DNA of 64,000 nt, taken from assembly GCF_033547095.1 (NCBI RefSeq), contig NZ_CP137852.1:2225501-2289500 (forward strand), given 5' to 3'. A program made the translations under genes and the position numbers. A model generated the notes under the pieces. It was given only the letters and a program-made list of their open reading frames with translations, searched no databases and had not been told where the DNA came from. Position 1 is the first letter of the stretch, and each line of letters starts with the position of its first letter. The DNA is from Sediminicoccus rosea (GTDB lineage Bacteria; Pseudomonadota; Alphaproteobacteria; Acetobacterales; Acetobacteraceae). Shown here in pieces: positions 1 to 64,000 of the stretch.

Positions 1-2964
1 CAGGTGATCGAGCAACAGCTCACCGGCATCGACAACCTGCTCTTCTTCGACAGCCAGACGACGAAGGACGGCCAGGCGCGCATCCAGCTCACCTTCGCGC
101 CCGGCACCAATGCCGATACGGCGCAGGTGCAGGTGCAGAACCGCGTGCAGCTCGCCGTCCCCCGCCTGCCGCAGACGGTGCAGCAGCAGGGCCTCCGCGT
201 CGTGAAGTCCGCCGGGAACTGGATGCTGATCGTGGGCTTCTACACCACCGATGGCAGCATGGAGCGCCTCGACATCACCGACTTCCTGGCGGCGAATGTC
301 CAGGACCCGATCAGCCGCACGCCGGGCGTGGGCGATTTCCAGGTCTTCGGCGCGCAATTCGCCATGCGGATCTGGCTCGATCCCGCCAAGCTGATCAATT
401 TCGGCCTGACACCCTCCGATGTCGCGGCCGCCGTGCGCGCGCAGAACGTCCAGGTCTCGAGCGGCGAGATGGGGGGGCTGCCCGCCGTGCCGGGCCAGCA
501 GCTCAACGCCACCATCATCGGCCCCTCCTACCTGCAGACCGTCGAGGAGTTCGGCGCCATCCTGATGCGCGTGCGCCCCGATGGCTCCCAGGTGCGGCTG
601 CGCGACGTGGCGCGGCTTGAGATCGGCGGCGAGAACTACGCCATCTCCACCCAGCTCGATGGCCGCATCTCCAGCGGCATCGGTATCCGGCTCGCCAGCG
701 GCGCCAACGCGCTGGATACGGCGGCGGCAGTTCGGGCCACGATCGACCGCCTGCGCCCGAGCTTCCCGCCCGGCCTCGAGGTCACCTATCTGCAGGACAC
801 GACGCCCTTCGTGCAGCGCTCCATCAAGAGCGTGATCATGACGCTGATCGAGGCGGTGGCCCTCGTCTTCCTCGTCATGCTCCTCTTCCTGCAGAACCTG
901 CGGGCGACCCTGATCCCGACCATGGCCATCCCCGTGGTGCTGCTCGGAACCTTCGCGGTGCTCTCGGCGCTGGGCTTCAGCATCAACACGCTCACCCTGT
1001 TCGGCATCGTGCTCGCCATCGGCCTGCTGGTGGATGACGCCATCGTGGTGGTCGAGAACGTCGAGCGGGTGATGGCGGAGGAGCACCTCTCGCCCCTCGA
1101 GGCCACGCGCAAATCCATGGACCAGATCACCGGCGCGCTGATCGGCATCGGCCTCGTGCTCTCGGCGGTCTTCCTGCCCATGGCCTTCTTCGGCGGCTCG
1201 GTCGGCGTGATCTACCGGCAGTTCTCGGTGACCATCGCGACGGCCATGGCGCTCTCCGTGCTGGTCGCGATCTTCTTCACGCCGGTGCTCTGCGCCACCA
1301 TGCTGAAGCCGCACAAGCCGGGGCAGGGCACGCGCGGCTTCTACGGCTGGTTCAACCGCGGCTTCGACCGCACGACCAATGGCTATCTCTGGGGCGTGCG
1401 CGCCAGCCTCCGCCGCCCCGCGCGCATGATGATGGTCTATGCGGCGCTGCTCGGCGCGCTGGGCTATTCCTTCCTGCGCCTGCCCGGCGGCTTCCTGCCG
1501 AACGAGGACCAGGGCATCGCCTTCGTCCAGGTCACGGCCCCCCCGGGCGCCACGGCCGACCGCACGCAGCGCGCGCTGGACGATGTCGGCCGCTACCTGC
1601 GGGAGGAGGAGGCCGGCGTGGTGGATAGTCTCTTCGCCATCAACGGCTTCAGCTTCGGCGGGCGCGGGCAGGCCTCCGGCCTCGGCTTCATCACCCTGAA
1701 GGATTGGGATTTGCGGCCGGGCCGCGAGAATTCGGTGGGGGCGCTGACCGAACGCATCAACCGCCGCTTCGGCACCTATCAGGATGCGCTGATCATCGCC
1801 TCCTCGCCGCCCGCCATTCGCGAGCTGGGCAATGCCACCGGCTTCTCCTTCCAGCTGCTGGATCGCGGCGCGCAGGGCCACCAGGCGCTGATGGAGGCAC
1901 GGGACCAGCTGCTGCGCCTGGCGCAGGCCAGCCCCATCCTCTCCCGCGTCCGCGCCAACGGGTTGAATGACGAGGCGCAGTTCCGCCTCATCATCGACTG
2001 GGAGCGAGCGAGCGCGCTCGGCCTCACCATCTCCGAGATCAACCAGACGCTCTCCACCGCCTGGGGCGCCACCTACGTCAATGACTTCATGGATCGCGGG
2101 CGCATCAAGCGCGTCTTCATGCAGGGCCAGCCGGAGGCGCGGATGGTGCCCTCCGACCTCGACAAATGGTATGTCCGCAACGCGCAGGGGCAGATGGTGC
2201 CCTTCTCCGCCTTCGGCCGGGCGGAATGGCAGTTCGGCTCGCCACGGCTCGAGCGCTTCAACGGCATCCCCTCGCGCGAGATCCAGGGCGGGCCTGCGCC
2301 GGGCTACACCACCGGCCAGGCGATGGAGGAGATGGAGCGGCTGATGCAGCAGCTCCCGCCCGGCTTCGCGCATGAATGGAGCGGCATCTCCTTCCAGGAG
2401 CGTCAATCCTCCGGCCAGGCGCCGGCCCTCTATGCGATCTCGCTCATCGTGGTCTTCCTGTGCCTCGCGGCCCTGTATGAGAGCTGGTCCATCCCCACGG
2501 CCGTGATGCTGGCCGTGCCGCTCGGCGTGCTGGGCGCGGTGCTCGCCTCGCTGATGAAGGGCATGGCGAACGACGTGTATTTCCAGGTGGGGTTGCTGGC
2601 GACCATCGGACTCACCGCCAAGAACGCCATCCTCATCGTGGAATTCGCGCGCGAGGGGTATGACCGCGGCCTCTCGCTGGCCGAGGCCGCGACGGAGGCG
2701 GCGCGGCAGCGCCTGCGCCCGATCATCATGACCTCGCTCGCCTTCACCCTGGGCGTCGTGCCGCTGGCGATCTCCAGCGGCGCGGGCTCGGGCGCGCAGA
2801 ATGCCATCGGCGTCGGCGTGATCGGCGGCGTGGTCGCGGGCACGGTGCTGGCGGTGCTCTTCGTGCCGCTCTTCTTCGTGCTGGTGCTGCGCCTGTTCCG
2901 CACGCGCTCGGCCGTCGAGAAGGCCGCGCCCGCCGCGGCGCCGAAGACGGCCCCGGCGGAGTAG
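1..2964 (+). CDS. RND efflux pump inner-membrane permease (HAE1/AcrB-like), 5' truncated
   Basis: Proton-driven multidrug exporter of the inner membrane that works with a periplasmic adaptor and an outer-membrane channel. The reading frame is open from base 1, and the first residues ([15 protein letters not shown]) match the segment about 65 residues into AcrB-type proteins, so the true start lies left of the window. The visible 987 residues contain two periplasmic porter halves and both membrane halves. The TM4 motif [12 protein letters not shown] carries the paired aspartates of the proton relay. The stop TAG at 2962-2964 is followed after 5 bases by a TetR gene, probably its regulator. The substrate cannot be told from sequence. 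Confidence 0.96.
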
Positions 2965-2969
2965 GCCCG

Positions 2970-3659
2970 GTGAGCATGGACATGGCCGCCGCACGCTGCA
3001 GGCCCGGGCCCAGCCCCATGCCGGAAGGGGCGCGGCGGCAGGCGCTGATGGAGGCGGCGGCGGCCGTCTTCATCCGGGACGGCTATGCCGCGGCCAGCAT
3101 GGACCGCGTGGCGCAGGAGGCGGGCATGTCGAAGCGCACGCTCTACCGCCTCTTCCCGTCCAAGGCCGCGCTCTTCGAGGCGACGATCCACGACTCGCTG
3201 ATCCCCGCCCACATGGACCCCGAGCTGGCGCGGGAGCCGGAGCTGCACACCGCGCTCGCGCGCATGCTGGAGGCGGCGGGGCGGCACCTGCTGGCGCTGC
3301 GGCCCGTCGGCATCTTTCGCCTGGTGATCGCCGAACAGGGGCGCACGCCCGAGCTGGCCGAGACGTTCCACCGCGTGCTGGTCCGCCGCGGCGCCACCGC
3401 CCTGCAGCGCCAGATCGGGCTGGAGATGGAGCGCGGCCGCCTCCGGCCCGGGGATGCGGAGGCGACGGGCCGGATGCTCTACGGCATGGCCTTCGGCTCG
3501 ATGCAGATCCGCCTGCTGCTGGGCCTGCGCGAGGTGCCGGCGGCGGAGGAGGTCGCCACCCTGGCGCGGGAGGCGGTGGACATCTTCCTGAATGGCATGC
3601 GGCGCGAGGAGACCCGGCTGCAGGTCAGCCCCGCGCGGCTGGCCGTGGCGGCCGGCTGA
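2970..3659 (+). CDS. TetR/AcrR family transcriptional regulator
   Basis: A 229-residue repressor-type protein. The N-terminal DNA-binding domain is clear at roughly residues 22-75, with the helix-turn-helix stretch VAQEAGMSKRTLYRLFPSK; the rest is a helical ligand-binding domain with a C-terminal TetR look. The start is uncertain: GTG at 2970 has GGAG 9-10 bases upstream, while ATG at 2976 or 2982 is also in frame. It lies 5 bases after the RND permease gene on the same strand, so it is probably co-transcribed and may control the pump. It ends 4 bases from the convergent VUT gene. Effector unknown. Confidence 0.9.
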   Translation: MSMDMAAARCRPGPSPMPEGARRQALMEAAAAVFIRDGYAAASMDRVAQEAGMSKRTLYRLFPSKAALFEATIHDSLIPAHMDPELAREPELHTALARMLEAAGRHLLALRPVGIFRLVIAEQGRTPELAETFHRVLVRRGATALQRQIGLEMERGRLRPGDAEATGRMLYGMAFGSMQIRLLLGLREVPAAEEVATLAREAVDIFLNGMRREETRLQVSPARLAVAAG

Positions 3660-3663
3660 CGCC

Positions 3664-4215
3664 TCAGGCGAGGCCGAGCCGCGCGTCCCGCCGGCGCAGC
3701 AGCGCCACGATGGGCAGGGCCAGCAGCACCATCCAGGCCTTCCCGATCACCTGGCCCGAGAGGTAGTCCAGGCTGCCGAAGGCGAGCCAGAGGAAGATCA
3801 CGCTGTCCACCACCAGCCCGACCAGGGAGGAGGCGGCGACGGCCAGCACCAGGCCCCGCTTCTGCAGCGGCGTGTAGATGCCAAGGTCCACCAGCTCCGA
3901 GAGCAGGAAGGCGACGGTGGAGGCGATCACCAGCGCCGGCGGCGCGATGGAGGCCGAGAGCACGGCACCGAGCGCGATGGCCCCCAGCGCCCAATTCATG
4001 CCGAGCCGCCGCTGCACCAGGTCCCGCAGGACGAGGGCGAGGCCGATCATCAGCACGCCCGAAGGCGCCATGATGCCGGGGGCGACCGGGATCAGGCAGG
4101 GGCCATTGGGCACGCAGACCGTGCCGGCATTGCCGATCAGCCAATTGGCGGCGGGGACGCAGAGGGCGAAGCCGAGGAGGAAGGCCAGGCCTTCAATGCG
4201 GGTGCGGGTCATCAT
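3664..4215 (-). CDS. VUT family (YhhQ-like) probable queuosine-precursor transporter
   Basis: A 183-residue hydrophobic protein with about five to six membrane segments. It shows the family pattern of conserved acidic and basic residues between helices ([36 protein letters not shown]). YhhQ/VUT proteins import 7-cyano- or 7-aminomethyl-7-deazaguanine. The start is taken as the ATG at 4215 (a second ATG follows at 4212), overlapping the end of queC by 23 bases; no strong Shine-Dalgarno is visible. Its position directly after queC and queG supports a queuosine role, which is inference. It is the last gene of the long minus-strand string that starts at 11504. Confidence 0.8.
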
Positions 4216-4891
4216 GGGCGCCCGCATAGGCTGCCCAGCCCCGGGCGCGCAAGTCGCAAGCGGGACATTCGCCGCAGCCATGGCCCCAGGGGTGCAGCAC
4301 CGCACGCTCGCCCCTGTAGCAGGAATGGCTCTCCACGCGGATCAGCTCGACCAGGGCGGGCCCGCCCAGGCGCTCGGCCAGGCGCCAGGTCGCGGCCTTG
4401 TCGCGCCACATGAGCGGCGTGTGGAGCACGAGGCGGGTCGCCATGCCCAGGTTGATGGCGGCCTGCAGCGCCTTGATCGTGTCGTCCCGGCAATCGGGGT
4501 AGCCGGAGTAATCCGTCTCGCACATGCCGGCCACGATGTGGCGCAGGCCCCGGCGATAGGCCAGCGCGGCGGCGAAGGTCAGGAAGATCAGGTTGCGGCC
4601 GGGGACGAAGGTGTTGGGCAACCCATCCTCGCGCAGCGCGATCTCGGCGTCGCGGGTCAGCGCCGTCTCGCTGAGGGCGCCCAGCACGCCGAGGTCGAGC
4701 GTGTGGTCCGGCCCGAGCCTGGGCGAGGCCATTCCGGCCCGCAGCGCCTCCCGGCAGGTGAGCTCCACCGCGTGGCGCTGGCGGTAGTCGAAGCCGAGCG
4801 TCTCGACATGGGGAAAGCGGTCCAGCGCCCAGGCCAGGCAGGTGGCGGAATCCTGGCCGCCGGAAAACAGGACAAGCGCGCCGTCGCTCAT
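4193..4891 (-). CDS. queC: 7-cyano-7-deazaguanine synthase QueC
   Basis: Converts 7-carboxy-7-deazaguanine plus ammonia and ATP to preQ0 in queuosine biosynthesis. The PP-loop SGGQDSATC is at residues 9-17, close to the start, and the C-terminal zinc ligands appear as SHSCY followed by [10 protein letters not shown]. The length of 232 residues is normal for QueC. The start at 4891 is chosen because its ATG overlaps the TGA of queG (ATGA) and places the PP-loop correctly; an upstream in-frame extension lacks homology. It lies between queG and the VUT transporter. The other preQ0 genes (queD, queE, queF) are not in this window. Confidence 0.95.
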
Positions 4892-5916
4892 GGGTCGAGT
4901 TGCTCCAGGGCCCAGCGGGCGGCCTCGGCCACCACGGGGTCGCCATCCTCGCACAACCGGCGCGCCACGGGCAGGAGGGCGGCGTCGCCGCTGTTGCCGA
5001 TGGCGATCAGCACGTTGCGGGTGAAGCGGTTGCGGCCGATGCGCTTGATGGGGGAGCCGGCGAACCGCGCGCGGAAGGCCGCGTCATCCAGCGTGGCGAG
5101 TTCGGCGAGCGGTGGCGCCACCTCGCCGCGCGGGGCGAATTGGAGTTCGGCCGCGGCGCGCGCGAATTTGTTCCAGGGGCAGACGGCCAGGCAATCGTCG
5201 CAGCCATAGATGCGGTTGCCCATGGCGCGGCGGAATTCCAGCGGAATGGGGCCGTGATGCTCGATCGTCAGGTAGGAGATGCAGCGCCGCGCATCCAGCC
5301 GGTAGGGGGCCGGGAAGGCGTCTGTGGGGCAGGCATCCAGGCAGGCGCGGCAGGAGCCGCAATGGTCGGCCTCCGGCGCATCGGGTTCCAGCGCCAGCGT
5401 CGTGTAGATCTCGCCCAGGAAGAGCCAGGAGCCATGCGTGCGGCTGACGAGGTTCGTGTGCTTGCCCTGCCAGCCCAGGCCCGCCTGCGCGGCCAGCGGC
5501 TTTTCCATCACGGGCGCCGTGTCCACGAAGACCTTGAGCGCGCCGCCCTTGAAGCGGCGCGCCATCCATTGCCCGAGCGCCTTCAGGCGCTTCTTCACCA
5601 CATCGTGGTAGTCGCGCCCCTGGGCATAGGCGCTGATGGTGGCGCGGCTGCGATGCTCCAGGCTCGCCAGCGGGTCGTAATCCGGGCCGTAGTTGAGGCC
5701 GAGGGCGATGATGCTGACCGCTTCGGGCCAGAGGGCACGGGGCTGGGCGCGCTGCTCGCGCCGGGTCTCCATCCAGGCCATGGCGCCATGCGCGCCGGCC
5801 TCCACGAAGGCATCGAGCCGCGCCCGGGCGGATTCGGGCAGCAGGGCCTCGGTGAAGCGGACGGCGTCGAAGCCGAGCGCGAGGGCTTCCTGACGAATGG
5901 CCTCGGTGGGGCTCAC
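4888..5916 (-). CDS. queG: epoxyqueuosine reductase QueG
   Basis: Cobalamin- and iron-sulfur-dependent enzyme that makes the last step to queuosine in tRNA. The 342-residue protein has the two 4Fe-4S motifs [16 protein letters not shown] and [14 protein letters not shown], plus the QueG signatures [20 protein letters not shown] and [12 protein letters not shown]. The start is a GTG at 5916 that overlaps the TGA of the upstream ridA-like gene (GTGA), which implies translational coupling. It overlaps queC by 4 bases. Its placement directly behind aromatic catabolic genes rather than with other tRNA-modification genes is odd. Confidence 0.95.
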
Positions 5917-6311
5917 CCCTGGGGCAGGATGGCCGTCGCCTCGATCTCGACCTTGGCCTCCTCCTCCACCAGGGCGCCGACCTGCACCAGCGTCATCGCA
6001 GGGAAGTGGCGGCCCATCACGGCGCGATAGGCGGGGCCGAGTTCGGCGAGGCTCGCGCGGTATTCGCCGATATCGGTGACATACCAGGTGAGGCGGGCAA
6101 TGTGCTCGGGCTTGCCGCCGGCCTCGGCGAGCACGGCGACGATGTTGGCGAGCGCCTGGCGCACCTGTGGCACGAAGCCCTCGGCGAAGCGGCCGGCCGC
6201 ATCCCAGCCGATCTGGCCGCCGATGACGACGAGGCGCCCTTCGCCCATCAGGCCATTCGCATAGCCCTTGGGGGCGGGCCAGCCCTTGGGTTGCAGGTTG
6301 ATCAGGCTCAT
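5913..6311 (-). CDS. RidA family enamine/imine deaminase-like protein
   Basis: A 132-residue single-domain protein of the RidA/YjgF/UK114 fold. Signatures are [15 protein letters not shown] near residue 28, the long helix [17 protein letters not shown], and the C-terminal [21 protein letters not shown]. RidA proteins hydrolyse reactive enamine/imine intermediates. Here the gene lies between thioesterase and queG genes with 4-base overlaps on each side. In an aminobenzoyl-CoA pathway it could release ammonia from the 2-amino-enoyl ring intermediate; that substrate is inferred from context. The usual RidA arginine was not positively located by eye, so activity is unproven. Confidence 0.88.
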
Positions 6312-6778
6312 GGGGTGAGGCTTTCGCAGGCGGCGGCGTAGCGCGCAAGGGCGGCGCGCAGATCCTCCGGAATGGGCTTGGGGCGGGCGGTGTCGAGATC
6401 CGTCGTCGCATTCACGAAGCGGAAGCGGACCAGTTCCGTCTCGCCCTTGTGGGCGTGCAGCGTGGTGGCGTAGGAGGCGCCGCCGATGCGCGTCACCAGC
6501 GGCGTGAAAACCACGTGATCGCCCATGCGGCCGGGCGCGAACCAATCGGCCTCGGCATGGACGAAGCCGGTGCCGGTGCGGCGCGGGCCATGGATGTGGT
6601 GGAAATCGAGCTGGAGGGTGAGTTCGAAGAAATCCTCGATGGCGGCGTTGGCCAGCGTGAACCAGGCGCCGAAGAAGGCGATGCCGGCCGGGTCGCAGTC
6701 GGAGAAGCGGATGCGGCCGGGGATGCGCGCGCTCGCTGCGGGCAGCAAGGCGGCCGGGATGGGTGCCGGGCGGGTCAT
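6308..6778 (-). CDS. acyl-CoA thioesterase, 4-hydroxybenzoyl-CoA thioesterase type
   Basis: A 156-residue hotdog-fold protein. The motif [17 protein letters not shown] near residue 23 matches the 4HBT/YbgC active-site region, in which the aspartate before PAGIAFF is the nucleophile or base. It overlaps the CoA ligase gene and the RidA gene by 4 bases each. In aromatic acyl-CoA pathways such enzymes relieve trapping of CoA in dead-end thioesters. The exact substrate is not visible. Confidence 0.9.
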
Positions 6779-8337
6779 GGCTGCCTGAGCGCGAAGCGCT
6801 GCAGCTTGCCGGTGCCGGTGCGCGGCAGGCTCTGCGCGAAGACCACGCGGCGGGGGTATTTGTAGGGCGCGATGGTCGCCTTCACATGCTCCTGCAGCGC
6901 GAGGCGCATCGCGTCATCCGGCGCGAAGCCGTCATGCAGCACCACATGGGCCGTCACCAGCATGCCGCGCTCCGCATCGGGGGTGCCGACCACGCCGCAC
7001 TCCCGCACGGCGGGGTGGGTCAGCAACGCGGCTTCCACCTCCGGCCCCGCGATGTTGTAGCCTGAGGAGATGATCATGTCGTCGCTGCGGGCCTGATACC
7101 AGAAATAGCCGTCCTCATCCTGGATGTAGGTGTCGCCGGTGATGTTCCAGCCATCCTGCACGTATTTGCGCTGGCGCGCATCGGCCAGGTAGCGGCAGCC
7201 TGTCGGCCCGCGCACGGCCAGCCGCCCGGGCGTGCCGCGCGGCACCTCGCGCCCCGCTTCGTCGATCACCCGTGCCTCATAGCCGGGCACCACGAGGCCG
7301 GTGCTGCCCGGGCGGATCTTCTCCTCGGGTGCCGCGATGAAGATGTGCAGCATCTCGGTTGCGCCGATGCCGTCCATGAGCTTCAGGCCCGTCTTTTCCT
7401 GCCAGAGGTCGAAGATCGGCTTGGGCAGCGATTCTCCGGCCGAGACGCATTTCCGCAGGGCGCTGATGTCCTGCCCCGCCACATGCGCCGCCATGGCGCG
7501 ATAGGCGGTGGGGGCGGTGAAGCAGATGGTGGCGCGATGGGCGATGATGGCGCGCAGCAGATCCTCAGGCCCCGCGCGCTCCAGCAGGATCGCGGTGGCC
7601 CCGACGCGGAAGGGAAAGAGGACGAGGCCGCCCAGGCCGAAGGTGAAGGCGAGCGGGGGAGAGCCGATGAAGCGGTCCTCCGCATGCGGCTTCAGCACTT
7701 GCGCGGAATAGGCATCGCAGATGGCCAGCATGTCCCGGTGGAAATGCATGGTGCCCTTGGGCTCGCCCGTGGTGCCGGAGGTGAAGCCGATCAGGCAGGT
7801 CTCGTCCGCCGCGCTGTCATGCGCGGTGAAGGCGTCGCTGGCGGCGGCGCAGCGGGCTTCCAGCGCGCCATCGCCCCAGGTGAGGATGTGGCGCAGCTCG
7901 GGCGCCTCGGCGCGTTGCAATTCCTCGACCAGCCGCGCATCGCAGAGCGCGTGGGTGATACGCGCCTTGCGGGCGATCTCGCCGATCTCCTTCGCGCGCA
8001 GCAGCGGCATGGTGGCGACGACGATGCCGCCCGCCTTCAGCACGGCGAAATAGGCCGCGACCATCCAGGCATTGTTGGCTGAGCGCAGCAGCACGCGGTT
8101 ACCGGGGACCAGGCCCAGCTCGCCCACCAGCACATTGGCGATGCGGTTCACGCGCGCGGCGAGTTCGCCGTAGGTCAGCGTTTCGGCGGGCGTGACGATG
8201 GCGGGGTGGTCGGCCCGGGTGGCGAGGTTGCGGTCCAGCAGCTCGACGGCGCAGTTGAGGCGCTCGGGGTAGGGGAGGAGGCGGAATTCGGGCCACTCGC
8301 CTTGGGGCGGCAGGTTGTCGGCCGCGAAGCTGTCCAT
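6775..8337 (-). CDS. AMP-forming aryl-CoA ligase (2-aminobenzoate/benzoate-CoA ligase family)
   Basis: Activates an aromatic acid to its CoA thioester with ATP. The 520-residue ANL-superfamily protein has the P-loop FTSGTTGEPKGTMHFH, the GATEML motif, the hinge-region YQARSDDMIISSGYNIAGPE, and a C-terminal GTGKLQRF with the catalytic lysine. Start choice: ATG at 8337 has AGAGGA 7 bases upstream. A GTG two codons earlier (8343) overlaps the preceding TGA but is too close to that Shine-Dalgarno. The partner genes (bifunctional monooxygenase, acyl-CoA dehydrogenase, crotonase, SDR, RidA) favour 2-aminobenzoate as substrate; benzoate or salicylate are alternatives. Confidence 0.92.
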   Translation of the reverse strand: MDSFAADNLPPQGEWPEFRLLPYPERLNCAVELLDRNLATRADHPAIVTPAETLTYGELAARVNRIANVLVGELGLVPGNRVLLRSANNAWMVAAYFAVLKAGGIVVATMPLLRAKEIGEIARKARITHALCDARLVEELQRAEAPELRHILTWGDGALEARCAAASDAFTAHDSAADETCLIGFTSGTTGEPKGTMHFHRDMLAICDAYSAQVLKPHAEDRFIGSPPLAFTFGLGGLVLFPFRVGATAILLERAGPEDLLRAIIAHRATICFTAPTAYRAMAAHVAGQDISALRKCVSAGESLPKPIFDLWQEKTGLKLMDGIGATEMLHIFIAAPEEKIRPGSTGLVVPGYEARVIDEAGREVPRGTPGRLAVRGPTGCRYLADARQRKYVQDGWNITGDTYIQDEDGYFWYQARSDDMIISSGYNIAGPEVEAALLTHPAVRECGVVGTPDAERGMLVTAHVVLHDGFAPDDAMRLALQEHVKATIAPYKYPRRVVFAQSLPRTGTGKLQRFALRQP

Positions 8338-8339
8338 GC

Positions 8340-9491
8340 TCACATCCTCTCCCGCTCGGCGCGCGCGATGATGACGCGCTGGATCTCGGAGGCGCCCTCA
8401 TAGACGCGCAGCGCGCGCACCTCGCGCGTCAGCAATTCGGGCGCGGAATCGGTGACGACGCCCTGGCCGCCATGCAGCTGCGCGCAGGCATCGGCGATGC
8501 GGCCGGCGGCCTCGGTCGCGTGCAGCTTGGCCATGCTGGCCTCGCGGCTGACGCGCGGCGTGCCCTGATCCTTCAGCCAGGCGGCGCGATAGGTGAGCAG
8601 CGCGGCAGCTTCGACATCCACCGCGGCATCGGCGATGGCGGCCTGGGTCATCTGCTGGTCGAAGAGCGGCGCGCCGAAAAGCTTGCGCGTGGTGGCGCGG
8701 TGCAGCAGCAGGTCGAGCCCCCGCCGCGCGAAGCCCAGCGCGGCGGCGCCGACGGTGGCGCGAAACACATCCAGCGTCGCCATCGCGATCTTGAACCCAT
8801 CGCCCGGCGCGCCGATGCGGTGCGCATCCGGCACGCGCACGCCCTCGAAGCGCAGCCGCGCCAGCGGATGCGGCGCCGAGACCTGGATGCGCTCGGCGGT
8901 GACAAGGCCCGGCGCGCCGCCCGGCACCCAGAAGGCCGTGAGGCCGCGGGCGCCCGGCGCTTCACCCGTGCGGGCAAAGACGACATGGCTGCCGGCGATG
9001 CCGCCATTGCTGATCCAGGTCTTCTCCCCCTCAATCCGCCAATGCGCGTTGCCGTCCCGCGTGGCCGTCGTGGCCAGCGCGGCGACGTCGCTGCCGGCCT
9101 CGGGTTCGGAAAGGGCGAAGGCGGCGAGCGTGGTGCCGGCACGCACGCCGGGCAGCACCAGCCGCTTCAGTTCCTCGCTGCCGAAAAGGGTGATGGGCCC
9201 GGTGCCCAGCCCCTGCATGGCGAAGGCGAAATCCGCCAGGCCCGAATGCCGCGCCAGGATCTCGCGCGCGAGGCACAGGCTGCGGACGTCCAGCGCGCCG
9301 GATTCCGGGACGGCCATGCGCAGCAGATCAGACTCGCCCAGGGCGCGGGCCAGGGCGCGGGTGCTGCCATCGGCGTCATGATGCTCTGTCAGGCGATCGG
9401 CGTTCGCCACCGCCCAGGCCTCGACCTCGGCCGCGAATTCGCGGTGGCGCGCTTCGAAGAAGGGCCAGTCGAGGAAGCTCGTATCGGCCAT
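8340..9491 (-). CDS. acyl-CoA dehydrogenase
   Basis: FAD enzyme that introduces an alpha-beta double bond into an acyl-CoA. The 383-residue length is typical of the short/medium-chain family. Visible motifs include FALSEPEAGSDVAALAT (FAD contact), KTWISNGGIA, and the C-terminal LRVYEGASEIQRVIIAR, where the Glu after Tyr is the usual catalytic base. The start ATG at 9491 overlaps the enoyl-CoA hydratase stop by 1 base. In this operon it would act on alicyclic CoA esters formed after ring reduction, by analogy with the Azoarcus aminobenzoyl-CoA route (inference). Confidence 0.95.
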   Translation of the reverse strand: MADTSFLDWPFFEARHREFAAEVEAWAVANADRLTEHHDADGSTRALARALGESDLLRMAVPESGALDVRSLCLAREILARHSGLADFAFAMQGLGTGPITLFGSEELKRLVLPGVRAGTTLAAFALSEPEAGSDVAALATTATRDGNAHWRIEGEKTWISNGGIAGSHVVFARTGEAPGARGLTAFWVPGGAPGLVTAERIQVSAPHPLARLRFEGVRVPDAHRIGAPGDGFKIAMATLDVFRATVGAAALGFARRGLDLLLHRATTRKLFGAPLFDQQMTQAAIADAAVDVEAAALLTYRAAWLKDQGTPRVSREASMAKLHATEAAGRIADACAQLHGGQGVVTDSAPELLTREVRALRVYEGASEIQRVIIARAERERM

Positions 9492-10297
9492 CAGTCGCCC
9501 TGGAACACGGGCGTCTGCTTCGCCGCGAAGGCCTCATAGGCGCGGCGGAAATCCTGGGTGGTCATGCAGAGCGCCTGGGCCACCGCCTCGGCCTCGATGG
9601 CCTGCTCCACGCCCATCGCCCACTCCATGGCGAGCATGCGCTTCGTCATCCCATGGGCGAAGCCGGGGCCGGCGGCGATCTCGGCGGCGAGGGCTGCCGC
9701 GTCCTCGGCGAGGTTCTCGGTCAGGCGGTTGAAGAAGCCCCAGCGTTCGCCCTCCTCGGCCCGCATGGCGCGGCCCGTGAAGAGCAACTCGCTCGCGCGC
9801 CCCTGGCCGATGATGCGCGGCAGGATGGCGCAGGCGCCCATGTCGCAGCCGGCCAGCCCCACGCGGTTGAACAGGAAGGCGACGCGGGCGCGGGGGGTGG
9901 CGAGGCGGATGTCGCTCGCCATGGCGATGATGGCGCCGGCGCCGGCCGCCACGCCATCCACCGCGGCGATGATGGGCTGCGGGCAGGCGCGCATGGCCTT
10001 CACCAGATCGCCGGTCATGGCGGTGAAACGCATCAGCCCCTTGGTATCGCGCTCCAGCAGCGGGCCGATGATCTCATGCACGTCGCCACCCGAGCAGAAA
10101 TTGCCGCCCGCGCCGGTGACGACGAAGACCTTGGCCGCGTCATCCTCGGCGCCGGCGCGGAAGATGCGGACCAGCTCGGCATAGCTCTCGAAGGTCAGCG
10201 GGTTCTTCCGCTCCGGCCGGTTGAGCGTGAGGGTGATGACGCCGCCCGCCTCGGTCAGTTGCAGATGCTGGGGCACGTAGCGGGCGAGGGGCGTCAT
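9491..10297 (-). CDS. enoyl-CoA hydratase/isomerase family protein
   Basis: A 268-residue crotonase-fold protein. The oxyanion-hole region [12 protein letters not shown] and the second motif [20 protein letters not shown] are clear, followed by [21 protein letters not shown]. The general acid/base glutamates of classical hydratases are not obvious in that last segment; an Asp is present instead, as in several ring-cleaving or alicyclic hydratases. It overlaps acyl-CoA dehydrogenase by 1 base and marR by 4 bases, so it belongs to the same transcript. Confidence 0.93.
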
Positions 10298-10776
10298 GGC
10301 GGGTCGAGGCTTTCGCGGATGGAGGATTTGGCCCGGCCGAGCAGGCGGTGCAGTTCGGCGCGTTCGGCTGTGGTGAGGTCGCCCAGGAGCTCCGCGATCC
10401 AGCCCTCATGCGCGCGGGACTGGCGGGCGAATTCGCGCGCGCCCTTGGCGGTGAGGCGCAGGCGGAAGGCGCGGCGATCCTCGGCATCCAGGCGGCGCTC
10501 GATCAGCCCCTCGGCCTCCAGCCGCGTGGCGAGGCCGGTGACATTGCCGTTGCTCACCATCATCCGGCGCGAGACATCGCCGAGCGTCAGCCCCTCGCCA
10601 TTGCGGTCAAGGGCCGCCAACAGGTCGAAGCGGGGGAGGGTGGTGGCGAATTCCTCGCGCAGGCGGCGGCGGATCTCGGTCTCGATCAGCGTCGCGCAGG
10701 TGAGCAGGCGCAGCCAGAGGCGCAGCGAGTCCTTGGTGCCGGGCGGCGCATGGGCGAGTTGCGTCTCGGCATCCAT
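10294..10776 (-). CDS. MarR family transcriptional regulator
   Basis: A 160-residue winged-helix protein. The recognition region [31 protein letters not shown] and the wing [13 protein letters not shown] are characteristic. MarR proteins of aromatic-CoA operons are commonly released from DNA by the acyl-CoA substrate. The gene is the second in the minus arm (1-base overlap with the SDR, 4-base overlap with the hydratase), so it would be autoregulated. The palindrome at 11503-11522 in the divergent promoter region is the best candidate operator. Confidence 0.92.
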
Positions 10777-11504
10777 CAGACCTCACCCCCGCTGACGGGC
10801 AGCGCCGCGCCATGGATGCCGTGGGCGGCGGCGGTGCAGAGAAAGACGGTGAGGGCCGCGATCTCCTCCGGCTGCAGCAGGCGGCCCTGGGGGTTGTGCT
10901 TCGCCAGTTCCGCGCGGGCGGCGGCCTCGTCCATGCCGGTCTTGTGCTGGATCACGGCCAGGCTTTCGGCCAGCAGCGGCGTCTCGGTGAAGCCGGGGCA
11001 GATGGCGTTCACCGTCACACCCTTGGCCGCGACCTCCAGCGCCAACGCGCGGGTGAAACCCAGCAGCGCGTGCTTGGCCGCGACATAGGGCGCCACATAG
11101 GCATAGCCCTTGAGCGCGGCCGTGGAGGCGATGTTGATGATGCGCCCCCGTCGCGCCGCCAACATGCCGGGCAGCACCGCGCGGGAGAGCGCGACCGCGG
11201 ACATTACATTGGTCTCGAAGGCCGCGCGGAAATCGGCGTCGCTGGTCTTCAGAAAGGGGGCGCTGACGGCGGCGCCTGCGGCATTCACCAGGATGCTGAC
11301 ATCGGGCAGGGCGGGGGGCGCCATCGCATCGCCGGGCAGGGCGGCATCGGCCTCGCCGCGCGCCACCGCCGTCTGCAGCAGCTCGGCGCGTCGGCCCAGG
11401 ATCGTCACATGCGCGCCGGCGGCCTTGAGCGCGCGGGCGCAGGCCAGGCCGATGCCCGTGCCGCCGCCGCTCACCAAGGCGTGCTGTCCTGCCAGCTCCT
11501 GCAT
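10776..11504 (-). CDS. SDR family oxidoreductase, probable 3-hydroxyacyl-CoA dehydrogenase
   Basis: A 242-residue short-chain dehydrogenase. The cofactor motif GGGTGIGLA is at residues 13-21, NAAG follows, and the catalytic Ser plus YVAAK are present, with NAICPGFTETP after them. It is the promoter-proximal gene of the minus arm and probably oxidises a hydroxyacyl-CoA intermediate. Oddity: the ATG lies inside the palindromic operator candidate, and the 5-15 bases upstream are AT-rich with no Shine-Dalgarno. Translation may therefore be leaderless or weakly initiated. Confidence 0.92.
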   Translation of the reverse strand: MQELAGQHALVSGGGTGIGLACARALKAAGAHVTILGRRAELLQTAVARGEADAALPGDAMAPPALPDVSILVNAAGAAVSAPFLKTSDADFRAAFETNVMSAVALSRAVLPGMLAARRGRIINIASTAALKGYAYVAPYVAAKHALLGFTRALALEVAAKGVTVNAICPGFTETPLLAESLAVIQHKTGMDEAAARAELAKHNPQGRLLQPEEIAALTVFLCTAAAHGIHGAALPVSGGEV

Positions 11505-11522
11505 GTTTTAAGCTTAAAGCAT
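11503..11522. promoter_or_regulatory. 20-bp palindrome, candidate MarR operator
   Basis: The perfect core TTTAAGCTTAAA (11507-11518) extends outward to ATG-T/C arms, giving a 20-bp inverted repeat with one mismatched pair. It lies in the short space between the divergent catabolic arms and includes the SDR start codon. Size, symmetry and AT-richness suit a MarR dimer site; binding by the MarR encoded at 10294-10776 is inference. Confidence 0.6.
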
Positions 11523-11577
11523 TGCGGGGCGCCTCCCTTCAAGCCTAATTTGCAGAAGCAGCCTGATGGAGAGCTTC

Positions 11578-13872
11578 ATGCGCATCGCGGTGATCGGCGG
11601 CGGCCCCGCCGGCCTCTACTTCGCCATCCTGATGAAGCGCGACCGGCCCGAGGCCGAGATCACCGTGGTGGAGCGCAACCAGGCGGATGACACCTTCGGC
11701 TTCGGCGTGGTCTTCTCGGACGCGACGCTCGACATCTTCCGAGATGCGGATGAGCCCTCCTACCGCGCCATCGCCCGGAACTTCGCCTATTGGGACGATA
11801 TCGCCATCATCGCGCGTGGGGCCGAGCATCGCGTGGGCGGCAATGGCTTCTGCGGCTGCTCACGCCGCACCCTTCTCACGCTGCTGCAGGCGCGGGCGCG
11901 CGAACTCGGTGTCACGCTGGAGTTCCGCCGCGAGGTGCGCCCGGAGGATTTCCCGGATGCCGACCTCATCATCGCCGCCGATGGCGTGAACAGCGCGATC
12001 CGCACGCGGGACGAGGCGCATTTCCAGCCGGAGGTGGATCTCCGCCCCAACCGCTTCGCCTGGATGGGCAGCACGCGGCCACTCGATGCCTTCAGCTTCT
12101 TCTTCGAGGAGCGGCCCGAGGGCATCTTCATCGCCCATGCCTATCAGTATGAGGCGGGTGCGAGCACCTGGGTGCTGGAGACCGACCCTGAGACCTTCGC
12201 CCGCGCGGGCCTCGACAAGATGAACGAGGCGGAGAGCGCCGCCTATCTGGAGGGTGTCTTCGCGGACGCTCTGCAGGGCCACAAGCTCATCACCAACCGC
12301 AGCCTATGGCGGCAATTCCCGATGATCCGCTGCGCGCGCTGGGTGAAGGACAACATCGTCCTGCTGGGCGATGCCAAGGCCTCGGCGCATTTCTCGATCG
12401 GCTCCGGCACCAAGCTCGCCATGGAGGATGCGATCGCGCTGCACGCGGCCTTCATGGCGGGCGGCGACGTGGCCACCTGCCTCCATCGCTTCGAGACGGG
12501 GCGGCGCGAGGAGGTGGAGAAGATCCAGCATGCGGCGGATGTCTCGCTTGTCTGGTTCGAGCATGTGAAGCGCTTCTGGAACTTCCACCCTGCCCGCTTC
12601 GCCTTCGGCGTGATGACGCGCAGCAAAGCGATCACCTGGGACAATCTGCTGCTCCGCGCGCCGGAATTCGTGGCGGAGGTGCAGGGCGTGGTGGCGGCGG
12701 AGACGCCCGGCGGCGATGCACGGAATCCGCCCATGTTCCAGCCCATCGCGCTGCGCGGGATGCGCCTGCCCAACCGCGTCGTCGTCTCGCCCATGTGCAT
12801 GTATTCGGCCGAAGAGGGCCTGCCGAACGACTTCCACCTGATCCATTACGGCGCGCGCGCCATGGGCGGCGCCGGCCTTATCTTCACCGAGATGACCTGC
12901 CCCGCCCGCGATGCCCGCATCACCCCCGGCTGCGCCGGTCTCTGGAATGACGTGCAGCAGGCGGCCTGGACGCGCATCGTGGCCAATGCCCATGCGGCCG
13001 GCGCGAAGATGTGCCTCCAGCTCGGCCATGCCGGGCGCAAGGGCGCGACCAAGCTGATGTGGGAGGGGATGGACCAGCCGCTGGAGGCTGGCGCCTGGCC
13101 CATCCTCTCCGCCAGCCCCATTCCCTATCTGCCGCATGGCCAGATCCCGCGCGCGATGGACCGCGCCGACATGGACCGCGTGAAGGCGGAGTTCCTGGCC
13201 GCGACCGACCGCGCCATCGCCTGCGGCTTTGACATGCTGGAGCTGCATTGCGCCCATGGCTATCTGCTGGCGAGCTTCCTCTCGCCGCTGACCAACCACC
13301 GCTGCGATGAATACGGCGGCAGCGTTGAGAATCGTCTGCGCTACCCGCTCGAGGTCTTCACCGCCATGCGCGCCATCTGGCCGGCGGACCGCCCCATGTC
13401 GGTCCGCGTCTCCGCCACCGACTGGGCCGAGGGCGGCATCACGGACGAGGACATGCTGGCCATCGCCCGGGCATTCCGCGATGCGGGCTGTGACCTGCTC
13501 GATGTCTCCACCGGCCAGACGGTGGCCGATGCCGAGCCCGTCTATGGCCGCATGTTCCAGCTTCCCTGGGCCGACATGCTGCGGAACGAGGCAGGCATCG
13601 CCGTCATGTGCGTGGGTTCGATCACCACGGCGGACCAGGTGAACACCATCATCGCCGCCGGCCGGGCCGACCTCGTGGCGCTCGCCCGCCCGCATCTGAC
13701 GGACCCCTCCTTCACGCTGCACGCTGCCGCGGAATATGGTGTGCGGGGGGTGAACACCCCCGTGCAATATGGCTGGGGCAAGGACGCGCTGTTCCGCAAT
13801 GCGAAGCGCGCGAGGGAGGATCTGATGGAACTGCGCCGCAAAGCGAAACCCGCGAGCCACGCGCCGCGATGA
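11578..13872 (+). CDS. bifunctional aryl-CoA monooxygenase/reductase (2-aminobenzoyl-CoA monooxygenase/reductase or salicylyl-CoA 5-hydroxylase type)
   Basis: A 764-residue two-domain flavoprotein. Residues 1 to about 380 form a PHBH-type FAD monooxygenase ([14 protein letters not shown] at the N terminus, [21 protein letters not shown] as second FAD motif). Residues from about 385 form an old-yellow-enzyme domain ([46 protein letters not shown]). This arrangement is that of enzymes that hydroxylate and then reduce 2-aminobenzoyl-CoA; database names often use salicylyl-CoA 5-hydroxylase. The start at 11578 has GGAGAG 4 bases upstream; an ATG at 11566 is less likely. It is the first gene of the plus arm. 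Confidence 0.93.
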
Positions 13873-15080
13873 GCGCGCCCATCCTCATCGCGGGCGGCGG
13901 CATTGGCGGCCTCACCCTCGCGCTGTCGCTGCATGAGCGCGGCATTCCCTGCATGGTGCTGGAGGCGGCGGCCGAGGTGAGGCAGCTCGGCGTCGGCATC
14001 AACACGCTGACCAATGCCATCCGCGAGCTCACCGCCCTCGACCTGCTGGAGGAGCTGGACGCGGTCGCGATCCGCACGCGGGAGCTGCGCTACATGGACC
14101 GCTTCGGCAACCGCATCTGGACCGAGGCGCGCGGGCTGCATGCGGGGCATGACGCGCCGCAGCTCTCCATCCATCGCGGCCGCATGCATGGCGTGCTCTG
14201 GCGCGCGGCGCTGGCGCGGCTCGGTGCGGATGCGGTGCGGACCGGCATGCGCCTCACGGGCTTCACGCAGACGGGCGAGGGCGTGACGGCGCGCTTCGCC
14301 GATGGCACAGAATTGCAGGGCCGCGCGCTGATCGGCGCGGATGGCATCCATTCCATGCTGCGTGCGGCGCTGCACCCGAATGATCCCGGCATCCGCTGGA
14401 ACGGTATCCAGATGTGGCGCGGCGCCATCGAATGGCCGCGCTACGAGACGGGCGACGTGATGTTCGTGGCCGGCGACATGAAGGAGAAGCTGGTCTTCTA
14501 TCCCATCGGCCGTGGCAGCACGCCCGAGACGCGTCTGACCAACTGGGTGGTCTGCGCCCAGATCGGCGACCCGACGCGCCCGCCACCTCGCCGCGAGGAT
14601 TGGGCGCGGCCCGGCCAGCTGGAGGAAGTGCTGCCCCATGTGCAGCGCTTCCGCGTGCCCGGCCTGGACGTCGAGGCGATGGTGCGGGCCACGCCTGAGT
14701 TCTGGGAGTACCCGATGTGCGACCGCGACCCGCTGCCCTTCTGGACCCAGGGCCGCGTGACGCTGCTGGGTGATGCGGCGCATGCGATGTACCCCACAGG
14801 CTCCAACGGCGCCTCCCAGGCCATCATTGACGCGCGCCTGCTGGCCCGCCTGCTGGGCGAGCATCCGGTGGAGGAGGCGCTCAAGGCCTATGAGGCGGAG
14901 CGCCTGCCGGCCACGCGCGACATCGCCCTCTCCAACCGCCGCGGCGGGCCGGAGCGCGTGGTGGATGTGGTGAGCGAGCGCGCGCCCGATGGCTTCACCG
15001 ACCTCGATGCCGTGATCGCGCATGAGGAGCTGGCCGCCATCGCGCGAGGATATGCCAAGCTGGCGGGGATGGTCCGTTGA
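13869..15080 (+). CDS. PhzS-like FAD-dependent monooxygenase
   Basis: A 403-residue class A flavin monooxygenase. It has [18 protein letters not shown] at the N terminus, IGADGIHS in the middle, and [20 protein letters not shown] as the second FAD motif. The segments [31 protein letters not shown] and [12 protein letters not shown] follow the PhzS subfamily closely. Start ATG overlaps the preceding stop by 4 bases, so it is translationally coupled to the bifunctional monooxygenase/reductase. Substrate unknown; a hydroxylation of a related aromatic is plausible but not shown. Confidence 0.92.
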
Positions 15081-15823
15081 AGATCGAGATCACCCGCGAG
15101 GGCGATGTCCGCCGCGTCACCATCGCCAATGACGCGAAGCTCAACACGCTGAATTCCGCGCTGCTGCTGCAGCTCGCCGCCGCCTTCGACGTGGAGGAGG
15201 ATATCCGCGCCGTTGTGCTGGCGGGCGAGGGGCCGCGCGCCTTCATCGGCGGCGCGGACATCCGAGAGATGGGCGCCGTCACCACGCCCGCCCAGGGCCA
15301 GGACTTCATCGAGCGCGTGCACGGCGCCTGTGCGGCCATCCGCGCCTGCCGCGTGCCGGTCATCGCGCGCATCCAGGGCTGGTGCCTGGGGGCGGGCCTT
15401 GAGATCGCCGCCGCCTGTGACCTGCGGATCGCCGCCGATATGGCGAAATTCGGCATGCCCGAGGTGCGCGTCGGCATCCCCTCCGTGGTCGAGGCCGCGC
15501 TGTTGCCGGGGCTGATCGGCTGGGGCCGCACCCGCCGCCTGCTGCTGCTGGCCGAGACGCTGGATGCCGCCACCATGGAATCCTGGGGCTTCCTGGAGCG
15601 CGTCGTGCCGATGGAATCGCTCGACCCGGCGGTGGAGGAGTGGATCGCCCTGCTCCGCGAGGCGGGGCCGGTCGCCATCGCCAACCAAAAGGCGCTGATC
15701 CGCGCCTGGGAGGACCTGCCGCTCAGCCAGGCCATCGCGGCGGGTATCCCGGCCTTTGCCAGGTCCTGGGAGACGGCGGAGCCCGGCGCGATGATGGGAC
15801 ATTTCCTCAACCGCAAGCGGTAA
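15077..15823 (+). CDS. enoyl-CoA hydratase/isomerase family protein, TTG start
   Basis: A 248-residue crotonase. The oxyanion motif AFIGGADIREMG and the second motif IQGWCLGAGLEIAAACDLRIA are clear, followed by FGMPEVRVGIPSVVEAALLP with Glu residues where catalytic acids are expected. The start is a TTG (15077-15079) embedded in the stop of the upstream monooxygenase (TTGA). It is the last gene of the plus arm and is followed by a GC-rich hairpin. It may take the hydration step that the minus-arm paralogue, with its altered acidic residues, does not (inference). Confidence 0.88.
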   Translation: MKIEITREGDVRRVTIANDAKLNTLNSALLLQLAAAFDVEEDIRAVVLAGEGPRAFIGGADIREMGAVTTPAQGQDFIERVHGACAAIRACRVPVIARIQGWCLGAGLEIAAACDLRIAADMAKFGMPEVRVGIPSVVEAALLPGLIGWGRTRRLLLLAETLDAATMESWGFLERVVPMESLDPAVEEWIALLREAGPVAIANQKALIRAWEDLPLSQAIAAGIPAFARSWETAEPGAMMGHFLNRKR

Positions 15824-15843
15824 GCGCAAGCGTGGCCTTGCGC
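15824..15843 (+). terminator. hairpin after crotonase gene, possible terminator
   Basis: A perfect 7-bp stem GCGCAAG/CTTGCGC with a 6-base loop begins directly after the TAA of the crotonase gene. There is no T-run, so intrinsic termination is uncertain. A second perfect hairpin (GCAACGC, loop CTTC, GCGTTGC) lies at 15908-15925. The rest of the 200-base gap to 16024 shows no other clear signal. Confidence 0.4.
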
Positions 15844-16023
15844 CCCGCGCAAATTTGTCTGCGTGGCCAGGAAACCTTCGGGCGGCTGCCGTGTTCAGGG
15901 AGCAGGGGCAACGCCTTCGCGTTGCGGCCCTGACGTGCAACCAGGCCCATCGCGAGGCGATGGCGCCGGCTTTTGTGCGTCTCAGCACCCACTCACGCCG
16001 TCGCATCCCTACGAGGTTGTTCC

Positions 16024-17193
16024 ATGACCCTTCGCACCCTGCTGCAGGCCGCCCCCGCTCGCGCGAACGAGCTCTTCGCCAAGATGTCCGAGACCTCTGA
16101 CGGCGCGGTGAAGACGCGCGAGCGCCTCTTCGCGGAGCTCAAGGCCGAGTTGGAGCAGCATGCCCGGCTGGAGGAGGAGCATCTCTTCCCCATGCTGAGC
16201 CGCAACCCCGAGACGCGCGAACTGGCCGCGGAGGCCAAGCGCGAGAACAAGGAGCTGCGTGCCAGCCTGGCCGAGCTGGATGCCATGCCCAAGGGCGATC
16301 CGGCCTTCGCCGAGCGGCTGGCCGCGCTGCAGAAGGCCTTCAGCCAGCAGGCGCGCGATGAGCGCAAGGAGTTGCTGCCCGCCGTGCGGCGCGCGCTGAG
16401 CGACGAGCAGATGCAGGGCGTCACCCAACGCATGGAGGCCGGCATCGCCGAGGCCGAGCAGTCCCGCCAGGACGAGGCGGAGGAGCGCCGGATGCGCGCC
16501 CGTCAGGAGCGCGAGCAGGCCGAGCGCGAGGCGCGCGCGGCGGAGGAAGCCGTGCTGGCCGAGGCCGAGGCGCAGCGCGAGCGCGCGGCGGGCGAGCGGC
16601 GCCTGCGCGAGCAGGCCCGCCAGCTGGCCGACACGGCACTGCGCCCCATGGCGGCGACGGCCCGCGCGATGGACGACCTGGCGCGACAGGCGGGCGCAGG
16701 CCGCCGCCCCGAGGTTCCGGGCATGGCCTTCACCCGCATGCTCATGTGGCCCTGGCTCAACCCGACCGAGGCCGCCGTGACGACCCGGCGCGAGGGCGTC
16801 GGGCCGGAAGAGGTGATCCAGCTCGGCGAGGAGGTGCTGGACATCGGCAAGCGGACGGAAAACCGGGGCACCGCGCGCATCCGCCGATTCATCGTCGAGA
16901 GCGCGGTGGAGCAGGAGGTCACGCTCCGCAGTGAGCGCGTGGTGGTGGAGCGCCGCCGCCCCGTGCAGGACCAGGTGACCGGCGAGATCCTGACCGAGCT
17001 CACCCTCGAGGTGATGGAGACGGAGGAAGTGCCGGTGATCCAGAAGCGCCAGCGCCTGCGCGAGGAGATCGTGGTCCGCACCGAACGATCGGAGCGCGTC
17101 GAGGTGGTCCGCGACACGCTGCGACGCGACGAAGTGGCGATCGAGCAGCCGGATGCCAGGCGCGCCGGTCGCGCGGCGCGCACCGCGCGTTGA
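16024..17193 (+). CDS. hemerythrin-like domain plus coiled coil plus DUF2382 stress protein
   Basis: A 389-residue composite. Residues 1 to about 140 resemble an HHE hemerythrin-type helical bundle (ELEQHARLEEEHLFPML). Residues about 145-205 are a highly charged coiled coil rich in E, R, A and Q. From about 260 to 380 there is a DUF2382 (YsnF/AvaK-like) region with EEVLDIGKRTENRGTARI, the repeated REEIVVRTERSERVEV pattern and EEVPVIQKRQRL. No signal peptide. DUF2382 proteins are linked to general stress. The combination with a di-iron-type bundle is unusual, and metal binding is inferred only. The gene stands alone. Confidence 0.75.
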   Translation: MTLRTLLQAAPARANELFAKMSETSDGAVKTRERLFAELKAELEQHARLEEEHLFPMLSRNPETRELAAEAKRENKELRASLAELDAMPKGDPAFAERLAALQKAFSQQARDERKELLPAVRRALSDEQMQGVTQRMEAGIAEAEQSRQDEAEERRMRARQEREQAEREARAAEEAVLAEAEAQRERAAGERRLREQARQLADTALRPMAATARAMDDLARQAGAGRRPEVPGMAFTRMLMWPWLNPTEAAVTTRREGVGPEEVIQLGEEVLDIGKRTENRGTARIRRFIVESAVEQEVTLRSERVVVERRRPVQDQVTGEILTELTLEVMETEEVPVIQKRQRLREEIVVRTERSERVEVVRDTLRRDEVAIEQPDARRAGRAARTAR

Positions 17194-17245
17194 GCGGGCG
17201 CACGGCGCGGGGCTTGCAGCCCGCGCCGCGCACGGCCCTCTCCGG

Positions 17246-17335
17246 TGCGCTATCCGCGCACCTTCCTCCGTGCGCTATCCGCGCATATTCCCTGGTGCGC
17301 TATCCGCGCATATTCCCTGGTGCGCTATCCGCGCA
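17246..17335. repeat. four tandem 25-bp repeats with small hairpin cores
   Basis: The 15-bp core TGCGCTATCCGCGCA occurs at 17246, 17271, 17296 and 17321, with an exact 25-base period. Two of the intervening segments are identical (TATTCCCTGG). Each core is itself an inverted repeat (TGCGC/GCGCA, 5-base loop). The last copy covers the stop codon and final codons of the convergent TPP-enzyme gene, so the array looks like a serial duplication of that gene's 3' end. It lies between convergent genes and may help terminate or block read-through. Confidence 0.85.
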
Positions 17336-18941
17336 ACGCCTTGATCTGCGCCGGATAGCTGGACGGGTCCGTCCGCACGTCAATCAGCCGCGGGCCCGGC
17401 AGGGCCATGGCTTCGGCCAGGGCGGCGCCCAGCCCGTCCGCATCGGCCGCGTGCCAGGCGCGGCCGCCCATGCCCCGCATCACGGTCGCGAAATCCGCCA
17501 TCGGCCAGTCCAGCGCGCCATCCGGCAGGTCGCGCTCGCCCTTCTTGATGTCGATCAGCGAGAGTGTGGCATCGTTGAACACCACCACCGTCAGGTTCAC
17601 GCCCATGGCCGCCGCGGTGGCGAGCTCGCCAATCGCCATCAACAGGCCCCCGTCGCCGGTGAAGGCGACGGCGCCGCGCGAGGGCTCATGCCAGGCGGCG
17701 GCGATCGCGGCCGGCAGCGCATAGCCCATGGTGGCAAGGCCGTTGGAGATCAGCAGGTCGCCCGGCCGCTCCGCCTGCCAGAAGGTGGTGGCGGGGAACA
17801 TGTGCGCCCCCGCATCCACGGTGACGCGCGGGTCGGCGCCCAGGCGCCGGCAGGCATCCTGCGTCACGCGCACGATGTCGGAGGGCGCCATGCCGCGATT
17901 GCCGCCGGGCGCATTCTCCAGCGCGGCCAGCCAGGCGGCCCGCAGCGCGCCGACGCGCCCCTCGGGCCAGGGCCTGCGCGGCGCATCCTCGGCCAGGGCG
18001 GCCGCCGCCATCTCCCAGGCGCCGATGATGGCGAGCTCCGGCTTGCGATACTCCATCTCCCGCGCGGCGCAGGCGAGGTCGAGGATGGGCGCGGAATAGC
18101 GCCAGGGCTGGCCCACGAATTCCACCGGATCGGCGCCGAGCAGGAGGATCAGATCGGCCTCGCGCAGCAGGGGCGCCTCCGCCTCGCCGCCGGTGAAGAC
18201 GCCGCCGAACAGGGGATGTGAGTCGGGCAGGACGCCCTTGGCCTTGTAGGTGACGAGGCCGGGGCAGCCCAGCGCCTCCGCCAGGCGTCGCGTCGCCGCG
18301 GCGCGGGCGGGCTCCGTCGCCTCCAGGCCGATGATCAGCGCCGGGCGCTGGGCCGCCGCCAGCATGCGCCGCGCCTCGGCCATGGCGCCGGGCGAGGGCG
18401 CCGCCAGCACCGGCGGCGTGAAGGGCGCGCCCGGTGCGGCCGGGGCGCGGGCCGCATCGCCGGCCAGTTCGAGGTAGCCCGGGCCGCGCGGGGCGGTGAG
18501 GGCGGCTTCCAGCACGCGCGGGGCTTCCGCCGCGCCCACGCCGCGGGCGCGGGTCACCGGCGCCATCATCGCCGCCTGGTCGAAGAGCTGGTGCGTCACG
18601 TAGCGGCTCTCGCGCGCCGCGAAGCCATCCGCCACCAGGATCACCGGGGCGCGTTCCAGCGCGGCATTGGCCATGCCGTTCGCGGCGTTGGAGACGCCGG
18701 GGCCGCGCGTCGTCAGCAGGCCCACCGGCTTGTGGGTGAGCTCCGCGAGCGCCGAGGCCATGATCCCCGCGCCATTCTCGGTGCGTGCCAGCAGGAAGGG
18801 GATGCCGCGCGCCTTGGCGGCGGCGATGAGGTCGAGGCTCGAACCCCCGCCCGGCACGCCGAAGATCGCGGGCATGCCGGCGGCGGCGAAGCTGTGCAGC
18901 ATGGCCTCGGCGCCGGTGGTCAGGTGCGGCTGGTCGTTCAT
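17325..18941 (-). CDS. thiamine pyrophosphate-dependent enzyme (acetolactate synthase/decarboxylase-like)
   Basis: A 538-residue ThDP enzyme with the three-domain order of the POX/ALS family. The N-terminal domain has GVPGGGSSLDLI and the cofactor-activating Glu in RTENGAG. The C-terminal domain has GDGGLLMAIGELATA followed by NDATLS for Mg-ThDP binding. The start at 18941 is supported by GGGGAGA about 6 bases upstream; an open extension upstream lacks homology. The middle domain is short on obvious FAD motifs. It could be a 2-oxo acid decarboxylase or a synthase; the product cannot be decided. Its 3' end overlaps the 25-bp repeat array. Confidence 0.85.
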   Translation of the reverse strand: MNDQPHLTTGAEAMLHSFAAAGMPAIFGVPGGGSSLDLIAAAKARGIPFLLARTENGAGIMASALAELTHKPVGLLTTRGPGVSNAANGMANAALERAPVILVADGFAARESRYVTHQLFDQAAMMAPVTRARGVGAAEAPRVLEAALTAPRGPGYLELAGDAARAPAAPGAPFTPPVLAAPSPGAMAEARRMLAAAQRPALIIGLEATEPARAAATRRLAEALGCPGLVTYKAKGVLPDSHPLFGGVFTGGEAEAPLLREADLILLLGADPVEFVGQPWRYSAPILDLACAAREMEYRKPELAIIGAWEMAAAALAEDAPRRPWPEGRVGALRAAWLAALENAPGGNRGMAPSDIVRVTQDACRRLGADPRVTVDAGAHMFPATTFWQAERPGDLLISNGLATMGYALPAAIAAAWHEPSRGAVAFTGDGGLLMAIGELATAAAMGVNLTVVVFNDATLSLIDIKKGERDLPDGALDWPMADFATVMRGMGGRAWHAADADGLGAALAEAMALPGPRLIDVRTDPSSYPAQIKALRG

Positions 18942-19103
18942 CGGATTCTCCCCAGGCGCGCAGCATAGGCGCTGGGCGGCCCGCGCCAAGCTGCCCGCGA
19001 CTTGTGCAAAGCCCGGCCCACCGCCGCGCATTGCGCGCTGGGCTGGCTTGTGCCCAACGCCGGGCTGCGGCAAAGCTCATGCCATCTGCCAGGATCAGGT
19101 TGC

Positions 19104-20576
19104 ATGACGAGCCAAGCCTTCGACGAGATGGGGAAGGGCGCCTCCCTCCACCCCGCCTATGCCGCCATCGCCGATTGGCTCCGCGAGACGCCGCCCGCCG
19201 ACCTCGCCGCCAAGCGGGCCGAGGCCGAGGTGCTGTTCCGCCGCGTCGGCATCACCTTCGCCGTCTATGGCGAGGGCGGCGACCCCGAGCGCCTCATCCC
19301 CTTCGACATCATCCCCCGCATCCTGGCGCGGACGGAGTGGCAGACGCTCTCGGCCGGGCTCACCCAGCGGGTGCGCGCGCTCAATGCCTTCCTGGCCGAC
19401 ATCTACGGCAAGCAGGAGATCATCCGCGCCGGCCGCATTCCCGCCCACCTGATCCAGGGCAATGAGCAGTTCCGGCCTGAGATGCAGGGCTTCCTGCCGC
19501 CCGGCGGCATCTACACCCATATCGCGGGCATCGACCTGGTCCGCACCGGCCCCGACCAGTTCTACGTGCTGGAGGACAATGCCCGCACGCCATCCGGCGT
19601 CTCCTACATGCTGGAGAACCGCGAGGCGATGCTGCGCCTCTTTCCGCGGCTGATGGCGCGCCACCGCATCGCCCCGGTGAACCGCTACCCCGAGGACCTG
19701 CTGGCGACGCTGAAGGCGGCCGCGCCCGAGCGCGCGGGGCCCGACCCCACGGTGGTGATCCTCACCCCCGGCTCCTTCAACAGCGCCTATTACGAGCATT
19801 GCTTCCTGGCCGATGAGATGGGCGTGGAGGTGCTGGAAGGCCCCGACCTCTTCGTCGAGGACGACATCGTCTACATGCGGACCACGGCGGGGGCGAAGCG
19901 CGTGGACGTGATCTATCGCCGCATCGACGACGACTACCTGGACCCCAAGGCCTTCCGCCCCGACAGCATGCTGGGCGTGCCGGGGCTGATCGCGGCCTAC
20001 CGTGCGGGCAATGTCGCGCTGTGCAATGCGCCGGGCTGCGGCATCGCCGATGACAAGGCGATCTACCCCTATGTGCCGGCGATGATCCGTTTCTATCTCG
20101 GCGAGGAACCGCGTCTCGCCAATGTGCCCACGCTGCTCTGCGAGCGCGAGGAGGACCGCAAGGAGGTCCTTGCCAACCTCGACAAGCTGGTGGTGAAGCT
20201 GGCCCAGGGCTCGGGCGGCTACGGCATGCTGATCGGGCCGCATGCGACCCAGGCCGAGCGCGATGAATTCGCGGCCCGCATCCGCGCCAAGCCGCAGGAC
20301 TACATCGCGCAGCCCACGCTGGCGCTTTCCACCGTGCCGACGCTGGTGGAGCAGGGGATCGCGCCACGCCATGTGGACCTGCGCCCCTTCGTGCTCAGCA
20401 CCAAGGATGCGGTGCGGATCGTCCCCGGCGGGCTGACGCGGGTGGCGCTGCGCGAGGGTTCTCTCGTCGTGAATTCCAGCCAGGGTGGCGGCACCAAGGA
20501 CACCTGGGTGCTGGAGGCCGACCCCGCACCCTCGCAATCCCAATCGCAATCCATGGGGGGTGCCGCCGCATGCTGA
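19104..20576 (+). CDS. circularly permuted ATP-grasp type 2 family protein
   Basis: A 490-residue protein of the COG2308-type circularly permuted ATP-grasp family, thought to form peptide or amide bonds. Characteristic segments are GITFAVYG, RPEMQGFLPPGGIYTHIAGID, VLEDNARTPSGVSYMLENR, VDVIYRRIDDDYLDP and VKLAQGSGGYGMLIGPHA. The C terminus is a low-complexity QSQSQS tail encoded by short CAATC-like repeats. The stop overlaps the alpha-E gene by 7 bases. Together with alpha-E and Anbu genes this forms the known but functionally unresolved neighbourhood; a transglutaminase-like partner is missing here. Confidence 0.93.
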   Translation: MTSQAFDEMGKGASLHPAYAAIADWLRETPPADLAAKRAEAEVLFRRVGITFAVYGEGGDPERLIPFDIIPRILARTEWQTLSAGLTQRVRALNAFLADIYGKQEIIRAGRIPAHLIQGNEQFRPEMQGFLPPGGIYTHIAGIDLVRTGPDQFYVLEDNARTPSGVSYMLENREAMLRLFPRLMARHRIAPVNRYPEDLLATLKAAAPERAGPDPTVVILTPGSFNSAYYEHCFLADEMGVEVLEGPDLFVEDDIVYMRTTAGAKRVDVIYRRIDDDYLDPKAFRPDSMLGVPGLIAAYRAGNVALCNAPGCGIADDKAIYPYVPAMIRFYLGEEPRLANVPTLLCEREEDRKEVLANLDKLVVKLAQGSGGYGMLIGPHATQAERDEFAARIRAKPQDYIAQPTLALSTVPTLVEQGIAPRHVDLRPFVLSTKDAVRIVPGGLTRVALREGSLVVNSSQGGGTKDTWVLEADPAPSQSQSQSMGGAAAC

Positions 20577-21508
20577 GCCGCACCGCCGACAGCCTCTTCT
20601 GGCTCGGCCGCTACACCGAGCGCGCGGCCAATGTGGCGCGCGGCCTCTCCGTCGCCTCGCGCATGGCGGGGCTCACCGCCGAGCTCAACCATGAGGGCGA
20701 CGAGTGGCGCGCCCTCCTGGTTGCCGCCGGCTGCGAGCCCGGCTTCTTCCAGAAGCACCGGGAGGTGACCGAGGAGGCCGTGGTGGACTTCCTGGTCCGC
20801 GACCCCGACAACCCCTCGGGCATCATCTCCTGCTTCGCCGCCGCCCGGCACAATGCGCGCACCGTCCGCACCGCGCTGACGGTGGACATGTGGAGCGCGA
20901 TGTCGGACAGCTGGAATCATCTGCGCCGCATCGGCCCCGCGGATTTCCAGGGCGAGAAGCTGCCGGGCTTCCTCGAATGGGTGCGCGAGCGGGTGCTGCT
21001 GTTCAACGGCGCCTCGATGGACACCATGCTGCGCGGCGAGGCCTGGCTCTTCGTCCAGCTCGGCACCGCGCTGGAGCGCGCGGACAACACCGCCCGCCTG
21101 CTCGACGTGAAGCATGAGGTGCTGGAGAGCGCCGCGGAGAGCACCGTGGCGCATGGCCAGTGGCAGGCCGTGCTGCAATCCTTCTCGGCGCTGCGGGCCT
21201 ATCACTGGGTCTTCCGGGACCGGATCACGCCGGCCCGCATCGCGGAGCTGCTGATCCTCCGGCCCGAGCTGCCGCGCAGCCTCGTCGCCAGCTTCAACCG
21301 CGTCTGCGAGGTGCTGGACCTGATCGCGGCCGAGCAGGATGGGCGCCGTGGCGAGCCGCACCGCCTGGCGGAGGAGCTGCGCGCGCAGCTGCGCCAGGGC
21401 CGCATCGAGGACATCATGGAGGCGGGGCTGCACGAGTATCTCACCGCCATGATCATCAACACGGCCGAGCTCGGCGAGGCGGTCCAGGCCTTCTACATCC
21501 GCGCCTGA
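20570..21508 (+). CDS. alpha-E domain-containing protein (DUF403)
   Basis: A 312-residue, wholly helical protein of the alpha-E (COG2307) family. It opens with LSRTADSLFWLGRYTERAANVARGL, the diagnostic start of the family, and contains WNHLRR and LERADNTARLLDVK. The biochemical role is unknown; it regularly accompanies circularly permuted ATP-grasp and Anbu genes. Its start lies inside the 3' end of the ATP-grasp gene (7-base overlap) and it is followed after 36 bases by Anbu. Confidence 0.93.
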   Translation: MLSRTADSLFWLGRYTERAANVARGLSVASRMAGLTAELNHEGDEWRALLVAAGCEPGFFQKHREVTEEAVVDFLVRDPDNPSGIISCFAAARHNARTVRTALTVDMWSAMSDSWNHLRRIGPADFQGEKLPGFLEWVRERVLLFNGASMDTMLRGEAWLFVQLGTALERADNTARLLDVKHEVLESAAESTVAHGQWQAVLQSFSALRAYHWVFRDRITPARIAELLILRPELPRSLVASFNRVCEVLDLIAAEQDGRRGEPHRLAEELRAQLRQGRIEDIMEAGLHEYLTAMIINTAELGEAVQAFYIRA

Positions 21509-21544
21509 TCGGGCATCCTCCCCGCCTGATTCGGAGGGCGGGGA

Positions 21545-22279
21545 ATGACCTATTGCGTGGGGCTTTCGGTGAATGAGGGCATCGTCATGCTCTCCGACAC
21601 GCGAACCAATGCGGGCCTCGACAACATCTCGACCTTCTCCAAGATGTTCGCGGTCGAACAGCCGGGCGAGCGCGCGCTGGTTCTGATGACGGCCGGCAAC
21701 CTCGCCATCACCCAGGCGGTGGTCAATCACCTCCAGGCCGGCGTCTGGCACAATGGCGTGCAGCAGCGCCTGACCGACGTGCCGGACATGGTGAGCGCAG
21801 CCCAGCTCGTGGGCGCCGCCGTGCGGCTGGTCGCGCAGCAGGATGGGCCGGCGTTGGGCGCGCAAGGCCTCGGCTTCGATTGCAGCCTGCTGCTGGGCGG
21901 GCAGATCGCCGGCGGGCCGCAGCGCCTCTTCCTGATCTATTCCGCCGGGAACTTCATCGAGGCGACGGACGACACGCCCTTCCTGCAGATCGGCGAGCAC
22001 AAATACGGCAAGCCCATCCTGGACCGCGTGCTGACGCCGCAGACCTCGCTCGTCATGGGCGTGGCACTCACGCTGATCAGCATGGACAGCACGCTGCGCT
22101 CCAACCTCTCGGTCGGCATGCCGCTCGACATGGCGGTGATCCGCACGGGCGAATGCGCCATCGCCTCGCGCCGGCGCTTCACGGATGACGATCCCTACTA
22201 CCAGACCATCCGCAACGGGTGGTCGCAGGCCCTGCGCGATGCCTATCTGGCGCTGCCGCGGCCGGATTTCATTCCGTAA
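21545..22279 (+). CDS. Anbu-type proteasome-related protease subunit
   Basis: A 244-residue Ntn-hydrolase related to 20S proteasome beta subunits and HslV. Thr2 directly follows the initiator Met (MTYCVGLS), so Met removal would expose a Thr1 nucleophile; Asp18 (SDTRTNAG) and Lys33 (FSKMF) occupy the other active-site positions. No propeptide. Anbu subunits form open helical or ring assemblies. It is the third gene after ATP-grasp and alpha-E. A Shine-Dalgarno-like GGAGGGCGGGGA precedes the ATG. A strong palindrome follows the stop. Confidence 0.92.
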   Translation: MTYCVGLSVNEGIVMLSDTRTNAGLDNISTFSKMFAVEQPGERALVLMTAGNLAITQAVVNHLQAGVWHNGVQQRLTDVPDMVSAAQLVGAAVRLVAQQDGPALGAQGLGFDCSLLLGGQIAGGPQRLFLIYSAGNFIEATDDTPFLQIGEHKYGKPILDRVLTPQTSLVMGVALTLISMDSTLRSNLSVGMPLDMAVIRTGECAIASRRRFTDDDPYYQTIRNGWSQALRDAYLALPRPDFIP

Positions 22280-22289
22280 GGGCCGTTTT

Positions 22290-22312
22290 GCGAGAGGGGC
22301 TTGCCCTCTCGC
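22290..22312. terminator. GCGAGAGGG palindrome after anbu, candidate terminator/dispersed repeat
   Basis: Perfect 9-bp arms GCGAGAGGG/CCCTCTCGC around a 5-base loop, 11 bases after the Anbu stop, preceded by TTTT and followed by GTTGTCT. It lies between convergent genes. The same arm sequence recurs at 49701-49723 and, in variant form, at 31668-31696, so this is one copy of a repeat family. Confidence 0.6.
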
Positions 22313-22373
22313 GTTGTCTCCGCTGCGCGGCCAACCCCGCCAGGAAACAGAGTGTCCTGGGCCTTCGGCCGGC

Positions 22374-24530
22374 CTACGCGCGCGTCAGGTCCTGGCCGGC
22401 CAGCGGCAATTGCCGGACCCGCTTGCCGGTCGCCGCGAAGATCGCATTGCAGACGGCGGGCGCCAGCGGGGGCACGCCGGGCTCGCCCACGCCACCCAGC
22501 GGCTGGCCGCTGCGGATGATGTGGGTCTCCACCACCGGCGCCTCGCTGATGCGGGCGATGCGGTAGCTGTCGAAATTGCGCTGCTCGGCGCGCCCCTGCT
22601 TCAGCGTCACCGCCTCATGCTTCATGGCCGACAGCGCCCAGACCACGCTGCCCTGCATCTGCGCCGCCACCGTGTCGGGGTTGATCACGTCGCCGCAGTC
22701 ATAGGCGACCGTCACCTTGTGGACGGTGAGTTCGCCGCGCGTGATGGAGATCTCCGCCACTTCGGCGCAGAGGCTGCCATAGGCCTCCATGTAGGCGATG
22801 CCGCGATGGCGGCCGGGCGGCAGCGGCGTGCCCCAGCCGCCCTTCTCGGCCGCCAGGTTCAGCACGGCCAGCGCGCGCGCGTCATGCGCCAGCAACTCGC
22901 GGCGCAGCGTGAGCGGGTCCTTGTTCGCTGCGGCGGCGACCTCGTCCAGGAAGCTCTCGACGAAGAAGCCGTATTGCGAGGAGCCGACCGAGCGCCAGAG
23001 CCAGACCTTGGGCGGCAGGTCCACGCGCGCATATTCGGCGCGGAAGGCCTGGCCGAAGCGATAGCGCGTATCCGTCACGCTCTGCAGCGCGAAGGGGTCC
23101 ATGAAATTCGGGTTGCGGAAGAGCCAGGGCCGGTAGTCATACATGACCGAGCCACCGGCCCCGCGGATGTTGAAGCCGGTGACGCGGCCCGAGGCGTCGA
23201 GCGCCGCCTCCATCTTCGCGGCGAAGGCAGGGCGGTAATAGCCCTGCGCGAATTCGTCGGCGCGCGACCAGATCAGCTGTACGGGCCTGCCGAGCGCACG
23301 CGCCGCATGCGCGGCCTGCGCCACCACCTCCACATGCAGGCGCCGGCCGAAGCCGCCGCCGGCATAGGTGGTGTGCATCGTCACGTTCGCGGGCGGGATG
23401 TTCAGCGCGGCCGCGACGTCGCGCACGCACCAATCCTGGTGCTGGGTCGGTGCCCAGATTTCGGCGCGATCACCCGTGATGCGGACCGTCGCGTTCTCCG
23501 TCTCCATCGGCGCATGGGCGAGGTAGGGCACCTCATAGGTCGCGGAGACGACGCGCGCGGCGGCGGCGCGCACCGCCTCCCAGTCGCCGTCATTGCGCGG
23601 GCGCTGTGCCTGGGGCTGCTCCAGCGCGGCGCGCAGCCGGGCGGAGACGCCGGCGGAATCGAGATTGTCATGCGGCGTCGCCTTCCAGCGCACCACCAGC
23701 GCCTCGGCACCGCGCATCGCGGCCCAGGTGGTGGTGGCGGCGACGGCCAGGCCACGCGGAATGGGCACCACCTGCACCACGCCGGGGATGGCGAGGGCGG
23801 GTGCCGGGTCGAAGCTGTCCAGTTCCGCGCCGAAGACCTCGGGCAGGCGGGCGACGGCGAAGAGCATGCCGGGCAGGCGCACATCGACGCCATAGGTGGC
23901 CGCACCCCGCGTCTTGGCCGGGATGTCCGCGCGCGGCGCGTTGCTGCCGCTGACCCGCCGCTCGGAGGCCGGCTTCATCGCCGGCATTTCGGGCAGCGGC
24001 AGGCGGGCGGCGGCCTCGGCCAGCTCGCCGAAGGTGAGCGCGCGATTGCTGGCCGCATGCAGGACGCGGCCCTCCGCCACGCTCAGCGAATCCGCCGGCA
24101 CGCCCAGGCGCTGGGCGGCGGCCTGCACCAGCACGGTGCGCGCGGCGGCGGCACCCCGGCGCAGGCGTGGCGCCCATTGCCGGATGCCGAAGGAGGCGCC
24201 GGTATACATCTCGTTCACGCCGGCGAGCCGCAGCGCGGGCTCGGGCTGGCCGACGGTGACGGTCACCGCCTCGAGGGCGCAGCCCAGCTCATCGGCGATG
24301 ATCTGCGCATGCGCGGTATGGGTGCCCTGGCCGAGTTCGCTCGTCGTGGTGAAGAGGGTCACGCGGCCATCGGTGGCGATGCGGAGGAAGCCGCTCAGCG
24401 TGCCATTGCCGCCCGTGCCGGCGATCGTGGGCGGCGGCGGCGCCGCGGGCGCCTGGGCCAGGGCTGCATCGGCCATGAGGGGCACGAGCAGGGCGGATTG
24501 CAGCAGCGCGCGGCGGTCAAGCATGGCCAT
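22374..24530 (-). CDS. molybdenum hydroxylase large subunit (isoquinoline 1-oxidoreductase beta type), exported
   Basis: A 718-residue xanthine-oxidase-family subunit that carries the Mo-cytosine dinucleotide cofactor. The N terminus [19 protein letters not shown] looks like a Tat signal, so the enzyme probably acts in the periplasm. Mo-site motifs visible include TTSELGQGTHTAHAQIIADEL, YAGGGFGRRLH, and the C-terminal GGVGEPGVPPLAPAV with the catalytic glutamate. The ATG at 24530 overlaps the stop of the 2Fe-2S subunit (TGATG). No FAD-binding middle subunit is encoded nearby, as in the two-subunit isoquinoline type. Substrate unknown. Confidence 0.93.
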   Translation of the reverse strand: MAMLDRRALLQSALLVPLMADAALAQAPAAPPPPTIAGTGGNGTLSGFLRIATDGRVTLFTTTSELGQGTHTAHAQIIADELGCALEAVTVTVGQPEPALRLAGVNEMYTGASFGIRQWAPRLRRGAAAARTVLVQAAAQRLGVPADSLSVAEGRVLHAASNRALTFGELAEAAARLPLPEMPAMKPASERRVSGSNAPRADIPAKTRGAATYGVDVRLPGMLFAVARLPEVFGAELDSFDPAPALAIPGVVQVVPIPRGLAVAATTTWAAMRGAEALVVRWKATPHDNLDSAGVSARLRAALEQPQAQRPRNDGDWEAVRAAAARVVSATYEVPYLAHAPMETENATVRITGDRAEIWAPTQHQDWCVRDVAAALNIPPANVTMHTTYAGGGFGRRLHVEVVAQAAHAARALGRPVQLIWSRADEFAQGYYRPAFAAKMEAALDASGRVTGFNIRGAGGSVMYDYRPWLFRNPNFMDPFALQSVTDTRYRFGQAFRAEYARVDLPPKVWLWRSVGSSQYGFFVESFLDEVAAAANKDPLTLRRELLAHDARALAVLNLAAEKGGWGTPLPPGRHRGIAYMEAYGSLCAEVAEISITRGELTVHKVTVAYDCGDVINPDTVAAQMQGSVVWALSAMKHEAVTLKQGRAEQRNFDSYRIARISEAPVVETHIIRSGQPLGGVGEPGVPPLAPAVCNAIFAATGKRVRQLPLAGQDLTRA

Positions 24531-24991
24531 CACCCTTGCCCCCCCGCCTGCGCCGCCTGGTGAACGGCGGCGCGGATGCGCTGATAGGTGCCGCAGCGGC
24601 AGATATGGCCCTCCAGCGCCGCATCGATCTCGGCGTCGGTCGGGCGGGGCGTCTCGCGCAGAAGGGCGGCGGCGGCCATGATCTGGCCGGACTGGCAATA
24701 GCCGCATTGCGGCACCTGCTGCGCGATCCAGGCGAGCTGCACGGGATGGCGCCCCTCGGGGTGCAGGCCCTCGATGGTGGTGATGCGCTTGCCGGCCGCG
24801 TCCGCCAGCGTGGTCTGGCAGGCGCGGGCGGGCTGGCCGTCCAGGTGGATGGTGCAGGCGCCGCATTGCGCGATGCCGCAGCCATATTTCGTGCCGGTGA
24901 GGTTCAGGATGTCGCGCAGGGCCCAGAGCAGGGGCATGTCGGGCGCGGCGTCGAGGCGACGCGCCTGCCCGTTGATGGTCAGCTCGATCAT
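24530..24991 (-). CDS. 2Fe-2S small subunit of molybdenum hydroxylase (IorA-like)
   Basis: A 153-residue protein with the plant-type 2Fe-2S cluster motif ([17 protein letters not shown]) and the second helical-domain cluster (CGYCQSG ... [12 protein letters not shown]). It passes electrons from the Mo subunit encoded directly downstream. The start at 24991 has AGGGAGA about 6 bases upstream; an open extension upstream runs through the divergent promoter region and lacks homology. It is divergent from the Bug binding-protein gene. Confidence 0.95.
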
Positions 24992-25056
24992 CACGTTCTC
25001 CCTGAATGGCTGTTTGATTGCCTTGGTGAAATCTATGACGGCGACAGCTTGCGCGT

Positions 25057-25071
25057 GCAAGTCCCACTTGC
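25057..25071. promoter_or_regulatory. inverted repeat in divergent promoter region
   Basis: GCAAGT-CCC-ACTTGC, a perfect 6-bp inverted repeat, with a further CTTGC arm at 25048-25052 that could pair with the first arm instead. It lies between the divergent IorA-like gene and the Bug gene, about 45 bases before the latter. It may be an operator or an alternating hairpin; no regulator gene is adjacent. Confidence 0.4.
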
Positions 25072-25116
25072 GGGGTCGGGGACCGCGGGCGATGTAGCGA
25101 GGAGGGAGAAACCGCC

Positions 25117-26091
25117 ATGCTGAACCGCCGCCCATTCCTGCTTGCCGCGCCCGCATTGCTCATGGCCGGCGGCGCCGCCGCGCAGGGAACGACGCCGCCC
25201 TGGCCGCAGCGCCCGGTGCGGATCATCGTGCCCTTCGGCCTTGGCGGCTCGGCCGATGTCGCGGCGCGCTTCCTGGCGGAGCCGCTCGCCGCCGCCTTCG
25301 GCCAGCCCTTCATCGTCGAGAACCGGCCCGGCGCGGGGGCCACCATCGGCACCGACCAGGTGGTGAAGTCCGCGCCCGATGGCCAGACGCTGCTGCTGAT
25401 GAGCAACACGCACACGGCGAACGAGACGCTGCTGCCGAACCGCCCTTATGTGCTGATGCGCGACCTCGCGCCCGTCGCCGCCATCAACGTGGCCTATCAC
25501 GCGCTGGTGGTGCATCCCTCGATCCCGGCGACGAATGTGCCGGAGCTGATCGCGCTGCTGAAGGCCAATCCGGGGCGCTACGATTATGCCAGCAGCGGGC
25601 CGGGCACGCCCTATCACATCGCGGGCGAGGTGTTCCGCGCCATGGCCGATGTGCAGATGCAGCACATCCCCTTCCGTGGCTCGAACGAGGCGCGCACCGC
25701 CGTGATTTCCGGCCAGGTGCCCATCATGTTCGACGCGATCCCGACGATGCGCGAGCAGATCGCCGCCGGGCGCGTGCGTGGCCTCGCCACCAGCGGCCCC
25801 CAGCGCAACCCGCTGCTGCCCGAGCTGCCGGCGGTGGCCGAGACGCTGCCGGGCTACGAGGCCTCGATCTGGCTCGGGCTGATGGCACCCACCGGGACGC
25901 CGCGCGCCGTCGTGGACCGGTTGAATGCCGAGGTGAACCGCATCCTCGAACGCCCCGAGACGCGCGAGCGCCAGGCGGCGGCGGGCGCGCAACCGCTGCC
26001 CATGTCGGTCGAGGATTTCGGCAACTTCGTCACGCGCGACATCGAGCGGCAGCGGGAATGGATCCGCATGGCGCGGATCACGCCGGGTTGA
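25117..26091 (+). CDS. Bug family (TctC) tripartite tricarboxylate transporter substrate-binding protein
   Basis: A 324-residue periplasmic binding protein. The N-terminal [23 protein letters not shown] is a signal peptide with a Tat-like RR. Family signatures are [42 protein letters not shown], the helix-turn [16 protein letters not shown] and [11 protein letters not shown]. Bug proteins bind carboxylic acids, often aromatic. No TctA/TctB membrane genes are nearby, so this is an orphan binding protein as is common for Bug paralogues. AGGAGGGAGAA precedes the ATG. It sits between two molybdenum hydroxylase gene pairs. Confidence 0.95.
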
Positions 26092-26110
26092 TCCGGAGGA
26101 TCACGGGCGG

Positions 26111-26566
26111 ATGATCCGCTTCACGCTGAACGGCGCCGCGGTCGCGCATCCCGGCGGCATGAGCCTGCTGCATGCGCTGCGCGGCGACTTTCTGCTGAAC
26201 GGCCCGCGCTTCGGCTGCGGCGCCGAGGCCTGCGGCGCCTGCCATGTGCTGCTGGAGGGGCGCTCGGTGCCTGCCTGTACGCTGCCGGTCGAGGCGGTGG
26301 CGGGCCGTGCGGTGACGACGCTGGAGGGGCTGGGCACGCGCGCCGCGCCGCATCCCCTGCAGCGCGCCTTCCTGGAGGAGCAGGCGGGGCAATGCGGCTT
26401 CTGCCTGTCCGGCATCATCGTCACGGCCGCGGCCTTCCTGCGCGAGAATCCGACGCCGGATGAGGAGGCGCTGCGCGTGGCGCTGGAGGGGCATCTCTGC
26501 CGCTGCGGCAGCCACAACCGCATCCTCCGCGCCATCCTGCGCGCTGCCCGGGAGATGCGCGCATGA
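26111..26566 (+). CDS. 2Fe-2S small subunit of a second molybdenum hydroxylase
   Basis: A 151-residue protein with both 2Fe-2S motifs: FGCGAEACGACHVLLEG in the plant-type domain, and CGFCLSG plus GHLCRCGSHNRI in the helical domain. It resembles nicotinate dehydrogenase subunit A. It starts 19 bases after the Bug gene and overlaps the large-subunit gene by 4 bases. No signal peptide. Electron acceptor unknown. Confidence 0.95.
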   Translation: MIRFTLNGAAVAHPGGMSLLHALRGDFLLNGPRFGCGAEACGACHVLLEGRSVPACTLPVEAVAGRAVTTLEGLGTRAAPHPLQRAFLEEQAGQCGFCLSGIIVTAAAFLRENPTPDEEALRVALEGHLCRCGSHNRILRAILRAAREMRA

Positions 26567-28653
26567 ATCTCGCCTTCGGGGGCACGGGGCCGGATGACAG
26601 GCCGAAGCTGCCCGGCAGCCTGCACCTCAACCGCCGCCTCGATATGTGGCTCACCTTCCATGCCGATGGCCGCGTCTCCATCCATCCGGGCAAGGTGGAG
26701 CTGGGTCAGGGGATCCTGACCGCGCTCGCGCAGATTGCCGCCGAGGAGCTGGATGTGGCGCTGGAGCGCATCCTCGTCGCGCCCACCATCACCGGCCGCA
26801 GCCCGAACGAGGCCGTGACCTCCGGCAGCCTCTCCATCCAGGAGGGCGGCATGGCGCTGCGCCATGCCTGCGCCGATGCGCGCGCACTCTGCCTCTCCGT
26901 GGCGGCGCAGGCGAGTGGCGTGCCGATCGAGGATCTGCGCGTCGAGAACGGCGTGTTCCTCGGGCCCGAGGGGCCTGTCGGCTCCTACGGCGCGCTGGCT
27001 GAGCGCGACCTGCTGGAGGTGGAGGCCTCGCCCGATGCGCGGCCCAAGCCACCCCAGGCGCGGCGCGTCACCGGCGTCTCGGCGCCACGGCTGGACCTGC
27101 CGGCCAAGGTCTTCGGCGAGGCGCGCTTCATCCAGGACCTGCGCTTTGCGGGCCAGCTTCACGCGCGGATGATCCGCCCGCCCGCGCCCGGCGCGCGCCT
27201 GCTGGAAGCCCCCCCGGGCGCGCTGCGCGACGGCGATGTGCTGGCCGTGATCGCTGACACGGAGGCGGAGGCCGAGCGCCTGGCCGAACGCGCCGCCCGC
27301 GGGGCGCGCTGGAGCGAGGGGGCGGGCCTGCCCACCGACTGGCCGCGCTGGCTGGAGGCGGCGCCTGGCGAGGAGAGCGTCGTGGCCGAACACGGCACGC
27401 CCGCGCCCGCGGCTCGCCGCATCACGCGCCGCTTCTTCCGCCCCTTCATCGCGCATGGATCGGTCGGCACCTGCTGCGCCATCGCGGCCTTCGACGGCAC
27501 CGTGATGCGCGTCTGGAGCCACACGCAGGGGCCCTACAATCTTCGCTCCGACCTCGCCCTCGCGCTCGGCATGGCGGCGGAGAACATCATCGTCGAGCAT
27601 GTCGAGGGGGCGGGTTGCTACGGCCATAATGGCGCGGATGACGTGGCGCTGGATGCGGCGATCTGCGCGCGGCTCCGCCCGGGCCGGCCCATCCGTGTAC
27701 TCTGGTCCCGCGCGGAGGAACTGGCGCAGGCGCCGCTCTCTCCCGCCATGCTGGTGGAGATCGAGGCGGGGCTGGATGCGTCCGGCACCCTCGCCTCCTG
27801 GCGCGTGCATGCGCGCTCCAACGGCCATTCGGGGCGGCCGGGGCGCGTGAAGACGCCCGTGCTGCTGGCGGCGCCGCTGCTGCCGAGTGGCCAGCCCATC
27901 CCGCCCGCGATCAACCCACCGCTGGCGGGTGGCGGCGGTGCGCAGCGCAACATGGTGCCGCTCTACCGCGTACCGGGCCTCTCGGCCACGATGACGCGGC
28001 TGACGGAGATGCCGATCCGCAGTTCCGCCCTGCGCGGCCTCGGTGCGCTCATCCATGTCTGGGCCATCGAGAGCGTGATGGACGAACTGGCCGCGCTGGC
28101 CGGCGAGGATGCCATCGCCTTCCGCCTGCGTCATTGCGACGATGAGCGCGCCGCGCATGTGCTGCGCGAGGCGGCGCGCGTGGCCGGCTGGGGCCGCGCC
28201 CTGCCGGAGAATGAGGGCCTGGGCATCGCCGTCGCGCGCTACAAGAACACCGGCGCCTGGTGCGCCGTCGCGGCCCATATCCGCGCGGAGGAACGGGTGC
28301 GCTGCCTCTCGCTCCACGTCGCCGCCGACATGGGCGAGGTGATCAACCCCGATGGCGCGATCAACCAGCTGGAGGGCGGCGCCATCCATGGCGTCTCCGT
28401 GGCACTTCACGAACAGGCGAGGACGGATGGCGCGCGCATCACCTCCGACAGCTGGGAGGGCTACCCCGTGCTGCGCTTCCGCGACGTGCCGCGGGTGACG
28501 GTCAACCTGATCCAGCGGCCCGAGGCGCCGCCGCTCGGCGCCGGCGAGGCAAGCATGGCGCCCAGCATCGCCGCCATTGCGGGCGGCATCCACCAGGCGC
28601 TGGGCATCCGGCCCGACCGCCTGCCCTTCACCCCAGAGAATCTGATCCGATGA
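26563..28653 (+). CDS. molybdenum hydroxylase large subunit (nicotinate dehydrogenase/isoquinoline oxidoreductase-like)
   Basis: A 696-residue Mo-cytosine-dinucleotide-binding subunit. Motifs visible are HPGKVELGQGILTALAQIAAEEL, EGAGCYGHNGADDVALDAA in place of the usual GGGFGR, and the C-terminal LGAGEASMAPSIAAIAGG with the catalytic Glu. There is no signal peptide, unlike its paralogue at 22374. The large-subunit paralogues are only loosely similar, so they probably act on different rings. Overlaps with the 2Fe-2S gene (4 bases) and the following Pht5-like gene (4 bases) indicate one operon. Confidence 0.92.
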   Translation: MNLAFGGTGPDDRPKLPGSLHLNRRLDMWLTFHADGRVSIHPGKVELGQGILTALAQIAAEELDVALERILVAPTITGRSPNEAVTSGSLSIQEGGMALRHACADARALCLSVAAQASGVPIEDLRVENGVFLGPEGPVGSYGALAERDLLEVEASPDARPKPPQARRVTGVSAPRLDLPAKVFGEARFIQDLRFAGQLHARMIRPPAPGARLLEAPPGALRDGDVLAVIADTEAEAERLAERAARGARWSEGAGLPTDWPRWLEAAPGEESVVAEHGTPAPAARRITRRFFRPFIAHGSVGTCCAIAAFDGTVMRVWSHTQGPYNLRSDLALALGMAAENIIVEHVEGAGCYGHNGADDVALDAAICARLRPGRPIRVLWSRAEELAQAPLSPAMLVEIEAGLDASGTLASWRVHARSNGHSGRPGRVKTPVLLAAPLLPSGQPIPPAINPPLAGGGGAQRNMVPLYRVPGLSATMTRLTEMPIRSSALRGLGALIHVWAIESVMDELAALAGEDAIAFRLRHCDDERAAHVLREAARVAGWGRALPENEGLGIAVARYKNTGAWCAVAAHIRAEERVRCLSLHVAADMGEVINPDGAINQLEGGAIHGVSVALHEQARTDGARITSDSWEGYPVLRFRDVPRVTVNLIQRPEAPPLGAGEASMAPSIAAIAGGIHQALGIRPDRLPFTPENLIR

Positions 28654-29603
28654 CCCAGAAGCTGCGCATCACGCTCGCCTGCACCCTTTCGGACCGCACG
28701 CGGCCCATCCTGGACGGGCGCGTGCAGATCCCGGGCGTGGAATTCATCGCCCTGCCGGGCGAGCCGGAGGACATCTTCAAGCGCGCGCTCCGCGACAAGG
28801 CCTTCGACGTGACCGAGCTTTCGATGGGCAGCCACATCACCACCACGGCGCGCGGCGACAGCCCCTATATCGGCGTGCCGGTCTTCCTCTCTCGCGCCTT
28901 CCGGCATTCGGCCATCTACATCCGCACCGATCGCGGCATCACCCGGCCCGAGGACCTCGCCGGCCGCACCATCGCCCTGCCGGAATACCAGCAGACGGCG
29001 GCGCTTTGGGTGCGCGGCATCCTGCGCGAGACGCATGGCGTGGACACGAAGGCCATCCGCTGGCGCATCGGCGCCGAGCGCATCGCGATCTCGCTGCCCG
29101 ACGGCTACGACGTGGCGCCGCTCGGCGAGAGCCCCGAGCAGGCGCTGCGCGAGGGCCGCGTGGATGCGATGATCGGTCCCCGCCCGCCCGCGCCGCATCC
29201 GCAGATCGCGCGGCTGTTTCCCGATTATCCCACGGCCGAGAAGGCCTGGTTCGCGCAGACCGGCTTCTTCCCCATCATGCATTGCCTGGCTGTCCGGCGC
29301 GACGTGGCCGCGGCCAATCCCTGGCTGCCGCTGGTGCTGTTCCGCGCCTTCGCCGAGGCGCGCCGCCTCTCGCTCGAAGAGCTGCGCCTCGTGAACGTGC
29401 TGCGCGTCTCGCTGCCGTGGATCGCGGCCGCGATGGAGGAGCAGGAACGCGCGATGGGCGGCGATGTCTGGCCCTATGGCTTCGCCAAGAACCGCGAGGA
29501 GATCGCCGCCATGATCGGCTTCGCCCGCGCCGATGGCCTGGCCGCGCGGGACCTGACGCCAGAAGAACTGTTCCACCCCTCCGTTCTGGCGGAAGTGGCG
29601 TGA
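28650..29603 (+). CDS. NMT1/4,5-dihydroxyphthalate decarboxylase-like protein
   Basis: A 317-residue type 2 periplasmic-binding fold without a signal peptide. It opens with LRITLACTLSDRTRPILDGRV and continues with FDVTELSMGSHITTTARGDSPYIGVPVFLSRAFRH, then GRTIALPEYQQTAALWVRGIL, as in Pht5-type 4,5-dihydroxyphthalate decarboxylases. Family members include both true decarboxylases and binding proteins, so the reaction is uncertain. Cytoplasmic location fits an enzyme better than a binding protein. It is coupled by 4-base overlaps to the upstream Mo enzyme and the downstream monooxygenase. Confidence 0.82.
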   Translation: MTQKLRITLACTLSDRTRPILDGRVQIPGVEFIALPGEPEDIFKRALRDKAFDVTELSMGSHITTTARGDSPYIGVPVFLSRAFRHSAIYIRTDRGITRPEDLAGRTIALPEYQQTAALWVRGILRETHGVDTKAIRWRIGAERIAISLPDGYDVAPLGESPEQALREGRVDAMIGPRPPAPHPQIARLFPDYPTAEKAWFAQTGFFPIMHCLAVRRDVAAANPWLPLVLFRAFAEARRLSLEELRLVNVLRVSLPWIAAAMEEQERAMGGDVWPYGFAKNREEIAAMIGFARADGLAARDLTPEELFHPSVLAEVA

Positions 29604-30769
29604 GGATCCTCGTCGCCGGCGGTGGCATCGGCGGGCTGGGCGCCGCGCTGGCGCTGGCCCGGCGCGGGCATGAGGTGCGCGTCTTCGAGCGCAGCGCGGA
29701 GTTCCGCGAGATTGGCGCCGGCATCCAGCTCGGCCCCAATGTCTTCAAGATGTTCGACCGGCTTGGCCTGCGCGAGGCGATCCTCGACCGCGTCGCCATC
29801 CCCGGCGCGCTGGTGATGCGCTGCGCCCTCAAGGGGCATGAGATCACGCGCGTGCCGCTGGGCGAGGGCTTTCTCGCGCGGTTCGGGCAGCCCTATGCGG
29901 TGATCCACCGCGCCGACCTGCACGGCGTGCTGCTGGCGGCCTGCGCCGCGCACCCCTCCATCACGCTCACCACTGGCCGCGCCGCGCGCGACTACAGCCG
30001 GATCGGCGCCCAGGTCTCGCTCCATTTCGAGGATGGCTCGAGCGAGCGTGGGGACCTCGTGATCGGCGCGGATGGCCTCTGGTCGCGCATCCGCACCGCC
30101 ATGCTGGGGGCGGAGAAGCCGGTCGTCTCCGGCCATATCGCCTATCGCGCCGTGCTGCCCATGGGCGAGGTGCCCGACGGCATCCCGCGCGACGAGGTGG
30201 TGCTGCATGCCGGCCCGCGCCTGCATCTGGTGCATTACCCGCTGCGGCGCGGTGAGCTGATGAACCTCGTCGCCGTCTTCCACAGCACGGAGTATTCCGA
30301 GGGCTGGGACCAGGCGGGCGATCCGGTGCTGCTGAAGAAGCACTTCGCCCGCACGCGGCCCGAGGTGCGCGCCATGCTCGGGAAGATCGAGACCTGGAAA
30401 TACTGGGTGCTCTGCGACCGCGAGCCGAAGCGCGGGTGGCAGGATGGCGGCGCGGTGCTGCTGGGCGATGCCGCGCACCCCATGCTGCAATACCTGGCGC
30501 AGGGCGCGAACATGGCGCTGGAGGATGCGCTCTGCCTTGCCGACATGCTCGATGCGCTGCCGCTGCCACAGGCGCTCGCGGCCTATGAGGAGGCCCGCGT
30601 GCTACGCACCGGCCGCGTGCAATCCATGGCGCGGATCTATGGCGAGATCTACCACGCCGCCGATGTGCGCGCCGAGCTGCGCGACGCGATGCTGCGGGGC
30701 CGCCCGCCCGAGGCCGCCTGGGAGGGCATGGCCTGGCTTTACGATGGGCCGGATTGGCAGGCACCATAG
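29600..30769 (+). CDS. FAD monooxygenase, 3-hydroxybenzoate 6-hydroxylase-like
   Basis: A 389-residue class A flavin hydroxylase. It starts at a GTG overlapping the previous stop (GTGA). Motifs: GGGIGGLGAALALARRGHEV, IGAGIQLGPNVF, IGADGLWSRIRTAML, HLVHYPLRRGELMNLVAVFHS and GAVLLGDAAHPMLQYLAQGA. The HLVHYPLR and QYLAQGA segments fit 3-hydroxybenzoate 6-hydroxylase more than 6-hydroxynicotinate 3-monooxygenase, but the Mo-hydroxylase context keeps a hydroxylated N-heterocycle possible. Confidence 0.88.
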   Translation: MRILVAGGGIGGLGAALALARRGHEVRVFERSAEFREIGAGIQLGPNVFKMFDRLGLREAILDRVAIPGALVMRCALKGHEITRVPLGEGFLARFGQPYAVIHRADLHGVLLAACAAHPSITLTTGRAARDYSRIGAQVSLHFEDGSSERGDLVIGADGLWSRIRTAMLGAEKPVVSGHIAYRAVLPMGEVPDGIPRDEVVLHAGPRLHLVHYPLRRGELMNLVAVFHSTEYSEGWDQAGDPVLLKKHFARTRPEVRAMLGKIETWKYWVLCDREPKRGWQDGGAVLLGDAAHPMLQYLAQGANMALEDALCLADMLDALPLPQALAAYEEARVLRTGRVQSMARIYGEIYHAADVRAELRDAMLRGRPPEAAWEGMAWLYDGPDWQAP

Positions 30770-30794
30770 CCTCCAAGCACGGAGGAATCGGCAC

Positions 30795-31580
30795 ATGCAA
30801 CTCACCCTCGATGGCCGCAAGGCCCTGATCACGGGCGGCTCCAAGGGGCTTGGTCTCGCCATGGGGCTGGCCTTCGCCAAGGCTGGCGGGCATGTCGCTC
30901 TCGTCGCGCGCGGGGCGGATGCACTCGAGGCCGCGAAGGCCGAGATCCAGGCCGCCGCCCCTGCAGCGCGCGTCGCCGCCATCCCGGCCGACATCCGCAC
31001 CGCCGAGGGCTGCGCCGCGGCGGCCGCCGCGGCCGCCGCGGCGATCGGGCCGATCGACATCCTGGTGAACAATGCCGGCACCTCGCAGCGCGGGCCCTTC
31101 ATGGACATCAGCGACGCGCTCTGGGAGGACGACCTCAACCTCAAGCTGATGGCGGCGGTCCGCCTCTGCCGTGCGGTGCTGCCAGGGATGCAGCAGCGCC
31201 GTTGGGGGCGCATCATCAATGTGCTGAACATCGGTGCCAAGGCGCCGCTCGCCACCTCCACGCCAACTTCCGTGAGCCGCGCGGCGGGCATGGCGCTGAC
31301 CAAGGCGCTCGCGAATGAATACGCGCCGCACAATGTGCTGGTGAACGCGCTGCTGGTCGGCATCATCGAGAGCGACCAATGGGTGCGCCGCCACGCGGCG
31401 GACAAGCGCAACATCACCTGGGAGGAGTGGAAGGAGGAGCAGGGCCGCTCCGTCCCGCTCGGCCGCATCGGCAAGGCGGAGGAATTCGCCGCCATGGCAT
31501 TGATGCTGGCGAGCGAGCAGGGCGGCTATGTGACCGGCACCGCCATCAATGTGGATGGCGGGCGCAGCCCCGTCGTCTGA
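30795..31580 (+). CDS. SDR-fold protein lacking the catalytic Ser-Tyr-Lys
   Basis: A 261-residue short-chain dehydrogenase fold. The nucleotide motif TGGSKGLGLA and ILVNNAG are intact, and the C terminus GYVTGTAINVDGG is typical. However, where SDRs carry Ser and YxxxK, this protein reads INVLNIG and TSVSRAAG, so Ser, Tyr and Lys are replaced by Asn, Thr and Arg. A run of ten alanines encoded by GCC/GCG precedes IGPIDILVNNAG. GGAGGAA precedes the ATG. It follows the FAD monooxygenase by 25 bases. It may be a binding or regulatory subunit, or an enzyme using another mechanism. Confidence 0.85.
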   Translation: MQLTLDGRKALITGGSKGLGLAMGLAFAKAGGHVALVARGADALEAAKAEIQAAAPAARVAAIPADIRTAEGCAAAAAAAAAAIGPIDILVNNAGTSQRGPFMDISDALWEDDLNLKLMAAVRLCRAVLPGMQQRRWGRIINVLNIGAKAPLATSTPTSVSRAAGMALTKALANEYAPHNVLVNALLVGIIESDQWVRRHAADKRNITWEEWKEEQGRSVPLGRIGKAEEFAAMALMLASEQGGYVTGTAINVDGGRSPVV

Positions 31581-31667
31581 GATTGCCCAGATTTTGGGCG
31601 GATGATCCGGCGGCGTCGGCGGCGGCTGCCGGCCGAAGGTGCAGGAAACCAGGTTTGCGGCCGGGAG

Positions 31668-31696
31668 AGCGCGAGAGAGCAGCGCCCTCTCGCGCT
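31668..31696. repeat. palindrome AGCGCGAGAG/CTCTCGCGCT, variant of dispersed repeat family
   Basis: Perfect 10-bp arms with a 9-base loop, in the 160-base gap between the SDR-like gene and the ABC binding-protein gene. The loop-side bases CCCTCTCGCGC match the right arm of the palindromes at 22290 and 49701. It may act as terminator for the upstream operon. A smaller hairpin GCCCA/TGGGC lies at about 31585-31599. Confidence 0.55.
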
Positions 31697-31740
31697 GGCA
31701 CAGGACATGCATAGGCGCGCCCAACACCAGGGAGCGCCCG

Positions 31741-33093
31741 ATGGCCCAGCTTTTCAACCGTCTCTGCGATTGCGGCACCAGCCACGCCGCCGGCTTCAAC
31801 TGCGTCGAGCAGGCGCCGGGGGATGGCACGGGCGAACTTGGCCGCGCGGTGAACGAGGCCGCGATCCGCGCCGCCTTCCCGGAGGCCAATACCCGCCGCG
31901 CGATGCTGACCGCCTTCGGTGCCGGCACGCTGCTGGCGGCGCTGGAGGGCGTGCTGCCGCTCGGCAATGCGCGCGAAGCCCTGGCCCAGGGGAGCAACAC
32001 GGCGACGGGCGCGCCCGAGAAGCGCGATCTCAAGATCGGCTTCATCCCCATCACCTGCGCCACGCCCATCATCATGGCGGACCCGATGGGCTTCTATCGT
32101 CGCCAGGGCCTGAATGTGGAGGTGATCCGCACGGCCGGCTGGGCCGTGATCCGCGACCGCTCCATCGCGCGCGAGTATGACGCGGCGCATATGCTGGCCC
32201 CCATGCCGGTCGCCATGTCGCTCGGCGTGGGCGTGGCGAACCCCATCCCCTTCTCGGTGGCCGCCATCGAGAACATCAACGGCCAGGCCATCACGCTCGC
32301 CAACAAGCATCGCGACAAGCGTGACCCGAAGGATTGGCGCGGCTTCCGTTTCGCCGTGCCCTTCGACTTCTCGATCCACAACTACCTGCTGCGCGCCTAT
32401 GTGGCCGAAGCGGGCCTCGACCCGGATCGCGACATCCAGATCCGCGCCGTGCCGCCGCCCGAGATGGTGGCGAACCTCCGCGCCGACAACATCGACGGCT
32501 TCCTTGGCCCGGATCCGTTCAACCAGCGCGCGGTCTTCGACGGCGTGGGCTTCATCCACATCCTGACGCGCGAGCTGTGGGACGGGCACCCCTGCTGCGC
32601 CTTCGCCGTGCCGCGCAGCATGATCACCGACACGCCCAACACCTATGCCGCCCTGCTGCGCGCCATCGTCGAAGCCACCGCCTATTCCGACAACCAGGCA
32701 AACCGCGTCGAGGTGGCGAACGCCATCCATGGGCCGAACTACCTGAACCAGCCGCTGACCGTGGTTCAGCAGGTGCTGACCGGCACCTTCGCCAACGGCC
32801 TGGGCCAGGTCGTGCGCCAGCCCAACCGCATCGGCTTCGATCCCTTCCCCTATCACTCCATGGCGGTCTGGATCCTCACGCAGATGCGCCGCTGGAACCA
32901 GCTGCAGCGCGACGTGGACTGGCGTGCGGTGGCGGAGCAGACCTTCCTGGCGCTGGATGCCGGCCGCGTGATGCGCGACCTCGGCATGGCGGTGCCGGCC
33001 AATCCGATGCGCGTCGAGACCATCCTCGGCAAGCGTTTCGACCCGACTCAGCCCGAAGCCTATATGGCGAGCTTCGCGATCAAGCGGAACTGA
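31741..33093 (+). CDS. ABC transporter substrate-binding protein, nitrate/cyanate (NrtA/CynA) family
   Basis: A 450-residue binding protein for import of nitrate, cyanate or a related anion. The mature domain begins near residue 95 with LKIGFIPITCATPIIMADPMGFY, a CmpA/NrtA signature, followed by GWAVIRDR and EMVANLRADNIDGFLGPDPFNQRAV. A Tat-type signal (TRRAMLTAFG, residues 51-60) is preceded by an unusual 50-residue leader with C9, C11, H15 and C21 that could bind a metal. Start at 31741 has GGGAG 8 bases upstream. It is followed by permease, ATPase and cyanase genes, which point to cyanate. Confidence 0.9.
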   Translation: MAQLFNRLCDCGTSHAAGFNCVEQAPGDGTGELGRAVNEAAIRAAFPEANTRRAMLTAFGAGTLLAALEGVLPLGNAREALAQGSNTATGAPEKRDLKIGFIPITCATPIIMADPMGFYRRQGLNVEVIRTAGWAVIRDRSIAREYDAAHMLAPMPVAMSLGVGVANPIPFSVAAIENINGQAITLANKHRDKRDPKDWRGFRFAVPFDFSIHNYLLRAYVAEAGLDPDRDIQIRAVPPPEMVANLRADNIDGFLGPDPFNQRAVFDGVGFIHILTRELWDGHPCCAFAVPRSMITDTPNTYAALLRAIVEATAYSDNQANRVEVANAIHGPNYLNQPLTVVQQVLTGTFANGLGQVVRQPNRIGFDPFPYHSMAVWILTQMRRWNQLQRDVDWRAVAEQTFLALDAGRVMRDLGMAVPANPMRVETILGKRFDPTQPEAYMASFAIKRN

Positions 33094-33097
33094 ACCC

Positions 33098-33949
33098 ATG
33101 AACACCACAGTTCCGGTGTGGCGGGCCGCGCTTCTCTCGGCCGCGCTGCTCTTCGCCCTGCTTTTCGCCTGGGAAATGGCCGTGAAGGGCAGCGCCACGG
33201 GCGGCGCGCCCACGGTGGATCCCGAGCTCGCGGCCCTGCTCAGCCCCGAGGCCGCGCGCGGCGGGCAGACGGCCATGCCGGCGCCCACCGATATCGGCAA
33301 GCGCCTGGTCGAACTGCTGAGCAATCCCTTCCACCAACGCGGCACCAATGACCAGGGCATCGGCATCCAGATCGGCTGGTCGCTCTGGCGCGTCATGGCG
33401 GGCTTCCTGCTGGCGGCGGTGATCGCGATCCCGCTCGGCTTCGTGATCGGCATGAGCCCGCTGCTGAACGCCGCACTCAACCCCTTCATCCAGGTGCTGC
33501 GGCCGGTCTCGCCGCTCGCCTGGATGCCGCTCGCGCTCTACACGATCAAGGATTCCTCGATCAGCTCGATCTTCGTGATCTTCATCTGCTCGATCTGGCC
33601 GATGCTGCTGAACACGGCCTTTGGCGTGGCTTCGGTGCGGAAGGAGTGGCTGAACGTGGCACGCACGCTGGAAGCCGGACGCTGGCGGACGGCGATGCGT
33701 GTGATCCTGCCCGCGGCGGCGCCGACCATCCTCACCGGGATGCGCATCTCCATCGGCATCGCCTGGCTGGTGATCGTGGCGGCGGAGATGCTCGTGGGTG
33801 GCACCGGCATCGGTTACTGGGTCTGGAACCAGTGGAACAATCTGAGCATCGCCGACATCGTCATCGCCATCCTGATGATCGGGCTGGTGGGGCTGGCACT
33901 GGACCGTCTGCTGGGCTTCATCGCCCAGGCCGTGGCCTGGCAGGAGTAG
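33098..33949 (+). CDS. ABC transporter permease, nitrate/cyanate type
   Basis: A 283-residue membrane protein with an N-terminal anchor and about five to six segments in all. The conserved EAA loop is visible as VARTLEAGRWRTAMRVILPAAAPTILTGMR. It forms the channel of the importer with the binding protein 4 bases upstream and the ATPase 4 bases downstream. The NrtB-like C terminus NQWNNLSIADIVIAILMIG supports the anion-importer family. Confidence 0.93.
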   Translation: MNTTVPVWRAALLSAALLFALLFAWEMAVKGSATGGAPTVDPELAALLSPEAARGGQTAMPAPTDIGKRLVELLSNPFHQRGTNDQGIGIQIGWSLWRVMAGFLLAAVIAIPLGFVIGMSPLLNAALNPFIQVLRPVSPLAWMPLALYTIKDSSISSIFVIFICSIWPMLLNTAFGVASVRKEWLNVARTLEAGRWRTAMRVILPAAAPTILTGMRISIGIAWLVIVAAEMLVGGTGIGYWVWNQWNNLSIADIVIAILMIGLVGLALDRLLGFIAQAVAWQE

Positions 33950-33953
33950 GGCG

Positions 33954-34787
33954 ATGACCAACCGGATCGTTTCCGTCGAGGGAATCGCGCGCAAATTTCC
34001 TGGGCTCACTGTGTTCCAGAATGTCTGGTTCGGGATCGAGCGGGGCGAATTCGTCTGCCTCGTCGGGCATTCGGGCTGCGGCAAGACGACCATCCTGAAC
34101 ATCCTGGCCGGGCTCGACACGCCGAGCGACGGCGTGGTGCTGGTGGATGGCAAGGAGATCGAGGGCCCCTCGCTCGACCGTGCCGTCATCTTCCAGGGCC
34201 ATGCGCTGATGCCCTGGCTGACCGCCGAGCAGAATGTCGCCTTCGCCGTCTCCTGCCGGAATCCCAGCTGGGACAAGGGGCGGGTGCGCGATGCGGCGCG
34301 CGAGGCGCTGGCCCGCGTGGGGCTCACCCAGGCGGCCGAGCGCAAGCCCTCGCAGCTCTCGGGCGGCATGAAGCAGCGCGTGGGCATCGCCCGTGCGCTC
34401 TCGGTGAACCCCAAGCTGCTGCTGATGGATGAGCCCTTCTCGGCGCTGGATGCGCTGACCCGCGGCTCGCTGCAGGAGGAGGTCTCGCGCCTCGTCACCG
34501 AGGCGGGGCAGACCGCCTTCATGATCACGCATGACGTGGATGAGGCGATCCTGCTGGCCGACCGCATCCTGCTGATGACCAACGGCCCCGAGGCGCGCGT
34601 GGCGGAGGTGGTGCACAACCGCTTGGCCAGGCCCCGCACCCGCGCCGATCTGCACCACATGCCGGGCTACCACCCGCTGCGCGACCACATCATGGACTTC
34701 CTGATCACGCGCAGCCGGACGCTCGCGGGGACACCCCCCGCCGGTTACGACGCCCGCAACCCGCCCGTCGTCGAACTCGGCGGCTGA
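33954..34787 (+). CDS. ABC transporter ATP-binding protein, nitrate/cyanate type
   Basis: A 277-residue ATPase. Walker A GHSGCGKTTIL, the Q-loop in VIFQGHALMPWLT, the signature LSGGMKQRVGIARALS, Walker B LLLMDEPFSALD and the switch histidine in ITHDVDEAI are all present. The C-terminal extension (YHPLRDHIMDFL) is like NrtD/CynD. It powers the importer formed with the two upstream genes and is followed after 24 bases by cynS. Confidence 0.95.
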   Translation: MTNRIVSVEGIARKFPGLTVFQNVWFGIERGEFVCLVGHSGCGKTTILNILAGLDTPSDGVVLVDGKEIEGPSLDRAVIFQGHALMPWLTAEQNVAFAVSCRNPSWDKGRVRDAAREALARVGLTQAAERKPSQLSGGMKQRVGIARALSVNPKLLLMDEPFSALDALTRGSLQEEVSRLVTEAGQTAFMITHDVDEAILLADRILLMTNGPEARVAEVVHNRLARPRTRADLHHMPGYHPLRDHIMDFLITRSRTLAGTPPAGYDARNPPVVELGG

Positions 34788-34811
34788 TTTCACAACCACA
34801 GGAGAAACGCG

Positions 34812-35294
34812 ATGACGCGCGCTCAACTCACGGAAAAGATTCTCGACATCAAGCGCGAGAAGGCCTGGACCTGGAAATACATCTGCGAGGAAATCGGCGG
34901 CATGTCGCCGACGCTCATCGTGGGCGCCCTGATGGGCCAGATGAAGCTGGTGAAGCCGCTGGCCGCCAAGGCCGCGAAGCTGTTTGGCCTCTCCGAGGTC
35001 GAGGAGCGGATGCTGAACGAGGTGCCCTATCGCGGCACGCCCATGCCGCCGACCGACCCGCTGATCTATCGCTTCTACGAGATGGTGATGGTGAACGGCC
35101 CGGCCTGGAAGGCGCTGATCGAGGAGGAGTTCGGCGACGGCATCATGTCCGCCATCGATTTCGACTTCGACTTCGAGCGTGTCGCGAACCCGAAGGGCGA
35201 CCGCGTGAAGATCACCATGTCCGGCAAGTTCCTGCCCTACAAGTATTACGGCAACGAGCAGGGCATCCCGGATTACGGCTTCAAGGAAGACTGA
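34812..35294 (+). CDS. cynS: cyanate hydratase (cyanase)
   Basis: Decomposes cyanate with bicarbonate to ammonia and CO2. The 160-residue protein has a helix-turn-helix-like N-terminal domain (YICEEIGGMSPTLIVGALMGQ) and the catalytic C-terminal domain. Arg and Glu of YRFYEMVMVNG and Ser of IMSAIDFDF match the E. coli catalytic residues Arg96, Glu99 and Ser122. The C terminus GKFLPYKYYG is slightly longer than in E. coli. AGGAGA precedes the ATG. As last gene of the transport operon it identifies the pathway as cyanate use. Confidence 0.97.
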   Translation: MTRAQLTEKILDIKREKAWTWKYICEEIGGMSPTLIVGALMGQMKLVKPLAAKAAKLFGLSEVEERMLNEVPYRGTPMPPTDPLIYRFYEMVMVNGPAWKALIEEEFGDGIMSAIDFDFDFERVANPKGDRVKITMSGKFLPYKYYGNEQGIPDYGFKED

Positions 35295-35341
35295 TCTCCG
35301 CGCTGGCCGGTCTTCGCGCCGGCCCGATCTGGTGCTTTATC

Positions 35342-35369
35342 CCTCCCGAGGTCTCTCGGGAGGATTTTT
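35342..35369 (+). terminator. intrinsic terminator of the cyn operon overlapping the next gene's RBS
   Basis: A perfect 9-bp stem CCTCCCGAG/CTCGGGAGG with a 4-base loop (GTCT), followed by ATTTTT. The run ends one base before the ATG at 35371. The 3' arm contains GGGAGG, which is also the Shine-Dalgarno of the next gene at 7-base spacing. A second hairpin (GGCCGG, 8-base loop, CCGGCC) lies at 35305-35324. Read-through transcripts would therefore carry a sequestered ribosome site. Confidence 0.85.
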
Positions 35370-35370
35370 C

Positions 35371-36183
35371 ATGTCTGCGGAATTGACGGTCGGCATCGCC
35401 GGCCTCGGCGCCATCGGCCTGCATCTGGCGCGCGCGCTGGACAAGGGCGTGCAGGGGCTGCGCCTCGTCGCCGTCAGCGCGAAGGACCAGACGAAGGCCG
35501 CCGCCAATGTCGCGGGCTTCGCCAGCAAGCCCGCCATCGTGCCGCTGGCGCAGCTGGCCGAGATGGCGGACATCGTGGTGGAAGCGGCACCGGCCGCCGT
35601 CTTCGAGGAAGTGGCGTCATCCGCGATCGAGCGCGGGCGCGTCTTCGTGCCCTCCTCCTGCGGCGCCCTGCTGCCGCGCATGCATCTGGTGGAGCGCGCG
35701 AAGCAGACCGGCGCGCGCATCATCGTGCCCACCGGCGCGCTGCTCGGCCTCGATGCCGTGCGCGCGGCGGCGGAGGGCAATGTCTCCTCCGTGACGATCG
35801 AGACGCGCAAGCCGCCGGGCGGCCTGGTCGGCGCGCCCTATCTCGACCAGCAGAAGATCGACGTCCTGGCGATCACCACGCCCACGATGATCTTCAAGGG
35901 CAATGCCTTCGACGCGGCGCAGGGCTTCCCCGCCAATGTGAACGTGGCGGCCGCGCTGGCGCTGGCCGGCATCGGGCCCGAGCGCACCATGGTGGAAATC
36001 TGGGCCGACCCGGCGATGACGCGCAACCAGCACACCATCCGCGTGGAGAGTGCCGAGGTGCGGCTGACCATGACGATCGAGAACGTGCCGAGCGTGGAGA
36101 ACCCCCGCACCGGCAAGATCACGCCGCTCTCCATCCTCGCCTGCCTGCGCGGGATGACGAGCACGCTCAAGGTGGGCAGCTGA
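35371..36183 (+). CDS. probable L-aspartate dehydrogenase (NadX-like)
   Basis: A 270-residue NAD(P)-dependent enzyme expected to interconvert aspartate with oxaloacetate plus ammonia. It starts VGIAGLGAIGLHLARAL (nucleotide fold) and contains VPTGALLGLDAVRAAAEG and FPANVNVAAALALAGIG, signatures of the aspartate dehydrogenase family. The start ATG at 35371 fits the fold's first strand; an upstream extension would run through the terminator hairpin. Next to cyanase it could assimilate the released ammonia; this link is inference. A GC stem without T-run (36191-36211) follows. Confidence 0.85.
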   Translation: MSAELTVGIAGLGAIGLHLARALDKGVQGLRLVAVSAKDQTKAAANVAGFASKPAIVPLAQLAEMADIVVEAAPAAVFEEVASSAIERGRVFVPSSCGALLPRMHLVERAKQTGARIIVPTGALLGLDAVRAAAEGNVSSVTIETRKPPGGLVGAPYLDQQKIDVLAITTPTMIFKGNAFDAAQGFPANVNVAAALALAGIGPERTMVEIWADPAMTRNQHTIRVESAEVRLTMTIENVPSVENPRTGKITPLSILACLRGMTSTLKVGS

Positions 36184-36190
36184 GGCTGGC

Positions 36191-36211
36191 GCCCCGGGCT
36201 TGTCTCGGGGC
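36191..36211 (+). terminator. GC stem-loop after aspartate dehydrogenase gene
   Basis: GCCCCG and CGGGGC pair around a 9-base loop, 8 bases after the stop codon. No T-run follows, so intrinsic termination is doubtful. The 70-base gap to 36254 also holds GGAGAGG about 8-14 bases before the next start codon. Confidence 0.35.
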
Positions 36212-36253
36212 TGCCGGCGCGCGCAAGCTTGGGGTCCGGAGAGGAAACACCCC

Positions 36254-38230
36254 ATGCGAAACATCGCGCTCATGCTGGCCCTTGCGGCCACGCCCGCCGC
36301 CGCGCAGGTGGCGCGCTTCGAGATGGAAGCGCCCACCCCCGCCTATGCGGGCACGAGCTTCGGCGCCGCCGGCCCCTATGAGCTGCTGCGCGGCCGCGCC
36401 ACCATCGCGCTCGACCCCGCCGATCCGCGCAATGCGGTGATCGCAGACATCGCGCTCGCGCCGCGCAACGCGGCCGGGCGCGTGGAGGCGGTGGCGGATG
36501 TGCTGATCCTGCGGCCCACCGACCCCGCGCGTGCCAATGGCACGCTGCTGGTGGAGCCGCCCAATCGCGGCCGGCAGATCATCGGACAATTGCTGAACGA
36601 TGCGCCGGGCGCCAGCAATGGCCGCTATGCGACGGCGGCCGATGCCGGCAATGGCTGGATGTTCCGCCAGGGCTATACCCTCGCCTGGATCGGCTGGCAG
36701 GGTGACCCGACGCCGGGGCAGGGGATGCGCGTGCAGGTGCCGCGCGTACCGAACGTGACCGGCACGGTGCGCGACGAATTCGTCTTCGACAACCGCACCA
36801 ATCCGGCCATCGGCCGCCTCACCTATGAGCTTGCCGACCCCGCGAGCCTGCGCGTCACGGTGCGCGCCCGCACCGAGGATGCGCGCGCCACGCCACCCGG
36901 CCTCGCCGTCGCCTTCACCGCGCCTGATCGCGTGACCATCACGCGCCCCGAAGGCTTCGATGCGGGCGCGATCTACGAGGTGACGTACACGGCGCGCGAT
37001 CCGGGCGTGATGGGGATGGGCTTCGCCGCCTTCCGTGACGTCGCGGCCGCGCTGCGCCATGGCGAGGTGCCCATGGATCCGCAAGCGGGGGGAAACCCGC
37101 AGGCGGGCCGCGCCTCCGCGCGCGCCGTCACCCTCGGCGTGTCGCAATCTGGCCGCTTCCTGCGTGATGCGGTCTATCTCGGCTTCAACGAGGACACGGC
37201 GGGGCGCCAGGTCTTCGATGGCATGGTCCCGCACATCCCCGGCGCGCGCCGCACCGACATGAACGCCCGCTGGGCGCAGCCGGGCCGCAACCCCTCCGAC
37301 CACACGGACCGCCTCTACCCGGCCGACCAGTTCCCCTTCACCTATGCCGATACGACCGACCCGCTGAGCGGCACCACGGACGGCCTGCTGCGCCGCTGCA
37401 CCGAAGCGCGCCGCTGCCCGCGCATCATGCAGACCGACACGGAGTTCGAGTTCTGGGGCGCCCGCGGATCGCTGACCGTGACGGATGCGGCCGGCCGCCA
37501 TGTCGCGCTGCCGGCCAATGTGCGGGCCTACATGTTCACGGGGCACCCGCACTACGCGACCGCCGAGGCCTGGGCGCAGCAGGGGCAGCTTTGCGCCATG
37601 CCGCTCAATCCGCTCCAGGCCGGTGCGCCGATGCGCGCGCTGATGGTGGCGATGGAGGCCTGGATGCGCGAGGGCAGGGAGCCGCCCGCCTCACGCACGC
37701 CCAATGTGGCGGATGGGACGCTGCGGCCCTCGGGCAACCTGGCCCGGCGCGGCGAGGGGCCGGCCAACTTCGCCTTCCCCCCGATTCCGGGCCTGGTCGC
37801 GCCCGACTCCATCACGCCTGCCTACCGGTTGGATCTCAACGTGATGCCGCCGCGCGCCATCGGTGCCTGGCCGGTGCTGGTGCCGACGGTGGATGCGGAT
37901 GGCAATGCCGTGGGCGGCCTCCGCCTGCCGGTGATCGCGGCGCCGCGGGCCACCTATACGGGCTACAACCCGCGTGCGGCGGGCTTTGGTGCCGGCGCGC
38001 TCTGCACCAACCAGGGCGCCGCGCTGGCCTTCGCGGCGACGCGGGCCGAGCGGGAAGCCCGCGGCGATCCGCGCCCCTCGATCGCCGAGCGCTGGCCGGA
38101 TCAGGCGGCCTATGTCGCCGCCGTGCGTGCGAGTGCGGAGGGCCTCGTGGCGGAGCGCCTGCTGCTGGCCGAGGACGCGGCGGCGATGGTCGCGGCGGCG
38201 GAAGCGGGAACGCTGGCGCGGCTGCGCTGA
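36254..38230 (+). CDS. secreted alpha/beta hydrolase domain-containing protein
   Basis: A 658-residue protein with a signal peptide (MRNIALMLALAATPAAAQ). It opens with an N-terminal beta-rich region (YAGTSFGAAGPYELLRGRA) and carries a nucleophile elbow in LGVSQSGRFLRDA near its middle. It resembles the large alpha/beta-hydrolase family with an internal conserved region found in many Alphaproteobacteria. An oxidoreductase role is excluded by lack of cofactor motifs; an esterase or peptidase is likely but the substrate is unknown. It stands alone, convergent with the next hydrolase gene. Confidence 0.82.
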   Translation: MRNIALMLALAATPAAAQVARFEMEAPTPAYAGTSFGAAGPYELLRGRATIALDPADPRNAVIADIALAPRNAAGRVEAVADVLILRPTDPARANGTLLVEPPNRGRQIIGQLLNDAPGASNGRYATAADAGNGWMFRQGYTLAWIGWQGDPTPGQGMRVQVPRVPNVTGTVRDEFVFDNRTNPAIGRLTYELADPASLRVTVRARTEDARATPPGLAVAFTAPDRVTITRPEGFDAGAIYEVTYTARDPGVMGMGFAAFRDVAAALRHGEVPMDPQAGGNPQAGRASARAVTLGVSQSGRFLRDAVYLGFNEDTAGRQVFDGMVPHIPGARRTDMNARWAQPGRNPSDHTDRLYPADQFPFTYADTTDPLSGTTDGLLRRCTEARRCPRIMQTDTEFEFWGARGSLTVTDAAGRHVALPANVRAYMFTGHPHYATAEAWAQQGQLCAMPLNPLQAGAPMRALMVAMEAWMREGREPPASRTPNVADGTLRPSGNLARRGEGPANFAFPPIPGLVAPDSITPAYRLDLNVMPPRAIGAWPVLVPTVDADGNAVGGLRLPVIAAPRATYTGYNPRAAGFGAGALCTNQGAALAFAATRAEREARGDPRPSIAERWPDQAAYVAAVRASAEGLVAERLLLAEDAAAMVAAAEAGTLARLR

Positions 38231-38257
38231 CGGGGCGGCGCGGCGATCAGGCGCGGG

Positions 38258-39310
38258 TCACAGCACCACGCGCCCACCGGCGCCGCGGTCATCCATCACG
38301 CGGGCCATGTCGTCCCGCACCTCGGGGATGCGGCGGTAGAACTGGTGGCTGGAATCCAGACTGAGGCCGGGGCCCGCATCCTCCAGCCGCTCGCAATCCA
38401 CGAAGCGCGAACTCTCGCGCGGGTAGCGGGTGAGGTCGGTGCGGTCCACCGGGCCGCTGCGGCCCAGGCGCTGGATGTTGTTCACCACCTGGCTCAGCCG
38501 CAGCACCTGGTCGCCCGCCGAATGATAGAGGCTGACGCGCCCCGACAGCGCGGCGAGATGGCCGAGCCAGGCCGGCCCGCGCCCGGCCTCGGCATGGGGG
38601 CAATCGGCCGCGGCGCTCAGCGCCTCGTCGAAGAGAGCGCCGGGGGGCAGGCCCATGGCGGCCCAGCGGTTCAGCGCCGCCTCCAGCGCCCAGTTGCCCA
38701 TGGAATGCGCCAGCAGGAAGACGCGCCCGCCGCGCCGCCGCACCCGCCGCATGGCCGGGCGCAGGCGGTCGAGGAAGCTCACGAGATCGGCGGCGGAAGC
38801 GGCGGCCGCCGCCTGGTCCTCGAAATAGGCATTGGCCAGCGGCGAGGCGGTGATGCCGAGGAGCTTGAGCGCCAGCGTCATCGGCCCGAGCGCGAGGCCG
38901 CCCAGCACATCGCCCGGGTCCACCACCACGCCACGCGAGGGCCAGGAGAAGCTGACCACGCTGCAATCGGCCGCCGTGATGCCCGATGCGGCGAGCCATT
39001 CGCGGTTGAAGGCGGCGCGGGTGATGCTGTCGGTGAAGCTGTTGGCGAAGCCATGGACGAAGATCAGGAGGTTGCGGCCCGAGGTCAGGTCCGCCGCCAC
39101 CGTGTCGCTGAAATCATCCGCCGCCACGCCCTCGATGCGCGCGAGGCGCCCGGCCTCCAGCCGCGCGAGGTCGGTGCCCTCGACGAAGCCGACGGCATGG
39201 GTGACGCGCCCGGGCAGGCCGGCGGGCCCGCTTTCGCCCGCGTAATGGGCGGCGTTGGTGCCATCGCCCTGGAGCTGGCGGTTGGTCGCGAAATAAACCG
39301 TCGTATTCAT
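38258..39310 (-). CDS. alpha/beta hydrolase of the DUF900 type
   Basis: A 350-residue protein with NLLIFVHGFANSFTDSI (oxyanion region) and VFLLAHSMGNWALEAAL as nucleophile elbow GHSMG-like (AHSMG). A histidine near LDSSHQFYRR could complete the triad. It begins MNTTVYFATNRQLQGDG, a typical DUF900 start; the ATG at 39310 is chosen over an upstream in-frame ATG without homology. No signal peptide. It follows the chromate transporter array by 51 bases on the same strand and may be read with it. Confidence 0.82.
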   Translation of the reverse strand: MNTTVYFATNRQLQGDGTNAAHYAGESGPAGLPGRVTHAVGFVEGTDLARLEAGRLARIEGVAADDFSDTVAADLTSGRNLLIFVHGFANSFTDSITRAAFNREWLAASGITAADCSVVSFSWPSRGVVVDPGDVLGGLALGPMTLALKLLGITASPLANAYFEDQAAAAASAADLVSFLDRLRPAMRRVRRRGGRVFLLAHSMGNWALEAALNRWAAMGLPPGALFDEALSAAADCPHAEAGRGPAWLGHLAALSGRVSLYHSAGDQVLRLSQVVNNIQRLGRSGPVDRTDLTRYPRESSRFVDCERLEDAGPGLSLDSSHQFYRRIPEVRDDMARVMDDRGAGGRVVL

Positions 39311-39361
39311 GCAATCGACATTGGCACGCAACCTGGGCGCGCAAAAGGGGGCGGGCTGCAC

Positions 39362-39904
39362 TCAATGCAGGAAAATCGCCCCCAGCGCGGCGCCCGCGCC
39401 CAGCACCCAGAGCGGGCTGAAGCGGCTGCGCCAGACGAAGAGCGTGCTGGCGATGGAAATGGCGATGGCGAGCGGCGCGCCCCCCGTGCCGAAGGCCGCG
39501 CCCTGCGCCAGCAGCAGGCCCGAGGCGGCGATGAGCCCGACGGCAATGGGCACCATGCCGCGCTCGAAGACGCGCATCGCCATGGCCCCCTGCAGATGCC
39601 CGCGCAGCCGGCAGAAGGCGTAGGCCAGGATCGAGGTCGGCCCGCACATGGCCAGCATGGCGGCGAACATCCCGGTGAGGCCCGCCACATGCCAGCCGAA
39701 GAGGCCCACCACCATCACATTCGGCCCGGGGGCCGCCTGGGCCAGCGCGTAGCGCTTGGAGAAGGCGAGGTCATCCATCCAGCCATGGGTTTCCACCATC
39801 AGCCGGTGCATCTCGGGCAGGGCCGCCACGCCGCCGCCCACCGAGAGCAGCGAGATGCCGAGAAAGCCCGAGACCAGCGCCCAGAGGTCGTCCCCGTCGT
39901 TCAT
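39362..39904 (-). CDS. short-chain chromate transporter (CHR family), copy 1
   Basis: A 180-residue membrane protein, one half of the CHR two-domain transporter. It has LLSVGGGVAALPEMHRLMVE and the ALAQAAPGPNVMVVGLFGW motif of the family. ATG at 39904 overlaps the next upstream gene by 4 bases. Pairs of short CHR proteins function as heterodimers to export chromate, sometimes with other oxyanions. It pairs naturally with the product of the gene at 39901-40449. Confidence 0.93.
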   Translation of the reverse strand: MNDGDDLWALVSGFLGISLLSVGGGVAALPEMHRLMVETHGWMDDLAFSKRYALAQAAPGPNVMVVGLFGWHVAGLTGMFAAMLAMCGPTSILAYAFCRLRGHLQGAMAMRVFERGMVPIAVGLIAASGLLLAQGAAFGTGGAPLAIAISIASTLFVWRSRFSPLWVLGAGAALGAIFLH

Positions 39905-40449
39905 TTCCGCAGGGCCCACCAGGCGGCGAGCAGGCCGAAGGGGGCGAGGCCCAGCACCACGAAGGGCAGGGGCGCGCGCAGCAGCGCCAGCGCCAGCGCC
40001 GCGAGGCCGACGGCCAGCAGGGGCAAGGTGGGCCTCAGCTTCACGCCCATCTTGATCGCGGTGCCGAGCACCATGCCCGCCGCCGCGGCCGCGATGCCGG
40101 TGAGCGTGGCGCGCACCAGCGGCAATTGCCCATAGGCGTCATAGAGCGCCGCGATCCCGGCCAGCAGCGCCATCGGCCCGGCGAGGAGGCCGAGCGCGCA
40201 GGCGAGCGCCCCCATCGCCCCACCGAAGCGCGTGCCGACACCGATCGCCGTGTTGAGCGCATTGGGGCCGGGCAGCACCTGGCCCAGGCCCAGCGTCTCG
40301 GCGTATTCCTGCTCGGTCAGCCAGCCGCGCTTCTCCACCAGCATGTGGCGCGCCCAGGCATTGACGCCGCCGAAGCTGGTGAGGCCGATCTGCAGATAGG
40401 TGAGGAAGAGCGCGCGGTTGGAAGGATGCGCGCGCAGCCCCCCGCTCAC
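39901..40449 (-). CDS. short-chain chromate transporter (CHR family), copy 2
   Basis: A 182-residue membrane protein with LTSFGGVNAWARHMLVEKRGWL and LGLGQVLPGPNALNTAIGVG, the alternative half-type of CHR. It starts at a GTG that overlaps the next upstream stop (GTGA). Its N-terminal half matches copy 4 (40961-41521) in motif layout, so copies 1-2 and 3-4 are two consecutive heterodimer pairs. Confidence 0.93.
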   Translation of the reverse strand: MSGGLRAHPSNRALFLTYLQIGLTSFGGVNAWARHMLVEKRGWLTEQEYAETLGLGQVLPGPNALNTAIGVGTRFGGAMGALACALGLLAGPMALLAGIAALYDAYGQLPLVRATLTGIAAAAAGMVLGTAIKMGVKLRPTLPLLAVGLAALALALLRAPLPFVVLGLAPFGLLAAWWALRK

Positions 40450-40964
40450 AGCAGCAGGAGCCCGAGCGCGCCCCCGCCCGCCAGCACCCAGAGCGGCGAG
40501 TATTTCGTCCGCCAGACGAAGACGGTGGAGACGGCGATGATGACGAAGCTGAGCAGATTGGTCCCCGCCGCCTGCGCCATGATGACGCCCGAGCCCGCGA
40601 TGAGGCCCACGGCCAGCGGCACCAGCCCGAATTGCGCCGGCTTCAGCCAGGTGGCGCCCCGCAGCCGGTGCGTCAGCCCCTGCATGCCATAGGCGAGGAT
40701 GGCCGCCGGCAGCAGCATGCCGATCGTGGCCATGGCGAGGCCGGCCGGGCCCGCGATGTGCCAGCCCATGACGGAGGCCGCCAGGATGTTCGGGCCGGGT
40801 GCCGCCTGGGCGAGGGCGAAGAGCTGGCTGAAGGTCGCGTCATCCATCCAGCCATGCACATCCACGACGAGGCGGTGCATCTCGGGCAGCACGGCATTGG
40901 CGCCGCCGATGGCAAGCAGCGAGAGCGTGCCGAAGGCCAGCAGGATCTGCAGCAGGAGGGTCAT
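40446..40964 (-). CDS. short-chain chromate transporter (CHR family), copy 3
   Basis: A 172-residue membrane protein with LLAIGGANAVLPEMHRLVVD and ALAQAAPGPNILAASVMGW. It is clearly paralogous to copy 1 (shared LPEMHRL, HGWMDD, ALAQAAPGPN, SPLWVL). 4-base overlaps on both sides place it in one transcript with copies 2 and 4. Confidence 0.93.
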   Translation of the reverse strand: MTLLLQILLAFGTLSLLAIGGANAVLPEMHRLVVDVHGWMDDATFSQLFALAQAAPGPNILAASVMGWHIAGPAGLAMATIGMLLPAAILAYGMQGLTHRLRGATWLKPAQFGLVPLAVGLIAGSGVIMAQAAGTNLLSFVIIAVSTVFVWRTKYSPLWVLAGGGALGLLLL

Positions 40965-41521
40965 GCCGCCCGCTTCCAGCTGCGCCGCAGCGAGAGGAAG
41001 ACGCCAAGCGGCGCCAGCACCACGACGATGAGCGGCAGCGGCAGCCGCAGGAAGGCGGCGCCTGCCACGGCCAGCAGGCCCACCACGATCAGCTCCGGCG
41101 GCGGGCGCAGGTTCTGGCCCATCTTGATCGCGGTGCCGATGACCATGCCGGCGGCGGCGGCGGCGACACCCTGCATGAAGGGAGCGACCCCCGGCCGCGT
41201 GCCATAGAGCTCATAGAGGATGGAGAGCGCGATCAGGATGCAGAGCGGCCCGATATAGAGCCCGGCGGTGGTGATCAGCGCACCCGCAAGCCCGTGGAAG
41301 CGCCGGCCTATCATCACGGAGGCATTGCCGACATTGGGCCCGGGCAGGATCTGGCCGAGGCCGAGCACCTCGGCATAGTCGCGCTCGGAGAGCCATTTGC
41401 GCTCCTCCACGATCACATGGCGCGACCATGGGCCGACGCCGCCGAAGCCCAGCAGCCCGATCTTCACATAGCCGAGGAAGAGGTCGAGCTTGCCGGGGAC
41501 GGGCGCCTCGCCCTCAGCCAC
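40961..41521 (-). CDS. short-chain chromate transporter (CHR family), copy 4
   Basis: A 186-residue membrane protein with LLGFGGVGPWSRHVIVEERKWL and LGLGQILPGPNVGNASVMIG, paralogous to copy 2. The first codon is GTG at 41521, inside the 3' end of the M20 amidohydrolase gene (8-base overlap). Translation is thus probably coupled to the amidohydrolase. Confidence 0.92.
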   Translation of the reverse strand: MAEGEAPVPGKLDLFLGYVKIGLLGFGGVGPWSRHVIVEERKWLSERDYAEVLGLGQILPGPNVGNASVMIGRRFHGLAGALITTAGLYIGPLCILIALSILYELYGTRPGVAPFMQGVAAAAAGMVIGTAIKMGQNLRPPPELIVVGLLAVAGAAFLRLPLPLIVVVLAPLGVFLSLRRSWKRAA

Positions 41522-42692
41522 GGGGCAGAAGCTGCTCGGCCAGCGTCACCCAATAGCTGGCGCCGATGGGCAGCAGGTCGTCGTTGAAGTCGTAGAGCGG
41601 GTGGTGGACGCTCGCCTCCTTGCCGGTCTTGGCGCCGCCCAGCATGAGATAGGCACCGGGCTTGGCGTTCAGCATGAAGGCGAAATCCTCGGCGCCCATG
41701 GTCGGCTTGGGCATGTGCGCCACGCGCGCCTCGCCCGCCACGGCCAGCGCCGCGCGCTTGGCGAGCTGCGTGCTCTCGGCTTCGTTCACCGTCGCCGGAT
41801 AGGCGCGCAGGAATTCGGCGGTGGCGGTGGCGCCGAAGCTCGCCGCAATGCCGGTGACGAGGGATTTGAACTTCGCCTCCAGCAGGTCGCCCACCTCGGG
41901 CAGGAACCAGCGCGCGGTGCCCAGCATGCGGACCGTCTCGGGGATCACGTTGTAGGTGTGCCCGCCCGAGATGTGGCCGATGGTGATGACGCCCGCATCC
42001 GCCGCATCCAGGTTGCGGGCCACGATGGTCTGCAGCGCCTGGACGATGGCGGCCGCGATCACGATGGGGTCATTGCCCTGGAAGGGCAGCGCGCCATGCG
42101 CGCCCTGGCCGGTGATGGTCACCTCCAGATTGGCCACGGCGGCCATGACCGGGCCCTCACGCCAGGCGAAGGTGCCTTCCGGCATGGCGGGCCAGTTGTG
42201 CAGGCCGAAGATGCGCTCCATCGGGAATCGCTCGAAGAGGCCCTCCTGGACCATCACGCCGCCGCCCGCGAGGTTCTCCTCGGCCGGCTGGAAGACGACA
42301 TAGATGGTGCCGTCGAAGTTGCGCGTCTCGGCGAGGTATTTGGCGGCCCCCAGCAGCATCGTCGTATGGCCGTCATGGCCGCAGGCATGCATCTTGCCCG
42401 GGATGGTGGAGGCATGCGGCAGGCCGGTCGCTTCCTCGATGGGCAGCGCGTCCATGTCGGCGCGCAGGCCGATGGCGCGGCCCGTCTTGCCGTTGCGGCC
42501 ATGGATGACGCCGACCACGCCGGTCTTCGCGATGCCGGTCACGACCTCGTCGCAGCCGAATTCGCGCAGCTTGTCGGCGACGATGGCCGCGGTGCGGTGC
42601 TCCTCGAAGCCGAGCTCGGGGTGCATGTGGAAATCGCGGCGCCATTCCGTCATCTCGGGATGGAATTCGGCGATGCGGTTGATGATGGGCAT
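41514..42692 (-). CDS. M20 family amidohydrolase (hippurate hydrolase-like)
   Basis: A 392-residue metal-dependent amidohydrolase that splits N-acyl amino acids. Metal-ligand motifs are visible in LRADMDALPIEEATGLPHAS, HACGHDGHTTMLLGAA and QPAEENLAGGGVMVQEGLF, as well as the later MGAEDFAFML. It begins MPIINRIAEFHPEMTEWRRDFHMHPELGFEEHRT. GGAGAG precedes the ATG. It follows the NAD(P)-binding gene by 18 bases and leads into the chromate transporter array, an odd pairing. Confidence 0.93.
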   Translation of the reverse strand: MPIINRIAEFHPEMTEWRRDFHMHPELGFEEHRTAAIVADKLREFGCDEVVTGIAKTGVVGVIHGRNGKTGRAIGLRADMDALPIEEATGLPHASTIPGKMHACGHDGHTTMLLGAAKYLAETRNFDGTIYVVFQPAEENLAGGGVMVQEGLFERFPMERIFGLHNWPAMPEGTFAWREGPVMAAVANLEVTITGQGAHGALPFQGNDPIVIAAAIVQALQTIVARNLDAADAGVITIGHISGGHTYNVIPETVRMLGTARWFLPEVGDLLEAKFKSLVTGIAASFGATATAEFLRAYPATVNEAESTQLAKRAALAVAGEARVAHMPKPTMGAEDFAFMLNAKPGAYLMLGGAKTGKEASVHHPLYDFNDDLLPIGASYWVTLAEQLLPRG

Positions 42693-42710
42693 GGGAGCTC
42701 TCCTGTTCCC

Positions 42711-43541
42711 TCAACAAAACGTCCGCTTGAGACCTTCGGCAAGGGGGATGGGGATGATGCCGAGCGTTTCGCGCATGGCGGCGATGTCGAAGGCCTTGTC
42801 CTCGGTCAGGCGGCGGATCTCCTCGGCGCCGATCCGGGGCAGGAAGGGCAGGGCGCGGGTCAGCGGGCTCAGCGCCATCAGGAGCCCGGCCGGGATGGGC
42901 AGCACGGGGCGCGGCGCGAGGCCGGCGGCGCGGGCGACCTCGGCGCAGAAATCGCGATAGGGCAGGGGCTCGGGCCCCGCGATGATCGTCACCTCGGGTG
43001 CCATGTTGCCGCGCCGGGCCGCGGCGATCAGGCAGCGCGTCACATCCGCCTGGTGGATGGGCTGGACCAGGCTTGCGCCGCCGCCGGGCAGCGGCAGCAC
43101 CGGCAGGCGGCGCATGAGGGCGGCGAGGCGCTGGACATTGTCCTCGCCCTCGGCGCCGTAGATCATCGTGGGATGCAGCAGGACGCCGGGCCGGCCGCTG
43201 GCGAGGAAGGCGGCCTCACCCGCGCGGACGCCATTGCCGTGATCATCTGGCCAGCGCGAATGGCGGCGCGTGCTGCCCATGAACACGAAGCGCGCATCCG
43301 GCGGCGCGGCGGCGAGGATGGCCGGGATATGCCGCGCATGGGCGCAGGAGATGATGGTGCCCGCACCCGCCAGCGCGGCGGCGAGGGCCGCCGGATCCCC
43401 CAGATCGGCCACGGCATGCGGCGCGGCGATGCCGAGCGCCTGCCACTTCGCCGCATCGCGCACCACGGCGCGGAAGGGCTCATCCAGCGCGCGGCAGAGC
43501 TTGGCCCCGGAACGGCCGGAGGCGCCGAGGATCGCGATCAT
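42711..43541 (-). CDS. NAD(P)-binding extended-SDR/NmrA-like protein
   Basis: A 276-residue Rossmann-fold protein of the NDUFA9/NmrA type. It starts MIAILGASGRSGAKLCRAL (GxxGxxG variant) and shows LAGAGTIISCAH, RFVFMGSTRRH and HPTMIYGAEGEDNVQRL, with a YG pair instead of a plain YxxxK motif. The C-terminal half resembles complex I assembly or isoflavone-reductase-like proteins. ATG overlaps the stop of the small secreted protein gene (ATGA). Role unknown. Confidence 0.8.
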   Translation of the reverse strand: MIAILGASGRSGAKLCRALDEPFRAVVRDAAKWQALGIAAPHAVADLGDPAALAAALAGAGTIISCAHARHIPAILAAAPPDARFVFMGSTRRHSRWPDDHGNGVRAGEAAFLASGRPGVLLHPTMIYGAEGEDNVQRLAALMRRLPVLPLPGGGASLVQPIHQADVTRCLIAAARRGNMAPEVTIIAGPEPLPYRDFCAEVARAAGLAPRPVLPIPAGLLMALSPLTRALPFLPRIGAEEIRRLTEDKAFDIAAMRETLGIIPIPLAEGLKRTFC

Positions 43542-43879
43542 CGCGCGCGCGGGCGCTCCTGCCCGTTGCGGCCCATGCGGCGCTGGCCGGCATAGGTGCA
43601 GAGGAAGGAGCGCGCGCCATCGGCCTGTTCGAGATGGATGGGGTGGTTGAGGTCGCAGAAGCTCGCCGCGATGGGCAGCGCCTCCTGCGTCAGGCCGAAC
43701 ACCATCAGCGCATCGCCGCGCTGGCAGCGCTCGGCCGCGATCCGCTGCGCGATCTCCGTCGCGGGCGTGCCGGTGGTGGCCAGCGCCCAGCAGATCTGCC
43801 CGCCATGCTCGCTGGCACCTTGCGCCTGCCCGCCGGCGGGAAGCAGCAGGAGCAGGCCGAGCAGGGCGAGTGCGCGCAT
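43538..43879 (-). CDS. small secreted hypothetical protein
   Basis: A 113-residue protein with a signal peptide (MRALALLGLLLLLPAGGQAQG). The mature part has four cysteines (ICWALA, RCQRG, FCDLN, LCTYAG) that could form two disulfides, and the C terminus is basic. I do not recognise it. Both ends overlap neighbours (TGATG with the dehydratase stop, ATGA with the NAD(P)-binding gene), so it is a member of the operon rather than a stray frame. Confidence 0.7.
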   Translation of the reverse strand: MRALALLGLLLLLPAGGQAQGASEHGGQICWALATTGTPATEIAQRIAAERCQRGDALMVFGLTQEALPIAASFCDLNHPIHLEQADGARSFLCTYAGQRRMGRNGQERPRAR

Positions 43880-45585
43880 CACACCCCCTCGGCGCGGAGG
43901 AAGCGCAGATCCGCGCCATCGGGGGCCTGGAGCACCTGCTCATGCACCAGGCGGTCCCAGCCGCGCTTGGGCGTGGCGCGCGCGGACCATTTGGCGCGGC
44001 GGGCGGCGAGCGTCGCCTCATCCACCAGCAGGTCCAGGCTGCGCTTCTTCACCGAGAGGCGGATGCGGTCCCCAGTTTCCGCGAAGGCGAGCGGGCCGCC
44101 GGCCTGGGCCTCGGGCGCGATGTGCAGCACCACCGTGCCGAAGGCGGTGCCGGACATGCGGCAATCGCTCATCCGCACCATGTCCTTCACGCCGGCCCGC
44201 GCCAGCTTCTTGGGGATGGGCAGGTAGCCCGCCTCGGGCATGCCGGCGGCCGAGAGGGGACCCGCATTCTTCAGGATCATGATGGTGTCGGCCGTCACGT
44301 CCAGGTCATCGCGGTCGATGCGCTCGGCCAGGTCCTCGACGCTGTCGAAGACCATGCAGGTCGCCTCATGCTCGAAGAGGGATTCGGTGGCGGCCGAGCG
44401 CTTCAGGATCGCGCCATCCGGCGCCAGCGAGCCGAAGAGGGCGACGAGGCCACCCACGGGCGAGACCGGCTTCTCGCGCGCCTTGATGTAGGTGCGGTCC
44501 ACGAAATGCGTGCCGTCGCCGATGCGCTCGGCCAGCGTGCGGCCGTAGACGTCCTTCGTCTCCAGGTGCAGCAGGTCGCGGATTTCCCAGAGCAGCGCGC
44601 GCATGCCGCCGGCGAAGTGGAAATCCTCCATGTAGCCCTCGCCGGTGGGCTTCAGGTCCACCAGCACGGGCGTCTCGTCGCTCATCTGGTCGAGGCGCTT
44701 GAGGTCCACGCGCAGGCCCGCGCGACCGGCGATGGCGGCGAGGTGCACCAGCGCATTGGTGGAACCGCCCAGGGCCAGCAGCACGCGCATGGCGTTCTCG
44801 ACGGCCTCGATGGTCAGGATCTCGGAGGGGCGGACCTTGAGGCCCATGGCGAGGCGGCCCGCCTCCTCGGCGATGCGAAGGCGGTCGGCGTGGACGGCCG
44901 GCGCGCTGGCGCCTTCCAGCGGCATGAAGCCGAGGGTGGCGACCAGGCAGGCCATGGTGCTGGCCGTGCCCATCACGCCGCAGGTGCCGGCGGTGACGGC
45001 GAGCGCGTTCTCCACCTCGTTGATGCGCGCCTCGCTGACGTCACCCGAGCGGTAGCGCGCCCAGTAGCGGCGGCAATCGGTGCAGGCGGCCAGCCGTTCG
45101 CCCTGGTAGCGATTGGCGCTCATCGGGCCGGTGACGAGCATGACGGCCGGCACATCGGCCGAGACGGCGGCCATGAGCTGGGCGGGGACGGTCTTGTCGC
45201 AGCCGCCCACCAGGACCACGGAATCCATGGGTTGCGCGCTCACCATCGCCTCGGTGTCGAGCGCCATGAGGTTGCGGTAGTGCATGGAGCAGGGCGTGAG
45301 GAAAGGCTCGCAGAGGCTGATGGTCGGGAAGGCCATGGGAAGGCCGCCCGAGAGCATCACGCCGCGCTTCACCGCCTCGATGAGGTCGGGCACGGAGCGG
45401 TGGCAATTGTTGAAGTCGCTCGCCGTGTCCACGATGCCGACGACGGGGCGGGTCAGCGCGTCCTTGGAATAGCCCATGGAGGCCGCGAAGCTGCGGCGGA
45501 GATAGAGGGCGAATTCGCGGTCGCCGTAATTCGCGGCGTTGCGGCCCAATCCGTGAGCGGCGGGGTTGTTGGTGTCGTCGGTCAT
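43879..45585 (-). CDS. IlvD/Edd family dehydratase (probable sugar-acid dehydratase)
   Basis: A 568-residue iron-sulfur dehydratase. Cluster cysteines appear in DFNNCHRSVPDL, GGCDKTVPAQLMA and AGTCGVMGTASTMA. The segment PMDSVVLVGGCDK and the C-terminal SDCRMSGTAFGTVVLHIAPEA fit the arabonate/xylonate dehydratase branch rather than the valine-isoleucine enzyme. The start at 45585 has AGGAGAG about 8 bases upstream. As first gene of the minus-strand operon that runs to the chromate transporters, its promoter should lie in 45586-45807, which holds a small GGGGC/GCCCC hairpin at 45634-45646. Confidence 0.9.
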   Translation of the reverse strand: MTDDTNNPAAHGLGRNAANYGDREFALYLRRSFAASMGYSKDALTRPVVGIVDTASDFNNCHRSVPDLIEAVKRGVMLSGGLPMAFPTISLCEPFLTPCSMHYRNLMALDTEAMVSAQPMDSVVLVGGCDKTVPAQLMAAVSADVPAVMLVTGPMSANRYQGERLAACTDCRRYWARYRSGDVSEARINEVENALAVTAGTCGVMGTASTMACLVATLGFMPLEGASAPAVHADRLRIAEEAGRLAMGLKVRPSEILTIEAVENAMRVLLALGGSTNALVHLAAIAGRAGLRVDLKRLDQMSDETPVLVDLKPTGEGYMEDFHFAGGMRALLWEIRDLLHLETKDVYGRTLAERIGDGTHFVDRTYIKAREKPVSPVGGLVALFGSLAPDGAILKRSAATESLFEHEATCMVFDSVEDLAERIDRDDLDVTADTIMILKNAGPLSAAGMPEAGYLPIPKKLARAGVKDMVRMSDCRMSGTAFGTVVLHIAPEAQAGGPLAFAETGDRIRLSVKKRSLDLLVDEATLAARRAKWSARATPKRGWDRLVHEQVLQAPDGADLRFLRAEGV

Positions 45586-45778
45586 GGCGCGCTCTCCTGC
45601 TGGCTTTCTCACGTCTTAGGCCGGAAGCGCGGAGGGGCGAAGCCCCGGGGGCGGGATGGCGCCGCCTGCCGCGTGTGGCGATGGCCTGAAGGGGCGGGGG
45701 CATGGGGCCGTTCGCCAGGGCAGCCGATGCTCTTCCGCGGGCGGGGCTTGCGAGCCGGACATCGCCTTGCTCAGCCCC

Positions 45779-45786
45779 GGTTAACC
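45779..45786. promoter_or_regulatory. GTTAAC palindrome upstream of first duplicated small gene
   Basis: GGTTAACC, 21 bases before the ATG at 45808. A related, longer palindrome (GGCGTTAACGCC, 46077-46088) occurs in the same place before the paralogue. Shared position in the two copies suggests a conserved control site or a relic of the duplication. Confidence 0.35.
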
Positions 45787-45807
45787 TGGGCGCGCGAGGT
45801 TGCGCCC

Positions 45808-46065
45808 ATGCAGATCCGCCCCTTGCTTCATGCCGCGTTGCAGGAGGCCGGCACGCGCATCGCCTACCTCGTCCAGGTGACGGCGCATGAGCCGCTGCGC
45901 CTGCGCGGGACGATGACGCTGCCCGGGGCGGATTCCCGCTGGCCGAATGGCGGCCCCATGGTGCTGTCGCAGGGCGCCTCGCGGAAGGATATCTATGCGC
46001 TGCGCGACGACCCGCGGATCAGCGATGCCGAGCTCCAGGCCTGCGCCACGCTGATGTGCTGGTAG
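45808..46065 (+). CDS. small hypothetical protein, paralogue of the next gene, no signal peptide
   Basis: An 85-residue protein of unknown function. Its core (YLVQVTAHEPLRLRGTMTLP, RWPNGGPM, ELQACATLMCW) aligns along its length with the mature part of the protein at 46109-46477. The upstream sequence is also similar: GGTTAACC followed by GCGAGGTTGC before the ATG. It lacks the neighbour's signal peptide, so the two copies may act in different compartments or this one may be a decaying duplicate. Confidence 0.65.
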   Translation: MQIRPLLHAALQEAGTRIAYLVQVTAHEPLRLRGTMTLPGADSRWPNGGPMVLSQGASRKDIYALRDDPRISDAELQACATLMCW

Positions 46066-46076
46066 GCGCTTCACCC

Positions 46077-46088
46077 GGCGTTAACGCC
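46077..46088. promoter_or_regulatory. 12-bp GTTAAC palindrome upstream of second duplicated small gene
   Basis: GGCGTTAACGCC is a perfect palindrome 20 bases before the ATG at 46109 and 11 bases after the previous stop codon. It shares the GTTAAC centre and the following GCGAGG-TGC stretch with the region before 45808. Confidence 0.4.
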
Positions 46089-46108
46089 GCGGTGCGAGGC
46101 TGCCGGCC

Positions 46109-46477
46109 ATGATCATGCACCGCCCCGCCGCCTTCGTTCTTTCCGCCTGGGCCCTCTGCACCATCTTGCTCGCCGGCCCCACCGCGCGCGCCGATGTGCC
46201 GACGCCCTGCGGGCCGCGCGTCTCGGCCAGCTACAGCGCCGTGGGGGAGGGGAATTGGCGCTACCTCTATCTGATCGAGGTGGTGGCACATCGCGCGATG
46301 GAAGTGCGGGTGACGCTGCGACTGCCCGACACGGCCACGCGCTGGCCCAATGGCGCGCCCGTCAACATGCAGCCGGGCATGACGACGCGGTACCCCTATG
46401 CCGAGGGCGTCGTGCGCCACTTCGGCCCGGCGGAGATGCAGGCCCATACCACGCTGATGTGCCGCGAACTGGGCTGA
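46109..46477 (+). CDS. secreted hypothetical protein, paralogue of the preceding gene
   Basis: A 122-residue protein with a signal peptide ending near ARAD (MHRPAAFVLSAWALCTILLAG). The mature part contains YLIEVVAHRAMEVRVTLRLP, RWPNGAPV and MQAHTTLMCRELG, aligned with the 85-residue upstream copy. Cysteines at CGPRV and MCREL could pair. Function unknown. ATG at 46109 or 46115 is possible. It ends 11 bases before a convergent gene. Confidence 0.72.
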   Translation: MIMHRPAAFVLSAWALCTILLAGPTARADVPTPCGPRVSASYSAVGEGNWRYLYLIEVVAHRAMEVRVTLRLPDTATRWPNGAPVNMQPGMTTRYPYAEGVVRHFGPAEMQAHTTLMCRELG

Positions 46478-46488
46478 GCGCCGCGCCG

Positions 46489-46851
46489 CTACTCCTCGCT
46501 GCAGATGAAGTTGAGGACGTGCCCGCTCATCCGCAGGACGGTCCCGCCGCTGGGCTGCCAGATGGTGCGCCCACAGTTCGCGGCCGCTTCCCAGCGCGCG
46601 TTCCAGGACTGCACCTGGAAGCGGACCCCGAAGGGCCTCACGAGGCGTACGCAGTAGCGCGACTTGCCGCCCACCCGCATCCACTCGACATTGCTTTCGA
46701 ACCCGTCGCTCCGGATCTGAAGGATCCTGACCCGCGTCTGCACGGCCAGCGTGTCATTCGCGAAGCAGAAGAGCTGGCTGTTCGATTGCGCGGCGGCGGG
46801 CAGCGGCGCGGCCAGCGGTGCCAGCAGGGGAAGCAGGAGGAGCTTTCGCAT
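46489..46851 (-). CDS. secreted hypothetical protein
   Basis: A 120-residue protein with a clear signal peptide (MRKLLLLPLLAPLAAPLPAAAQ). The mature region has cysteines at LFCFAND, YCVRLV, NCGRT and FICSEE and several tryptophans, suggesting a small disulfide-stabilised periplasmic domain. I do not recognise the family. The start at 46851 places the signal peptide correctly; the upstream in-frame ATGs add unlikely residues. Confidence 0.72.
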   Translation of the reverse strand: MRKLLLLPLLAPLAAPLPAAAQSNSQLFCFANDTLAVQTRVRILQIRSDGFESNVEWMRVGGKSRYCVRLVRPFGVRFQVQSWNARWEAAANCGRTIWQPSGGTVLRMSGHVLNFICSEE

Positions 46852-46997
46852 GATTTGCCTCACGGATGATGCAGGCCGGATCATGCAGGGTGCGGCACGG
46901 GCTTGCCAATCGGCGCTGCCGGGGGCGCCGTTCGGCCCGGCCTATCGCGCGATAGCGGCGCCGCGCGGCGCGCTGGAAGCCGGCTGCTCGGGAGACG

Positions 46998-47480
46998 TCA
47001 GGGGCAGGCGGTGCCCCGGCCGGCATCGGCGATCTGTCGCGCGCGGGCATTTTCGTCCGCGCCCCGCGCCTCGCCCAGGTAGCAGACGCTGGTCGCGCCG
47101 ATCCGGTAGACCTCAAGGCGCGAGCCGCGCGGCCGGAGGTCGTCATCGCGCAGGCCGCGCCGCAGGATGAGGGCATAGGGGCGGCCCTCGGCCAGGCGCC
47201 ACTCCACGCGTCCCGTGACGCCGCCCGCGCCCTCGATGGAGGGCGGGCTCACCTGCGCCACCGTCCGGCCCAGGCGCAGCGTGACGATGTCCACCGCGTG
47301 ATCGCCATTGACGCGCAGGCCGAGTTCCGCGGGGCCGGGGCATTCGCGCGTCCCCTCATCGCCGCGCACCGGGCGGCAATTGGGGCCTGTCAGGTCGGTG
47401 TAGCTGCTGGATTGTGCGGCGGCCGGGGCGGCGGCCAGCGCGGCCAGGGCGGCGGCGAGGGGCAGCAGGGCAGGTGACAT
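46998..47480 (-). CDS. secreted hypothetical protein
   Basis: A 160-residue protein with a signal peptide (MSPALLPLAAALAALAAAPAAAQ). The mature part includes NCRPVRGDEGTRECPGPAELGLRV and RIGATSVCYLGEARGADENARARQIAD, with four cysteines. A DUF1176-like or SH3-like periplasmic fold is possible but I cannot assign it. It is in tandem with the secreted protein at 46489-46851, 146 bases upstream on the same strand. Confidence 0.75.
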   Translation of the reverse strand: MSPALLPLAAALAALAAAPAAAQSSSYTDLTGPNCRPVRGDEGTRECPGPAELGLRVNGDHAVDIVTLRLGRTVAQVSPPSIEGAGGVTGRVEWRLAEGRPYALILRRGLRDDDLRPRGSRLEVYRIGATSVCYLGEARGADENARARQIADAGRGTACP

Positions 47481-47586
47481 GCTCGGTCTCCGGCAGGAAC
47501 CCGGAAAGGCTATGCCGGGCCTGGGCCGGCTTCAAGCCGGAAGGCTGCGGTATTATGATACCTCATCAAAAAAACGAACGGGCGGC

Positions 47587-47615
47587 TTGACCCTGCGGAC
47601 CGGGTGCTGCAAACA
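47587..47615 (+). promoter_or_regulatory. candidate promoter for rplM-rpsI
   Basis: TTGACC (47587-47592) is followed after 17 bases by CAAACA (47610-47615), about 35 bases before the rplM ATG. The -35 element is good but the -10 is poor, so the call is tentative. A short run of seven A lies upstream (from about 47569). Confidence 0.3.
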
Positions 47616-47648
47616 GCGGCCCCAGATCAAGCGTATTTGAAGGTTATC

Positions 47649-48119
47649 ATGCTCAGCACACAGACCCGCTCGCTGAAGCCGGCCGAGGTGACGAAGAACT
47701 GGTGGGTGATTGACGCCGAGGGCCTCGTGCTCGGCCGTCTCGCCACCATCGTCGCCAACCGGCTGCGCGGCAAGCACAAGCCCCAGTTCACCCCGCATGT
47801 GGATTGCGGCGACCATGTCGTCATCCTCAATGCCGGCAAGGTGAAGCTGACCGGCAACAAGGCCGAGCAGTCCATGTTCTACTGGCACACGGGCTTCGCC
47901 GGCGGGATCAAGGAGCGTTCCAAGGGCCAGCTGCTCGAGGGCCGCTACCCCGAGCGCGTCATCACCAAGGCGGTGGAGCGCATGATCACGCGCGGCCCGC
48001 TCGGCCGCAAGCAGATGAAGAACCTGCACGTCTATGCCGGGACCGAGCATCCGCATGCCGGCCAGGCGCCGGTCGCGCTTGATGTCGCCGCCATGAACCG
48101 CAAGAACAAGGTCGCCTAA
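47649..48119 (+). CDS. rplM: 50S ribosomal protein L13
   Basis: A 156-residue core protein of the large subunit. Signatures: [26 protein letters not shown] near the start, [27 protein letters not shown] and [13 protein letters not shown]. The start ATG at 47649 has GAAGG 5-6 bases upstream. The rpsI gene starts 3 bases after its stop, the universal L13-S9 pair. Confidence 0.99.
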
Positions 48120-48122
48120 GTC

Positions 48123-48623
48123 ATGAGCGAGCAGACCACCGCCAATTCCCTCGCGGACCTCAAGAACCTCGTGCAGGGCAACACCGTTGCCCCCGGCGCC
48201 GAGGCTTCCGCCCCCGTCCAGCCGAAGCGTGACGCCCAGGGCCGCGCCTATGCGACCGGCGGCCGCAAGGAATCCGTCGCCCGCGTCTGGGTGATGCCGG
48301 GCAAGGGCAAGTTCACCATCAACGACAAGCCGGCCACGCAGTATTTCGCGCGCCCCGTGCTGCGGATGCTGATCGCCCAGCCCTTCCTGGTGGCCGACCG
48401 CTACCAGGCCTTCGACGTGGTCGCCACCGTCTCTGGCGGCGGCCTCTCGGGCCAGGCCGGCGCGGTGCGCCATGGCATCAGCCGCGCGCTCGTGAACTAC
48501 GAGCCGGAGCTGCGCAGCATCCTGAAGAAGGCGGGCTTCCTCACGCGTGATCCGCGTGCGGTCGAGCGCAAGAAGTACGGCAAGGCCAAGGCCCGACGTT
48601 CCTTCCAGTTCTCCAAGCGCTGA
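48123..48623 (+). CDS. rpsI: 30S ribosomal protein S9
   Basis: A 166-residue protein. The S9 core begins near residue 43 with [15 protein letters not shown] and ends with the basic tail [17 protein letters not shown] that reaches the P-site tRNA. The 40-residue N-terminal extension rich in A, P and Q is usual in this alphaproteobacterial group. Followed by a strong intrinsic terminator. Confidence 0.99.
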
Positions 48624-48670
48624 CGTCCAGGATCCGGGCGTCACGCCCGGCCTGCATGCCGGACATACGA

Positions 48671-48702
48671 AAGGGGCGGATCCGCAAGGGTCCGCCCCTT
48701 TT
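48671..48702 (+). terminator. rho-independent terminator after rpsI
   Basis: Perfect 10-bp arms AAGGGGCGGA/TCCGCCCCTT around a 10-base loop, continuing into TTTTG. It lies 47 bases after the rpsI stop and separates the ribosomal operon from argC. Confidence 0.9.
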
Positions 48703-48750
48703 GCCTTTCAAACCCTACCTGGTTCACTCTGCATCCTCACGGAGATTCAC

Positions 48751-49692
48751 ATGGCGAGCATTTTCATCGACGGCGAAAGCGGGACGACGGGGCTGCAGAT
48801 CCGCGCCCGCCTGCAGAATCATCCCTCGCTCACCATCCGCTCGATCGCGGAGCATGAGCGCAAGGACCCCGCCGCGAAGCGCCGCCTGATGGAAGAGGTG
48901 GACGCCGTCGTGCTCTGCCTGCCCGATGCCGGCGCCAAGGAGGTGGCCGCCATGGCCGCCGAGATGGGTGACGCCGCGCCGAAGCTGCTGGATGCCAGCA
49001 CCGCGCATCGCGTGAACCCGGACTGGGTCTATGGCTTCCCCGAGTTGACCGAGGGGCATGCCGCGCTGATCGCGAGCGCCAAGCGGGTGGCGAATCCGGG
49101 CTGCTACCCCACGGGCGGCATCGCGCTGCTGCGCCCGCTGGTGGATGCCGGGATCATCCCGCCCACGCATCCCATCACGGTCAACGCCGTCTCGGGCTAT
49201 ACCGGCGGCGGCAAGGCGATGATCGCGGAGTTCGATGAGGGCACGGCCGCGCCCTTCTTCCTCTATGGCCTGGCACTCGAGCACAAGCATGTGCCGGAGC
49301 TGCAGCTCTATGGCGGGCTGAGCACGCGGCCGATCTTCGTCCCCAGCGTCGGCAATTTCGCGCAGGGCATGCTGGTCAGCATCCCGCTGCACCTCGATGC
49401 CCTGCCGGGCAAGCCCAAGCCCGCCGACCTCGAGGCCGCACTCACCGCGCGCTACGCCAAGTCGGGCTGGGTGCGCGTCATGCCGGCCGACGCCGCCGCG
49501 CGGCTGGAGCCGGAGCCGCTGAACGGCTCCAACATGCTGGAGCTGCGGGTCTACGGGAACGCGAAGCACAACCAGGCGGTGCTGGTCGCGCGGCTCGACA
49601 ATCTGGGCAAGGGTGCCTCGGGCGCCGCGGTGCAGAACCTCGGGCTGATGCTCGGCGTGGATGTGAGCGAGGCGCTGCCGCTGGCGGCGTGA
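48751..49692 (+). CDS. argC: N-acetyl-gamma-glutamyl-phosphate reductase (short type)
   Basis: Third step of arginine biosynthesis: NADPH-dependent reduction of N-acetylglutamyl phosphate to the semialdehyde. The 313-residue length and [17 protein letters not shown] start mark the short (type 2) ArgC. The catalytic cysteine is in [11 protein letters not shown], and [11 protein letters not shown] and the GNFAQGM segment follow. Gene order after rplM-rpsI is common in Rhodospirillales. Start ATG has CGGAGA 7 bases upstream. Confidence 0.97.
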
Positions 49693-49700
49693 CCGGAAGA

Positions 49701-49723
49701 GCGAGAGGGCGATGCCCTCTCGC
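49701..49723. repeat. GCGAGAGGGC palindrome after argC, dispersed repeat/terminator
   Basis: Perfect 10-bp arms GCGAGAGGGC/GCCCTCTCGC with a 3-base loop (GAT), 8 bases after the argC stop. It shares its arms with the palindromes at 22290-22312 and 31668-31696. It lies between convergent genes; the TetR gene ends at 49752. Confidence 0.6.
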
Positions 49724-49751
49724 GCTCACCCGTTTCCGGGACCTTCGGGCG

Positions 49752-50390
49752 TCACGAAGCCCAGGGCAGACCGGGCAGGCCGAGCGGAAGACGCGCCACC
49801 TCCTCCGCATCGGGCACAGCGAAACCCCGCAGCACGGCCAGCGCCACGCCCTCGGCATGGCCGGGCGGCGCCTCGCCGCGCAGCACGGCGCGCATGCCCA
49901 GGATGCCCGCGCCCAGCACGATATCCGCCGCCGCCTGCATCGAGGCCGCCTGGAAGCGGCCGCTCTCCAGCCCCTCGCGCAGATCCTGGCCGAGATTCTC
50001 CGTCATCCGCGTGCCCAGCGGCGCCGCCACGAAGGCGATCCGCACCACCGCCCAGCCCCATTCCGGCTCGGCCCCCGCCCGGCGGATGTAGCAGCGCAGC
50101 GAAGCAGCCAGACGCGCCGCCGGGTCGCGCCATGCCCGCAGCGGCAGGATCTCCAGGCCGATCACCTCCGCCGCCTCGATCGCCACCGCGGTCAGCAGCG
50201 CCTCGCGCGTTTCGAAGTGGTTGTAGATGGTGCCGCGCGCCACGCCGGCCGCACTTGCCACATCCTCCAGCGCCGGCGCGTCGGGGCCAAGCCGCGCGAA
50301 GACCTGCGTGGCAGCCCCCACCAGCCGCGCGCGGGTGCGGGCGCGGCGCGCATGGCCGATCTCGGCACGGGAGGCGGGCTTGGCCGTCAT
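49752..50390 (-). CDS. TetR family transcriptional regulator
   Basis: A 212-residue protein with an N-terminal helix-turn-helix (ALEDVASAAGVARGTIYNHFETREAL). The helical C-terminal domain ends PLGLPGLPWAS. It is divergent from the sulfatase gene, and the shared 74-base gap contains two copies of a 16-bp inverted repeat. It is thus probably the repressor of the sulfatase gene and of itself. Confidence 0.92.
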   Translation of the reverse strand: MTAKPASRAEIGHARRARTRARLVGAATQVFARLGPDAPALEDVASAAGVARGTIYNHFETREALLTAVAIEAAEVIGLEILPLRAWRDPAARLAASLRCYIRRAGAEPEWGWAVVRIAFVAAPLGTRMTENLGQDLREGLESGRFQAASMQAAADIVLGAGILGMRAVLRGEAPPGHAEGVALAVLRGFAVPDAEEVARLPLGLPGLPWAS

Positions 50391-50403
50391 GGGAGGGATT
50401 GTA

Positions 50404-50436
50404 TTGACGAAAGCGTCAATTTGACAATAGCGTCAG
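50404..50436. promoter_or_regulatory. twin TetR-type operators
   Basis: Two similar inverted repeats in direct succession: TTGACG-AAAG-CGTCAA (50404-50419, perfect) and TTGACA-ATAG-CGTCAG (50421-50436, half-sites TTGAC and GTCA conserved). The period is 17 bases. They fill the gap between the divergent TetR and sulfatase genes. On the minus strand TACAAT lies just next to them, a possible -10 for tetR. Confidence 0.75.
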
Positions 50437-50464
50437 TCCAGATTGGATGAGAAAGGACAGCGCC

Positions 50465-52225
50465 ATGATCCAGATGCCGAATGCGGCGCCCACGCGCCGG
50501 GGCGTGCTGCTTGGCGCCGCCCTGGGTGCCACCCTCACGCAGGCCGAGGCCGGCGCGCAGCCCGCCGCCCCCGGCCTCGCGCTGCGCGGCGGCAGCAACC
50601 GCCCGCCCAACCTGCTTTTCATCTTCACCGACCAGGAGCGCTACGCGGCGCGGTGGCCCACGGGCCTCTCGCTGCCCGGCCATGAGCGGCTGGCGCGCGC
50701 CGGCATCACCTTCCACGCGCATCAATGCCCGGCGGTGATGTGCACCTCCTCCCGCGCCGTGCTGATGACCGGGCTGCAGACGCCGGACAACCGCATGTTC
50801 GAGAATGCGGACGTGCCCTGGGTCTCCAAGCTGCCGGATAACATCCCCACCATCGGCCACATGCTGCGCGCGGCCGGCTACTACACGGCCTACAAGGGCA
50901 AGTGGCACCTGAACGACCAGTTCGACACGGAGGAGCCCGAGCGCCTCTTTACCCGCGAAATGGAGAGCCACGGCTTCGCCGACTACAATGGCGTGGGCGA
51001 CATCATCGGCCATGCGCTGGGCGGCTTCGAGTTCGACCACCTGATCTCGGGCAGCGCCGTGACCTGGCTGCGCCGGCATGGCCGCGGCCTGCAGGAGCAG
51101 GGGCGGCCCTGGGCGCTCTTCGTCAGCCTCGTGAACCCGCATGACGTGATGTATTTCAACACGGACCTGCCGGGCCAGCCGGTGCAGGACAGCCCGGCCC
51201 TGATGCGCCGCCCGCAGCGCGCGCCGGACCATGCGCTGTATCGCGCCACCTGGGACACGCCCGTTCCGCCCACCCTGACCGAGGCGTTCGACGCGCCGGG
51301 CCGCCCCGCCGCGCATGGCGAGTTCCAGCGCATGTGGGACATCGTGCTCGGCCACATCCCGCGCGAGGCCGAGCGCTGGCGCCGCTTCCACGACTACTAC
51401 ATCAACTGCATCCGCAACGTGGACAACTCGCTGACGGCGCTGCTGGGCGAGCTGGATTCGCAGGGCATCACCGACCGCACGGCGGTGGTCTTCACCTCCG
51501 ACCATGGCGAGATGGCGGGTGCGCATGGCCTGCACGGCAAGGGGCCGTTCGCCTACAAGGAGACGACGCACCTGCCGCTCTACGTCACCCACCCGGATGT
51601 GCGGGGCGGGCAGGATTGCGCGGCGCTCTCGAGCCATATCGACCTCGTGCCCACGCTGCTGGCCATGGCGGGTGTCGCGCCCGGCCGCGTGGGGGAGCTG
51701 GCGCGGCGCGACCTGCCGGGGCGCGACCTCACGCCGCTCATGGCCAATCCGGGTGCTGCGGGCGTGAACGCGGTACGCGAGGCGGCGCTCTTCACCTATA
51801 GCGGCCTCAGCACCAATGACGCGGCGCTGTGGCGCGCGGTGCAGGCGGCGCGCGTCGCGGGCCTCAACCCGCAGGAGGAGCTGAAGCGCCAGGGCTTCCA
51901 GCCGGACCTGACGAAGCGCGGCAGCCTGCGCAGCATCTTCGACGGGCGCCACCGCTTCACCCGCTACTTCGCCCCCACACAGCGCAACCGGCCGGAGAAC
52001 CTGGACGAGCTTTATCGCTGGAACGACGTGGAGCTGTTCGACCTGACGGCCGACCCGATGGAGACGCGCAACCTCGCCGCCGACCGCGCGGCGAACGCGG
52101 CCCTCATCGAGGCGATGCGCGCCAAGCTGGAGCGCGCCATCGCGGCCGAGATCGGCGTGGATGACGCGCGCGAGATGCCCGATTTCCCGCGCATCGAATG
52201 GACGATCGACCGCGTGGACCTCTGA
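50465..52225 (+). CDS. sulfatase family hydrolase, exported
   Basis: A 586-residue sulfatase-fold enzyme. A Tat signal (TRRGVLLGAALG) lies near the N terminus. The mature part begins NLLFIFTDQERYAARWP with the metal aspartate, and the modification-site region reads CPAVMCTSSRAVLMTG, so the active-site motif is C-T-S-S-R rather than the usual C-x-P-x-R. VVFTSDHGEMAGAHGLHGKG carries the second metal site. Start ATG has AAGGA 8 bases upstream. Substrate unknown; choline-sulfatase-like or arylsulfatase-like activity is possible. Confidence 0.9.
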   Translation: MIQMPNAAPTRRGVLLGAALGATLTQAEAGAQPAAPGLALRGGSNRPPNLLFIFTDQERYAARWPTGLSLPGHERLARAGITFHAHQCPAVMCTSSRAVLMTGLQTPDNRMFENADVPWVSKLPDNIPTIGHMLRAAGYYTAYKGKWHLNDQFDTEEPERLFTREMESHGFADYNGVGDIIGHALGGFEFDHLISGSAVTWLRRHGRGLQEQGRPWALFVSLVNPHDVMYFNTDLPGQPVQDSPALMRRPQRAPDHALYRATWDTPVPPTLTEAFDAPGRPAAHGEFQRMWDIVLGHIPREAERWRRFHDYYINCIRNVDNSLTALLGELDSQGITDRTAVVFTSDHGEMAGAHGLHGKGPFAYKETTHLPLYVTHPDVRGGQDCAALSSHIDLVPTLLAMAGVAPGRVGELARRDLPGRDLTPLMANPGAAGVNAVREAALFTYSGLSTNDAALWRAVQAARVAGLNPQEELKRQGFQPDLTKRGSLRSIFDGRHRFTRYFAPTQRNRPENLDELYRWNDVELFDLTADPMETRNLAADRAANAALIEAMRAKLERAIAAEIGVDDAREMPDFPRIEWTIDRVDL

Positions 52226-52232
52226 GCGGCCC

Positions 52233-52658
52233 TCAGCACCACCCCTCGCGCGGGCCGCGGCCTTGATAGGGGCGGGCCAGCCCCTCGCGGACCAGCACCG
52301 CGCCCAGATCCTCGCCCTTCGGGTCGCGCACCACGGCGAGGGCGCGGCCATAGCGGTCCTGCCCGGTGGTGTGCAGCCGCACGCCCTCCGCCATCAGGCT
52401 GCCCAGGCGCTCGGTCGCGGCCGCCGCGAGCCGGCGCTCCGCCTCGCAGCGGGCGCGCCGCTCGGGCGCGTCGATCCCGGCGAGGCGGACGCGCTCCTCG
52501 CCGCAGCGGATCGTGTCGCCATCCAGGGCGTGGCACATCAGCAGGGGGGCGGGCTGCCAGTTCAGCCAGGCGGCGACCAGCGTGGCGAGGGTGACGAAGA
52601 TCATGGCCGCGCGGCGGGGGAGGGGGCGGGCAAGGCGGGGCTTTCTCGTTGATTTCAT
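52233..52658 (-). CDS. thermonuclease (SNase-like) family protein
   Basis: A 141-residue protein. An N-terminal hydrophobic segment (IFVTLATLVAAWLNW) suggests a membrane anchor or signal. The SNase core shows DGDTIRCGEERVRLAGIDAPER and DRYGRALAVV with the catalytic Asp and Arg positions. Nucleic-acid cleavage is expected outside or at the membrane. Start ATG has GGAAG 4-5 bases upstream. A GTTC-N7-GTTC box 17 bases upstream of the ATG suggests SOS control. Confidence 0.88.
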   Translation of the reverse strand: MKSTRKPRLARPLPRRAAMIFVTLATLVAAWLNWQPAPLLMCHALDGDTIRCGEERVRLAGIDAPERRARCEAERRLAAAATERLGSLMAEGVRLHTTGQDRYGRALAVVRDPKGEDLGAVLVREGLARPYQGRGPREGWC

Positions 52659-52675
52659 GGTGCTTCCTAGTCTAT

Positions 52676-52690
52676 GTTCTTGTTATGTTC
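52676..52690. promoter_or_regulatory. alphaproteobacterial LexA (SOS) box
   Basis: GTTC-TTGTTAT-GTTC exactly fits the alphaproteobacterial SOS consensus GTTC-N7-GTTC. It lies just upstream of the nuclease gene, which reads leftward from 52658. The remaining 250 bases to 52945 show no convincing gene. Confidence 0.7.
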
Positions 52691-52944
52691 AAGATGCCCC
52701 TGACCTGCCCGCAGCCCCGCTCCGCACCTCGCCTCCAGCACGCGCATGCCGGGCGCGTTTCGCGGGCGGATGGATCGGGCGCCGTGCCACGGCCGGCCTG
52801 GGGCGGCGCCATGCGGGCAGGCGGGGCATTTGTCCGAAAGCCCGGTGGACCTCGCTTCCCGCGGGGGCCAAGATCGGCCGAGGCAGAATGGGGGGAAAGC
52901 CCGATGACGACCATGACGGGACGCAACAGCCAGGGGGCCGCGTG

Positions 52945-53463
52945 ATGGGTCCGCTCTACACCTTCGAGGGCAAGACGCCCGTGGTCCATCCGCGCGCCTG
53001 GGTGGCGCCGACGGCGGCGGTGATCGGTGATGTCGAAATCGGCGAGGAAGCCAGCATCTGGTACCATTGCGTGCTGCGCGGGGACACCAACATCATCCGC
53101 ATCGGGCCACGGACCAACATCCAGGACGGCACCATCGTGCATGTGAATGCGGGGCGGCAATCCACCATCATCGGCGCCGACGTGACGGTGGGCCACGCGG
53201 CCATCATCCACGCCTGCCGGCTGGAGGACCGCGCCTTCGTCGGCATGGGGGCCACCGTGCTGGACGACGCGGTGATCGAGGCGGGCGGCGTGCTGGCCGC
53301 GGGTTCGGTGCTGCCGCCGGGCAAGCGCATCGGCGTGCTGGAGCTCTGGATGGGCAATCCGGCCAAGCTGGTGCGCGTGCTGACGGAGGAGGCGCGGGCC
53401 GGCTTCGACCGCACGGCGCCGCATTATGTGGAACTGGCCGGGCGCCATCGTTCCATTTCGTAA
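52945..53463 (+). CDS. gamma-carbonic anhydrase family protein
   Basis: A 172-residue left-handed beta-helix protein of the gamma-CA/PaaY/YrdA type. Hexapeptide-like repeats run from AVIGDVEIGEEASIWYHCVLRGD through RTNIQDGTIVHV, VTVGHAAIIHACRLED and FVGMGATVLDDAVIEAGGVLAAGS. The three zinc histidines are placed at IVHVN, TVGHAA and IIHAC. A GTG one codon upstream is also possible; GGGGG precedes. Carbonic anhydrase activity is typical but not certain for this branch. Confidence 0.93.
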   Translation: MGPLYTFEGKTPVVHPRAWVAPTAAVIGDVEIGEEASIWYHCVLRGDTNIIRIGPRTNIQDGTIVHVNAGRQSTIIGADVTVGHAAIIHACRLEDRAFVGMGATVLDDAVIEAGGVLAAGSVLPPGKRIGVLELWMGNPAKLVRVLTEEARAGFDRTAPHYVELAGRHRSIS

Positions 53464-53500
53464 CTTGGGCGACGCGGGAAGGAGGGTCTAAGCTGAACCA

Positions 53501-54073
53501 ATGCTGAACAAGGTCCTTCTTCCGGTGCTGGTCCTGGCGGGCTGCGCCACCTCCGAGCTGCCGCCCTCCGTGCGCCTGCCGGCGGATGCGATTCCGTTGG
53601 CGGCGGACCCGATGCGTTCGGCCATCCTCTCCAGCGCCCATGCGCTGGGGGCGGAGAGCGCACCCTCGGCCAAGCTGCGCGCGGCCGCGCTGGTCGAGTT
53701 CATGGCGGCCGATTATCGCTGGGGCGTGCGCTGGACGGAATACACGCCGACGACGGGCCTTGCCCTCGATGCGGCGCGCGACGAGATCCGCCGCAGCTTC
53801 GGCGTGGCGCCCGGCGCCTCGCCCCAGGCGGTGGCCGACGGCCTCTTCGGCGCCTCGCGCGCGCTGGAGCGGGGCAATGAGATCTTCCTGCCCCCCGGCC
53901 TCTTCATCGAGCCCGCGCAATCCCTTGCGCGGCTCACCGCGCCACCCGATCTCCCGGTGGCGCGTGACGCGACGGCGCTGGCCGAACGTGAGCTGTACCG
54001 CATCGAGAGCGAGCGCCAGAGTGGCGGTGGCCCGGGCGGCAGCGGCGGCGGTGGCGGCGGCGCCCACCCATGA
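53501..54073 (+). CDS. lipoprotein, first of four tandem paralogues
   Basis: A 190-residue protein with a lipobox (LVLAGC) after a short signal, so it is probably membrane-anchored. The mature part begins with ELPPSVRLPADAIPLAADPMRSAIL, resembling the other three paralogues (LP...RLPRDAV..GAGDP...AV). The middle has AALVEFMAADYRWGV and ARDEIRRSFGVAPGASPQAVADGLFGASRAL. The tail is Gly-rich. Function unknown. It overlaps the next frame region by a few bases but not the chosen start. Confidence 0.8.
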   Translation: MLNKVLLPVLVLAGCATSELPPSVRLPADAIPLAADPMRSAILSSAHALGAESAPSAKLRAAALVEFMAADYRWGVRWTEYTPTTGLALDAARDEIRRSFGVAPGASPQAVADGLFGASRALERGNEIFLPPGLFIEPAQSLARLTAPPDLPVARDATALAERELYRIESERQSGGGPGGSGGGGGGAHP

Positions 54074-54099
54074 CGTCTGATCTGTTGAGGAAAACCATC

Positions 54100-54654
54100 A
54101 TGTCCCGTTCCTTCCTGCTGATGCTCCCGCTGCTCGCCGCCTGCGCCCAGGGCCCGCTGCCCGAGACCGCGCGCCTGCCGCGCGACGCCGTGGTGGGGGC
54201 CGGCGATCCGATGCGGACCGCCGTGATCAGCGCCAATGCGGTCTTCGCCGAGCGCAGCCCGGCCGCCGGCCACCCGGCCGACGCGGCGCGCGCCATCGCG
54301 CAGATGGAGTTCCTGGCGGTGGACCTGCCGCAGAACATGAGCCTGACCACCGCCTCGGCCACGCTGGTGCCCGATCTCGACATCGCGCGGCGCGAATGGC
54401 GCGGCGCGCTGGACATCGCGCCCGACGCACCGGCCCAGCCGGTGATCAACGCGCTCTACGCCGCGGGCCGTGCGCTCGATGCCGGCAATGCCGAGGCGGC
54501 GGCGGCGGCCCTGCCGCAGAACCTGTTCCGCAAGGGCGGCAGCGCCACGGTCGCGCAGCTCGCGGCCATGCCGCGCCTGCCCCGGACGGCCGCCGCCGTC
54601 GCCACCGCGCAGCAGGCGCTGCAGCCGCAACCCGGCACGACTCGCGCCCTGTGA
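54100..54654 (+). CDS. lipoprotein, second of four tandem paralogues
   Basis: A 184-residue protein with a signal ending in a lipobox (LLAAC). The motif ETARLPRDAVVGAGDPMRTAVISA and later QMEFLAVDLP, ARREWRGALDIAPDAPAQPVINALYAAGRAL are shared with its neighbours. The start at 54100 (MSRSFLLML) has GAGGA 9 bases upstream; an earlier ATG at 54070 overlaps the first paralogue's stop but delays the signal. It overlaps the third gene by GTGA. Confidence 0.82.
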   Translation: MSRSFLLMLPLLAACAQGPLPETARLPRDAVVGAGDPMRTAVISANAVFAERSPAAGHPADAARAIAQMEFLAVDLPQNMSLTTASATLVPDLDIARREWRGALDIAPDAPAQPVINALYAAGRALDAGNAEAAAAALPQNLFRKGGSATVAQLAAMPRLPRTAAAVATAQQALQPQPGTTRAL

Positions 54655-55178
54655 GGCGCGCGGGCGCCCTTCTGGCACTCGCGCTGCTGGCCGGCTGCGC
54701 CGATGTGGCGCTGCCGGATCCGGTGCGGCTGCCGCGCGATTCGGTGGAGGGCGCGGGCGATCCGACCCGCGCCGCCGTCGCGCGCTCGGCCTACGTCTTC
54801 GCCGATCCGGCAAGGCTGCAGGGCCAGCCGGCGGCGATGGCGCGCGCCATCGCCGACATGGAATTCCTGGCGGCCGCGCTGCCTTTCGACCCCCGCTATC
54901 AGCAGCGCGACCCGCTGTTGCCCTGGCAATTGGCGCAGGGCCGGGCGGAGTGGCGCGCGGCACTGGGCATCCCGCCCAGCCAGCCGGCCCAGCCGGTGAT
55001 CGAGGGTCTCTACGCCATGTCGCGCACGCCCGGGCTGGCCCCGCCGCCGCCCCTGCCGCCCGAGGCCGCTGCGCGCCTGGCCGACATGCCGCCGCTGCCC
55101 GAGACGGCGCGCGCCGCCGTCGCCGCGCAGCGCGCGGAATGGGAGGCCCAATTCCCGATGCGGCGGTGGCCGTGGTGA
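54651..55178 (+). CDS. lipoprotein, third of four tandem paralogues, GTG start
   Basis: A 175-residue protein. GTG at 54651 is embedded in the previous stop (GTGA). The signal and lipobox are compact (ALLALALLAGC). DPVRLPRDSVEGAGDPTRAAVARSA, DMEFLAAALPFDP and GRAEWRAALGIPPSQPAQPVIEGLYAM align with the second copy. Function unknown; the gene pair overlap suggests coupled synthesis. Confidence 0.82.
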   Translation: MRRAGALLALALLAGCADVALPDPVRLPRDSVEGAGDPTRAAVARSAYVFADPARLQGQPAAMARAIADMEFLAAALPFDPRYQQRDPLLPWQLAQGRAEWRAALGIPPSQPAQPVIEGLYAMSRTPGLAPPPPLPPEAAARLADMPPLPETARAAVAAQRAEWEAQFPMRRWPW

Positions 55179-55807
55179 AGCGCCGCCTCTTCCTGCTCGC
55201 GCCGCTGCTCGGCGCCTGCACCGAACTCACCACGCCGCGCCCGCCCGAGCCGCCGCTCGACCTCGCGGGCCGCGTCACGGCCAACCCGACCATGGCGATC
55301 CTCGACGCCGCGGCCGCCGATTTCGCGGAGGGCGGGGCGCGGCTGCTCAACCGCCCGGCGGCGACGGCGCTGGCGGTCGCGCGCCTCGAATGGATCGGCG
55401 GCGAGTTCCGCCTGGGCCGGCGCCTCGCGCGCCTGCCGGACTCCTACATGTTCGCGACCCGCCGCGCGGTGGCCGAGGGACGGGAGGCGCTGGGCATCCT
55501 GCCCGATGCCACGCCCGAAGCCGCGGTCTCCGCGCTGGTCATCGCCTCGCGCGCGCTGACGCGCGGCGATGCGGGGGCGATCGAGGTGGCCCTGGCTTCG
55601 TCCATCTTCGTGCTGCCCGGGGCGCGTCCGGTGATCAGCCGCCTCACCGAGCCCGGCGCCTTCCCCGACGCCATGCTCGCCATCACCGCCCTGCGGGACG
55701 AGGTGGCGCGCCAGGTGGCGGAATTGCAGGTGGACCATCGCATGATGGTCGAGGGGCAGATCTTCGGGAACAGCACCACGGGCCTCGGCCCGGGCACCGG
55801 CTACTGA
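55175..55807 (+). CDS. lipoprotein, fourth of four tandem paralogues, GTG start
   Basis: A 210-residue protein, the most divergent of the four. The GTG start at 55175 overlaps the third stop (GTGA); another GTG is one codon upstream. KRRLFLLAPLLGAC gives the lipobox. Shared layout: a helical region with ARLEWIGGEFRLG, then TRRAVAEGREALGILPDATPEAAVSALVIASRALTRGD, as in the others. It is followed by a bidirectional hairpin. Confidence 0.8.
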   Translation: MKRRLFLLAPLLGACTELTTPRPPEPPLDLAGRVTANPTMAILDAAAADFAEGGARLLNRPAATALAVARLEWIGGEFRLGRRLARLPDSYMFATRRAVAEGREALGILPDATPEAAVSALVIASRALTRGDAGAIEVALASSIFVLPGARPVISRLTEPGAFPDAMLAITALRDEVARQVAELQVDHRMMVEGQIFGNSTTGLGPGTGY

Positions 55808-55823
55808 GGGGGTTTCCCCTCAG
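55804..55823. terminator. hairpin between the lipoprotein array and phaC
   Basis: Perfect 8-bp arms CTGAGGGG/CCCCTCAG with a 4-base loop; the first arm covers the last codon and stop of the fourth lipoprotein gene. It lies between convergent genes. No T-run, so it may act as a rho-aided or bidirectional barrier. Confidence 0.5.
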
Positions 55824-55842
55824 CGGTTATGGGCGGTCCGAC

Positions 55843-57669
55843 CTAGTCGTTCACCATCACGCGCACATAGCTGCCCGGCGCGTTCTCGATCGGCGTGAGC
55901 TTGCCGTCACCCGGCTGGCGTGCCTTCACCTCGGTGCGGTCCAGCGCCGTGACCCAGCGGTGCCAGTCCGGCCACCAGCTGCCCGAGAGCTCGGTGGCGC
56001 CGGCCAGCCACTCATCGGGGCTGTCGGGCAGGTTCTCGTTCACCCAATGGCTGTACTTGCCGGAATCCGGCGGGTTCACGACGCCCGCGATATGGCCCGA
56101 GGCGGCAAGGACGAAGCGCACCGGCCCCTTGTAGAGCTGCGTGCCGCGATAGGTGCTCTTCCACGGCGCGATGTGGTCCTCGCGCGTCGAGATCATGTAG
56201 GTCGGCACCTTGATCTTCCGCAGGTCGATCTTGGCACCCAGCAGCTCGATGCAGTCCGGGTCGCTCGCCGGCTTGCAGAGGTCGTTCTGCTGGTACATCC
56301 GGCGCAGGTAGAAGCTGTGCATGCGGGCCGGCATGCGCGTGCTGTCATCGTTCCAGTAGAGCAGGTCGAACGGGAAGGGGTCCTGCCCCATGAGGTAGTT
56401 GTTCACGACGAAGGACCAGATGAGGTCGTTCGCGCGCAGCATGTTGAAGGTCGTCGCCATCTCGCGGCCGTCGAGGAAGCCGCGCTTGCCCATCTTCTCC
56501 TCGAGGGCCTTGAGCTGCTCCTCGTCGATGAAGACACCGAGTTCGCCCGCTTCCTCGAAGTCGGTCATGGTCACGAAATAGGTGGCGGACTTGATGCGGG
56601 TGTCGCGCTTGGTCGCCATGTAGGCGAGGGTGGTGGCGAGCAGCGTGCCGCCCAGGCAATAGCCGATGGCGTTCACCTCGCGCACGCCCGTGGCCTGCTC
56701 GATGGCGTCGAGTGCCGCCAGCACGCCCTCCTTCATGTAGTCGTCGAAGCCCTTCTCGGCGAGCGCCTCGTCGGGGTTCACCCAGCTCGCCACGAAGACG
56801 GTGTGGCCCTGGTCCACCGCCCAGCGGATGAAGCTGTTCTTGGGGCGCAGGTCCAGGATGTAGAACTTGTTGATCCAGGGCGGGAAGATCACGAGCGGGC
56901 GCTTCAGCACCTTCTCGGTCGTCGGGTTGTACTGGATCAGCTGCATCAGCGGCGTCTGGAACACCACCTTGCCCGGCGTGACGGCGATGTTCTCGCCCAC
57001 CTTGAACTTGCTGTCATCCGTCATGCGGATGCGCAGCTTGCCCTTGCCGCGCTCGAGGTCGAACAGCAGGTTGGATAGGCCCTTGAGCAGGTTGGCGCCG
57101 CCCGTCTCGGCCGTCTTGCGCAGCACCTCGGGGTTGGTCATCACGAAATTCGCAGGGCTCATCGCATCCACGAATTGCCGCGTGTAGAAATCCACCTTCT
57201 GCGAGGTCTTGGGGTCGAGCCCATCCGCGCTGTTCACCGCCGAGGTGAAATAGCGGGCCGAGAGCAGATAGGATTGGCGGATGAAGTCGAACACCTCGTT
57301 CTCGCGCCAGGCGTCGTCCTTGAAGCGGCGGTCGCCCTTGCTCTCCTCGATGACGGGGCCGACATTCTCGCCCATCATCCGCCGCGCCGTGTTGGACCAG
57401 AGGGTCAGGTAGTCCTGCCAGAACCCCATCTGCGCCTGGACGAGGCGCGCGGGGTTGGTCATCAGCTTCGCCGTCATCTCCATGAAGGCGCTGCCGATGT
57501 TCAGCGGATCGGGGTTGCCCGTCTCATCCGCCTGGCGCTTCAGGAAATCCTGGACGATGCGCTGCCCGCGCTCGGCCACCTCGGCCATGGTGCGGGAAAC
57601 CAGGGCGGGGTCGGGCAGGTTGTATTCCGGTGTCTTGCCGGCGGGGCCGTCGGTCATCTTCTTGCTCAT
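55843..57669 (-). CDS. phaC: class I poly(3-hydroxyalkanoate) synthase
   Basis: Polymerises 3-hydroxyacyl-CoA into storage polyester. The 608-residue length is typical of class I. The lipase-like box with the active cysteine is GYCLGGTLL, preceded by NPDEALAEKGFDDYM. The catalytic Asp and His lie in TREDHIAPWKS and ASGHIAGVVNPP. The N-terminal half has FDFIRQSYLLSARYF. The gene stands alone, convergent with the lipoproteins; phaA and phaB are not in the window. Confidence 0.97.
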   Translation of the reverse strand: MSKKMTDGPAGKTPEYNLPDPALVSRTMAEVAERGQRIVQDFLKRQADETGNPDPLNIGSAFMEMTAKLMTNPARLVQAQMGFWQDYLTLWSNTARRMMGENVGPVIEESKGDRRFKDDAWRENEVFDFIRQSYLLSARYFTSAVNSADGLDPKTSQKVDFYTRQFVDAMSPANFVMTNPEVLRKTAETGGANLLKGLSNLLFDLERGKGKLRIRMTDDSKFKVGENIAVTPGKVVFQTPLMQLIQYNPTTEKVLKRPLVIFPPWINKFYILDLRPKNSFIRWAVDQGHTVFVASWVNPDEALAEKGFDDYMKEGVLAALDAIEQATGVREVNAIGYCLGGTLLATTLAYMATKRDTRIKSATYFVTMTDFEEAGELGVFIDEEQLKALEEKMGKRGFLDGREMATTFNMLRANDLIWSFVVNNYLMGQDPFPFDLLYWNDDSTRMPARMHSFYLRRMYQQNDLCKPASDPDCIELLGAKIDLRKIKVPTYMISTREDHIAPWKSTYRGTQLYKGPVRFVLAASGHIAGVVNPPDSGKYSHWVNENLPDSPDEWLAGATELSGSWWPDWHRWVTALDRTEVKARQPGDGKLTPIENAPGSYVRVMVND

Positions 57670-57761
57670 TCCTGCCTCCCATCCCGGTTCGCTCCGCCCG
57701 GATGGCAGGATACGATGGGAAGGGCACCTTGCCTCACTTCGCGGCCAGGGGCGGAGGCGCT

Positions 57762-58379
57762 ATGGATCACCTGCGACCAAAGGGATGCCGCGTGACGCCA
57801 CAGCCTGCCTCCTCGAACCGGCCTCAACGCCAGGGTAAAGGCCGCCCCGTCGCGGGGCAAGCACGGCCGTGCCTGTTGCTGCCCCTTCTCTTGCTGACCG
57901 CCTGCGAGGTGCCGGGCCAGATCAACCCGCGGCTGCTGGCGCGCGACATCTCGGGCGCCGCGGCCGAGGCGCGGCTGCCGCCGCCGGGGCTGGACCGGCC
58001 CTATCCGAACCTCGCCAGCGTGCCCCCCATCCCGGACCGGCCCGACCCAGCGGCGCGGCTCGCCATCACCACGGAACTCCAGGAGCGGCGGGACGAGTTG
58101 AGCCAGCCGCTGCCCGACCGCCGGCGCGACACGCCGCTGACCGAGGGCGCGGCCGGCGGCCAGCCGCCCATCGCGGCCCGCCCGCCGCCGCCCGCGGCGC
58201 TGTCCCGCGCGCCGGTCATCCCCTGGACGGTGAGCGGCGTGCCCGTGGCTCCCCCCCGGGGCACCACCACCGCGGCGCCACCCCTGCCGGAGCCGGAGCC
58301 CGAGGCGCCGACGCCCGGCGAGGTGCCGGCGCTGCCCTCGGCCGACCTGCTGGGGGCCCCGCCGCCGCCGCCGCGCTAG
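57762..58379 (+). CDS. proline-rich hypothetical lipoprotein
   Basis: A 205-residue protein. A basic N-region is followed by LLLPLLLLTAC, a lipobox. The rest is low-complexity, rich in Pro, Ala and Arg, with a PPIPDRPDPAARLA stretch and a polyproline end. ATG at 57762 has GGAGG 5 bases upstream; a GTG at 57792 would shorten the N-region. I do not recognise it; a cell-envelope spacer is possible. A stem (CGCCGC/GCGGCG, 58390-58408) follows the stop. Confidence 0.7.
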   Translation: MDHLRPKGCRVTPQPASSNRPQRQGKGRPVAGQARPCLLLPLLLLTACEVPGQINPRLLARDISGAAAEARLPPPGLDRPYPNLASVPPIPDRPDPAARLAITTELQERRDELSQPLPDRRRDTPLTEGAAGGQPPIAARPPPPAALSRAPVIPWTVSGVPVAPPRGTTTAAPPLPEPEPEAPTPGEVPALPSADLLGAPPPPPR

Positions 58380-58389
58380 GCGCCCGAAT

Positions 58390-58408
58390 CGCCGCCGGTT
58401 TTGCGGCG
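58390..58408 (+). terminator. stem-loop after proline-rich lipoprotein gene
   Basis: CGCCGC and GCGGCG pair around a 7-base loop containing TTTT. It lies 10 bases after the stop. No trailing T-run, so confidence is low. Confidence 0.35.
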
Positions 58409-58511
58409 CCGCGCCCCATGATCTAAAGACCGGGGATGATCCATGCCGCCGGGCACACCACCGCCCCGGCCCCACAGTGACGCGCGTTTCCTCGATTCCG
58501 GGAGGGCCATC

Positions 58512-59726
58512 ATGGCCGAAGAGTTCCACCGCATCCGCCGCCTGCCGCCCTATGTCTTCGCCGAGGTGAATTCGGCCAAGGCCAAGGCCCGCGCGAATGC
58601 CGAGGACATCGTGGATCTCGGCATGGGCAACCCGGACAGCCCGACGCCGCCGCACATCGTCGCCAAGATGATCGAGGCGGTGCAGGACCCCCGCACCCAT
58701 CGCTACTCGATGTCCAAGGGCATTCCCGGCCTGCGCAAGGCGCTCGCCGGCTACTATGCCAACCGCTTCGGCGTGAAGCTCGACCCCGAGACGGAGGTGG
58801 TGGCCACGCTGGGCTCGAAGGAGGGCCTCGCCAACCTGGCGCAGGCCATCTCGAGCCCGGGCGACACCATCCTGGTGCCCAACCCCTCCTACCCGATCCA
58901 TCAGTTCGGCTTCATCATCGCCGGCGCCTCGGCGCGCTTCATTCCCTACACGCCGGATGACGCGATGCTGGAGGCGATCGTGCGCGCGGTGAAGCACTCC
59001 GTGCCCAAGCCCACGGCGCTGATCGTGAACTTCCCGTCCAACCCGACGGCGCTGCTGGCGAGCCGCGAGTTCTACAAGGAGCTCGTGAAGATCGCGCGCC
59101 AGCACGAGCTCTTCATCCTGAGCGACCTCGCCTATGCCGAGCTCTACTTCAACCCGGCCAATCCGCCGCCCTCCGTGCTGGAGATCCCGGGGGCGATGGA
59201 CTGCACCGTCGAATTCACCAGCCTCTCCAAGACCTACAACATGCCGGGCTGGCGCATGGGCTTCGCGGCCGGCAATCCGCGCCTGATCGGCGCGCTGGCG
59301 CGAGTGAAGTCCTATCTCGACTACGGCGCCTTCACGCCCATCCAGGTCGCCGCCGCCGCCGCGCTGAACGGCCCGCAGGATTGCGTGGCCGAGATGCGCG
59401 AGCTCTATCGCGACCGCCGTGACGTGCTGGTGAAGGGCCTGCAGCAGGCCGGCTGGGACGTGCCGCCGCCCGAGGGCTCGATGTTCCTCTGGGCGCCCAT
59501 CCCCGAGAAGTTCCGCCATCTGGGCTCCGTCGGCTTCTCCAAGCTGCTGCTGGAGAAGGCCAAGGTCGCGGTCGCGCCGGGCATCGGCTTCGGCGAGCAT
59601 GGCGACGGGCATGTGCGCATCGCCCTCGTCGAGAACAACCATCGCATCCGCCAGGCGCTGCGCGGCATCCGCAGCTTCCTGCAGGGCGACAACGCCGCGC
59701 CGGTCGAGGAAGTCCACTCCGCATGA
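58512..59726 (+). CDS. alaC: AlaC-type alanine/aromatic aminotransferase (class I/II PLP)
   Basis: A 404-residue fold-type I aminotransferase. It follows E. coli AlaC closely: RLPPYVFAEVNSAKAKAR, DLGMGNPDSPTPPHIV, LVPNPSYPIHQFGFIIAGA, and the PLP lysine in SLSKTYNMPGWRMGF. The usual database label for this branch is LL-diaminopimelate aminotransferase, but AlaC-like motifs argue for glutamate-pyruvate transamination. The start at 58512 has GGAGGG 6 bases upstream. It overlaps hom by 4 bases. Confidence 0.9.
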   Translation: MAEEFHRIRRLPPYVFAEVNSAKAKARANAEDIVDLGMGNPDSPTPPHIVAKMIEAVQDPRTHRYSMSKGIPGLRKALAGYYANRFGVKLDPETEVVATLGSKEGLANLAQAISSPGDTILVPNPSYPIHQFGFIIAGASARFIPYTPDDAMLEAIVRAVKHSVPKPTALIVNFPSNPTALLASREFYKELVKIARQHELFILSDLAYAELYFNPANPPPSVLEIPGAMDCTVEFTSLSKTYNMPGWRMGFAAGNPRLIGALARVKSYLDYGAFTPIQVAAAAALNGPQDCVAEMRELYRDRRDVLVKGLQQAGWDVPPPEGSMFLWAPIPEKFRHLGSVGFSKLLLEKAKVAVAPGIGFGEHGDGHVRIALVENNHRIRQALRGIRSFLQGDNAAPVEEVHSA

Positions 59727-61015
59727 GCAAGCCTTTGAAACTGGGTGTGGCCGGCCTCGGCACGGTCGGCGCCGGTGTGCTGAACCTGCTGCGGCAGAAC
59801 GGGGATGTGATCGCGGCCCGCGCGGGCCGGCCGATCGAGGTGGTGGCCGTCTCGGCGCGCGACCGCACGCGCGACCGCGGCGTGGATGTGACGGGCCTCG
59901 CCTGGCATGAGGATGCGGTGGCGCTCGCCGCCGATCCGAATGTCGAGGTGGTGGTGGAGCTGATCGGCGGCTCGGAAGGCCCCGCGCGCAGGCTGGTGGA
60001 GGCGGCGCTTGCCGCGGGCAAGCCGGTGGTGACCGCGAACAAGGCGCTGCTCGCGACGCATGGCGCGGCGCTGGCGCAGCTCTCCGAGGCGAAGGCCACG
60101 CCGCTCGCCTATGAGGCGGCGGTGGCGGGCGGCATCCCGGCCATCAAGGCGCTGCGCGAGGGGCTGGCGGGCAATCGCATCAGCCGCGTCGCCGGCATCC
60201 TGAACGGCACCTGCAACTACATCCTGACGGAAATGCGCGTGAAGGGCCTGCCCTTCGACGTGGTGCTGAAGACCGCGCAGGAGCTGGGCTATGCCGAGGC
60301 CGACCCGGCCTTCGACATTGACGGCGTGGATGCGGCGCACAAGCTCGCGATCCTCGCCGCACTCGCCTTCGGCCATCAGGTGGATCTCAAGGCGCTGCAT
60401 ATCGAGGGCATCCGCAACGTCTCGGCGCTCGACATCGCGCTGGCCGGTGAGCTCGGCTATCGCATCAAGCTGCTGGGCATCGCCTCTCAGGATGAGGCGG
60501 GTGTGACCGCCCGCGTGCATCCCTGCATGGTGCCGGAAGCCAGCCCCATCGCCAGCGTGGATGGCGTGTTCAACGCCGTGCTGGCCGAGGGCGATGCGGT
60601 GGGTCGCGTGGTGCTGCAAGGCCGCGGTGCGGGGGCCGGGCCCACGGCCAGCGCGGTGGTGGCCGACCTTGTGGACATCGCGCGCGGCCGCACCGCGCCG
60701 GTCTGGGGTGCGGCTTCTGCCACGCTCGCGACGGCGCCCGGCCTGCCGATGGAGCGGCATCGCGGCGCCTACTACCTGCGCCTGATGGTGCTCGACCAGC
60801 CCGGCGTCATCGCCGATGTGACCGGTGCGCTGCGCGACGCGAAGATCAGCCTGGAATCCATGCTCCAGCGCGGCCGCGCTCCGGGCGAGGCGGTGCCCGT
60901 CGTGCTCGTCACCCATGAATGCGAGGAGGCGCAGATGCAATCGGCCCTTGCCCGCATCGCGGCCCTTCCGAGCGTGGTGGAGCCGCCCGCCATGATCCGC
61001 ATCGAGGAGCTCTAG
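59723..61015 (+). CDS. hom: homoserine dehydrogenase
   Basis: NAD(P)-dependent reduction of aspartate semialdehyde to homoserine, leading to threonine and methionine. The 430-residue protein has the nucleotide motif GLGTVGAGVLNLL, the active-site region KPVVTANKALLA, AGGIPAIKALREGL and GILNGTCNYILTEM, and a C-terminal ACT domain (LRLMVLDQPGVIADVTGAL). The start overlaps alaC (ATGA); the next gene starts directly after its TAG. Confidence 0.98.
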   Translation: MSKPLKLGVAGLGTVGAGVLNLLRQNGDVIAARAGRPIEVVAVSARDRTRDRGVDVTGLAWHEDAVALAADPNVEVVVELIGGSEGPARRLVEAALAAGKPVVTANKALLATHGAALAQLSEAKATPLAYEAAVAGGIPAIKALREGLAGNRISRVAGILNGTCNYILTEMRVKGLPFDVVLKTAQELGYAEADPAFDIDGVDAAHKLAILAALAFGHQVDLKALHIEGIRNVSALDIALAGELGYRIKLLGIASQDEAGVTARVHPCMVPEASPIASVDGVFNAVLAEGDAVGRVVLQGRGAGAGPTASAVVADLVDIARGRTAPVWGAASATLATAPGLPMERHRGAYYLRLMVLDQPGVIADVTGALRDAKISLESMLQRGRAPGEAVPVVLVTHECEEAQMQSALARIAALPSVVEPPAMIRIEEL

Positions 61016-61669
61016 ATGATCCGTCGCCTCCTGCTCCTCACAGCCCTGCTGGCGCCCTTGCCCGCCTTCGCGCAATCGGAGACGCGGTTGCGCCTCTCGG
61101 AATCCGGCAGCGTGACGGTGCAACCCGATGAGGTGACGGCATCGCTGCGCATCGAGGTGCGGGCAGCCACGGCGGCCGAGGCGCAGGAGCAGGTGAACCG
61201 CGCCATGGCGGCCGCACTCGCCACCGCGCGGGGGGCAGCCGGCGTGCGCGCCACCACCGGCCACTACGCGGCGCGGGCGGATCGCGACAAGCAGGAATTC
61301 ATCGCGCAGCAATCGCTCAGCCTGCGTGGGCCGGAGGCGGTGATCGGCCTGGTGGGCCGCTTCCAGGCCGATGGCCTGCTGCTCGACCATGTGCAGTGGC
61401 AACTGAGCGAGGCCGCACAGCGCCAGGGCCGCGACGACGCGACGCGCGCGGCCATCCGTGCCGTGCAGGAGCGCGGTGCGGCCATCGCGCGCGACCTTGG
61501 ACTGCGCGTCACCGCGCTGCGTGACCTCTATGTGGAATCCGCGCCCGAGGCTCGACCGATGATGGCCGCGCGCGCCATGGCCGCCGCCGCACCCACGCCG
61601 CCCAGCGTGACGGCGGAAGAGATCACCGTCACCGCCCGCGTCACCGCGGACCTTCTGCTTCGTCGCTAA
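61016..61669 (+). CDS. SIMPL domain (DUF541) periplasmic protein
   Basis: A 217-residue protein with a signal peptide (MIRRLLLLTALLAPLPAFAQ). The mature part is a SIMPL/DUF541 domain: RLRLSESGSVTVQPDEVTASLRIEV at the start, then QEFIAQQSLSLRG and LVGRFQADGLLLDHVQWQL. Function of the family is unclear. It sits without any gap between hom and glpX in a housekeeping operon, which is an unusual place. Confidence 0.9.
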   Translation: MIRRLLLLTALLAPLPAFAQSETRLRLSESGSVTVQPDEVTASLRIEVRAATAAEAQEQVNRAMAAALATARGAAGVRATTGHYAARADRDKQEFIAQQSLSLRGPEAVIGLVGRFQADGLLLDHVQWQLSEAAQRQGRDDATRAAIRAVQERGAAIARDLGLRVTALRDLYVESAPEARPMMAARAMAAAAPTPPSVTAEEITVTARVTADLLLRR

Positions 61670-61682
61670 AGGAAAAAAGTTG

Positions 61683-62669
61683 ATGTCCGAGACCAAGACC
61701 GTCGCCGATCGCAACCTCGCTCTGGAACTGGTCCGCGTGACCGAGGCGGCGGCGCTGGCCGCCAGCCTCTGGGTCGGCAAGGGCGACAAGAACGCCGCAG
61801 ATGGCGCCGCGGTGGAAGCCATGCGCCGCGCCTTCGACAGCGTGGCCATTGATGGCACCGTCGTGATCGGCGAGGGCGAGATGGATGAGGCGCCGATGCT
61901 CTTCATCGGCGAGAAGGTGGGCCTCTACGCCAAGACCGGCGGCGGCGTGCTGGCCGACATCGCGGTGGACCCGCTGGAGGGCACGACGCTCACCGCCAAG
62001 GGCGGCCCCAACGCCATGGCCGTGGTGGCACTCGCCAATCGCGGCGGCTTCCTGCACGCGCCCGATGTCTACATGGACAAGATCGCGATCGGCCCGGGTT
62101 ACCCCGAGGGCATCGTGGACCTGGACCGCACGCCGGGCGAGAACCTGGAGGCCCTGGCCAAGGCCAAGGGCGTGCCGGTGGGCGAACTCACCGTCTGCAC
62201 GCTGGATCGCGACCGCCACAAGGACATCATCAAGGCCTGCCGCGCCGCCGGCGCGCGCCTCATGCTGATCCCGGATGGCGATGTCTTCGGCGTCGTCGCC
62301 TGTGCCCAGCCGGAGACGGGCGTGGACATGTATCTGGGCTGGGGCGGCGCGCCCGAGGGCGTGCTGGCGGCGGCGGCACTCCGCTGCATCGGCGGCCAGA
62401 TGCAGGGCCGTCTGATCTTCGAGGATGAGGGCCAGGTGGTCCGCGCCCGCGAGATGGGCATCGAGGACCCGCACCGGAAATACTCGATGACGGAGATGGC
62501 CTCCGGCGAGGTGATGTTCGCGGCGACGGGCGTCACCAGCGGCCCCATGCTGCGCGGCGTCCGGCTCTATCCCGGCGGTGCGGTCACGCATTCCATCGTG
62601 ATGCGCAGCAAGTCCGGCACCGTCCGCTACGTGGAAGGCCGGCACAACTTCAAGCTGAAGCCCATCTGA
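61683..62669 (+). CDS. glpX: class II fructose-1,6-bisphosphatase
   Basis: Gluconeogenic phosphatase. The 328-residue protein has VTEAAALAASLWVGKGDKNAAD, DGTVVIGEGEMDEAPMLFIGE (metal ligands) and AVDPLEGTTLTAKG (active-site motif). ATG at 61683 has AAAGGA about 10 bases upstream; a TTG one codon earlier is possible. It overlaps recJ by one base. Confidence 0.97.
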   Translation: MSETKTVADRNLALELVRVTEAAALAASLWVGKGDKNAADGAAVEAMRRAFDSVAIDGTVVIGEGEMDEAPMLFIGEKVGLYAKTGGGVLADIAVDPLEGTTLTAKGGPNAMAVVALANRGGFLHAPDVYMDKIAIGPGYPEGIVDLDRTPGENLEALAKAKGVPVGELTVCTLDRDRHKDIIKACRAAGARLMLIPDGDVFGVVACAQPETGVDMYLGWGGAPEGVLAAAALRCIGGQMQGRLIFEDEGQVVRAREMGIEDPHRKYSMTEMASGEVMFAATGVTSGPMLRGVRLYPGGAVTHSIVMRSKSGTVRYVEGRHNFKLKPI

Positions 62670-64000
62670 TGCAGACGGCGCTCGGCGTCGAGCGCAGCCT
62701 CACCGGGCGCCGCTGGGTCTGGCGGCACAGCGAGCCGCGGCTGGCGGCCGCGCTCTCGCAGCAGCTGGGCCTGCCCGAGATCACGGGCAGGCTGCTCGCC
62801 GCGCGCGGGCTGGATGCGGAATCCGCAGGGATCTTCCTGGCCCCCACGCTGCGCGCGCTGCTGCCCGACCCCTCCGTGCTGCTCGAGATGGACCAGGCCG
62901 CGCAGCGCCTGGCGGACGCCGTGCAGCGCGGCGAGACCGTCGCCGTCTTCGCCGATTACGACGTGGATGGCGCCTGCTCGGGCGCGGTGATGACGCAGGC
63001 GCTGCGGCAACTGGGCTGCACCGTCATCCCCTATGTGCCGGACCGCCTGGCCGAGGGCTACGGTCCGAACGGGCCCGCCATCGCGGGGCTTGTCGCCCAG
63101 GGGGCCACGCTCATCATCTGCGTGGATTGCGGCATCGCGGCGCATGAGGCGCTGGCGGGGGCAGGGGCCGAGATTGTCGTGCTCGACCACCACAAGGCCG
63201 AGGGGCCGCCGCCGCGCGTGGTGGCGGCGGTGAACCCGAACCGGCTCGACTGCCCTTCCGGCCTGCGGCAGCTCTGCGCGGCTGGGGTGGCCTTCCTCGC
63301 GGCGGTCGCCATGCAGCGGGAATTGCGGCGGCGCGGCTTCTTTGCGAACCGTCCTGAGCCCGACCTGCGCGAGATGCTGGACATGGTGGCACTGGCCACG
63401 GTCTGCGACGTGGTGCCGCTGCTCGGCGTGAACCGCGCCTTTGTGCAGCACGGCCTGCGGATCCTCGCCCGGCGCGAGCGCGCGGGCCTCGCCGCGCTGA
63501 TGGAGCTGAACGCGGTGCGCGAGGCGCCCTCGGCCCATACGCTCGGCTTCGTGCTGGGGCCGCGCATCAATGCGGGCGGGCGAATCTCGGTCCCCGATCT
63601 CGGCCTGCGCCTGCTGCTGGAGAGCGACCCGATCGAGGCGCGCGGCATGGCCGAGCGGCTGGATGCGGTCAATCGGAAACGCCAGGAGGTGGAGGCCGGG
63701 GTGCTGCATGCCGCCATGCTGCAGGCCGAGGCGCAGCAGACCGAGGGCCATGCGGTGCTGCTGCTGCAGGATGAGGGCTGGCACCCGGGCGTGGTCGGCA
63801 TCGTCGCCGGGCGCGTGCGGGAGCGCTTCAACCGGCCCGCCTGCGTGGCGGGGATCGAGGCGGGGAAGGCCAAGGGCTCAGGCCGTTCCGTGCCGGGGCT
63901 GGACCTGGGGGCCGCCATCATCGCGGCCCGGCAATCGGGCATGCTGATCGCGGGGGGCGGGCACGCCATGGCGGCGGGCTTCACCATCGAGGCGCATCGC
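62669..64000 (+). CDS. recJ: single-strand DNA-specific exonuclease RecJ, 3' truncated
   Basis: 5'-3' exonuclease of the DHH family used in recombination and mismatch repair. 444 residues are visible and the frame is open to the window's end; RecJ is normally near 580-600, so about three quarters is present. Motifs: FADYDVDGACSGAVM (motif I), VDCGIAAHEAL, LDHHKAEG (the DHH) and the DHHA1 start QDEGWHPGVVGIVAGRV. The AGGGHAMAAGF motif is near the cut. Start ATG overlaps glpX stop (TGATG). Confidence 0.96.
   Translation, partial: MQTALGVERSLTGRRWVWRHSEPRLAAALSQQLGLPEITGRLLAARGLDAESAGIFLAPTLRALLPDPSVLLEMDQAAQRLADAVQRGETVAVFADYDVDGACSGAVMTQALRQLGCTVIPYVPDRLAEGYGPNGPAIAGLVAQGATLIICVDCGIAAHEALAGAGAEIVVLDHHKAEGPPPRVVAAVNPNRLDCPSGLRQLCAAGVAFLAAVAMQRELRRRGFFANRPEPDLREMLDMVALATVCDVVPLLGVNRAFVQHGLRILARRERAGLAALMELNAVREAPSAHTLGFVLGPRINAGGRISVPDLGLRLLLESDPIEARGMAERLDAVNRKRQEVEAGVLHAAMLQAEAQQTEGHAVLLLQDEGWHPGVVGIVAGRVRERFNRPACVAGIEAGKAKGSGRSVPGLDLGAAIIAARQSGMLIAGGGHAMAAGFTIEAHR

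Follow-up and report, generated by a model that had tools for sequence, protein, structure and literature searches.

The mobile element IS10 is protected from outside transcription in that read-through RNA conceals its ribosome site, and the hairpin analyzed here would resemble this system in that respect, IS10 differing as a mobile element. For phage T4 gene e (lysozyme) and I-TevI, the accessible parts of the reports describe a Shine-Dalgarno (SD) sequence that a hairpin sequesters in long read-through transcripts alone, together with a promoter just upstream that yields RNA without the 5′ portion, in which the SD is freed; no mention of a terminator role for these hairpins was found in the same parts (PMC3014915, PMC2988022). 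A bifunctional terminator that hides the ribosome-binding site (RBS), blocking both transcription and translation, was proposed in 2010 (Genome Biol. 2010 11:R97; PMC2965389), and the accessible text of that study gives 18 E. coli candidates located less than 15 nt from a start codon and states that experimental proof of any such case was lacking at the time.

We analyzed a hairpin lying between the cyanase gene cynS and an aspartate dehydrogenase (AspDH) gene in a window of 64,000 nt, that is, the whole stretch of DNA under study. We propose, with a probability of roughly 0.55, that this hairpin is an insulating, double-acting terminator, which separates the cyn operon from AspDH and does not couple the two. 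As far as the accessible parts of the T4 reports describe those hairpins, the geometry is the same, the AspDH promoter and transcription start being predicted ones; unlike the T4 hairpins, the AspDH hairpin is located on a bacterial chromosome, carries a U-run right behind the stem and may also terminate transcription. The candidates of 2010, as presented in the accessible text, are putative attenuators in leaders, whereas the AspDH hairpin is placed between two genes and would hold a transcription start in its 5′ arm. If our reading is true, the element is a natural insulator of compact form: one stem provides both termination and a translational lock, and only the gene's own promoter yields readable mRNA. 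It would then also represent, on a chromosome and open to testing, the terminator/RBS-sequestering element for which the accessible text of PMC2965389 gave no demonstrated example. Literature searches revealed no paper naming both "cyanase" and "aspartate dehydrogenase", and the same element was not recognized in titles and the beginnings of abstracts among the matches listed.

The features of the locus are summarized in Table 1. The cyanase gene scored 207 bits against NF002773 and 138 bits against TIGR00673, both over the cutoff, and the ABC transporter genes preceding it, the bounds of which were taken from a simple gene caller, also gave profile matches reaching the ntrB and ntrCD cutoffs. 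AspDH scored 342 bits against NF009825 (cutoff, 253), and its ATG at 35371 is the aligned AspDH start in most relatives. The two genes are separated by 76 nt, 47 nt of which lie between the end of the cynS stop codon and the stem; at this distance, ribosomes terminating on cynS would not be expected to touch the hairpin.

Table 1. Features of the cynS-AspDH locus (positions in the window)
Feature	Position	Strand	Basis or remark
ABC transporter genes, nitrate/cyanate-type (substrate-binding protein, permease, ATPase)	31741..34787	+	NMT1_2, BPD_transp_1, ABC_tran
cynS, cyanase, last gene 5′ of the hairpin	34812..35294	+	NF002773, TIGR00673
Upstream hairpin, 7 pairs, 6-nt loop	35305..35324	+	-13.7 kcal/mol
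CTTCGCG, -35-like element	35312..35318	+	fixed 12-nt distance to GGTGCTTTA in 6/6 clade genomes
GGTGCTTTATC, extended -10-like element	35331..35341	+	conserved position and spacing; putative promoter function
Hairpin 5′ arm, CCTCCCGAG	35342..35350	+	sequence, fold; would hold the start of the putative AspDH promoter, ~35346-35349
Hairpin 3′ arm, CTCGGGAGG	35355..35363	+	contains the SD GGGAGG
ATTTTTC, terminator T-run and SD-to-ATG spacer	35364..35370	+	sequence
Aspartate dehydrogenase gene (AspDH), 270 aa	35371..36183	+	NF009825; orthologues

The sequence-only reading had placed a perfect 9-bp hairpin with a T-run before the AspDH ATG, with the SD of this gene inside the hairpin's 3′ arm, and both were found as described. 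The terminator-like hairpin (35342-35363) consists of a perfect 9-bp stem with 7 G-C pairs and the loop GTCT; folded alone, it reached -17.2 kcal/mol, a value equaled by none of 200 dinucleotide shuffles. The GGGAGG occupies 35358-35363, with a spacing of 7 nt to the ATG. By sequence, a G+C-rich stem followed by a U-run is the form of an intrinsic (Rho-independent) terminator, with a short U-run of 4-5 in this case. A consensus scan of 3 kb at a loose threshold gave 1 match versus 1.1 expected, which is not significant.

Upstream of the hairpin, a promoter-like element, CTTYGCG-N12-GGTGCTTTA, was found with constant spacing in all six genomes of the clade that carries the hairpin (see below), although the 12 intervening nucleotides were present in five different sequences. 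The pattern TG-N(1-3)-TA occurred at -50 to -25 in 59 of 90 distinct AspDH leaders, the mean and maximum in 200 mononucleotide shuffles being 10.7 and 18, and at -85 to -60 in only 7, but this pattern was picked after the leaders had been seen and the leaders are mutually related. Among own-genome control starts, it was present in 17 of 195 with a gap ≥60 nt and in 3 of 136 in-operon starts with a gap below 10 nt. The Caulobacter RpoD -10 consensus, given as GCTANAWC in the accessible part of PMC8144410, is matched by GCTTTATC at 6 of 7 fixed positions. An E. coli-type promoter scan of 34000-37000 found no promoter, and the full Caulobacter -35/-10 score barely discriminated, with means of 9.46 for AspDH leaders, 9.04 for shuffles and 9.20 for in-operon starts; in one clade leader, L115, the best match to the full Caulobacter consensus fell elsewhere than the element. 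With the usual spacing, a promoter at this element would start transcription at ~35346-35349, inside the 5′ arm. A promoter giving a leaderless transcript had been named beforehand as an observation that would speak against a switch; a conserved promoter-like element does lie just upstream, but the predicted start leaves a short leader.

In the mechanism that we infer, RNA polymerase leaving the cyn operon would make the whole hairpin, and the hairpin together with the U-run would stop part of the transcripts. The SD would be locked in the stem of the read-through RNA, and AspDH would therefore be poorly made from such RNA. Transcription from the gene's own putative promoter, CTTCGCG-N12-GGTGCTTTATC, would start within the 5′ arm and give an mRNA without most of this arm, so that the stem could not close and the mRNA would be translated. 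Termination, promoter activity, the start site and the translational effect are all steps proposed from sequence. The computed accessibility of the SD differed between the two kinds of RNA: the mean predicted probability of being unpaired was 0.001-0.002 in five RNAs starting at or before 35342, versus 0.32-0.49 for starts at 35345-35350 (0.49 at 35348) and 0.18 for a start at 35344. The earlier claim of an SD closed in read-through RNA thus held in prediction, with a mean of 0.001. We suggest, more tentatively than the insulator itself and at somewhat less than even odds, that the 22-nt hairpin carries four signals, namely the operon terminator, a translational lock on read-through RNA, the start site of the next transcript and the SD, and that it represents a chromosomal, double-acting hairpin of the T4 lysozyme type, which originated inside a single genus and keeps apart two genes that in some relatives have 1 nt between them.

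Leaders were taken at 126 loci (best matches only, with duplicates among them) from 30 of the 98 family genomes that gave a match (200 searched), the best 80 of 216 contig matches and 20 of 21 genus genomes, and were reduced by their last 60 nt to the 90 distinct leaders. The AspDH gene was carried by all 21 genus genomes searched. The hairpin was confined to one clade comprising 6 of these 21, with 14 lacking it and 1, G216, cut before the start; the match in G216 covers residues 150-270 only, which leaves its leader unreadable. The clade consists of the own genome (G000; L001) and five relatives (L111-L115) at 96-97% protein identity, and three of the six loci (L111-L113, the same loci as L031-L033) come from metagenome assemblies. 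All six genomes have cynS, a short gap, the promoter-like element, the hairpin, TTTT(T)C and the ATG, and the T-run is missing in the other 14 genus genomes. Across the 90 distinct leaders, TTTT directly before the start was present in exactly the six clade leaders; unbroken stems of 8 or more pairs were seen in five of these six plus one distant leader without a T-run (L125). Same-strand cynS was located within 600 nt upstream in 37 of the 90; among these 37, a terminator-like match was obtained for 5 of 6 clade leaders and 2 of 31 others (L041 and L051), L114 (the same locus as L034) being the only clade leader that failed the terminator test. Since all six genomes belong to one clade, one origin is to be assumed, and the chance figure of 8e-7 calculated for six genomes ignores this kinship and is not independent evidence. 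Conservation of the hairpin and its spacing in related species, suggested earlier as a check, extends to a single clade; if the proposed role is true, this clade may uncouple two adjacent genes through few base changes.

The stems of the clade differ in sequence (pairs numbered from the loop outward in the 9-pair core). The core was identical in three of the six (L001, L112 and L113), contained one G-U pair in L111, and contained two G-U pairs plus one broken central pair (G-G) in L114. In L115, both sides were changed at pair 3 (G-C to A-T) and pair 4 (C-G to G-C); this stem is perfect and longer, and its loop is 5 nt versus 4. These pairing changes favor a conserved RNA stem, a conclusion for which the double change in one lineage is the basis, and the paired changes of L115 could instead have come from a templated, palindrome-correcting mutation and not from selection.

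Other functions of the hairpin were weighed against the insulating terminator. The sequence-only reading had proposed a switch linking cyanase to AspDH expression, a regulated attenuator in which a signal opens the hairpin to allow both read-through and translation. A nearby upstream cynS, seen in 37 of the 90 leaders, and the 1-nt gaps of L004 and L007, when GTG is taken as the AspDH start codon there, imply that the genes may be functionally linked. However, no competitive antiterminator was seen: with three RNA starts, the best fold left after the terminator pairing was barred was less stable by 13.4-13.8 kcal/mol. The second, upstream hairpin, which had been offered as an alternative structure, does exist, but it neither overlaps the terminator nor is conserved: in L112 and L113, no more than 24 nt lie between cynS and the promoter-like element, too few to form it, L111 and L114 have strong folds of other sequence and pairing, and L115 has a partial counterpart. 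There was also no Rfam match in the window at the gathering score, and the conserved promoter-like element makes read-through unnecessary. The switch was thus not borne out, and we regard it as improbable.

A second possibility is that the palindrome acts as DNA, as a repressor site for the AspDH promoter. It is perfect and lies directly 3′ of the -10-like element, and the position just after a -10 is the usual place of an operator. We consider this about as improbable as the switch, since in L115 the arm sequence and the spacing of the centers (4 to 5) differ with the pairing kept, the change in L111 and two of the three in L114 are tolerated as G-U, the palindrome has a single genomic place, and the T-run co-occurs with the hairpin. 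Better placed than either, but still rather unlikely, is a plain terminator that merely ends the cyn operon, where stem and SD overlap through compact packing, with no separate translational role. A hairpin with a U-run is the standard form of an intrinsic terminator, little space is left between the genes, and GGGAGG naturally serves as a G-rich 3′ arm. Two points speak otherwise: the predicted closure of the SD in read-through RNA and the rarity of comparable hairpins in the own genome, which was sampled over 464 kb (the window and 20 stretches, each of 20 kb; 403 genes called by the simple gene caller). Counted by strand, this sample contained 344 hairpins of at least 8 perfect bp, of which 5 were followed by a T-rich tail and 4 of those 5 were noncoding, corresponding to 3 places, one counted on both strands. 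The AspDH hairpin was the only T-tailed one in the sample at most 150 nt before a called gene start. TTTT within the last 10 nt before the start was found at 2 of 400 gene starts, the other of which was not among the T-tailed hairpins, and hairpin and T-run were present together at 1 of 400. Stems of 8 or more consecutive pairs, G-T counted as a pair, ended near the start in 14 of 385, AspDH included; with 1 in 400 versus 14 in 385, the combination is unusual and the stem alone less so. The hairpin pattern occurred at a single place in the own genome, and the exact 9-bp palindrome in 1 of 200 family genomes, the own genome being that one; G212 and G213, where the palindrome is likewise present (loci L112 and L113), were not in this draw.

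Outside the clade, L004 and L007 have the cynS stop codon and the AspDH GTG start separated by 1 nt, which suggests one translationally coupled operon of cynS and AspDH. L011, L013, L120 (same genus, ~80% identity) and L125 carry a different hairpin in the AspDH leader, with a 3′ arm touching or holding the SD and no T-run; these are possibly independent origins of the same design. An SD hairpin conserved across the family was considered and dropped, although the distant leaders L011, L013, L020 and L125 fold well, because the 84 non-clade leaders (mean z, -0.55; z ≤ -2 in 12) were not clearly different from own-genome control starts that have an SD and a gap ≥40 nt (mean z, -0.40; z ≤ -2 in 13 of 112).

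The pattern GGAG-N(0,3)-TTTT-N(0,4)-ATG occurred at six places in the own genome. The five leaders other than that of AspDH folded at -8.0 to -14.2 kcal/mol versus -18.7 kcal/mol for the AspDH leader, and a long perfect stem was present in none of the five. One of these five, a gene start with GGAGATTTTCCGATG (L148; G000:C1:1142515-1142529, plus strand), has its GGAG paired in a bulged hairpin of -14.1 kcal/mol and is another possible SD-hiding leader with a T-run. On the minus strand, a 131-aa gene (L138; within G000:C1:2600001-2620000), which by eye looks like a carboxymuconolactone decarboxylase, has GGGAGG in a 3′ arm directly before its start, in the hairpin CCCTCCC-gccatca-GGGAGG without a T-run (z, -4.8). 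In the window, a strong palindrome, TTGACG-cttt-CGTCAA (~50391-50430; z, -7.0), precedes a gene on the minus strand whose start is at 50390; judged by eye, this gene encodes a TetR-like regulator, and the palindrome is perhaps its operator.
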